Source: Myxococcales bacterium (GTDB taxonomy: Bacteria > Myxococcota_A > Polyangia > Nannocystales > Nannocystaceae). From it: a stretch of 34,948 bases of DNA. The stretch spans positions 1-34,948 of the forward strand of contig JAAZXR010000045.1 of assembly GCA_014240065.1 (NCBI GenBank), given 5' to 3'. The notes under the pieces are model-generated. The model did not search any database. It worked only from the letters and a program-made list of their open reading frames with translations, and had not been told where the DNA came from. How positions within the stretch are numbered: position 1 is the stretch's first letter; the number at the start of each line of letters is the position of its first letter. Both the position numbers and the translations under genes were made by a program. Shown piece after piece: positions 1 through 34,948 of this stretch.

Positions 1-92
1 AGCCCGCCTCCAAGGCCAAGAAGAAGCCCGCCTCCAAGGCCAAAAAGAAGCCCGCCTCCAAGGCCAAAAAGAAGCCCGCGAAGAAAAAGTAG
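1..92 (+). CDS. C-terminal end of a lysine-rich histone-H1-like protein (partial)
   Basis: Only the last 30 codons are present, in phase from base 3, ending at a TAG. They encode three copies of the octapeptide PASKAKKK followed by PAKKK. Such Pro/Ala/Lys-rich tails are known from bacterial histone-H1-like proteins, from the extended tails of some HU or topoisomerase proteins, and generally bind DNA non-specifically. The body of the protein lies outside the window, so the family cannot be named. The reading frame is supported by the perfect amino-acid repeat and the clean stop. The gene converges on crcB across a tandem repeat array. Confidence 0.6.
   Translation, partial: PASKAKKKPASKAKKKPASKAKKKPAKKK
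3..89 (+). repeat. 24-bp in-frame coding tandem repeat (3.6 units)
   Basis: Three 24-bp units start at 3, 27 and 51. They differ only by an A/G change at a lysine codon, and a partial fourth unit starts at 75. Each unit encodes PASKAKKK, so changes in copy number would keep the frame and alter the length of the basic tail. Confidence 0.85.
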
Positions 93-98
93 CGCCCG

Positions 99-177
99 CG
101 AGGGCGGAGCGGGGACCGCCTACGAGGGCGGAGCGGGGACCGCCTACGAGGCGGAGCGGGGACCGCCTACGAGGCGG
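99..177. repeat. 24-bp non-coding tandem repeat with small hairpins
   Basis: Units begin near 99 (partial), 120 and 144 (the latter 23 bp), and an incomplete unit begins at 167. The core is CTACGAGGGCGGAGCGGGGA followed by CCGC. At unit junctions the bases CCGCCT-ACG-AGGCGG form a 6-bp stem with a 3-base loop. The last partial unit supplies the TAG stop and final codons of crcB on the minus strand. The array sits between two convergent genes, where small GC hairpins could help end transcription, but there is no T-tract, so this is not a canonical terminator. Confidence 0.7.
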
Positions 178-559
178 CGGTCTGCAAAAGATGCAGCACG
201 CACCGAGCGATGTACATGCCCGCCACCACCGCGAGCGCGCCGCCGAACAAGTGCGACGCGGCTTGGGTGCCAACCCAGAGCCAGCGCCCCTCTCTCGCGG
301 TGTTATCCAACAACAGCGCGAAGCTGCTGTACGTCGTGAGGCCGCCGAGCAGCCCACCGATCACACCAAGCTTCAGCGGGCCATCCTGCATCGTGACGGA
401 TGCGGCGCCGATGCACAGGCAGCCGATCATGTTGACTGCGAGAATGCCCACGCCCGGGAACCATCGGCTCGAGGCGTCCAGCTGCGTCCCGAGCGCCACG
501 CGAAGCCACGCGCCAACTCCGCCGCCCAAGAACACCAACACGCTCGCTTTCAGGTCCAC
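167..559 (-). CDS. crcB: Fluoride ion channel CrcB/FluC
   Basis: This 130-residue protein has the usual length and four hydrophobic segments of CrcB/Fluc, the dual-topology dimeric channel that exports fluoride across the inner membrane. Visible family motifs are GGGVGAWLR near residues 12-20, the N43-x-x-G segment, and GGLTTYSSF at 72-80, which carries the pore Thr/Ser and Phe residues. The start is a GTG chosen because AGAGGA lies about 8 bases upstream and the protein then begins as the family does. Only about 40 bp separate it from the divergent CPBP gene, leaving no room for a fluoride riboswitch on this side. The stop codon lies inside the tandem array. Confidence 0.92.
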   Translation of the reverse strand: MDLKASVLVFLGGGVGAWLRVALGTQLDASSRWFPGVGILAVNMIGCLCIGAASVTMQDGPLKLGVIGGLLGGLTTYSSFALLLDNTAREGRWLWVGTQAASHLFGGALAVVAGMYIARCVLHLLQTAAS

Positions 560-600
560 AAAGTTGTCCTCTGATCACGGTTAGCGCAGGATCAGGGGGC

Positions 601-1374
601 ATGGCAAGCGAAGATACACCTGCCAAGAAGCGCCGGCGAGCCCCAGCGACGCGCGGCACCTTCTTCAATCACTTTTCGGGCAGGATCGACGCCCTCACCA
701 GCGCGATCTTCGTTTTTCCGCTCTTCGCGACCTATCAACTCGGGATTTTGCTCTCTCCCGGCCAAAACGGCGCCGACTTCGTCACCAGGGGTCTGATCGA
801 GCTGTGCGCCCGGGATCTCACCAACTACCTCATCGTGCTGGGTGTGATGGCCGTGCTCTACGCCGCCATCATCCTCGCGCTGCGCGCCCGAGACACCTTC
901 GATCCGCAGGCGTTCGTGCCGGTCTTGGCGGAGTCCACATTCTATGCCCTCACCATGGGAACGCTCATCGTCTACGTCATGCGAGAGGTCATCGCGGTCC
1001 CGCCCGGGCTCGCGCTCCCTCCCCTCGCCACCGGCACCGGGGGCCTCGGACCACTCGAGATCATCGTGATCTCCGCTGGCGCGGGACTCCACGAGGAGCT
1101 CATCTTTCGAATTGGCGGGGTCGGCGGCCTCGGGTGGCTGCTGTCGGGGCTCACAGGCGCCAAACGTGCGTGGATTTTGGCCCTCGTGATCTCCTCGGTG
1201 GCGTTCAGCCTCGCCCATCATATTGGTCCGGCGGGGGAGCCCTTTCAGTTCGCCGCGTTCACCTATCGCACGTTGGCCGGGGTCGTCTTCGCCTTGATCT
1301 ACCAGGTCCGAGGCTTCGCTGTGGCCGCGTGGACGCACGCGCTCTACGACGTCTACGTGTTCGGCGCCAGCTAG
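601..1374 (+). CDS. CPBP (CAAX/Abi-type) intramembrane metalloprotease
   Basis: The 257-residue protein starts with a basic cytoplasmic tail (KKRRR at 9-13) and then has about six to seven hydrophobic segments. The glutamic-type/metalloprotease motifs of the CPBP family are present: H164-E165-E166-L-I-F-R170, FSLAHH at 202-207, and H246-x-x-x-D250 in the last helix. Bacterial members include self-immunity proteins for bacteriocins and CAAX prenyl endopeptidase homologues. The substrate here cannot be inferred. The gene is divergent from crcB and convergent with the M16 peptidase, whose stop overlaps its own within the tetranucleotide CTAG. AGGGGGC lies directly before the ATG, so the ribosome site is unusually close. 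Confidence 0.85.
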   Translation: MASEDTPAKKRRRAPATRGTFFNHFSGRIDALTSAIFVFPLFATYQLGILLSPGQNGADFVTRGLIELCARDLTNYLIVLGVMAVLYAAIILALRARDTFDPQAFVPVLAESTFYALTMGTLIVYVMREVIAVPPGLALPPLATGTGGLGPLEIIVISAGAGLHEELIFRIGGVGGLGWLLSGLTGAKRAWILALVISSVAFSLAHHIGPAGEPFQFAAFTYRTLAGVVFALIYQVRGFAVAAWTHALYDVYVFGAS

Positions 1375-4070
1375 TCAGCAGCTCGCGGATCCCGTGAGCT
1401 GACCTCCACGGCGTGCTCCGGATCGAGCAAGGCGCGCGCGACCTGTTGTACGTCGTCTCTCGTCACCCTTCGCAACATGCGAGGCGCCTGACCAAACTCG
1501 ACCCACGGCCGGTCAGATGCGACCCTCATCCCAAGCTCGATCGACAATCGCATCCGCCGCTGCCGCCCGCGCTCATGTTCACCGACGAGGGTTCGCGTGG
1601 CGCGGCGGAGCTCCGCTGCGCTGATCCCCTGCTGCCGCACGTCCCCCAGCACCTGCCGTATCTTCCGGCGCACTCGGGACACTCGCTCGTGTCGGGTGGA
1701 CGCTGCGATGGCGATGTAGCCGCCTTCGAGCGCCTCCACGGACTTCGCTCCGACCGAGTAGACGAGGCCTTCGTCCTCGCGCAGCGCCGCGAACAACCTC
1801 CCCGACTGGTCGCCGAGCACCGCCATGAGGATGCGAAGCGCGGGGGCCCGCGGATCGTGGATCGACACTCCACGATACAGCAGCCTGAGATGAGCCTGCT
1901 GCTGAGGGGACGCCGAGCGCACGACGGTCGCCCGCGCGCTCGTCGGCCACGGTGGCGCGGACCGCAGCGCGCCGCGCAGGGCGCCATCGGCCTCGTCTTC
2001 AACCGCGATCCCCACCGCGGCGGCCTCCGTCTGGAGTCGCCGTGACAACGCAGCCACCTTCTCCACCGCCTCCCGCGGTGAGATATCACCGGCGATGGCG
2101 AGCACCCCATGTTCAAGAGGATGCTCGCGGAGCCACGCCGCGCGAATCATCGGAGCGTCGAGTCGTCCGAGCGTCCTCGGCGACCCTCGCATCGTCCGAC
2201 CGTAGGCGTGCGCCCCGAACGCTCTCTTCAGGGCCGCCCGCGCCACCGTCAGCGCCGTGTCGTCCGCTTGCCCTTCGAGCTCCTCAAGTAATACGCGCCG
2301 CTCCTCCTCAAACTCCTCGCGTGGACACGACGGCATCAACACGCACTCAAGCGCACGCTCAACCATCGGCTCAAAGTAGCGGGTCATGGACTCCGCTCGA
2401 ATTCCCGCAAAGTCACGTGTGGCGAATCCCGACAGGTCGCCAGCCATCGCGTCGACCTCCCGAGACAGCTGGTCACCCGTGCGATGAACAGACCCCCGAG
2501 TGAGCAGGCCCGTCGCGAGCCACAGGCTCCCTGCGCAGCGAGGATCCTCGGTGCGCCCGCCGCCCTCCCATAGCAACGTCGACGCCACCACCGGAACCCG
2601 CGCGTCCGAAAGCACGCTCACCCGCAGGCCGTTGTCGAGGCGCGCACAAAACACGCCCCCCCGCTCACGCACGAGCTTCACCTTGCTCGCGCGCGGTCTT
2701 CGTCCCCCGGACGGATCGAGGGCGGAGGCCCATGACGAAGCTCTCCCGGGGCGACGAGCAGGCGACCGGATCAACGCGAGCCCCGCCCTCGCACCGATCC
2801 AGCGCGCGGCCACGCGCTGGACATCGTCCTCCGTGACCCCGCGAATTTGATCGAAGTAGCGTTTCTCCGCCTCAAGCTCACCATACTGGGACACAAAGTG
2901 CCCGACGCCGTGCGCGAGGCCCTCCATGGTCTCCGTGCGGTAGGCCTGCGCGCACAGGATCTGCGCCTTCGCGCGCTCGAGCACCTGCTCGCCTACGGGC
3001 TCTTTGCACAAGCCCCGCACCGTCTTCGCGATCTCATCGCACGCCCGCAACTCGGCGCCCGGCGTCGTCTCTGCGCTCACCATGAGTGAGCCCGCAGCTC
3101 GCAGCGCGTTGACCGAGCCGAACACATCACTCACCACCTTGGCTTGTCGCCGCACTCGCGACGGGAGGAGCGCGGACTCTCCCTGGCTTAGGATCGCCGA
3201 GATGACGTCCATGGTCGGTGCATCACGATGTGCCAGCGGCGGACTCTGCCATCCGAGGCGAACGTGCGCTTCGTGCCCGCCGGCGCGCTTCCAACGCACC
3301 GCCCCCTTCGGGACCTTGTTCAAGTTTTTGCCGCCTCTCACCCGCCTCGGCGCCAACCCATCAAAAAACGGAGACGCGCACTCGAGCACCTCTCCTCGAT
3401 CCATGGTCCCGGCCACCACGAGCACCAGCCCATCCCCGGTGTACACCCGCTCATGAAACGCTCGCAGCCGTTCTGCGCTGAGCCTGCGCACGTCCTCTCT
3501 GCGCCCCAAGATCGGACGGCCGTACCCCGAACCCGCGAACAGCGCCTCCAGGAAACTGTCTGAGGCGGCAGACCCATGGTCATCTTCGTACTCGGATATC
3601 TCCTCCAAGATGACCCCGCGCTCCCGCTCAACCTCCAGAGGGTCTAACTCTGGCTGCAGCCCGTGCCGCAACAGCGCGCGAAGTCCCGCGCTCGCGTACC
3701 GACGTGGAACGGACGCATAGATCACCGTCTCGTCGTGCGAGGTGAAGGCGTTGATGTCTCCCCCGAGCTCCTCGATGGCGGCGGCCAAGTCGCCACCACC
3801 GCGTGCGCGCGACAACGACTTAAACAGCATGTGCTCTAGGAAGTGGGCCGCCCCATGCTCATCGCGCCGCTCCGCGCAGGTCCCCGCGCGAATCCAAAGT
3901 TGCAACGCGACCATCCCTGGACCATCCCGACGCGGCCGGACGGCCACGGCCCGCGCCCCGTTCTTCCACGTGTGGTCTACGGTGACTTGAATCTCTGCCC
4001 CGTCGTCGTACAAATCCGAGGGTGCTGTGCGGGGGGCGTTCAAGGGCTGCGAACCTACCGCTAATCGCAT
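1371..4070 (-). CDS. M16 family (insulinase-like) zinc peptidase, two-domain
   Basis: The 899-residue protein is a tandem M16 peptidase. The N-terminal unit has the inverted zinc motif HFLEH at 76-80 (H76, catalytic E79, H80) and the third ligand E157 in ILEEISE. The C-terminal half, starting near residue 470, repeats the fold (LDNGLRVSVLSDARVPVVAS) but lacks HxxEH at the equivalent position (LWLATGLL), so it should be the inactive partner, as is normal for fused M16 proteins. No signal peptide or lipobox is evident with this ATG, so the location is uncertain. Family members degrade peptides or process precursors. No good Shine-Dalgarno sequence precedes the ATG. The gene is divergent from the giant TPR gene, with 140 bp between the two starts. 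Confidence 0.9.
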   Translation of the reverse strand: MRLAVGSQPLNAPRTAPSDLYDDGAEIQVTVDHTWKNGARAVAVRPRRDGPGMVALQLWIRAGTCAERRDEHGAAHFLEHMLFKSLSRARGGGDLAAAIEELGGDINAFTSHDETVIYASVPRRYASAGLRALLRHGLQPELDPLEVERERGVILEEISEYEDDHGSAASDSFLEALFAGSGYGRPILGRREDVRRLSAERLRAFHERVYTGDGLVLVVAGTMDRGEVLECASPFFDGLAPRRVRGGKNLNKVPKGAVRWKRAGGHEAHVRLGWQSPPLAHRDAPTMDVISAILSQGESALLPSRVRRQAKVVSDVFGSVNALRAAGSLMVSAETTPGAELRACDEIAKTVRGLCKEPVGEQVLERAKAQILCAQAYRTETMEGLAHGVGHFVSQYGELEAEKRYFDQIRGVTEDDVQRVAARWIGARAGLALIRSPARRPGRASSWASALDPSGGRRPRASKVKLVRERGGVFCARLDNGLRVSVLSDARVPVVASTLLWEGGGRTEDPRCAGSLWLATGLLTRGSVHRTGDQLSREVDAMAGDLSGFATRDFAGIRAESMTRYFEPMVERALECVLMPSCPREEFEEERRVLLEELEGQADDTALTVARAALKRAFGAHAYGRTMRGSPRTLGRLDAPMIRAAWLREHPLEHGVLAIAGDISPREAVEKVAALSRRLQTEAAAVGIAVEDEADGALRGALRSAPPWPTSARATVVRSASPQQQAHLRLLYRGVSIHDPRAPALRILMAVLGDQSGRLFAALREDEGLVYSVGAKSVEALEGGYIAIAASTRHERVSRVRRKIRQVLGDVRQQGISAAELRRATRTLVGEHERGRQRRMRLSIELGMRVASDRPWVEFGQAPRMLRRVTRDDVQQVARALLDPEHAVEVSSRDPRAAD

Positions 4071-4210
4071 CTACAATCTATCGCCAGAATGGCTTGAATC
4101 TCCGCTTCTGCGCGTTTGACGACCCTGGCCTGCCGAACAACGTGGGTGGCGCATCACTCGCTCTCCGTCGCCATTGCCCTCAAAAGCGACGTCTACCGTG
4201 CTAGCATCCG

Positions 4211-7200
4211 ATGCCTGACATGGTCCCGGCGCCTCAATCGAACGGCGAGCGATGGGACCGAAATGAACGAACGTCGATGGAGAATTTCCTAGACCTTTTA
4301 TGCCCGACCGACTTCCCCGTGCTCGCCAAGGGCGGCGCGGTTCTGCAGGCGCTGGCGAAGTCCTTCGACGACGAGGCGCTCAACACAACCCTCGCGACCC
4401 TGGAAGCCGATGAGGACCCCGCGCAGCTCGCCGACGTCCTGATGCTGGCCGCCGCCAGGATCGACGACGGCGCGCGAGCTTCGACGCTGGCGTGCCGAGC
4501 CGCCTCGATCTACGCGGATGAACTCGATGACGCCGACGCCGCGAACCACGCCATGGCCAGGGCGCTCCAGCGCCAGCCCGAGGACCATCAGCTCGCCGAC
4601 GCGCTTGAGGAAGGCCTCTCGCGCACGAACGACCACGCTCGGATCTCAATTTTGTTGGACTGGCAGATCGCGCAAGATCGCTGGGACGAGACCGTCGCCG
4701 TGGACAAGCTCGCGCGACTCGGCGCCCTCGCGCTCGACGAATTGCAGGATCCAGCGAAGGCGATCCAGGCCTGGACCAAGTGTCTGGAGCTCGATCCCGG
4801 AAGGACCGATTGCAGCGACCGCCTGGCGTCGCTCACGCACGCCGCGGGGATGCTCGAACAATCCAAGGAGGTCTTGTCTCAGGCGATCGTGGTGGGGTGC
4901 GACGACCAGGACATGCTGGCCGCGTTTCATGTCCGGGTCGCGCGCATCCTCCTGGGGCACGGTCACGACGTCGCGAACGCCGCGCGCCATCTCCAAGCGG
5001 CGATCAAGATCAATCCAGACAACTACGAGGCGCTCCGCGCCTTCGGGCTGCTGTATCTTGAATCGGGGAAGAACTCCGAAGAAGGCAGGGAGAAGGCCGC
5101 CTCTGTGTTTGTCAAGGCAGGCCGGGCCGCCCTGCGCGAGGGTGTCCTCCACGCCGCGACGTTGCTGCTGCGCCGGGCGCTCGGAATCGACGGCCGCTCG
5201 CGAGACGCCTTTGAGAGCCTCGAGTCGGTCCTCGTTGAGCGCGAGATGTGGATTCAATTGGACGAGCACTACGTGGCCTGGCTTGAGGTCGCGGACGAGG
5301 CGCTCGGGCGAGAGGTGCTGCTGCGTCGCGCGGAGAATTTGTACAGTCGGCTCGCCAGACGCGAAGACGCGCGCATCTGCTTCGAGGAGGTGCGCCAGTT
5401 TCAGTCGCCGGATGGGAGCGCCTGGAACGCGCTCGCCTCGATCTACCTCGACATGTCAGACTGGACCGCCTACACCGCCTTGCTCGAGGCGCAGCATGAG
5501 GTGCTCGACGACGAGCTGGACGTGGAGACCTTGCTCAGCGCGGCGCAGACCTACCGCGATCACCTCGACAACGACGAGCGCGCTGCCCACTTCTTCTACG
5601 CCATCCTCGCCCGCGATCCGTTCCACACCGCCGCGTTCGAAGGGTACAAAGAGCACTGGCGCCGCAAGCAAAACTGGGGCTACCTCCGCGACGTCATCTT
5701 GTATCAAATCGAGCAGGCGGAGAGCGAGGGAGAGGACGGTCCGATCGCGGATCCTGCCTTCGCGGAAGAGTTCGTAGAGCTGGCAGACATCTGTGAACGA
5801 CGCATCGGCGACGTCAGCGGGGCGCTCGACGCGTGGAGGCGACTGGCCGAGCACTCCCCCGGCGACACCCGGCCCGCGACTCAAATCAGCCGCATCGAGA
5901 AGCGGTCGCGCATGTGGGACAACATGGTCAAGGTGCAAGAGGCAGAGCTCGCCCGCACCACCGACCCGAAGAGCAGAGTCGCCATTTTGAAGCGCCTCGT
6001 TCAGATCTATCGCGACCGCCAAGTGGATCCAGAGCGGGCCATTGAGCTGTACAAAGAAATCCTCGAGACGGCGCCCGAAGATCGGCAGAGCCAGCGCGCC
6101 CTGACCGCGCTCTACGACCGCGCCAGTCGCTACGACGAGGTCGTCGAGATGCTCGAAGCCCAGTATGAGCGCTCGCGAAGTCGCACGGAGAGAGGCGCGC
6201 TCCTTCGCCGACTCGGCGAGCTCTGGCATCACATCCTCAAAGAGCCGGATCGTGCGATCTGGGCGTGCGAAACCATCCTCGAAGAGAACCCCTCAGACAT
6301 CGAGGCGATGCACCGGCTGCAGCTGATCCATCACGAGCGCAAACAATGGAACCTGCTGCTGAAGGTGATGAGCTCAGAGGTCAAGGTGCTTGAATCCCTC
6401 GACGACAAGATGGCGCTCCTTCGCCGAATGGCTCGTATCGCCGGGACCGACCTTAAGCGAGAGGACCTCGCCTTCAAGATTTGGAAACAGCTCCATGGCC
6501 TCGACCCTTCCAACCTAGAGATCGTAGATACGCTGGCGAGCCACTACAACACCCACGGCCCTGACGACGCGCTCGCCGAGCTTCTGGATGCTGCGGGCAA
6601 CGCCGAATCCACCCCAAAAATTCGACAGCTCGATTACGCCCTGCGGCTCGGGTGGCTCGCGCGCGATCGGCTGGTCGACATTGATCGGGCGCAGGAGGCG
6701 TTCGAGCGCGCGCTCGAGCTCCGCGATGATCATCGCGGCGCGCTCCAAGCCCTGGCAGACATCTACAGAGAGAAAAACCTGTTCGCGCACCTCTGCGTCG
6801 TGCTCGAACACCTCCAAGCGACCGCCGACACCGAGGGCGAGACCTGGAGTCTCGCCTCCGAACGCGCGAACTACTTGGTCGAACACCTGGACCGACCGGA
6901 GGACGCCGCCGCGGTCTTGGTGGCCGCCTCTCGTGACCTCGTCGACAGCGGGAGCGAGTTGAACCTCCGCATCATGGACTGCTATGAGGCAGCCAGTGAC
7001 CATCGCGCGCTCACCCTGCACGCGGAGTTGGCCCTGCTCTCGTCGGACACCATGCCGGAGCGCGCTGTCATCCTCTTCGAGAAGGTGATCGAGGCGCGCA
7101 TGGTGACTGGCGATCTCCTCGGCGCGCTCACCGCCGTGGGGCGAGGGCTGAAGCTCACCCCCACCAGCGAGGTGCTCCGAACCCACCAGCTCCGCCTGCT

Positions 7201-10200
7201 TGAGAACTCGGACCGCTTTAGTCAGGCGCTCGACATCATCTCCTCCCGCAGCGAGTCGAGTCGGTCCACCGACGAGAGACTCGACAGCTACCTCCAACGA
7301 TCCGAGATCCAAGCGACTCGCCTGCTCGATCTCGACGCGGCGCAAGACAGCCTCGCGCTCGCCTTCTCCATCGACCCGGACAGCGCAAAGGTGCGAAAGT
7401 CGATGTTGGATTTCGCGCGCGCGAACGATCGCTGGCCGTGGATCGTGTCCCAATACAGCGCGCGGTTCACCGACGCCCAAGAGGTCAACGATCTGCAGCG
7501 ACAATACGATCTCTGCGGGACCATCTCCCGACTCTACGAAGACGATTGCGTAGACGGTCCGTCAGCCTACGAGTGGGCAGAGCGGCAGTACGAGGTCTTC
7601 GATCCGCACCAACCCCCCGCGACGGAGGCGCTCCGCACGGTCCGGCGACTCGCGGAGGAGTTTGGTCTGTGGGAGCAGTTCGCCGCCACCGTCGAGCGCG
7701 GCAGCGGCGTCCCGGCGCTCAAGGACCATCTCGACATCGCGGCGTCGCTGCTTCTTGAAGCGAGCCAAGTTTGCACCGACGAGCTCTCGGACCCCAAGCG
7801 AGCGGTGACGCTGCTGGAGAGGATTGGAGCCCCGGGCGAGCGACCTGAAGCGGAGCAGCGCATCGAGGCGCTCTGTGAGGCGCACAATCTCCATGAAGAG
7901 CGCGGTCGCCTCCTGGAGCGGCGTATCGCGTCGGCCGGACCTGCGCAATCCGTCGAGCACGCGCTCGCCTTCAGCGCCCTGTGCCTCGCGTCGCTGGATG
8001 ACGGCGCGCGCGCGTTCGGGTGCCTCGAGCAGGCGAGCGCCCGGCTCGATTTCTCACACGAGCTCCAAGAGAAACTGCTACAGCGGATGCAATTGGTCGC
8101 CGAGGAGACCGAACAATGGGGCCGCCTCGCAGAACATCTTGGAGCCCGCGCGACCGTCCGGATCAACGAAGGCAACGTCGACGCCGGCGTCGCTGACATT
8201 CGCAGCGCGGCCGACATGCTCTCAAAGCGGTCTGGAGATCATCTCGCCGCGCTCCGCCTCACCGTCGCAGGGCTCGGGGGTGGACCCTCCGCGTCTCCGC
8301 TGCTCATGGACGTCGAAGAACTAGCGGAGCGGGTCGATCAAGGAGGCCAGGCGCGATACAACGGCGTCAACGTCGGGAGCCTCGCCCTCCTCGCCGCGCT
8401 CGAGGCCAAGCTCTCGTGGCCGGGCCTCTCAAACGAGGAGATGGCGAACATCTTCGACACCCGCGCGATGCTGCGATCCGAGCGCCTCAAGGATTTGGAA
8501 GGCGCCGTGGTTGAGTCAGTCCGCGCGCTGTCGTTGCAGCCCAACAACGCCCAGCGCGTGAGCGCGGCGCTCGACCGCTCCAAGGAGGCCGGCAGCCCCT
8601 ACCACGCCCTCGTCACGCACGGACTCGTGCTTGAGAACGCGGCCTCGTCGGCCGATCGGGACGACGCTCGGGCGGCGATTTCCAAGACCTACGAGGACGA
8701 TCTCCGACGCCCGGATCTTTCGCTTCGCTCCGCCCTCGTCACGTGGGAAGCCAAGCCAGCCTTCCCCGCGGACGCGAGCGGTCTCGATCCGCAAAACAAG
8801 CAACTTTGGGCGCTCGCCGCCGCGATCACGCAGCGCGTCGAGCGGGACGTGGTCGATGAACGCGGGCGATCGTTGGAGCTGCCGCGCTGCGAGGCTCCCG
8901 AGCTCGTGGATGTCGAGCTGTGGACCCGCGCACAAGTCCCCCCCGTGACCATCGCCCCGCCAGGCGTCACCGCCTCACCGTCCATCCATCGGAACCCCGC
9001 GCCCCAGGAGGTTATTGACGAGGCATCGAGCAGCGTCGTCGAACTCATTGACGAAGACGAGCTTGAGAGCTTGGAGATGGAGAGCTTGGAGCTTGAGAGC
9101 TTGGAGATGGAGGAGCTCGAGGAGCTCGAGGACATCGAGGAGCTCGAGGACCTCGAGGACCTCGAGGAAGCGCCGGACGAGCCCACCGCGACTCCGCGGG
9201 CCGCCCCGACGCGCGCGGGCCCCCCAGCGCGCTCCGCCCCCCCCCGACGCAAGGGGTCGCCTCCCCGCGCCGGCCCTCCGCCCACGGGCCAAACTGCGAG
9301 CACCCACATGACGCGGCTGCCGCTCCCGGTGCTGCGCGAGCCTCTCGTCCCTGCCATTGAGAAGCCGCTCGATGCCTGGTCCTTCGTCGCGGAGCGATAT
9401 CACGCCGCTGGCGAACTAATGGAAGACACGCGGATCGAGGCGCTCCGCGCGTGCGCGCGCATGTGGGAGTACGGGGCGCACGACGCCTCGAAGGCGTTGG
9501 ACGTCTTGGAGAACGCGCTGAGTCGCTTCGAACTTCAAGAAGACCTCATGAGTGACTTCGACGCGGTGGCAGATCGACATGGCGGAGACGCGGCCAAGGC
9601 CGCCGCATACGAGCGCGTGCTCGCCGAGCTCGCGTCCCCGTCTGCGTCCCTGGCGCTGCGCCGAGCCCTGGCTCGGATGTACGAAGACTCGGATGATTCC
9701 AAGAACGCCCTGGTGCACTACGAGAGTATTTGTTCTGTCGACGTAAGCGATGGAGAGAGCCTCGACGCCTACATCGGCCTGCTCGAGCGGTCGGGCGACC
9801 TCCACGCCTCCTTGACCTGGCAATCCACGAGGATCCAAAAGACCAAGGACTCGCTCACAACCGACGAGTATGTGGAGCAGGCGGTCATCATCGCCGAGCG
9901 CTACGCCGATGATCTTGAGGACACGGACGAGTGCATCGCTCGACTCGTCAAGCTGATCCGTGAGTTCCCAGAACATCACCGCGCCCCGACAAGACTCGCG
10001 CAGATCCGGTTCCGCCGAGAAGAGTGGCCCAAGGGGATCGACGTCCTCAAGACCGCGCTCGAGAACGTAGACAACGACGCGTTCGTCAAAGACGCCAACA
10101 TGCTCATGGCCGGAGTCTACGAGGAACACCTGAACCTCCCCGCCCGCGCGATCGTGTGTTGGGAGCGGGCGAAGGAGCTCGACTCCTCCGATCTATCCTT

Positions 10201-13200
10201 CCTTGAGCCGCTCAAGCGCCTGTACATCGCGGTTGGTCGGGCCGACGATGCCCTCGCGCTCGTCGACGACGAGCTGCAGACGGTCGCCGACGAGCACACG
10301 AAACTAGGTCTCCTCCGCACGAAGGCGGACGCGCTGTATGGCAGCGACGAGCAAAGGGCGGCCTGGGCGCAGACCTCCGCGCAAATTCTCGAGCTCGACG
10401 ATGACGACGACGAGACTCGCCTGCGCCTGGTGGACTGGTGGATCAAGGAGCGAAAGCTCGACGAGGCAGAGGAGCTGCTGCGGGGCCGGCTCACGGCGCT
10501 CGACGGCGCCAGCGACGCTCACCTCGCGATTGGCCTCCGGCTCGTCGACTTCTTCGCGCAGCAACGCCGCGACAAGGCGGGTGCCTTCGACCTGCTAGAG
10601 GAGCTCGAGTCCGGGCACGAGTCCACGGACACCTTGAGGCGCGCGCGCACCGGCATCGCTCGGGCATTCGATGACCTCGACATGTTGGTCGAGGTGCTCT
10701 CCGCCGCTCCCGACGCAGAGAGCTGGCTCGAAGCGGGCACCATCAGTCTGTTCCGGGTCAAGAACTACGCGAAGGCCCGTGAGCTCCTCGAGCGGGTCAT
10801 CGAGCATGAAATCTCCCAAGAGACCGACGGCCCGGCGCGCCTGCTGTCCGCGTCTGAGTCGATGGCGAAGCTCTACGAGGCTGAGGGCCGATCCGAGGAG
10901 GTCGTTCCCTACCTTGAGAACCTTCTGACCCGTAAAGGCGTCCCCGACGCTGTCATCGCGCGAATCCTGAGTCTGCTCGCGGAGCGCGAATTTGCTGCGA
11001 CGGGCGACCTGTCGAGCGCGCGCCAGCGCTTTGAAGGCGCCCTCGATGCCAACCCGGACGAGGTCTCGGCGCTCACGGGTCTCGCTCGACTCCTCGCGAG
11101 CGCCGGCAAGCATGAGGAGGCGCTCCCCTTCGCCGAGCGCGCGATGGCGCTGCTCCCTCGTGAAGATGACGCAGAGCTCCGAGTGGATGGTCTGCTGGTT
11201 TTCTCCGACGTGGTCGGAACACTTGGCAAACACGGAGAGGCGTATCGCAAACTGACCGCCGCGCTGCGCGAGCAACCCGACGATCCAAGACTGCGGCTCG
11301 GCATCGCCAAGAACCGGATGGACGCGAACAGATACAAAGACGTGGTGGCCTGCGCAGACCAGCTGCGACAGTGGCTCGAGGGGCGCGACTACGAACAAAT
11401 CCCCGCGCAAGAACGGCGGGTCTGCGCGCGCACCCTGTCCCTCGCCTCGCGCGCTGAACGTGAACTTGGACGAGAAGAGCCCGCGATGGTCTTCGTACAC
11501 GCCGCCCTCGAGCTCGACGGGCGCTCCGAATCGGCCCTTGAGCAGATGCTGGAGATGGCCTCCCAAAAAGACCGCTTTCACGACGTCTTCAGCGCGGCGG
11601 ACGCGCTCCGTGATCTCGCCACAGACCCTGAGACGAGCGACGAGTTGCGCCTTCAAATGCTCTCCGCTGGGCCGCTCGCCGTCGCGACGGGCGAAGCCGA
11701 CGAGGAGCTGCTGCAGCGAATCAGCACCCGCACATTGGCGGTGTTCAGCGAGCTCCTCGTTGAGCTCTCCGAGCTGTCGGAGCGAGGCGAAAGCCGGGCG
11801 GAGCTGCACAACGTCATCGAGGCGGCCACCTCATTCGCACTCCAAGAGCGGGCCATCGACACCGCGCTCAAGAGTATCAACTACCTCATCGAGACATGCG
11901 ACGACGAGACCCGTAAATTTGAGTTTCATCTCTCCGCGGCCAAGGCGACCAACGAGGGGCAGCCGGAGGTGTCCCTTGACCACTGCCTTCAGGCCCTGCT
12001 GATACAACCTGGCGCCCCCCTCGCGACACAGCTCCAGCTCCTGGCGCTGCACGCCCTCGGCCGCGCGGAAGAGGGCTTCGAAATCCTCCGCGAGACTGTC
12101 CCCGGGATCGACGCGGAGGGCCTGTCGGAGGAGGAGCGCGAGGCCCTGTCGAGCAGCCTCTTGTTTTGGGCGCGGGAGTCCTCCTCCCCAGGCGATGTCG
12201 CCCACGCCATTCAGGCCGCGACCACCATCGATCCCAACTGCGTGGGACTCGAGCATCGGCTCAAACTGGCCGAGGCGCTCGACAGCTCGGGCTCGACCCC
12301 CGCGCTGTCGCTCGACAATCACCGCAAGATCCTGCTGCTCGCCCCCTCCCGCGCGGACAGCCTGAGGGCGGTCGCCCGAATCAGCGGAGAGACAGGCGAC
12401 CTCCTGACGGCCTACGCCTCCCACGAGGTCCTCCTCGCCCTTCATCCAGATGAGGCCGACAGCCGCGCCTTCATCACGTCGCATCAGGTGAAACTCGAGG
12501 GTGCCTCTGCGCCCGAAGCCGACTTCAGCGCTGATCATCTGCAGCGACCGGGTGACGCGGGCGTCTCGGAGGTCCTCCAGCAGGTCTGGTCCGCCGCCGC
12601 GGCCGAATTTGTCGCCCACCTCAGCACGCACGAATATGATGACGCGGATCGGGTGTCGGCCGTGGATGATTCGAACATCGCCCGATGCTGGTCCTCCGCC
12701 CTCAAGCGCACCGGCACCACGAAGGCGGTGCTCGTCCGTGGAAGCGACGATGAGGGGGGCGAACTCGCAGAGGTCTTGTGCCAGCACCCCCCCGTCATTC
12801 GCATCGCTCCGCGGGCCGAGTCTGCCGGGCGCAACGTGGTCATCGCGACGCTGCTGCGCGCGCTCGCCAAGACGCGGCTCCCTGACGTGGTCTTCGTGGG
12901 GCTACCACCCGAAGATCGTGTGCGAGTCCTCCGCGCCATCTTCAGGGTGTTGCACCCACGATACGCGCGAAGCCGAAGCGCGCAAGATCCGTCGCTGCGC
13001 CCCCTCGTTCAGGACCTCGCGCGCACCCTCCCGATGAAGTTGAGTCGCGCCCTCGGCAAGGTGCTCGAGGCCGGCACCGACGAGCCCTTTGATACGGCGT
13101 CGTGGGAGACCTACGTCGAGCGACGGTCCATCTGTTTTGCCCTCGGCCGAACCTTCGAGCTCTCCGACGCTCTCGAGTCCTTGGGTCATCCGACGACGCT

Positions 13201-13339
13201 CACGCGCCAGGACTTAAGCGACCGATCAGTCGAGGCGATGCTCGCCTTCCACACCTCTGATGCATGCTGTCAAATGCGCCGATCCGTCGGCTATCGCTGC
13301 GTCGCGCGACCGACGAACACCGATGGTTCGGGCGCATGA
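4211..13339 (+). CDS. Giant tetratricopeptide-repeat (TPR) protein, 3,042 residues
   Basis: One uninterrupted frame of over 9 kb encodes an alpha-helical repeat protein. TPR/HAT-like motifs (for example ARHLQAAIKINPDNYEALRA and AIWACETILEENPSDIEAMH) recur from about residue 40 to 1600 and again from about 1720 to 2780. The halves are joined by an acidic Glu/Leu tract (1614-1653) followed by a basic Pro/Ala/Arg-rich linker to about 1695. The last 250 residues (from about 2785) are not TPR-like and end in a segment with LAFHTSDACCQMRRSVGY. No signal peptide or membrane helix is seen, so it is probably a cytoplasmic scaffold, though partners are unknown. Giant TPR proteins are common in myxobacteria and relatives. 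The first ATG has no clear Shine-Dalgarno sequence, and M23 (4277) is an alternative start. The stop TGA overlaps an internal ATG of the protease gene (ATGA). Confidence 0.85.
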   Translation: MPDMVPAPQSNGERWDRNERTSMENFLDLLCPTDFPVLAKGGAVLQALAKSFDDEALNTTLATLEADEDPAQLADVLMLAAARIDDGARASTLACRAASIYADELDDADAANHAMARALQRQPEDHQLADALEEGLSRTNDHARISILLDWQIAQDRWDETVAVDKLARLGALALDELQDPAKAIQAWTKCLELDPGRTDCSDRLASLTHAAGMLEQSKEVLSQAIVVGCDDQDMLAAFHVRVARILLGHGHDVANAARHLQAAIKINPDNYEALRAFGLLYLESGKNSEEGREKAASVFVKAGRAALREGVLHAATLLLRRALGIDGRSRDAFESLESVLVEREMWIQLDEHYVAWLEVADEALGREVLLRRAENLYSRLARREDARICFEEVRQFQSPDGSAWNALASIYLDMSDWTAYTALLEAQHEVLDDELDVETLLSAAQTYRDHLDNDERAAHFFYAILARDPFHTAAFEGYKEHWRRKQNWGYLRDVILYQIEQAESEGEDGPIADPAFAEEFVELADICERRIGDVSGALDAWRRLAEHSPGDTRPATQISRIEKRSRMWDNMVKVQEAELARTTDPKSRVAILKRLVQIYRDRQVDPERAIELYKEILETAPEDRQSQRALTALYDRASRYDEVVEMLEAQYERSRSRTERGALLRRLGELWHHILKEPDRAIWACETILEENPSDIEAMHRLQLIHHERKQWNLLLKVMSSEVKVLESLDDKMALLRRMARIAGTDLKREDLAFKIWKQLHGLDPSNLEIVDTLASHYNTHGPDDALAELLDAAGNAESTPKIRQLDYALRLGWLARDRLVDIDRAQEAFERALELRDDHRGALQALADIYREKNLFAHLCVVLEHLQATADTEGETWSLASERANYLVEHLDRPEDAAAVLVAASRDLVDSGSELNLRIMDCYEAASDHRALTLHAELALLSSDTMPERAVILFEKVIEARMVTGDLLGALTAVGRGLKLTPTSEVLRTHQLRLLENSDRFSQALDIISSRSESSRSTDERLDSYLQRSEIQATRLLDLDAAQDSLALAFSIDPDSAKVRKSMLDFARANDRWPWIVSQYSARFTDAQEVNDLQRQYDLCGTISRLYEDDCVDGPSAYEWAERQYEVFDPHQPPATEALRTVRRLAEEFGLWEQFAATVERGSGVPALKDHLDIAASLLLEASQVCTDELSDPKRAVTLLERIGAPGERPEAEQRIEALCEAHNLHEERGRLLERRIASAGPAQSVEHALAFSALCLASLDDGARAFGCLEQASARLDFSHELQEKLLQRMQLVAEETEQWGRLAEHLGARATVRINEGNVDAGVADIRSAADMLSKRSGDHLAALRLTVAGLGGGPSASPLLMDVEELAERVDQGGQARYNGVNVGSLALLAALEAKLSWPGLSNEEMANIFDTRAMLRSERLKDLEGAVVESVRALSLQPNNAQRVSAALDRSKEAGSPYHALVTHGLVLENAASSADRDDARAAISKTYEDDLRRPDLSLRSALVTWEAKPAFPADASGLDPQNKQLWALAAAITQRVERDVVDERGRSLELPRCEAPELVDVELWTRAQVPPVTIAPPGVTASPSIHRNPAPQEVIDEASSSVVELIDEDELESLEMESLELESLEMEELEELEDIEELEDLEDLEEAPDEPTATPRAAPTRAGPPARSAPPRRKGSPPRAGPPPTGQTASTHMTRLPLPVLREPLVPAIEKPLDAWSFVAERYHAAGELMEDTRIEALRACARMWEYGAHDASKALDVLENALSRFELQEDLMSDFDAVADRHGGDAAKAAAYERVLAELASPSASLALRRALARMYEDSDDSKNALVHYESICSVDVSDGESLDAYIGLLERSGDLHASLTWQSTRIQKTKDSLTTDEYVEQAVIIAERYADDLEDTDECIARLVKLIREFPEHHRAPTRLAQIRFRREEWPKGIDVLKTALENVDNDAFVKDANMLMAGVYEEHLNLPARAIVCWERAKELDSSDLSFLEPLKRLYIAVGRADDALALVDDELQTVADEHTKLGLLRTKADALYGSDEQRAAWAQTSAQILELDDDDDETRLRLVDWWIKERKLDEAEELLRGRLTALDGASDAHLAIGLRLVDFFAQQRRDKAGAFDLLEELESGHESTDTLRRARTGIARAFDDLDMLVEVLSAAPDAESWLEAGTISLFRVKNYAKARELLERVIEHEISQETDGPARLLSASESMAKLYEAEGRSEEVVPYLENLLTRKGVPDAVIARILSLLAEREFAATGDLSSARQRFEGALDANPDEVSALTGLARLLASAGKHEEALPFAERAMALLPREDDAELRVDGLLVFSDVVGTLGKHGEAYRKLTAALREQPDDPRLRLGIAKNRMDANRYKDVVACADQLRQWLEGRDYEQIPAQERRVCARTLSLASRAERELGREEPAMVFVHAALELDGRSESALEQMLEMASQKDRFHDVFSAADALRDLATDPETSDELRLQMLSAGPLAVATGEADEELLQRISTRTLAVFSELLVELSELSERGESRAELHNVIEAATSFALQERAIDTALKSINYLIETCDDETRKFEFHLSAAKATNEGQPEVSLDHCLQALLIQPGAPLATQLQLLALHALGRAEEGFEILRETVPGIDAEGLSEEEREALSSSLLFWARESSSPGDVAHAIQAATTIDPNCVGLEHRLKLAEALDSSGSTPALSLDNHRKILLLAPSRADSLRAVARISGETGDLLTAYASHEVLLALHPDEADSRAFITSHQVKLEGASAPEADFSADHLQRPGDAGVSEVLQQVWSAAAAEFVAHLSTHEYDDADRVSAVDDSNIARCWSSALKRTGTTKAVLVRGSDDEGGELAEVLCQHPPVIRIAPRAESAGRNVVIATLLRALAKTRLPDVVFVGLPPEDRVRVLRAIFRVLHPRYARSRSAQDPSLRPLVQDLARTLPMKLSRALGKVLEAGTDEPFDTASWETYVERRSICFALGRTFELSDALESLGHPTTLTRQDLSDRSVEAMLAFHTSDACCQMRRSVGYRCVARPTNTDGSGA
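9050..9169 (+). repeat. Low-complexity repeat encoding the acidic hinge of the TPR protein
   Basis: A perfect 24-bp direct repeat occurs at 9059-9082 and 9089-9112, each copy encoding ELESLEME, separated by six bases coding for SL. It is followed by shorter GAG-CTC-GAG/GAC units encoding ELEELEDIEELEDLEDLEE. The first half uses CTT, TTG and AGC codons, the second uses CTC and GAC, suggesting two separate expansion events. Confidence 0.8.
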
Positions 13340-14301
13340 TCGGCGCCGCCGCCATCGCGATCACGCCGCTCTTGTCGGGGCTGCTCTCAACGACACCTCC
13401 ACTCGTACAGCCAGGCTCGGCGGACGACCGCCCCGACATCGTCGGGGGCGTCCCCACCTCCCCGGGCGCGTGGCCGTTCGTCGTGGGGGTCCAAGCCGGA
13501 AGCCGCCTGTGTACCGGATCGTTGGTGGCCCCCGACCTCATACTCACGGCCGCCCACTGCATCCCGGAGGGCGTGCAGCCAGGCGACGTGGTCATCAGCT
13601 TCGGCGATGACCTCGACGCTCCAGACGGCCAGCTTTTCGCGAGCGAGATTGAGGTCCACCCGGACTTCTGCCCCGAGACTTGCCTCAAGGACCGGTACGA
13701 CTTCGCATATGTCCGAATGGAGTCCGAGGTGTTCCTCGACGTGGTTCCGCTCATCACCGAGCAGTCCGTGTACGACAGCAGCCTCGCGGTTGGAGACGAC
13801 GTACTCCTCGTCGGCTACGGACTTGACGAGGACGGCGCCTCAGGGGTGAAACGTGAGGTCCTCACGCCCGTCACCGACCACAGCAAGTCGGGCAAAGAGT
13901 TCTCGGCGGGCGGCGAGGGCAAGGACTCATGCCAAGGAGATTCCGGCGGTCCCGCCCTCGTCGTCGACGAGAATGGGGTGGCTGCGCTCGCCGGCGTCCT
14001 CTCGCGTGGCTTCGAATGCGGCGAGGGGGGATTTTATGGCAACCCCTACGACATCGCGTGTTGGTTGGCCGACCGGACGGGGGTGGTGCTGACGCCGAAC
14101 TGTCTCGCCTGTGATTGCGTGCAGCTCGACTCACACGCGGACGCTTCGAGCGCAGGATGTGGCCGCTGCTCCGCGGAGGTGGGGGGTGGGCGCGCGTCCG
14201 GGCCCCTCGCGTTCATCTTGGTGATGCTCGGGGTGTGGGCTCGGCCTCGGCGCCGAGGCACCCCGCGGTCGACGGGCCCTGCCTACAACCATCGCGAGTA
14301 G
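13264..14301 (+). CDS. Secreted trypsin-like serine protease (S1) with MYXO-CTERM-like tail
   Basis: This is a chymotrypsin-fold protease with the triad H98 (TAAHC), D146 (DFAYV) and S227 (DSCQGDSGGP). D221, six residues before the serine, is the S1-pocket aspartate, predicting cleavage after Arg/Lys. IVGG at 59-62 marks the usual zymogen activation site. An N-terminal hydrophobic segment (25-42) should be a signal peptide. The C-terminus has a Cys-rich GCGRC motif, a hydrophobic helix and an Arg cluster (WARPRRR), the layout of the MYXO-CTERM surface-sorting signal. Start choice is uncertain. This ATG gives a basic n-region but overlaps the TPR gene by 76 bp. The ATG at 13336 overlaps the TPR stop as ATGA and would suit translational coupling. 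Neither has a clear Shine-Dalgarno sequence. Confidence 0.88.
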   Translation: MLSNAPIRRLSLRRATDEHRWFGRMIGAAAIAITPLLSGLLSTTPPLVQPGSADDRPDIVGGVPTSPGAWPFVVGVQAGSRLCTGSLVAPDLILTAAHCIPEGVQPGDVVISFGDDLDAPDGQLFASEIEVHPDFCPETCLKDRYDFAYVRMESEVFLDVVPLITEQSVYDSSLAVGDDVLLVGYGLDEDGASGVKREVLTPVTDHSKSGKEFSAGGEGKDSCQGDSGGPALVVDENGVAALAGVLSRGFECGEGGFYGNPYDIACWLADRTGVVLTPNCLACDCVQLDSHADASSAGCGRCSAEVGGGRASGPLAFILVMLGVWARPRRRGTPRSTGPAYNHRE

Positions 14302-14410
14302 CGCGGCTCGCGCCAACTCCCGGTGTCGCGGGGACAGACCAGGGCGTCGTGTTCCACGTGCCGCCCCCGGGTTGATTCGACATTTTATGGCTTCCCTGAA
14401 ATGATGCAGT

Positions 14411-14428
14411 CGTGTCACATCCGTGTCA
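14411..14428 (+). promoter_or_regulatory. Pho-box-like direct repeat upstream of the PhoB-type regulator
   Basis: The heptamer CGTGTCA occurs at 14411-14417 and again at 14422-14428, spaced exactly 11 bp apart. That is the architecture of the PhoB binding site, where CTGTCAT-type heptamers recur every 11 bp. Its position just before a PhoB/PhoR-type operon suggests autoregulation. Against an activating role, no good -10 element lies about 10 bp downstream and the site is only 24 bp from the start codon. Confidence 0.5.
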
Positions 14429-14452
14429 CCGCTGAAGACGACAAGGGGCTTT

Positions 14453-15148
14453 ATGCCAGCCACGATTCTCATTGTTGATGACGAGCAAGATCTGGTGGAT
14501 ATCCTCGAGTTCAACCTTCGCAACAACGGGTACTTGTGCCGGCGAGCCCTGTCTGGCACCGCTGCGCTTGAAATGGCCGCTCTCGAGCCGCCTCCAGATG
14601 CGGTCCTCCTCGATCTGATGCTTCCAGACATCCCAGGGATGGAGGTCTGTCGCCGACTGCGGGCCTCGGAGCGGACTCGACACATTCCTGTGGTGATGCT
14701 GACCGCGAAGGATGATGAGATTGATCGGATCGTCGGGCTTGAGCTTGGCGCCGACGACTATGTGACGAAGCCATTCTCCATCCGAGAGTTAATGTTGCGC
14801 GTCCGCGCCGTCCTCCGGCGCTCCGACAAAGACGCAACCACTGAGCAAGGCCACGGGATCGAGCATGGCCCGCTGCGTATCGACATGCCTGGACACAGGG
14901 TGTGGGTGAACGACGTGGAACTGCGCCTCACCGCCCTCGAGTTTAAACTCCTCACCACGCTGGTGACCCGATCGGGCCGGGTCCAGACGCGTGATGCGCT
15001 GCTCACAGATGTGTGGGGGATGCAGACAGGCGTCAGCACGCGAACCGTGGATACGCACGTGACTCGACTCCGTAAAAAACTCGGCGCGGCGGGCAGCTAT
15101 GTGGAGACCCTCCGCGGCGTGGGGTACCGATTCCGGACAGACCTATGA
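14453..15148 (+). CDS. phoB: PhoB-like response regulator (OmpR/PhoB family)
   Basis: The 231-residue regulator has a receiver domain with D9/D10, phosphoacceptor D54 (LLDLMLPD), T84 and K106 (TKPF). A C-terminal OmpR/PhoB winged helix follows, with the recognition-helix region STRTVDTHVTRLRKKLG. I chose the ATG at 14453 because AAGGGG lies just upstream and MPATILIVDDE matches family N-termini. A GTG ten codons earlier (14423) is less likely. It overlaps the sensor kinase gene by four bases (ATGA), indicating one operon. The overall sequence and partner point to phosphate-starvation control, but no pst or phoU genes are in view, so the assignment as true PhoB is probable, not certain. Confidence 0.87.
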   Translation: MPATILIVDDEQDLVDILEFNLRNNGYLCRRALSGTAALEMAALEPPPDAVLLDLMLPDIPGMEVCRRLRASERTRHIPVVMLTAKDDEIDRIVGLELGADDYVTKPFSIRELMLRVRAVLRRSDKDATTEQGHGIEHGPLRIDMPGHRVWVNDVELRLTALEFKLLTTLVTRSGRVQTRDALLTDVWGMQTGVSTRTVDTHVTRLRKKLGAAGSYVETLRGVGYRFRTDL

Positions 15149-17022
15149 GTGGCAGAATCGGACCGCGGCTCCTCCGATTACTCGGCATCCGTGGGCTCAT
15201 CGTAGGGATCACGTTCGCGTTGGTCGTACTGGGCGACATCACCGGCGGCGTTTTCCTCGAACAGCGCCTGCGCCACCAATTTGAGACCGAAGCCACCGCA
15301 AAGCTGCACCGAGTGGCGCTGATCACAGAGGATATCCTCTCCGCCCGGCTCACCGCGCCGACCCAACAACACGTCGACGAGCTCGCAGATCACATCTCCA
15401 CCCTGATCGGCCCCCGCGTCACAATCATGGACAGCGACGGGAACATCCTCGGAGATTCCTCCCTCGACGGGGACGAGTTGCGCGCGATGGACAACCACGC
15501 GAACCGTCCAGAGGTGCGGGGAGCGCTGGCGACGGGCGAGGCCTCGTCCACGCGCTACTCAGCCACGATCGACCGGGACATGCTGTACCTCGCCCGAAGC
15601 TACGCACCTCGGAACGCGCCGTCATCCGGCATGGTCGTCCGGGTGGCGCGACCGCTGAGTGAACTTGACGAGCAAATCATCACGCTACGCTACGTGCTCC
15701 TCTTCGCCGGGCTGTTGACCTTGATCCCCCTCGGGATCGCCGTAACCCTGACCTCCGCGATATTCTCGCGCAGGTTCAGCAATATTCTCTCGACGGCTGC
15801 GCGCCGGTCCTCCCCGCTCGGAGCGAGCGTGGGACCGCAGCGGTTCGAGGCGGAGACCGCTCCGAGCGGCATCTCGCGCTCCTTTGTCCAAGTGTCTGAG
15901 GATCTGGAAAAAGCCATGAACGTTCTAGCAGATGAGAGAGACCAGTTTCAAATTGTGCTTGAGAGCATGCAAGAGGCGGTCGTCGCCCTCGACGCTGGTG
16001 GTCGGGTTTCGCTCGCGAATCGTGCTGCACGATCGCTACTTGATCTCGACGACGACTCCCACGGGAAGAGCCTCGATCAACTCACCACCGTCGAGGAGAT
16101 TCGACAGCTTGGGGGCCCGCGCATCGACGAATCGACCGAGGTAGAGTTCATAGTGGCCGCGACCGGGGAGGATACGCTCGGTCCCTCTGCCAACGCTCCG
16201 CGACGAACCGTCCACGCTCGCGCGACCACGCAGTCCGATGGCGGCAGGGTCATCGTCATGCATGACGTCACGGAGGTTCGACGTCTCGAGACGATTCGAC
16301 GGGACTTCGTCGCCAATGTCTCGCACGAGCTCCGCACCCCCGTCAGCATCATCCGCGCGAACGCCGAGACGCTCCTGTCCGTGGAGAGCGACCGCTCCTC
16401 TCAAGAGAGGCGTTTTATCGAGGCCCTCCTCCGTCACGCGGACCGCCTCGGCCGACTCATCACAGATCTCCTCGACATCTCGAAGATCGAGGTGGGGAAG
16501 TACCCCATCTCACCACAGCGCACGAAGCTCGCCTTCCTCGCGCGCAGCTCCATTGAAGCGGTCGAGCACAAAGCGTCCAAGAAGCGCATGACCCTCCTCT
16601 GTGACATCCCTGAGGACCTCGTCGCCATGGTCGACGCCAAAGCGCTTGAGCAGGTGATGGTGAACCTCACCGAGAACGCCGTTAAATACGCGACCGACGA
16701 CTGCAGCCTCATCATCTCCGCGAAGATGCATGAAGACCGCGTGCTCTTGGAATTCGCAGACGACGGACCGGGAATTGAGCCCATTCATCGCCCGCGGATT
16801 TTCGAGCGCTTTTATAGGGTCGACCCCGGACGCTCTCGCGAGATGGGTGGCACGGGGCTCGGCCTCGCGATCGTGAAGCACCTCGTGGAGGCCATGGAAG
16901 GCAGCGTCGGAGTCGTCGCCAACGAGCCACGTGGCAGCCGGTTTTGGGTGTCGTTGCCCTCCGTGGCCGCTCCGCCGTCCCCACCGGAGCAAGACACCAA
17001 CGGCGCGCAGGGTACCGATTAA
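15145..17022 (+). CDS. phoR: PhoR-like sensor histidine kinase
   Basis: The 625-residue membrane kinase has transmembrane helices at about 12-34 and 183-207 enclosing a roughly 150-residue periplasmic sensor domain. A PAS-like domain follows at about 265-380. The kinase core has the H box FVANVSHELRTPVS (phosphorylated H394), N box NLTENAVKYA (N511), G1 DDGPGIE at 539, F box IFERFYRVD and G2 GGTGLGLAIVKH at 568. The periplasmic domain is larger than in E. coli PhoR but typical of PhoR-type kinases with an extracytoplasmic loop (as in Bacillus PhoR/WalK). It is translationally coupled to the regulator upstream. A Pro-rich tail ends the protein. Confidence 0.87.
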   Translation: MSGRIGPRLLRLLGIRGLIVGITFALVVLGDITGGVFLEQRLRHQFETEATAKLHRVALITEDILSARLTAPTQQHVDELADHISTLIGPRVTIMDSDGNILGDSSLDGDELRAMDNHANRPEVRGALATGEASSTRYSATIDRDMLYLARSYAPRNAPSSGMVVRVARPLSELDEQIITLRYVLLFAGLLTLIPLGIAVTLTSAIFSRRFSNILSTAARRSSPLGASVGPQRFEAETAPSGISRSFVQVSEDLEKAMNVLADERDQFQIVLESMQEAVVALDAGGRVSLANRAARSLLDLDDDSHGKSLDQLTTVEEIRQLGGPRIDESTEVEFIVAATGEDTLGPSANAPRRTVHARATTQSDGGRVIVMHDVTEVRRLETIRRDFVANVSHELRTPVSIIRANAETLLSVESDRSSQERRFIEALLRHADRLGRLITDLLDISKIEVGKYPISPQRTKLAFLARSSIEAVEHKASKKRMTLLCDIPEDLVAMVDAKALEQVMVNLTENAVKYATDDCSLIISAKMHEDRVLLEFADDGPGIEPIHRPRIFERFYRVDPGRSREMGGTGLGLAIVKHLVEAMEGSVGVVANEPRGSRFWVSLPSVAAPPSPPEQDTNGAQGTD

Positions 17023-17430
17023 CCGGCGCTCGACGCGTCCAAAATAGGGGCACAACCCCGACGCACGCCCACCATCCAAACGTCGGCACCCGATCCACAC
17101 CGGGTGCTCCGTCCGTCGATCCATGTCTGTTCAACCTTTGTGCCCAAAGATCAGCTGATTGACGGATCTAGCGCCAAAAAGTGGGCGCGATGCGCGCTGA
17201 GCGCGTCGTTTGGACCAGAGACATGACTCGCGATAATCCACCAAATACTTAGATTTATTAGTGATTGTAGAATTTAGATTGCGGCTATCCATAGTATGTT
17301 CAAGTTATGGAAACGTATAACACTCCATTGACATCGAGATATGTGGAGCGTATAACCTTTAGGCAATCAAGGAAGGGGCAAACACTAAATCCCCTTCTGA
17401 ACCCTGAACAAAGGCCACAGGAAACCGACC
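17023..17430. other. AT-rich intergenic region before the sigma factor gene
   Basis: No gene is seen in these 408 bp. The first part is GC-rich and holds weak inverted repeats (CACCCG/CGGGTG near 17090-17110, and CGCGC-TGA-GCGCG at 17193-17205 without a convincing T-tract) that might end the phoBR transcript. From about 17215 the composition becomes strikingly AT-rich compared with the rest of the window. This part contains two copies of CGTATAAC (17314-17321 and 17349-17356) and a near-consensus promoter. Confidence 0.7.
17328..17356 (+). promoter_or_regulatory. Near-consensus sigma-70 promoter of the sigma factor gene
   Basis: TTGACA at 17328-17333 and TATAAC at 17351-17356 are separated by exactly 17 bp. 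Transcription would start near 17363, giving a leader of about 67 bases before the sigma factor start codon. A second copy of CGTATAAC lies 35 bp upstream but has no matching -35 element. Confidence 0.8.
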
Positions 17431-18627
17431 ATGAACACCAACAACTCCTTCGACGTGTACCTTAAAGATCTCGGCGACTGCGACGTCATGTCGGCAGATC
17501 TAGAACGCCAACGCGCAGCCCAGATCGCCGCGCTGCGCGAGCGCCGATGGCAAGTGGTCCTGGCACAACCCCACTTCGTCGAGAGCGTGCTCGATATCGC
17601 GAATCGACTGCTCCCTGCGCCCGTTCCCGAGGAGCTCGCGCAGCCCGCCCGAGACGCCGCCGTTGACCTCATCGTGCTTCGGAACAAGCGGACGCTTGAC
17701 GCATTGAACGCCGCAGGCTGGCTACTCAGCGAGCACCTCAGCGCCGCGGATCGAGATCAGGTCGTCGCCGACACAATTTTGGCCGACCTGACAACGCTGC
17801 AGCAGGGAACCAGCGATCCCACGTCGCTGAAGGTAGAGCTCCCCCGCGGCCGCGACCAGACATTCCGTCAATATGTCGTGAGGGTTCGACGCGCCGCGGA
17901 GGCGTTCTGGGTCGCCCGCCAGGCCTTCGCCAAGTCCAACCTTCGCCTGGTCGTCTCCATGGCGCGCCGAGTTGGACGGGGTCGCATGGCGATGCCAGAT
18001 CTCGTACAGGAGGGAAATATCGGCTTGATGCAGGCCATCGACCGATTCGACCACACCAAGGGCTTTCGGTTCTCAACCTATGGAGCTTGGTGGATTCGCC
18101 ACGCGATGAATCGCGCGCTCCAAAACAAGTCTCGCGAGATCCGGCTCCCCGTTCACGTACAAGACGCGCTCCACAAGGTCAATCGTGTGCGACGCGAATA
18201 CGAGGTGCTCCACGGCTGCCCGATACCGGTCGATGTTCTGGCAGAAGTCTGCGACCTCACCCCCGCGAAGATCGAGAAACTCGACCGCCATTATCTCATC
18301 AGCGAATATCCGGCGAGCCTCGACGTTGAGAGCAGCGACAACGGCGAGCGCGATCGTATCGAGATCGCCGTCGAGGATCGTCCAGCGCTCCCCAACGAGG
18401 CCCTGGAACACCGCGCGACCAATGAGGTCGTCTCCCAGGCGATGGAGCAGCTCCCCGAGATGGAGCAGATGATCTTGCGGATGCGTTTTGGACTCGACAC
18501 GGACCAATCGATGACGCTCCGCGAAATCGGGGAGCACTACTCCCTCAGTCGTGAGCGCATCCGCCAACTGCAAGAGCGCGCTCTTGGCCGCATTCGCTCC
18601 GCCCTGCACGCCCAAGAGCTCATGTAG
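17431..18627 (+). CDS. RNA polymerase sigma factor, RpoD/RpoS (sigma-70) family
   Basis: The 398-residue sigma factor has region 1.2 at its extreme N-terminus (FDVYLKDLGD). Region 2 is at about 165-240, including NLRLVVSMARR, DLVQEGNIGLMQAIDRFD and the promoter-melting FRFSTYGAWWIRHAMNRAL. Region 3 follows, then region 4 with a helix-turn-helix (LREIGEHYSLSRERIRQLQE) near 362-385. Region 1.1 is absent and about 110 residues of non-conserved sequence separate regions 1.2 and 2. This fits a group-2 (alternative, RpoS/SigB-C-D-like) factor better than the larger primary RpoD of these bacteria. AGGA nine bases upstream supports the ATG. It is convergent with the prepilin peptidase gene. Confidence 0.9.
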   Translation: MNTNNSFDVYLKDLGDCDVMSADLERQRAAQIAALRERRWQVVLAQPHFVESVLDIANRLLPAPVPEELAQPARDAAVDLIVLRNKRTLDALNAAGWLLSEHLSAADRDQVVADTILADLTTLQQGTSDPTSLKVELPRGRDQTFRQYVVRVRRAAEAFWVARQAFAKSNLRLVVSMARRVGRGRMAMPDLVQEGNIGLMQAIDRFDHTKGFRFSTYGAWWIRHAMNRALQNKSREIRLPVHVQDALHKVNRVRREYEVLHGCPIPVDVLAEVCDLTPAKIEKLDRHYLISEYPASLDVESSDNGERDRIEIAVEDRPALPNEALEHRATNEVVSQAMEQLPEMEQMILRMRFGLDTDQSMTLREIGEHYSLSRERIRQLQERALGRIRSALHAQELM

Positions 18628-18666
18628 CGAGCGCCGTCCGAGGCGTGGAACAGCGCTAAACTTCGC

Positions 18667-19566
18667 CTACAGCATCCGCTCAAGGCCGGAGACGGCGACA
18701 CCGATAAGCTCCGCGAGGGTGCTCGACAAGAGCAGCCACTCCAGGGAGGCGAGGGCGAGGAACGGACCAAACGGCACCCGCTGGGCCATGACCCCCTGCT
18801 CGTCCCCGGCGTCGGAGAGGAGTGGATCGCCCTCCTCCTCGATGACCTCCGACAGGTCTCGCGACGCGACACTGCGACCCAACGCGAGCAGCGGCACGGA
18901 GATCAGCAACCCCTGGATAGCGCCGCCGCCCACCGTCCAAGCGACACCGGCGGGCCCGAGCCATGCCCCCACCATCAGCATCAACTTGGCGTCTCCCAGG
19001 CCCAACGCCTCGATCCCACGGCGCCAGATGTAGAATTGCCGCAGCGCCGCGAACAACCCGCACGCGACGACGCCTGCGACCGCGCCATGCCACCACGGCC
19101 CTCCCCCAGGCCAATCGATGACCGCGTTGAAGAGGCATCCTAGCGCCGCCATGGGCAGCACGATTTCGTCGGGGATGAACCAATAGTCGAGATCGATGAA
19201 CACGATCGCCACGAGGGATAACGCGAACACGAACGATCCGAGCCACAGCAGGAGGCTCTCGTCGCCGCTCGCGAGGAGCAGCGGCGCGACCACAAACTTC
19301 ATGTACAAGGACAACGACAAGACCCCCCCGATCAACTCCACGACCATGTAGCGGGCGGAGAACGTCGCCCCGCATGCGCGGCATTTTCCACGCAGCAGCA
19401 GGTACGAGACGACCGGGATATTGTCGAACCACCGGACGGCCTCCCCACATTCGCCGCACCGCGACCCCCCCTTCACCACGCTCCGCTCGTGCGGCAACCG
19501 ATAGATGACGACGTTGACAAACGAGGCCCAAATCAACCCCCACACGAGCGCGAGCGCTCGCGCCAT
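18667..19566 (-). CDS. pilD: Type IV prepilin peptidase / N-methyltransferase (PilD/GspO)
   Basis: This polytopic inner-membrane enzyme cleaves the leader of type IV pilins or type II secretion pseudopilins and methylates the new N-terminus. The N-terminal zinc domain has two CxxC pairs (CGECG and CRACG) around the conserved VRWFDNIPVVSYL. The two catalytic aspartates are in FIDLDYWFIPDE and in the GxGD motif LGLGDAKLM. The C-terminal VPFGPFLALASL is also typical. I place the start at the ATG that gives MARALALVWGLIWASFVNVVIYRLP-like spacing. The open frame continues about 150 codons upstream, but that part is low-complexity basic sequence overlapping the divergent gene. A TTG at 19713 is an alternative. 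The 300-residue product is of normal size. Confidence 0.88.
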   Translation of the reverse strand: MARALALVWGLIWASFVNVVIYRLPHERSVVKGGSRCGECGEAVRWFDNIPVVSYLLLRGKCRACGATFSARYMVVELIGGVLSLSLYMKFVVAPLLLASGDESLLLWLGSFVFALSLVAIVFIDLDYWFIPDEIVLPMAALGCLFNAVIDWPGGGPWWHGAVAGVVACGLFAALRQFYIWRRGIEALGLGDAKLMLMVGAWLGPAGVAWTVGGGAIQGLLISVPLLALGRSVASRDLSEVIEEEGDPLLSDAGDEQGVMAQRVPFGPFLALASLEWLLLSSTLAELIGVAVSGLERML

Positions 19567-19742
19567 CGGGGTCAGCGCCAGCGCGCGCCACTCGTTGATC
19601 GCGTACTGGAACGCCGACCACTCCCCAAATCCTGAGAGTTCGGCGCACCCGCGCGCGACGCATTGAGAAATCTGCACCGGCCCAGAGTACGTGCTTCGAT
19701 AGGGATCGGCCAAACTTGATTTATCGGGTAGGTTCAGCCCTG

Positions 19743-20807
19743 GTGACTCGGCCTGACGCAATCTGCCACGCGACCGCGCCCTCGTCGTGCGACCACGCGC
19801 GACTGCGCTCCTGCCGCGGGCGGCGGCGAGTGTCGGCGTCGCTCCTGCTTTGTCTCTCGAACATCGGATGCGGTGGCCGAGATTCTCCCCGCGATCCACC
19901 GACGGAGGAGGCTCCACTCGCGGCGGTCGAGGATGAACAAGTCCGCCCCTTGGACGCGATCCCCCTGCCCCAGAGCTCGACGCAATTGATCTCGCGACTC
20001 GGCGAGTCCCACGCCGCTGCGCGGGCACGAATTGGATCCCACGCCCTCCGCTGCTCCGTGAACATCGAGGTCACCCCCAACGTCCCCCGCGAGTATCCCC
20101 CCGCCGGGGGAGAGGTCGCGTTGCCCGTGTCTGTACGAGACGATTTCGAGCTGGACTACCGGCGAGGTTCGCAGTCGAACGGGGACACGAGCGCGGCCCT
20201 TGACGGCGAGGGGATCCGATTGCTGCAGCAGGACTCCCGCGGTAACACACGCGAAGTCCGGACCGACGGTGAGCGCGTCTTCGTGCGCTTCCACGACCGC
20301 GCGTGGGTCCACCATCTGCGAGACAGCGCGCTCCTCGATACCTGGCTCAGCGATTCTTTCCACTGCGTCTTTGACGTCGTGTCACTCGCTGGACCTGGCC
20401 TCGTCATGCGCCCACAACCTCCCCAAGCAGGAGCCGACCGGCGACGAGTTCGCTACGATCTTGGGCTCCGCGACGACAGCCCCCGCCCGATGGCGGGATC
20501 GCCAGACGATCCCTCCGCGCCGAGTTCTTGGCGTTCAGGCGCCGTCATCACTCGAATTTCGGGCAACATCTCACTCGACCGCGCCACGGGGACTTGGGAC
20601 GAGGCCGTGATCGACCTCGAGTTCCGCGCCCGCCCGCGCGAGGCCCGCGCCGGCGGCGCCACCGGCCACATACGAGTGGAGGCGACCCTGGAAGCACGCG
20701 CGACGCCGCCTCGATGGCCGATCCCGGAGGGCTCGACCCCCATGCCGACCCGACGCAGACTGACCCACGAAGCTCAAACTCTCCTCGACGGCCTTGCCCG
20801 CCCCTGA
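19743..20807 (+). CDS. Putative lipoprotein of unknown function
   Basis: I do not recognise this protein. From the GTG chosen here an arginine-rich stretch (CRGRRRV) precedes a short hydrophobic segment ending in LSNIGCGG, which resembles a lipoprotein signal with C43 as the lipidated residue, although Asn at -3 is atypical. The mature part looks beta-rich, with alternating stretches such as GERVFVRFHDRAWVHHL and VITRISGNISLDRATGTWDE, and a Pro-rich acidic spacer after the cysteine. Starts at TTG 19716 or a later GTG directly before SASLLL are also possible. It is divergent from the prepilin peptidase and lies just upstream of rsfS, so it may be the first gene of that transcript. Confidence 0.6.
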   Translation: MTRPDAICHATAPSSCDHARLRSCRGRRRVSASLLLCLSNIGCGGRDSPRDPPTEEAPLAAVEDEQVRPLDAIPLPQSSTQLISRLGESHAAARARIGSHALRCSVNIEVTPNVPREYPPAGGEVALPVSVRDDFELDYRRGSQSNGDTSAALDGEGIRLLQQDSRGNTREVRTDGERVFVRFHDRAWVHHLRDSALLDTWLSDSFHCVFDVVSLAGPGLVMRPQPPQAGADRRRVRYDLGLRDDSPRPMAGSPDDPSAPSSWRSGAVITRISGNISLDRATGTWDEAVIDLEFRARPREARAGGATGHIRVEATLEARATPPRWPIPEGSTPMPTRRRLTHEAQTLLDGLARP

Positions 20808-20829
20808 AAGGTCGGGATACAAGCGTGCC

Positions 20830-21408
20830 GTGACGAGCGAAAAGCAATGGACCGAGGCGCAGCTCCCCGATCCGCTACGCGCCGCCCTCGCAGCGGCGAT
20901 CGACAAGAAGGCGCGCTGTCCAGTCGTCCTCCGCTTGAACGAGATCGCTGGATACACCGACTACGTGCTCTTGCTGTCGGGGCGCTCCGAACGGCACGTG
21001 CAGGGCATCACTGACGGCATCCTCGACGCGCTCGCGAAGCTGAAGGTTAAACCCATGGGAACGGATGGGCTCTCCGAGCACACCTGGGATCTCCTCGACT
21101 ACGACGACTTCCTCGTGCACGTGTTTTTTCACCCCGTGCGTACCTTCTACAACCTCGAGCGCATGTGGAGCGACGCCCCCCGCGTGCCGCTAGACCTCCC
21201 CGACGAGGTGCACGACGAGAGCGACCTGCTCGGGCTCGCGCCACCGGACCCGATGCCAGGATTTCGCGGCACGTCAGAGTTTGGCGGGTTCGCGGATGAA
21301 TTTGATGACGACGATGTCCCACCAAGCCAGCGCCTGGCGAAGCCCGACGACGCGCCTCCCGCTGATCCCCCCCCCGATCAAGGGGACGACGCCCTGTTCG
21401 ACGAGTAG
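20830..21408 (+). CDS. rsfS: Ribosomal silencing factor RsfS (YbeB family) with long acidic tail
   Basis: RsfS binds ribosomal protein uL14 and blocks joining of the 30S and 50S subunits when nutrients are scarce. The RsfS core covers about the first 120 residues and contains DYVLLLSGRSERHVQGI, GLSEHTWDLLDYDDFLVHVF and RTFYNLERMWSDAPRV, all typical of the family. A further 70 residues rich in Asp and Pro (EFDDDDVPPS and similar) extend well beyond the usual length of about 105-130. The GTG start gives MTSEKQWTEAQ. An upstream TTG at 20794 would overlap the previous gene. Three bases separate its stop from rlmH, the classic rsfS-rlmH pair. Confidence 0.9.
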   Translation: MTSEKQWTEAQLPDPLRAALAAAIDKKARCPVVLRLNEIAGYTDYVLLLSGRSERHVQGITDGILDALAKLKVKPMGTDGLSEHTWDLLDYDDFLVHVFFHPVRTFYNLERMWSDAPRVPLDLPDEVHDESDLLGLAPPDPMPGFRGTSEFGGFADEFDDDDVPPSQRLAKPDDAPPADPPPDQGDDALFDE

Positions 21409-21411
21409 CAC

Positions 21412-21831
21412 GTGAAGCTGTGTCTGTTGGTGGTCGGCAAGCTCAAAGATCGTGGTCTTCGTGATCACGAGGCGGCGTTCGCCCTGCGCATGCGGGCCCC
21501 GCTCCCCTTGGAGATCCGAGAGTTCAAGAGCAGCGAGGCCATGCGGTCGAAGCTCACCGCTCCGACTGTGTTGTTGGATGAACGAGGTGAGCAGATCACG
21601 AGCAGGGAACTCTCGGACTGGATCAGCGCCTACCGCGACGCTGGCACCGCACGATTGAACTTCGCCATCGGGGACGCGCACGGGTTTACGGACGAGCAAC
21701 GGTCCCAAGCATCGAAGGTGATGGCCCTGTCTCGCCTCACCTTGCCCCACCGACTCGCGCGCATCTTGATGGTCGAACAGCTGTACCGCGCGAGCACGAT
21801 CCTGGAGGGGCACCCCTACCACCACGAGTAG
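21412..21831 (+). CDS. rlmH: 23S rRNA (pseudouridine-1915 N3)-methyltransferase RlmH
   Basis: This SPOUT-class methyltransferase modifies pseudouridine 1915 in helix 69 of 23S rRNA, using S-adenosylmethionine on assembled ribosomes. Visible family motifs are LLDERGEQITSRELSDWI, the glycine loop FAIGDAHGF (usually GGAxG), and the C-terminal knot LSRLTLPHRLARILMVEQLYRA followed by GHPYHHE. The length of 139 residues is slightly below the usual 155, the difference being near the N-terminus. It starts with GTG three bases after rsfS, so the two are almost certainly co-transcribed. Confidence 0.92.
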   Translation: MKLCLLVVGKLKDRGLRDHEAAFALRMRAPLPLEIREFKSSEAMRSKLTAPTVLLDERGEQITSRELSDWISAYRDAGTARLNFAIGDAHGFTDEQRSQASKVMALSRLTLPHRLARILMVEQLYRASTILEGHPYHHE

Positions 21832-21868
21832 GCCGCTCGACGCGCCCTGAGAGGAGCATCACGTGAGA

Positions 21869-21891
21869 CGAACACCCGCCGCGGGTGTTCG
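21869..21891. other. Perfect 10-bp inverted repeat between rlmH and the thiolase gene
   Basis: The arms CGAACACCCG and CGGGTGTTCG flank a three-base loop. No T-tract follows on either strand, so it is not a standard terminator. It could be an operator or a structured 5' leader. GAGGAG followed six bases later by a GTG (21863) lies immediately upstream, but the frame opened there overlaps the thiolase out of phase. Confidence 0.6.
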
Positions 21892-21941
21892 CCGCCCGCG
21901 CCTCGAAATCATCCCTCATACTGAGGCCGCCGGAAGACCCT

Positions 21942-23129
21942 ATGAAGTTCGAACGATCATTTATTCCCTCCCGAGGCGCGTGGTCCTCTCCTTTCTGCAA
22001 GTGGCAAGGTACGTTCGCGACGCTGCATCCGCTGCGGTTCGCGGCCGATGTCACGCGCAAGGCCCTCGCCGCCCGCGACGTCCCCGTGGAGGAGATCGAT
22101 GACCTCGTGCTCGGATGGACCATCCCGTCCAAACAGTCATTTTACGGCACCCCGTGGCTGGCCGGGCTGATCGGCGCGCCGGGCCTCAGCGGCGCCATGA
22201 TCAGCCAAGCGTGCGCCACCTCCGTCGCAGCCGCGACGCACGCGGCCGCGCGCGTCGAGACCGGCGCTTGTCGCTCAAGCCTGGTCGTCCTCGCGGACAA
22301 GACCAGCAACGGGCCCAACGTCTACTACCCCAACCCAAAGGGAATGGGCGGTACCGGCGACACGGAAAACTGGGTCGTCGATTCTTTCAACCACGACCCG
22401 TGGGCGAAGAACGCCATGATCCAGACCGCCGAGAACGTCGCGAAGGAAGAGAATATCTCTCGCGACGAACAAGAATCCCTCACCGTCCGCCGCTATGAGC
22501 AATACCGAGCGGCGCTTGAGAGCGACTTCGCCGCACACTTCATGGTCGCCCCGTACGAGGTCAACCCGAACGGACGACGGGTCCTGGCGACCGTGACTCA
22601 TGACGAAGGGATCGTCGAGACCACCGCCGCCGGACTCCAGAAGCTGCGCCCCGTCCTCCCCGATGGCACCGTGACCTTCGGCGCCCAGACCCACCCCGCA
22701 GATGGAAACGCGGGCATGCTGATCTGCACGCAAGAGGCCGCCCGCTCCCTGGGCGGCGGTGAAGAACCGATCCAGCTGCTCTCCGCGGGGCACGCCCGCG
22801 TCGAGAAGGGGCGCATGGCGAAGGCGGTGGTGCCGGCGGCCGAGCGCGCGCTCCAAGCCGCTGGAATCTCCGCGTCGGACTGCGCGGTCATCAAGACTCA
22901 CAACCCGTTCGCGGTCAACGACATCTACTTCGCACGCGAGCTCGGCATCGACCGCGACGCCTTCAATAACAACGGGTCGTCCTTGATCTACGGCCACCCG
23001 CAAGCGCCGACGGGCGCCCGCCTCATCGCCGAGGCGATCGCGGAGGCGCGCCTCAACGGCGGCGGCTACGTCCTGTTTGCGGGATGCGCCGCCGGTGACA
23101 CCGCGGCCGCCCTGGTGTTGAGGGCATAA
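21942..23129 (+). CDS. Thiolase family protein (acetyl-CoA acetyltransferase-like)
   Basis: This 395-residue condensing enzyme belongs to the thiolase superfamily, which forms or cleaves beta-ketoacyl-CoA. Catalytic C91 lies in ISQACATSVAAATHAA. The HNPFAVND segment replaces the classical NEAFA motif, the catalytic His is in YGHPQAPTGAR, and the second Cys is in FAGCAAGDTAAALVL rather than the usual CGGGG loop. The N-terminus (IPSRGAWSSPFCKWQGTFATLH) fits a divergent subgroup of thiolases. I chose the ATG with GGAAG upstream over an in-frame GTG 57 bases earlier. Substrate and pathway (fatty acid oxidation or ketone metabolism) cannot be told from sequence. Its TAA lies within the A-tract of the opposite-strand terminator. 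Confidence 0.85.
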   Translation: MKFERSFIPSRGAWSSPFCKWQGTFATLHPLRFAADVTRKALAARDVPVEEIDDLVLGWTIPSKQSFYGTPWLAGLIGAPGLSGAMISQACATSVAAATHAAARVETGACRSSLVVLADKTSNGPNVYYPNPKGMGGTGDTENWVVDSFNHDPWAKNAMIQTAENVAKEENISRDEQESLTVRRYEQYRAALESDFAAHFMVAPYEVNPNGRRVLATVTHDEGIVETTAAGLQKLRPVLPDGTVTFGAQTHPADGNAGMLICTQEAARSLGGGEEPIQLLSAGHARVEKGRMAKAVVPAAERALQAAGISASDCAVIKTHNPFAVNDIYFARELGIDRDAFNNNGSSLIYGHPQAPTGARLIAEAIAEARLNGGGYVLFAGCAAGDTAAALVLRA

Positions 23130-23157
23130 AAAAAGGCCTCCACCAATGGTGAAGGCC
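23128..23157 (-). terminator. Intrinsic terminator for leftward transcription
   Basis: On the minus strand a 10-base stem (GGCCTTCACC / GGTGGAGGCC, one mismatch) with a three-base loop is followed by seven T residues. The T-run overlaps the stop codon of the convergent thiolase gene. It lies 66 bp past the stop of the small minus-strand gene and should end that transcript. The plus strand lacks a T-run here. Confidence 0.85.
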
Positions 23158-23223
23158 CACGCCTCCCGACTCGCTCCTCCTCTCCGCCCGAGAACAGGGA
23201 CCGCGTCGTAGGAGCGTACCGAC

Positions 23224-23736
23224 CTATGCCGCGTACACCCCCGATGGGGCGCTCGCCGAGCGCAGTTCCCAAGTTGGGCTCGACGTGAGTTGAGGTGCAA
23301 GTTCGACCCCCATCTCATACCTCAACGCCGTCGAGCCTCTGGCTCGACGGACCTCCACGAATAACGTGACAAACTCACTGTCGCCACGGCCGCGGCCACG
23401 AAAGCCCACCGTCGCGAGGACCTCCAGCGGCTCGCCCAACTTCACCTGAGGCCCGAGCTCTTTCAGCGCCGTGACACCAAACACTCGGACATGATCCGAG
23501 ATTCCTCGCAGTGAAGAGGACACGGCGTCCGCGCTGCGCTGCACCACCGTCTCCGTAGGTGCGTACTGGCTGTTCGAAACGAACCCCAAGAGGCGCGACA
23601 TCTCCACGGCGCTCGGCTCCCCCTCGGCGGCGACCATTCGCTCTCGCTCCACAGCCGCGACGTCTCCTGCGTCGACCCGGATTCTCGAGCTCGTAATGCT
23701 CTGTCCTACATTCAGTCTCAATGTGATCCCGTGCAT
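23224..23736 (-). CDS. Hypothetical protein, 170 residues
   Basis: I do not recognise this protein. The ATG start is well supported by AGGAG seven bases upstream, and the gene ends before a strong intrinsic terminator, so it is very likely an expressed single-gene unit. The protein has no signal peptide or membrane segment. It begins MHGITLRLNVGQSITSSRIRV-like with probable beta strands, has a charged helical stretch (DVAAVERERMVAAEGE), and then another beta-rich part (FVTLFVEVRRARG). The frame stays open for 92 codons upstream to 24012, but that part lies in AT-rich sequence with different codon use. An earlier start is therefore less likely but not excluded. Confidence 0.7.
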   Translation of the reverse strand: MHGITLRLNVGQSITSSRIRVDAGDVAAVERERMVAAEGEPSAVEMSRLLGFVSNSQYAPTETVVQRSADAVSSSLRGISDHVRVFGVTALKELGPQVKLGEPLEVLATVGFRGRGRGDSEFVTLFVEVRRARGSTALRYEMGVELAPQLTSSPTWELRSASAPSGVYAA

Positions 23737-24012
23737 GATGGAACTCCTCTCTATCCTTTGTGACGCGGTTTTGGACCCTGAGCCACGCCCGTTTAGATTT
23801 TTGTCAACGAAGTTGACCAGATTCCGGACGCTCCTCGCTTTTAGTGAATTGAGCAAAGAATCCCACGTATTGCCTGTCAGATGCGTATCTCTTTTTTTTT
23901 CTCCCACGGTGTCCTGCAATTTTTCCAGCCACCGCCGATTTTTGCGCGAGATCTCATGAGATCTACTTTGAGATCTCCTGCAACAGTATGCGACCAATGG
24001 CGATAGAACCAT
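23737..24012. other. AT-rich divergent intergenic region
   Basis: This 276-bp stretch separates the hypothetical gene and comF and is clearly richer in A and T than its surroundings, including a run of ten T residues near 23892. A TTGACA lies on the minus strand at 23807-23802 but without a good -10 at 16-18 bp. Three GAGATCT motifs lie at the comF-proximal end. I see no convincing gene on either strand. Confidence 0.6.
23948..23977. promoter_or_regulatory. Cluster of three GAGATCT motifs including a 16-bp palindrome
   Basis: GAGATCTC occurs at 23948-23955, GAGATCTA at 23958-23965 and GAGATCTC at 23970-23977, spaced 10 and 12 bp apart, about one helical turn each. The first two form the perfect 16-bp palindrome AGATCTCATGAGATCT. 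This looks like a multi-site operator for a dimeric regulator controlling comF, the divergent gene, or both. The regulator is unknown. Confidence 0.5.
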
Positions 24013-24645
24013 ATGTTCCTCTCCTCATCTCCCCCTCGAGCCTGCGGCGCTTGCTGCCGTCTGCTCCTCACCTCAAGCACCTCGGGCCTGTGCCAGACAT
24101 GCGTCGAAGACTGCACCGAAGTGGCGCACGATCACGGATCGAGAGTCAACGCCTTGTTCGCCTACGAGGGCTCCCTCAAGGCCCCGCTCGCGCGGCTTAA
24201 ATACAGCCGCGAGTTCGGCGTCGCGCGGCTGTTCGCTGACCTCCTCGCGCCCCGCATCGCCGCGCTCGCGCGAGGACGCAGCGTTGTGATCGTCCCTGTA
24301 CCGATGAGCCCCACCCGCAGGTTATCGCGGGGCTGCAACCACACCGAGTTGATCGCCCAGTGGCTCCCGCTCGCCCAGCTCGGCGCGACGCTGCTCCCGC
24401 GCGGCGTCTTGACCCGCGCCCACCGCCCCGCGCAGGTGGGGTTGTCACGAGCGCAGCGGCTCCGCAACACCTCCGGCGCCTTCTCCCTGCGGGCCCGCGC
24501 CCAGGCGTCCTTGCGCGGCGAGACCGTGCTCGTCCTCGACGATGTCATCTCGACGGGGGCGACCCTCCAAGGCTGTTTTGAGGCGCTGAGCCGCACAGGA
24601 GCCGACGAATTCCAAGGACTTGCCCTGCTGCGCCGCGTTGCGTAG
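24013..24645 (+). CDS. comF: ComF family phosphoribosyltransferase-like protein
   Basis: The 210-residue protein has the ComF layout. An N-terminal zinc-finger-like part (CGACC and CQTC near 11-30) comes first. The core contains IVPVPMSPTRRLSRGCNHTELIA and the HRPAQVGLSRAQRLRNTSGAF segment. The PRPP-binding loop VLVLDDVISTGATLQGC is at about 172-188. ComF proteins (GntX/YhgH in E. coli) are linked to DNA uptake during natural transformation, probably acting in the cytosol with the helicase ComFA or PriA. The biochemical activity is unproven. The gene lies one base before smpB, suggesting joint transcription. The ATG is the first in frame, without a strong Shine-Dalgarno sequence. Confidence 0.87.
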   Translation: MFLSSSPPRACGACCRLLLTSSTSGLCQTCVEDCTEVAHDHGSRVNALFAYEGSLKAPLARLKYSREFGVARLFADLLAPRIAALARGRSVVIVPVPMSPTRRLSRGCNHTELIAQWLPLAQLGATLLPRGVLTRAHRPAQVGLSRAQRLRNTSGAFSLRARAQASLRGETVLVLDDVISTGATLQGCFEALSRTGADEFQGLALLRRVA

Positions 24646-24646
24646 C

Positions 24647-25138
24647 GTGGCGGTGTTGGCTGCAGGCAAGACAAAGAAAACCACCCCTGGCTTGCTGGTG
24701 GAGAATCGAAAAGCGCGGCACGAGTACCACCTCATCGAGGAGTACGAGGCGGGCCTCTCCCTCGTGGGCAGTGAGGTCAAGTCGATCCGCGACCGCAAGA
24801 TCAGCCTCGCGGAGGCGTTCTGTCAGTTCTTTGGTGATGAGCTGTACCTTATGCAGGCGCACATCGCCGAATACACGAACGCCCACGCGCGGAATCACGA
24901 GCCGCTTCGAAGACGAAAATTGCTCCTGAAGCGGAAAGAACTCGATACGATTCGCGACGCGGTGAAGCTCCAAGGGGTTACGGTGATTCCCACAAAGGTC
25001 TACTTGAAGGACCGACGGATCAAGCTAGGCATCGCGCTCGGCAAGGGCAAAAAGCTGCACGACAAGCGCGCTTCGATTCGCGAGCGAGAACAAAAACGAG
25101 AGATGGATCGCGCGCGGCGACGCGACGACATCTCGTAG
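24647..25138 (+). CDS. smpB: SsrA-binding protein SmpB
   Basis: SmpB binds tmRNA and brings it to stalled ribosomes for trans-translation. Family motifs are LLVENRKARHEYHLIEEYEAG, LSLVGSEVKSIRDRKISL, RRRKLLLKRKELDTI and VTVIPTKVYLKDRRIKLGI, and the tail KGKKLHDKRASIREREQKRE is basic and helical as required in the decoding site. The length of 163 residues is normal. The GTG start follows the comF stop by one base, and a further GTG two codons on is equally possible. The tmRNA gene itself is not in this window. Confidence 0.94.
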   Translation: MAVLAAGKTKKTTPGLLVENRKARHEYHLIEEYEAGLSLVGSEVKSIRDRKISLAEAFCQFFGDELYLMQAHIAEYTNAHARNHEPLRRRKLLLKRKELDTIRDAVKLQGVTVIPTKVYLKDRRIKLGIALGKGKKLHDKRASIREREQKREMDRARRRDDIS

Positions 25139-25182
25139 ATTCCCCGCCCCCCGAGCCCCGCTCAGCGGCGCGCGGGGATGCT

Positions 25183-26685
25183 ATGCTCTTGAGGTTGGCG
25201 ACGCCACGACATGCGAACACCCTCGACAGACTCCCTGCGCTGATTCAGGCGGGCGTGCGCTGCTTTCATCTTGAGACCGAGGAGGAGTCCCGCGCTGTGG
25301 AGCTGCTCGAGCGGCACGCAGAGACCGGCGATATGGACCTCCGCCTCTGGTCGGCCGCCTCAGGGGTCGACGAAGACCGTGTCCATACGCCGCTGCTCGA
25401 GAGCCTTCGCGGCCTGCGTCACCGACCGAAGGAGGAGCTGTGGGTGTTCCTTGAGCCCGACCCGTGGCTCAAGGATCCCCTCGCGCGCCGAGAGCTCCGT
25501 GAGCAGACCGCGCTGCCCGCGGGGCCGACCGTAGTGGTCGTGAGCCCCGAGCCCCTCGAGCGCAGGCTCCAGGCGGTCGTCACCCCCGTCACCCTCCCGT
25601 TGCCAACGGACGCTGAACTCGCGGCGGTCGTCGTGGCGACCTTCGCCGCGTGGACAGGCGCGCGACCTGTGGCCTGGCGCGACAACACACAAATTGAGCG
25701 ACTCGCGCGAGCGAGTGTCGGACTCGGCGAAGTCCAGGCCGCCCAGGCGCTGCGTTTCGCGTTGGCCGAGTGCGGCGATGAATTCGATGAGGTGCTGCGT
25801 CATATCCGCGAGCACAAGGGCAGCATGCTCGACAGCGGCGGCGCGCTCGCTCGGGTGAGCCCTGTCCCCCCCGATGAGATCGGGGGCCTCAGACCCCTGA
25901 AGCACTGGATCGTCCAGCGCGCGTTGTCCCTGAGGCCAGAGGCCCAACGCGCCGGCATCCCCCGCCCAAAAGGGCTGCTGCTCGTCGGTGTTCAAGGCTG
26001 CGGGAAGAGCCTCGCTGCCCGCGCCTGCGGCCACTTGCTCGGGCTCCCCATCCTGCGCCTCGACGTCGGCGCGCTGTTCTCCTCCGCGCTCGGATCCTCG
26101 GAGCGAAACCTCCACTCGGTCATCACGGTGTGTGAGCGCATGGCCCCCGTCGTCCTCTGGCTCGACGAGATCGACAAGAGCATGCCGATGACCAACAGCG
26201 CCGCGAGCGATGGAGGAACCTCGGCGCGATTGATGGCGTCCTTGCTCACGTGGATGCAAGATCGCGCGCAGACCGTCTTCGTGGTCGCCACCGCCAACAA
26301 CATCGCGAGGATCCCACCGGAGTTGATCCGACGAGGCCGACTCGACGAGACGTTTTTCATCGGCCTGCCTGACGCCGCCGCGCGCGTCGAGATCCTCGAC
26401 GTCCACCTTCGCAAGGTGCCCGAGCGCAGCCTCGGCTCGCTGCCGCCGCTCCAAGACTCATTCGCGGCCTTCGCCTCCGTCGTCGAAGGCGCCCACGGCT
26501 GGTCCGGGGCCGAGATCGAGGCCGCGGTGACCGAGGCCCGCCTCTTGGCCTTCGCGGACGGCAGGCCCGTCGCCTCCTCCGATCTCCGCGACGCGGTCGC
26601 CGCCACCGTGCCCATGAGTCGCAGCCACGCCGAGTCCATCCACGCGCTGCTCGAGTGGGCGGAGGCCCGGGCGCGGCTCGCCTGA
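25183..26685 (+). CDS. Ycf46-like AAA+ ATPase
   Basis: The 500-residue protein has an N-terminal domain (1-220) resembling that of cyanobacterial/chloroplast Ycf46, including the HRPKEELWVFLEPDPWL segment. A single AAA+ module follows, with Walker A GVQGCGKS (269-276), Walker B VVLWLDE (323-329) followed by IDKS, and the arginine-finger segment IPPELIRRGRLDE. Ycf46 is linked to CO2 handling in cyanobacteria, but its molecular role is unclear, so only ATP-driven remodelling can be proposed. A GGGG sequence lies eight bases before the ATG. The next gene may encode a Ycf35/DUF1257-like protein, and the pair is likely co-transcribed. Confidence 0.8.
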   Translation: MLLRLATPRHANTLDRLPALIQAGVRCFHLETEEESRAVELLERHAETGDMDLRLWSAASGVDEDRVHTPLLESLRGLRHRPKEELWVFLEPDPWLKDPLARRELREQTALPAGPTVVVVSPEPLERRLQAVVTPVTLPLPTDAELAAVVVATFAAWTGARPVAWRDNTQIERLARASVGLGEVQAAQALRFALAECGDEFDEVLRHIREHKGSMLDSGGALARVSPVPPDEIGGLRPLKHWIVQRALSLRPEAQRAGIPRPKGLLLVGVQGCGKSLAARACGHLLGLPILRLDVGALFSSALGSSERNLHSVITVCERMAPVVLWLDEIDKSMPMTNSAASDGGTSARLMASLLTWMQDRAQTVFVVATANNIARIPPELIRRGRLDETFFIGLPDAAARVEILDVHLRKVPERSLGSLPPLQDSFAAFASVVEGAHGWSGAEIEAAVTEARLLAFADGRPVASSDLRDAVAATVPMSRSHAESIHALLEWAEARARLA

Positions 26686-26728
26686 GATCCAACTCGCGTC
26701 CGCGGACGACTCGGGGCATCATCAGCCC

Positions 26729-27136
26729 GTGAGCCAGTACGTCGAGGCAGAGATCGCGGGGGTGTCCGTGGCGGAATTGGAGTCCGCTCTACAGGAATTG
26801 GGCCTGACCTGTGAGCGCTCACGCCGAGGCGCGGGGACCGTGATGCTCGACGGTTGCCTCGAGAGCGCGGGGCGCCCGGTGCACCTCCGGATCGAAGCTG
26901 GCGTCCTCGACACCGCGGAGGACTTCGGGTTTTTGACCGATGGGGGGCAGGTGCGGCTCGTGTGCGGAGACGTCGATCAATCGCTCCTCACCGCGCGCCT
27001 CTTGGCGCCGATCCACGCGAAGATTGTGGAGGCGAGGATTCGCGTACAGGGGGCGGCCTGTGTGGAGACATCGATCTCCTCCGACGCCTCCGGGCGCGAC
27101 GGGGCGGAGGTTGTGATCCGTGTGTCCGAAGACTGA
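26729..27136 (+). CDS. Small protein, possibly DUF1257/Ycf35-like
   Basis: The 135-residue protein is soluble, with no signal peptide. Its layout resembles DUF1257 (Ycf35): an N-terminal MSQYVEAEIAG strand, a helix AELESALQELGL, a central DFGFLTDGGQVRLVCGDVD comparable to the DIGF...YELVAD segment of that family, a long helix, and a final strand VVIRV. The match is by pattern only, not by close identity, so the family call is tentative. It starts with GTG 43 bp after the Ycf46-like ATPase gene in the same direction. DUF1257 genes occur next to AAA ATPase genes in several lineages, which supports the idea. It is convergent with the aldolase gene. Confidence 0.5.
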   Translation: MSQYVEAEIAGVSVAELESALQELGLTCERSRRGAGTVMLDGCLESAGRPVHLRIEAGVLDTAEDFGFLTDGGQVRLVCGDVDQSLLTARLLAPIHAKIVEARIRVQGAACVETSISSDASGRDGAEVVIRVSED

Positions 27137-27149
27137 GTCCGCGACGCGG

Positions 27150-28163
27150 CTACTCCATGGACGAAGTGTACTCACCCCGCGCGGCGTGTGCGTTGCATCG
27201 AGCGCGATGCAAGAGCGTCTTGCTCGCGACGCCGACGTTCGACGACTTGCCGGCCCAGGCCCGCAACGCGGAGTGCTGTAGCGCGCGGCCGTAGCTGAAG
27301 GAGAGCGCCCATGGGAGCGACGGGGCCCCCTCGTTCATCGCCTGCAGGTGCTCCGTCGCCAAGGTCTCGCTTTGACCGCCGGAGAGGAAGACGATGCCGG
27401 GAACCGACGCGGGCACCGTGTCTCGCAGCAAGGCGACCGTGCGCGCGGCCACTTCCTGTACGCTCGCCTGCGCCTCACACTCTTGGCCGGAGATGACCAT
27501 ATTGGGCTTGAGCAGCATCCCGTCGAAACGGACGCCGCAGCGAGCCAGCTGCGCGAACACCAGGCGATGGGTGTCTCGCGTCACGGCCTCGCAGCGATCG
27601 ATCGTGTGCGCGCCGCTCATGAGGACCTCGGGCTCGACGATCGGTACGATCCCTGCTTCCTGACACAGCGCCGCGTATCTCGCCAGCGCGTGGGCGTTGG
27701 CCTCCATGCATCGCAGGGACGGCAGCCCCTCGGTGATGGTGATGACCGCGCGCCACTTGGCGAACCTCGCGCCGAGTCCACGGTACTCCTCTAGTCGCCC
27801 GCGGAGACCGTCGAGCCCCTCTGTTACGAGCTCGCCCGGCGCTCCCGCGAGCGGCTTGGCGCCCGTGTCCACCTTGATCCCGGGCATCACGCCCTTGGCG
27901 GCGAGCAGCTCTCCGAAGGACACCCCCGAGTCCGTCGATTGGCGGATCGTCTCGTCGTACATGATGACGCCGCTGATATGACTCTCTACCTCGGGGGAGG
28001 TGAACAACAGCTGCCGGTAGGCCTGACGATTCGCCTCGGTGTTCTCAACGCCAATGGAGGCGAGTCGTTTTCCGACGGTGCCGGTGCTCTCGTCTGCTGC
28101 GAGGATGCCACGACCTTGGGCGACCAGCGCCGCCGCCGTGCTTTGAAGTTCTTGTGCGCTCAT
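27150..28163 (-). CDS. Fructose-bisphosphate aldolase, class I
   Basis: This glycolytic and gluconeogenic enzyme interconverts fructose-1,6-bisphosphate with dihydroxyacetone phosphate and glyceraldehyde-3-phosphate through a Schiff base. The N-terminus GRGILAADESTGTVGKRL carries the active-site Asp24. K97 (GIKVDTG), K136 (FAKWRAV), E178 (IVEPEV) and the Schiff-base lysine K219 (MLLKPNMV) are all present. The SGGQSE segment binds phosphate. The 337-residue length is a little shorter than animal class I enzymes (about 363), and the C-terminus ends YTSSME. The ATG has AGGAG seven bases upstream. Class I (metal-free) rather than class II aldolase is less common in bacteria but well known. Confidence 0.95.
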   Translation of the reverse strand: MSAQELQSTAAALVAQGRGILAADESTGTVGKRLASIGVENTEANRQAYRQLLFTSPEVESHISGVIMYDETIRQSTDSGVSFGELLAAKGVMPGIKVDTGAKPLAGAPGELVTEGLDGLRGRLEEYRGLGARFAKWRAVITITEGLPSLRCMEANAHALARYAALCQEAGIVPIVEPEVLMSGAHTIDRCEAVTRDTHRLVFAQLARCGVRFDGMLLKPNMVISGQECEAQASVQEVAARTVALLRDTVPASVPGIVFLSGGQSETLATEHLQAMNEGAPSLPWALSFSYGRALQHSALRAWAGKSSNVGVASKTLLHRARCNAHAARGEYTSSME

Positions 28164-28449
28164 TCGTTGCTCCTAGGGTTGGTACATCACGCCAACGCGA
28201 AGCGAAGGTGACCGGCCGCGGGGAACCTGTCAACCGCGACGGCGGCACCTGCCCGGACCGCGCATATGGGCCGCGATTCGCCACAAAAGAGGCGGCCGAG
28301 GGGGCTCTCGCGCGCTCCCAAGGGTCCCAAGGGTGCCAAGTCACGACCGCGATCCCCGCGACGAGGGGCGCCGCGCAAGAAAATGAGGTCGCGGCTCGCC
28401 ATCCTCGTAACACGGCGCATACTCACGGCGTTCGCTTAACACATCCGCC
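28164..28449. other. Divergent intergenic region between aldolase and YedY-like genes
   Basis: This 286-bp GC-rich stretch holds the promoters of the two divergent genes. On the minus strand a TTGACA (28233-28228) lies upstream of the aldolase gene, but no good -10 follows at the right spacing. A short direct repeat CCCAAGGGT occurs twice near 28318-28335. No gene is evident. Confidence 0.5.
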
Positions 28450-29169
28450 ATGGAATTGTACGAACGAGGACTTCGCCGACAACAGGCCCACCTGCGACGA
28501 CGGCGTATTCTGGCCGCCGCCGCGGGGACGATGGTGGTCGCCCTCGGCGCGCACCGCTGGATCGACGATGAGGCCACCGCGAACGCGAAGCGACAAAAGC
28601 GAGCCGACGGCCGGATGCGGCTCCCCCCAGGGCAGCGCGTCCTGAGCAAGTTCCGACCCATGGGAGGGACCCCCGGTGACCCGCGGCCAAACCACCTGCG
28701 GCTGCGGATCTATGGTGAGGTCGATGAGCCGACCACGATGACGATGCGTGATCTGCTCGCGCTCGAGCAACACGACGCGCAGGTCGATGTTCACTGCGTC
28801 ACCGGGTGGTCGGTCCTGGGCGCGGAGGTCCGAGGCGTGTCTATCGAGACCATTCGGCGCGCCGTGGGAGTCTCCGAGCGCGCCAACTATGTGATCTTCG
28901 AGGGCGCCGCCGGCTACACGGCGAACGTCCCGCTCGACGACCTCCGCGGCCCCAACAACCTCCTCGCCTATCGTCTCGACGGCGCGCCGCTGTCCGTAGA
29001 AAACGGCGCGCCGCTGCGAGCCATGGTCCCCGACTTGTACTTTTGGAAGAGCGCGAAGTGGGTGACTGGCCTCCGCTTCGTCGCGCGAGACCGACCGGGA
29101 TATTGGGAGACGCGCGGGTATCACAACCACGCCGACCCGTGGGAGGAGGAACGGCATGCCCTCTTCTAG
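28450..29169 (+). CDS. Molybdopterin-dependent oxidoreductase, YedY/sulfite oxidase family
   Basis: The 239-residue protein has the oxidoreductase molybdopterin-binding fold. The molybdenum-ligating Cys is C116 in VHCVTGWS. The cofactor pocket shows APLSVENGAPLRAMVPDLYFWKSAKWV, and the end RPGYWETRGYHNHADPWEEER is typical. Residues 16-34 (LRRRRILAAAAGTMVVALGA) form a basic plus hydrophobic segment that could be a Tat signal or a membrane anchor. The Tat consensus is imperfect. Its substrate is unknown, and relatives include the methionine sulfoxide reductase MsrP and various sulfite oxidase-like enzymes. It overlaps the next membrane gene by 14 bases, suggesting that gene encodes its electron-transfer partner. 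Confidence 0.87.
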   Translation: MELYERGLRRQQAHLRRRRILAAAAGTMVVALGAHRWIDDEATANAKRQKRADGRMRLPPGQRVLSKFRPMGGTPGDPRPNHLRLRIYGEVDEPTTMTMRDLLALEQHDAQVDVHCVTGWSVLGAEVRGVSIETIRRAVGVSERANYVIFEGAAGYTANVPLDDLRGPNNLLAYRLDGAPLSVENGAPLRAMVPDLYFWKSAKWVTGLRFVARDRPGYWETRGYHNHADPWEEERHALF

Positions 29170-29755
29170 ACCTCCGGAGCAAGGCGCGCGATCTGTCTTT
29201 CTCCGCTGGCGGCGTTGGCTCCGCGCCGCCCACCGCGACGTCGGGTACATGCTCGTCGGGCTCACCTTTGTGTACGCGCTCTCCGGGCTCGCGGTGAATC
29301 ACATCGCAGACTGGGATCCGAACTTTGACGCCTACGAACGAACCGTGCAGCTCTCGGCGGGATACCCAGCCATGGACGACAGCGCCCTGGCCGCCGCCGC
29401 GCTCTCCGCCGCCGGCGTCGACGGGCCGCCTACAGACACCTTCGGGCTCGACGACGAGCTTCAGGTCACGACCTCGAGCGCCGAGCTGACAGTCTCCCGG
29501 GCGTCAGGCGAGGTGCTCGTTCGCGGTCGCTCGCCGCGCTTGCTCCTCCGCGTGTCGAACTGGCTGCATCTCAACCGCGGCAAGCGGGCGTGGACCTTCA
29601 TCGCTGACGCGTACGCCATCTTGCTCTTGGGGCTCGCTGTCTCCGGCATGTTCATGCTCCCTGGGCGACGTGGGCTCCGCGGACGGGGGGCGGTGTTGGT
29701 CGCGCTGGGCGTCTCCATCCCGGTCCTCTACGTCACCTTGTCGGGCGGGCCGTAG
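29156..29755 (+). CDS. PepSY-associated transmembrane protein
   Basis: The 199-residue protein has about three membrane segments: VGYMLVGLTFVYALSGLAV (near 29-47), FIADAYAILLLGLAVSGMFML (near 139-160), and a final one at about 175-192. A small periplasmic domain with PepSY-like features sits between the first two. Conserved-looking histidines occur in AAHRDVG, AVNHIADWDP and NWLHLNRGK, positions that could bind haem as in membrane electron-transfer partners. Such genes occur next to YedY-like molybdoenzymes, and the 14-base overlap supports a joint redox module. Electron transfer from quinol to the molybdoenzyme is inference. Confidence 0.78.
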   Translation: MPSSRPPEQGARSVFLRWRRWLRAAHRDVGYMLVGLTFVYALSGLAVNHIADWDPNFDAYERTVQLSAGYPAMDDSALAAAALSAAGVDGPPTDTFGLDDELQVTTSSAELTVSRASGEVLVRGRSPRLLLRVSNWLHLNRGKRAWTFIADAYAILLLGLAVSGMFMLPGRRGLRGRGAVLVALGVSIPVLYVTLSGGP

Positions 29756-29769
29756 CGGCCGCGCGCCTC

Positions 29770-29797
29770 GCTTGACACCGAAGCCCGATCCACTACA
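29770..29797 (+). promoter_or_regulatory. Sigma-70 promoter of tRNA-Gln
   Basis: TTGACA at 29770-29775 and TACATT at 29792-29797 are separated by 16 bp. The predicted start near 29804 is about 24 bases before the mature tRNA, as expected for a tRNA leader. Confidence 0.75.
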
Positions 29798-29827
29798 TTC
29801 TCCCCTCGCGTCGTCTCCGACGGCCAC

Positions 29828-29899
29828 TCCCAGATCGTCCAATCGGCAGGACACCGGGTTCTGATCCCGTCAATCTAGGTTCGAGTCCTAGTCTGGGAA
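29828..29899 (+). tRNA. tRNA-Gln (anticodon CUG)
   Basis: A complete 72-base cloverleaf can be folded. The acceptor arms TCCCAGA/TCTGGGA pair over seven bases. The D stem is GTCC/GGAC, and the anticodon loop TTCTGAT has CTG at 29861-29863. The T arm is CTAGG-TTCGAGT-CCTAG. The discriminator base is A and CCA is not encoded. The first pair of the anticodon stem (C-T) is mismatched. It reads the CAG codon. Confidence 0.95.
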
Positions 29900-29901
29900 C
29901 T

Positions 29902-29930
29902 CCGCCCCACCCCATCGGTGGGGCGGTTTT
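29902..29930 (+). terminator. Intrinsic terminator of tRNA-Gln
   Basis: A perfect 10-bp stem (CCGCCCCACC / GGTGGGGCGG) with loop CCATC is followed by TTTTGTGT. It begins three bases after the tRNA and closes a minimal single-gene unit. Confidence 0.93.
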
Positions 29931-29933
29931 GTG

Positions 29934-31259
29934 TCACGCCCCCGGACGCGAAAACACGGCGATGCTCTCGAAGTGCGCCGTGTGAGGGAACATGTCCACG
30001 ACGCCCGCCGCTTCAAACTCGTACCCGAATTCCCCCACGAGGATCCCGGCGTCCCGGGCGAGGCTCTCGGGGCCACACGCCACGTACACGATCCGCTGCG
30101 GCTTCATGCCCCCGAGCACGCGGACGACGTCCTCGGCCCCCGTCCGCGGCGGATCGAGCAGCACGCGGTCCCACGTCCCGCTCGCCCAGGCCGCGCGCTC
30201 TGGGTGCTCGTACAGGTTTTGCCGCTCGAACGTGGCGTGACTGAGATGATTGCGGGCCGCGTTCTCGCGCCCGAGCTCGACCAGGCCCCCCTCCCCCTCG
30301 ACACCCAACACGTGGGCGCCCCTCGCCGCGATCGGCAGGGTGAAGTTCCCTAGCCCGCAGAACAGGTCGAGGACCCGCGCCCCCTTTGTCAATTGGAGGT
30401 GCTGCATCGCGTCCGCCACGAGCACCTCGTTCATCTCTCCGTTCACCTGCACGAAGCTCGTCGGCGTGAAATGGAAATTGAGCCCCGCCACCGAATACGA
30501 GAGCGCGGCGGGAGCCTCACCTGCGAGCGGCCGAATTGTGTCGAGTCCGCCGGGCTGCAGATAGACGTGCACCCCATGTCGCCGCCCGAACTCTCGGAGC
30601 GCCTCGATGTCCTCCGTGACGGGCGGCTCGAGCACGCGAAACACCAACACGCACCGCTCGTCCCCGACCGCCACCTCCACCTGGGGCACGCAGGCGCGGA
30701 TGCTCAGCCCCTGAATCAACGCGGCCAGCGGCGCGACCAGGTCGCCGGCCGGGGGCCGCAAGACCGCGCAGCTGTCCATGCGCGCCACGAAGCGTCGATC
30801 GATGCGCTCCCGAAACCCCACCAACACCTCGTCCTTGGAGCGCACGTACCGGACGCCGAGCCTCGCGCGCCGGCGATAGCCCGTGGACGCGCCACGCCGA
30901 TCCGGGAGCCAACGCGCGGGCTGCACGCCCGCGGCCTCAAAATCGGCGCTCAGCTGGCGGCGCTTGTGGGCGATTTGAGCCGCGGAGTCCATCTCCTGCA
31001 AGACGCAGCCGCCGCAGACTCTGTGGTGTACGCAGGGCGCCGTTACGCGCTCCTCGGCCGCGCGCAGCACCTCCTCTGCGTTCGCCAACATCACGCCTTT
31101 GCGCGCGCGAAGCGGGCGCACAACGAGGCGCTCGCCCGACAGCCCGCCTTGAACGCGCACGGACCTCGTCCCGTGCGTCGCGACCCCAAGGCCATCGCGA
31201 CCGAGTCGCTCGATCTCCACCTCGAACGGTGCCATGTCCTTTGCGCGTCGCCTGCCCAC
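29934..31259 (-). CDS. rlmD: 23S rRNA (uracil-C5)-methyltransferase, RlmD/TrmA family
   Basis: The 441-residue S-adenosylmethionine-dependent enzyme methylates carbon 5 of a uridine in rRNA (U1939 in E. coli RlmD) or, in paralogues, tRNA. An N-terminal TRAM-like domain (about 10-65) precedes a 4Fe-4S site with C76, C82, C85 (HRVCGGCVLQ) and C164. The methyltransferase core has DLFCGLGNFTLP at 298-309, LLDPPRTGA near 368 and the catalytic nucleophile C395 in VYVACGPESLARD. RlmD is the best guess because of the cluster and length, but RlmC/RumB-type relatives cannot be excluded. The GTG start is the furthest upstream, and a Met nine codons in (MAPFEVE) is an alternative. It converges on the tRNA-Gln unit. 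Confidence 0.88.
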   Translation of the reverse strand: MGRRRAKDMAPFEVEIERLGRDGLGVATHGTRSVRVQGGLSGERLVVRPLRARKGVMLANAEEVLRAAEERVTAPCVHHRVCGGCVLQEMDSAAQIAHKRRQLSADFEAAGVQPARWLPDRRGASTGYRRRARLGVRYVRSKDEVLVGFRERIDRRFVARMDSCAVLRPPAGDLVAPLAALIQGLSIRACVPQVEVAVGDERCVLVFRVLEPPVTEDIEALREFGRRHGVHVYLQPGGLDTIRPLAGEAPAALSYSVAGLNFHFTPTSFVQVNGEMNEVLVADAMQHLQLTKGARVLDLFCGLGNFTLPIAARGAHVLGVEGEGGLVELGRENAARNHLSHATFERQNLYEHPERAAWASGTWDRVLLDPPRTGAEDVVRVLGGMKPQRIVYVACGPESLARDAGILVGEFGYEFEAAGVVDMFPHTAHFESIAVFSRPGA

Positions 31260-31341
31260 GAGGCTTGCTAATGCACGCGATGTTCGTTGTCAACACGGGG
31301 CGCTCCCGCCGGCGATCACGGCGCGGGCCAGGCCGCCCTCC

Positions 31342-32205
31342 CTACGCCGAAACGTCAACGGTCACGCCGACCGACGAGCGATGGCCGCCCCTGACGTCGG
31401 CCATCTTCGCCAGTTGACTGCGGGCCGTGCCCTCGGTGCGGACCGACATGAACGTGGTGACCCGATCGTTCTGGGTCGTCTGCACGCTCACCCCCGCCGC
31501 CGCGCGGATGCGCTGCATCTTCGAAATGGTCGCGCGTGGATTATTCTCGACGGGTGACACATCAAACGACACGTCGCCACCCACGATGTAGCGATGTCCG
31601 TCAGGGCCCATCGCGAACTGATACGTCGAGTCTCCCGCGAAGGTGCCGCCCACCGCGGCCTTCATGGCCTGGGTGCGCCGAACCTCTCGCTCTTGCACCC
31701 GCATGCGCTGCACTTGCGCGTTCAGCTGCTTGGATCCACGCCCCATGCGGCGGGACGGACCATCTTCGCGGGCCTCGGTCGCCTCGCGCTGTGACCGAAT
31801 GGGGTCCTCCCCTGGCCGATCCGCGGCACGATCTGCATCCTGCACCGGACCTGCGCTCTGCTGCTCCGTGGCGCCGACGCCCCGTTCGGTCGCTCGGGGC
31901 GGAGCCTCGCTCGAGGCCTCCCCAGGGGTGCCACGAGACACCCCGTTGGACACCACCGGCGGTGAGACTCGAGCCTGCACGGGCGGGGGCGGGGCTGCCG
32001 GCCCCGGCGGCGGCGGCGACGGCGGCGGCGACGCGAGCGCTCGCGCCTCCGAAGAAATTGTCACGGTATCTCGTGCGACCGGAGGCGACGGCGGTGCCGA
32101 CGCGCGCTGCGACACCGAGGGCGTCCCCTCGATGCCTCCAATTCCAGACACGCGAGGCGTTGACGCCCCGCGACTAGAGCCGGCTATGGTGTCCACAAAA
32201 GACAT
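31342..32205 (-). CDS. SprA-family protein lacking the HExxH zinc motif
   Basis: The 287-residue protein has a long Pro/Ala/Ser-rich N-terminal half (with RDTVTISSEARALA near 45-60) and a C-terminal domain matching the SprA-related (putative metalloprotease, CJM1_0395-type) family. That domain includes FAGDSTYQFAMGPDGHRYIVGGDVSFD-like sequence and NPRATISKMQRIRAAA. In that family a preceding EVRxHExxHxxxGG segment carries the zinc site. Here it reads EVRRTQAMKAAVGG, so both histidines and the glutamate are replaced. The protein is therefore probably not a zinc protease and may have a structural or binding role. I chose the ATG with GGGGA six bases upstream. The open frame continues 75 codons further but overlaps the divergent pdxB start. 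Confidence 0.72.
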   Translation of the reverse strand: MSFVDTIAGSSRGASTPRVSGIGGIEGTPSVSQRASAPPSPPVARDTVTISSEARALASPPPSPPPPGPAAPPPPVQARVSPPVVSNGVSRGTPGEASSEAPPRATERGVGATEQQSAGPVQDADRAADRPGEDPIRSQREATEAREDGPSRRMGRGSKQLNAQVQRMRVQEREVRRTQAMKAAVGGTFAGDSTYQFAMGPDGHRYIVGGDVSFDVSPVENNPRATISKMQRIRAAAGVSVQTTQNDRVTTFMSVRTEGTARSQLAKMADVRGGHRSSVGVTVDVSA

Positions 32206-32292
32206 ACCTGTCCCCAGTTTTGATGGTGTAGGGTGCGAGCGCGCTCCACAAGGCCCTAAAGTGGGCCACCTGTCGCCCCCACGAGCCAGACG

Positions 32293-33549
32293 GTGAGCGG
32301 TGATTCCATGACCCCAATTCTCCTGATCGACGCCAGCATTACCGCCGCTCGAAATCACCTTTCGCGATGTGGAACAGCGCGCTCCTACGAGGCTTCCAAT
32401 CTCCATAAATGTGAGCTGCAGGAGGTGCAAGGGCTTGTTTGCCGGACAACGACCCGGGTGGGTTCCGAGCTGCTCGACCGCGCACCATCGCTAAAATTCG
32501 TGGCCACTGCGAGCGCAGGACACGATCATCTCGACCTCGACGCCCTGCGGGCGCGCGGAATTCAGTGGTTCTCTTCGCCCGGCTGCAACGCGTCTTCGGT
32601 CGCAGACTATTCGATGACCGCAATCGCGCGGGCCCTTCCACGTGTGCGCATATCACGCAAACCGCGAATTGGCGTGATTGGTGTGGGACACGTGGGCACC
32701 CAAGTCGCTCGACGCTGCGCGGCGCTCGGGTTTGAGGTCCTCGCCTGCGATCCCCCCCGCGCCGAGCGAGAGGCCGGACCGAAGGAACTGGCCGTGGCCG
32801 ATCAGGCGTCCGCGCCGGTGTTCCATCCGCTCGCGGCGCTGTTGCGCGGCTGCGACCTGCTGACTGTGCACGTGCCTCTCACGAGCGAAGGGGACCACCC
32901 CACCCGCGGACTCGTCCGCGCGGACCACCTCGCGACGGCCGCCGTCCAAGCCGTGGTCAACACCTCCCGCGGCGGCGTCGTCGAAGCTGCCCGGGCGGCG
33001 CGACTGCCCAACGCCCCGCTCCAAGCCATCGACGTCTGGGAGCACGAGCCCACGCCATCAGCCGACTTACTGCGCGCGCCGAGCCTCGTGATGGCGACGC
33101 CTCATATCGCGGGCTACGGGGCCGCCGGCAAGTGGGCCGCGAGCGCGCAGCTCGTCCCGAAGATCAGCGCGTTCTCCCAGGCCTCCGCGCTCCCAGCTCC
33201 GGAATTCGACCCGCCAGACGCTCCCGAGATCGCCCTCCACTACCACGACCGCGAGGGCTTCCCGCCGCTCGCGGAGATCCTGGGCGCCTTGCTCGGCCTC
33301 GATGACGTGGACCGCGCGCTCCGGGCCACTGCCAGCGACGCTCCGTCGACGCGCGCCACCTCCTTTCGGAGCCTGCGAAATGCTCGCCCGTATCGGGTGG
33401 AGTTCGCCCACAGGTCGGTCGTGGTCCACGCGCCTGTTTCGGCGCGTGAACAGGCGCAAACCCTCATCCGCACGCTCAAGGCCTGCGGTGTGGGACAGGT
33501 CGCGGCGGCCTCTCCAGAGGCCCGTGAGTCGACGCCGCGAGACGCGTAG
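32293..33549 (+). CDS. pdxB: 4-phosphoerythronate dehydrogenase (PdxB)
   Basis: PdxB oxidises 4-phospho-D-erythronate in the DXP-dependent route to pyridoxal phosphate (vitamin B6). The protein shows the 2-hydroxyacid dehydrogenase fold: VATASAGHDHLDLDAL and SSPGCNASSVADYSM are PdxB-typical, the NAD-binding loop is GVIGVGHVGTQVARR, and catalytic residues are the Arg in NTSRGGVV, the Glu in VWEHEP and the His in TPHIAGY. A C-terminal dimerisation domain follows. It starts with GTG, and an ATG five codons later (32308) is equally plausible. It is divergent from the SprA-like gene by 87 bp. At 418 residues it is slightly longer than the E. coli enzyme (378). Confidence 0.9.
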   Translation: MSGDSMTPILLIDASITAARNHLSRCGTARSYEASNLHKCELQEVQGLVCRTTTRVGSELLDRAPSLKFVATASAGHDHLDLDALRARGIQWFSSPGCNASSVADYSMTAIARALPRVRISRKPRIGVIGVGHVGTQVARRCAALGFEVLACDPPRAEREAGPKELAVADQASAPVFHPLAALLRGCDLLTVHVPLTSEGDHPTRGLVRADHLATAAVQAVVNTSRGGVVEAARAARLPNAPLQAIDVWEHEPTPSADLLRAPSLVMATPHIAGYGAAGKWAASAQLVPKISAFSQASALPAPEFDPPDAPEIALHYHDREGFPPLAEILGALLGLDDVDRALRATASDAPSTRATSFRSLRNARPYRVEFAHRSVVVHAPVSAREQAQTLIRTLKACGVGQVAAASPEARESTPRDA

Positions 33550-33614
33550 TCCGGCGTTAACCTGCGACCGGCCACGGGGTGCGAGGAGGTCAAAAGATCT
33601 CGTACACTTCCCCC

Positions 33615-34948
33615 GTGATCACTCCACGGCGTGTTTTTTGGATCCTCAGCGTGGCGACGATCATCGCGATCGAGTTGTTCTCGACGCAGGTGCCCCTGGC
33701 CCGAACTGCGTACACGGTCGTCCTGCCCGTCATCGCGCTGGGCCTCCACGACCTCGTTCAGCGCCGACACTCCCTGCTCCGGAACTACCCGGTCATCGGA
33801 CACGGTCGCTACTTGATGGAGTCGGTGCGACCCGAATTGCAGCAGTATTTTGTGGAGTCGAACACCGACGGGATGCCCTATGACCGCGCCCGGCGATCCC
33901 TGGTCTATCAGCGGGCGAAGCTGCAAAACGACACGGTCCCCTTTGGAACGCAGCTCGACGTGTACGCGCCCGGCTACGAGTGGATGCAGCACTCTATCGC
34001 CGCGCGCCACGCCGAGGACACTGATCCCCGCTGCGCCGTCGGGGGACACGAGGGCGGGCAGATCTACGACGCCTCCATCCTCAACATCTCCGCGATGAGC
34101 TTCGGCTCCCTCAGCGACCGCGCCATCCGGTCGCTGAGCGCGGGGGCCCGCGCCGGTGGATTCGCGCACAACACTGGCGAGGGGGGCGTGAGCCCCTACC
34201 ATCTCGACGGTGGCGGTGACCTCATCTGGCAGATCGGTACCGGCTACTTCGGCTGCCGCTCCGCGAAGGGACAATTCGATGAGGTGGCGTTCTCCGAGCG
34301 CGTCGCCCATCCGAATATCAAGATGGTGGAGCTCAAGCTCAGCCAAGGTGCGAAGCCGGGGCACGGAGGGATCCTCCCGGCCGCCAAGGTCTCCGCCGAA
34401 ATCGCTCAGATCCGCGGCGTGCCCCGGGGACAAGACGTGCTGTCGCCTCCGTCACATGCAGCCTTCGCCGATCCCGAGGGGCTGCTGCGCTTCGTCCAGC
34501 GCCTGCGCGAGGCGAGCGAGGGGAAACCGGTGGGGTTCAAGCTCTGCGTGGGGCGCCCACACGAGTTCCTCGCGATTTGTAAGGCCATGCGCAGCACTGG
34601 CATCGTCCCCGACTATATCGCCGTCGACGGCGGCGAGGGCGGGACTGGAGCGGCGCCCCTCGAATTCTCGGACAGCATGGGCGCTCCGCTGCACGAGGGG
34701 CTCTCGCTCGTCAACAACGCCCTGATCGCATGCGGCCTGCGCTCACAGACCCGAGTGTTCGCGGGCGGCAAGATAACCACCGGCTTCGACATCGCCCGGG
34801 CGCGGGCCCTCGGCGCCGACGCGTGCTACGCGGCGCGAGCGATGATGTTCGCGCTCGGCTGCATCCAGGCCCGACGCTGCAATTCCAACGACTGCCCCGT
34901 CGGAGTCGCGACCCAAAACCCGGCGTTGGCCCGCGGGATCGACGTGGC
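33615..34948 (+). CDS. FMN-binding glutamate synthase family protein (3' end outside window)
   Basis: The frame stays open for 444 codons to the end of the window. The N-terminus has two hydrophobic helices (VFWILSVATIIAIELF and AYTVVLPVIALGL), so the protein is probably membrane-anchored. Then comes the FMN-binding barrel of glutamate synthase: NISAMSFGSLSDRAIRSL, NTGEGGVSPYHL, MVELKLSQGAKPGHGGILP, and DYIAVDGGEGGTGAAPLEF. The 3Fe-4S ligands C416, C422 and C427 lie in CNSNDCPVGVATQ. This stand-alone synthase-domain family lacks the glutaminase domain of GltB, and its true substrate is uncertain. The GTG start lies 65 bp after pdxB. About 70-100 residues should be missing. Confidence 0.88.
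   Translation, partial: MITPRRVFWILSVATIIAIELFSTQVPLARTAYTVVLPVIALGLHDLVQRRHSLLRNYPVIGHGRYLMESVRPELQQYFVESNTDGMPYDRARRSLVYQRAKLQNDTVPFGTQLDVYAPGYEWMQHSIAARHAEDTDPRCAVGGHEGGQIYDASILNISAMSFGSLSDRAIRSLSAGARAGGFAHNTGEGGVSPYHLDGGGDLIWQIGTGYFGCRSAKGQFDEVAFSERVAHPNIKMVELKLSQGAKPGHGGILPAAKVSAEIAQIRGVPRGQDVLSPPSHAAFADPEGLLRFVQRLREASEGKPVGFKLCVGRPHEFLAICKAMRSTGIVPDYIAVDGGEGGTGAAPLEFSDSMGAPLHEGLSLVNNALIACGLRSQTRVFAGGKITTGFDIARARALGADACYAARAMMFALGCIQARRCNSNDCPVGVATQNPALARGIDV

Follow-up and report, generated by a model that had tools for sequence, protein, structure and literature searches.

The locus presented here raises the question of whether Ycf46 and Ycf35, two proteins retained in red-algal plastids and cyanobacteria with poorly understood functions, belong together in a heterotrophic bacterium. 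In Synechocystis the corresponding genes, ycf46 (slr0374) and ycf35 (in the fed7 cluster), sit apart. The window, meaning the whole stretch of 34,948 nucleotides that was analysed, derives from a Myxococcales bacterium of the family Nannocystaceae. A sequence-only reading had placed a Ycf46-like AAA ATPase beside a small, possibly DUF1257-like protein at 25183-27136, and both open reading frames are present there (Table 1). Both are real genes with orthologs in a congener and across the Nannocystaceae: the ATPase shares 76% identity with its ortholog in the congener and 41-50% across the family, and the small protein shares 66% in the congener and 35-50% in 17 further genomes. A genome-contig search gave a match in the congener only.

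Table 1. Positions of the two genes, their upstream neighbours and the motifs of the ATPase within the window
Feature	Position	Strand	Residues	Remarks
ComF-type phosphoribosyltransferase	24013..24645	+		First in the same-strand run; Pfam PF00156, 1.2e-6
smpB (tmRNA-binding protein)	24620..25138	+		Pfam PF01668, 4.7e-53
Ycf46-like AAA+ ATPase	25183..26685	+	500 aa	ATG start
N-terminal Ycf46-type domain			~1-245
AAA module			~246-480
Walker A, GVQGCGKS	25987..26010	+	269-276	Kept in Nannocystaceae AAAs and in DUF1257-linked AAAs
Pore-loop-1 region, LFSSALGSSE	26074..26103	+	298-307	By alignment to VAT D1 SKYYGQSE and D2 SKWVGESE
Walker B, VVLWLDEIDK	26149..26178	+	323-332	
Arginine-finger segment, IRRGRLDE	26326..26349	+	382-389	
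Putative partner, small diverged DUF1257/Ycf35-like	26729..27136	+	135 aa	GTG start

The ATPase gene comes first, and 43 nt separate its stop from the start of the small gene. Upstream lie the ComF-type gene and smpB, co-directional and closely packed with the pair; smpB ends 44 nt 5' of the ATPase gene. The ComF-smpB order is kept in Nannocystaceae, smpB precedes the ATPase in nearly all loci of the family, and RsfS and RlmH are encoded upstream of this region. A convergent class I aldolase gene follows the pair downstream. In nearly every Nannocystaceae genome a conserved gene of ~210 aa lies between smpB and the ATPase (for example L053:11065-11694 on the minus strand and L057:3722-4462); it has no Pfam match and is missing from this position in the genus of the window.

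By the Pfam definition the 135-aa protein falls outside DUF1257, and the claim made here is one of distant homology. The HMM search that had been proposed as a check was negative in its Pfam form, with no PF06868 match in the protein and none in the 4.7-Mb genome, but comparison of family profiles did produce a match. Homologs of the small protein were found in 19 genomes among 39 relatives searched, all of them Nannocystaceae, to which the family is confined, and every ortholog starts M-S-[RQ]-[YF]-V. In hhalign this 19-member family aligned with 30 myxococcal DUF1257 proteins over 123 columns (95.7% probability, P 8.8e-9), colinearly from the shared M-S start through to near the C-terminus, while reversed and 50 column-shuffled DUF1257 alignments, used as controls, reached a probability of at most 1.4%. 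When a DUF1257 profile was run over 2780 six-frame ORFs, a true DUF1257 protein took rank 1 and 16 members of the Nannocystaceae family took ranks 2-17, which bears out what had been a guess from pattern. The E-values of this reverse search are individually marginal, with the window's own protein among the weakest (E 6), and the assignment therefore rests on the whole family and not on a single sequence. Searched against 290 genomes of the class, the small-protein family profile matched four genes outside the family, all of them positive with the DUF1257 profile; one of these, the neighbour of a DUF2997 gene in genome G007, scores above the Pfam DUF1257 cut-off.

Structure prediction may point in the same direction. 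AlphaFold models of the small-protein family and of DUF1257 (mean pLDDT 79 and 87) agree in how their strands and helices succeed one another, and the two models, looked up separately in the PDB, have weak neighbours in common, KA1 and BamC, with Z of ~6.5, below 8. These VIA matches were treated as a common arrangement and not as a fold identity, and Foldseek against PDB and BFVD returned nothing at E < 0.001. Judged from profiles and models, the 135-aa protein is best described as a diverged DUF1257, predicted to be a small single-domain alpha/beta protein. It resembles Ycf35/DUF1257 (PF06868) in the full-length colinear profile match, the M-S-x-aromatic start and, apparently, the predicted topology. 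However, the MSHF start of DUF1257 is kept only as MS[RQ][YF]V, the ADWWGVE motif is absent and replaced at that position by LVCGExD, and the family has an ECxGEPVDLR motif of its own. Matches to PASTA, at E 0.046, and to aspartate dehydrogenase, at E 0.023, fell below the cut-off in Pfam/NCBIfam and were rejected. Querying PDB sequences with the DUF1257 profile yielded only weak matches, likewise rejected, the best being 6ner at E 0.008.

The larger gene encodes an ATPase whose AAA domain matches Pfam PF00004 (3.2e-26) and whose active-site motifs, Walker A, Walker B, sensor 1 and arginine finger, are all intact. The Ycf46-type N-terminal domain is also present, with alignments beginning at about residue 17, including those to DUF1257-linked AAAs; residues 17-487 align with a cyanobacterial plasmid AAA located near DUF1257 and DUF2997, and residues 13-498 give a full-length match to the phage family phrog_8638 (7.8e-100). 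The comparison with Ycf46 (slr0374 in Synechocystis) runs through the cyanobacterial plasmid AAA: the order of motifs is the same and the N-terminal domain is included in the likeness, but identity is ~33% and window-type AAAs occupy a deep branch separate from the DUF1257-linked AAAs. In the AAA tree the DUF1257-linked proteins group into one clade (100/99). A long branch (100/100) separates them from the Nannocystaceae AAAs, and several other Ycf46-like groups fall closer to the DUF1257-linked clade. Given the great length of the outgroup branch, we place no trust in the root within the Nannocystaceae group. At the pore-loop-1 aromatic position, where the rings of archaeal VAT have Tyr and Trp, the window protein has Ala, Nannocystaceae AAAs mostly have Thr, and DUF1257-linked AAAs have Leu.

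Beyond the Nannocystaceae family, the association of such an ATPase with DUF1257 is highly regular. A Ycf46-like AAA lies immediately upstream of DUF1257 in all 30 sampled Myxococcota DUF1257 loci, and a DUF2997-type gene, confirmed by Pfam at L075, lies immediately downstream in the same 30. Exactly this order, AAA-DUF1257-DUF2997, recurs on a plasmid of Candidatus Manganitrophus (Nitrospirota); on a Bacillus licheniformis plasmid (Bacillota) single genes are interposed within the trio, and on a Pseudanabaena plasmid (Cyanobacteriota) the trio is preceded by GrpE and Hsp70. The window shares with these loci an AAA gene followed by a DUF1257-type gene on the same strand after a short gap, but it has smpB upstream and no DUF2997, of which there is none anywhere in the window genome, and its relatives often have intervening genes. 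In cyanobacteria, ycf35 is clustered with duf2997 and the ferredoxin gene fed7 (PMC4284462); that small conserved group of genes likewise contains a DUF1257 member, but it includes a ferredoxin and lacks an AAA, the reverse of what the window contains.

Two further settings of DUF1257 were observed. A second DUF1257-type module of Nannocystaceae (L129:7281-8550 and L134:7800-9086) combines DUF2997, DUF1257 and a Fer4_12/radical-SAM protein; its DUF1257 bears a coiled-coil-like insert, a sigma factor lies nearby in L129, and a Ycf46-like AAA and large unknown genes lie upstream in L134. On a Geminocystis plasmid (L149:2945-9452), genes reminiscent of defence loci, namely an ATP-binding protein/RloB pair, DUF4007 and a zeta toxin, are interspersed among DUF1257, DUF2997 and a Ycf46-like AAA.

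Within the Nannocystaceae, 18 genomes have both the ATPase and the partner, six have neither and one has the partner only, with several of the absences coinciding with incomplete assemblies. Direct adjacency on the same strand is seen in 5 of the 18 (G000, G001, G002, G009 and G013); one to three genes, encoding a response regulator, M17 aminopeptidase, PilZ or TauE, intervene in eight; the two genes lie ~8 kb apart in opposite directions in one, are split by contig ends in one, and are on different contigs in three. At one locus (L068) the partner still adjoins the M17 gene though the ATPase has moved. The expectation of conserved adjacency thus held throughout the 30 other myxococcal loci but only partly in the family of the window itself. 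In genus g7, smpB and the ~210-aa gene behind it are kept and the ATPase and partner are both gone, at a locus that is readable on both sides in G007 and G015; this is one joint-loss event, and no more than suggestive of a partnership. Tree distances of ATPase and partner correlate no better than those of ATPase and ComF.

We consider it moderately probable that the two genes constitute a Nannocystaceae-specific, strongly diverged Ycf46-Ycf35 module, in which an AAA ring remodeller acts with a dedicated partner. As far as the sequences indicate, the likeliest mechanism would be that of a partner-dependent, ATP-driven remodeller: the Ycf46-like ATPase would assemble into a ring that remodels a target protein or complex, with the DUF1257-like protein as its dedicated partner, recruiting the target or setting the timing of ATPase action. 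Since the pore loop lacks its aromatic residue and the module has no conserved protease, local remodelling or disassembly would be favoured over processive unfolding that leads to degradation. These features count weakly against a threading unfoldase, and the proposed mode leans mainly on one pore-loop residue.

As to what such a machine might act on, stress-related upkeep of proteins or Fe-S enzymes offers the best lead to a role, short of a conclusion, because DUF1257-DUF2997 is accompanied by Fed7, by the Fer4_12/radical-SAM protein and, on one plasmid, by GrpE/Hsp70. Loss of fed7 makes cells less tolerant of oxidative stress and iron limitation (PMC4284462). Two observations on ycf46 add to these leads. 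A Synechocystis ycf46 mutant had reduced EcaB carbonic anhydrase activity (Jiang et al. 2015, as cited in PMC7496141), and several stresses, iron deficiency among them, elicit a response of the slr0374 operon (PMC7496141). A bolder reading, which we regard as speculative and rather unlikely, would make Ycf46 and Ycf35 one ancient, photosynthesis-independent maintenance machine for proteins or Fe-S enzymes, with the Nannocystaceae pair as its minimal two-component form, working without DUF2997 or ferredoxin. Were this so, the pair would be tractable enough to help uncover what the two plastid genes do.

The closeness of the two genes in the window could also be read as history rather than cooperation. 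It is possible, if doubtful, that the small protein is a DUF1257 homolog whose proximity to the ATPase is inherited gene order, their joint work having been lost. Such a history would sit well with the intervening genes and separation seen in many relatives, with tree distances that reveal no specific co-divergence of ATPase and partner, and with the stable neighbours that the ATPase has of its own, smpB and the ~210-aa gene. It is harder to reconcile with a Ycf46-like AAA adjoining DUF1257 at every one of the other myxococcal loci, with AAA genes near DUF1257 on plasmids of several phyla, and with the joint absence of ATPase and partner in g7 despite the persistence of smpB and its neighbour.

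Those same neighbours suggest another reading, in which the ATPase works with the translation and ribosome proteins encoded beside it (RsfS, RlmH, SmpB), for instance in handling tmRNA-tagged proteins, with the small protein in an accessory role. The smpB-(~210-aa gene)-ATPase order conserved across Nannocystaceae with RsfS and RlmH upstream, and the M17 aminopeptidase downstream in several loci, would fit such a role; however, g7 keeps smpB and the ~210-aa gene without the ATPase, gene order in housekeeping loci is often passive, and the DUF1257-linked loci that were read show no link to translation genes, so that we think it improbable. Less probable still is an anti-phage or conflict system. 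The plasmid AAA-DUF1257-DUF2997 set beside zeta toxin, RloB and DUF4007, the match of PADLOC IetA models to the AAA domain, and homologs of both proteins in phages speak for it, but the IetA matches span only the generic AAA domain and leave the partner uncovered, and the locus in the window is inherited vertically, among housekeeping genes. Relative to these alternatives, the diverged Ycf46-Ycf35 module remains our preferred reading, and both of its sequence-level expectations, similarity of the small protein to DUF1257 and a conserved ATPase-DUF1257 neighbourhood, were found.

The genome of the window contains no Photo_RC and no RuBisCO large subunit, and the module here is therefore non-photosynthetic; with the trio also carried on Bacillus and Manganitrophus plasmids, the earlier proposal of a module not tied to photosynthesis holds. 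Such independence could already be read from existing annotation, in which Bacillota and Nitrospirota carry the trio. The novelty lies in a diverged form of the family, under Pfam detection and without DUF2997; among the literature searched, no paper linked Ycf46 to Myxococcota. The constant adjacency of the two genes in heterotrophs, even in this Pfam-invisible version, would tie Ycf46 and Ycf35 together as a single functional unit and removes photosynthesis as their required context. This suggests that the two proteins, both poorly understood, cooperate in some role outside photosynthesis. Two orphan genes become a single hypothesis open to test, and a minimal pair is available for reconstitution.

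Relatives of both proteins occur in further surroundings. The genus of the window has a second Ycf46-like AAA paralog, in its own genome (L071:8133-10565) and in the congener (L072:7342-8847), that adjoins an acyl-CoA dehydrogenase gene, and another Ycf46-like clade of the class (L076, L077, L079) directly adjoins a PilB/GspE-type T2SSE ATPase with an MshEN domain; no DUF1257 lies near any of these loci. The ~600-aa neighbours of the other Ycf46-like AAAs were considered as a common component and rejected, their identities being different: T2SS-type ATPase, acyl-CoA dehydrogenase, helicase or FHA protein. On the Treponema succinifaciens plasmid pTRESU01, DUF1257 (L153:4001-4408) lies inside a phage-tail-like cluster with tail sheath and baseplate genes, and a Ycf46-like AAA is encoded elsewhere on the same plasmid. 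A viral-contig search for DUF1257 returned one locus, and the Prochlorococcus phages P-SSM2, P-SSM5 and P-SSM7 carry DUF1257 homologs (H47-H50, H54) of 27-34% identity that are annotated as hypothetical.
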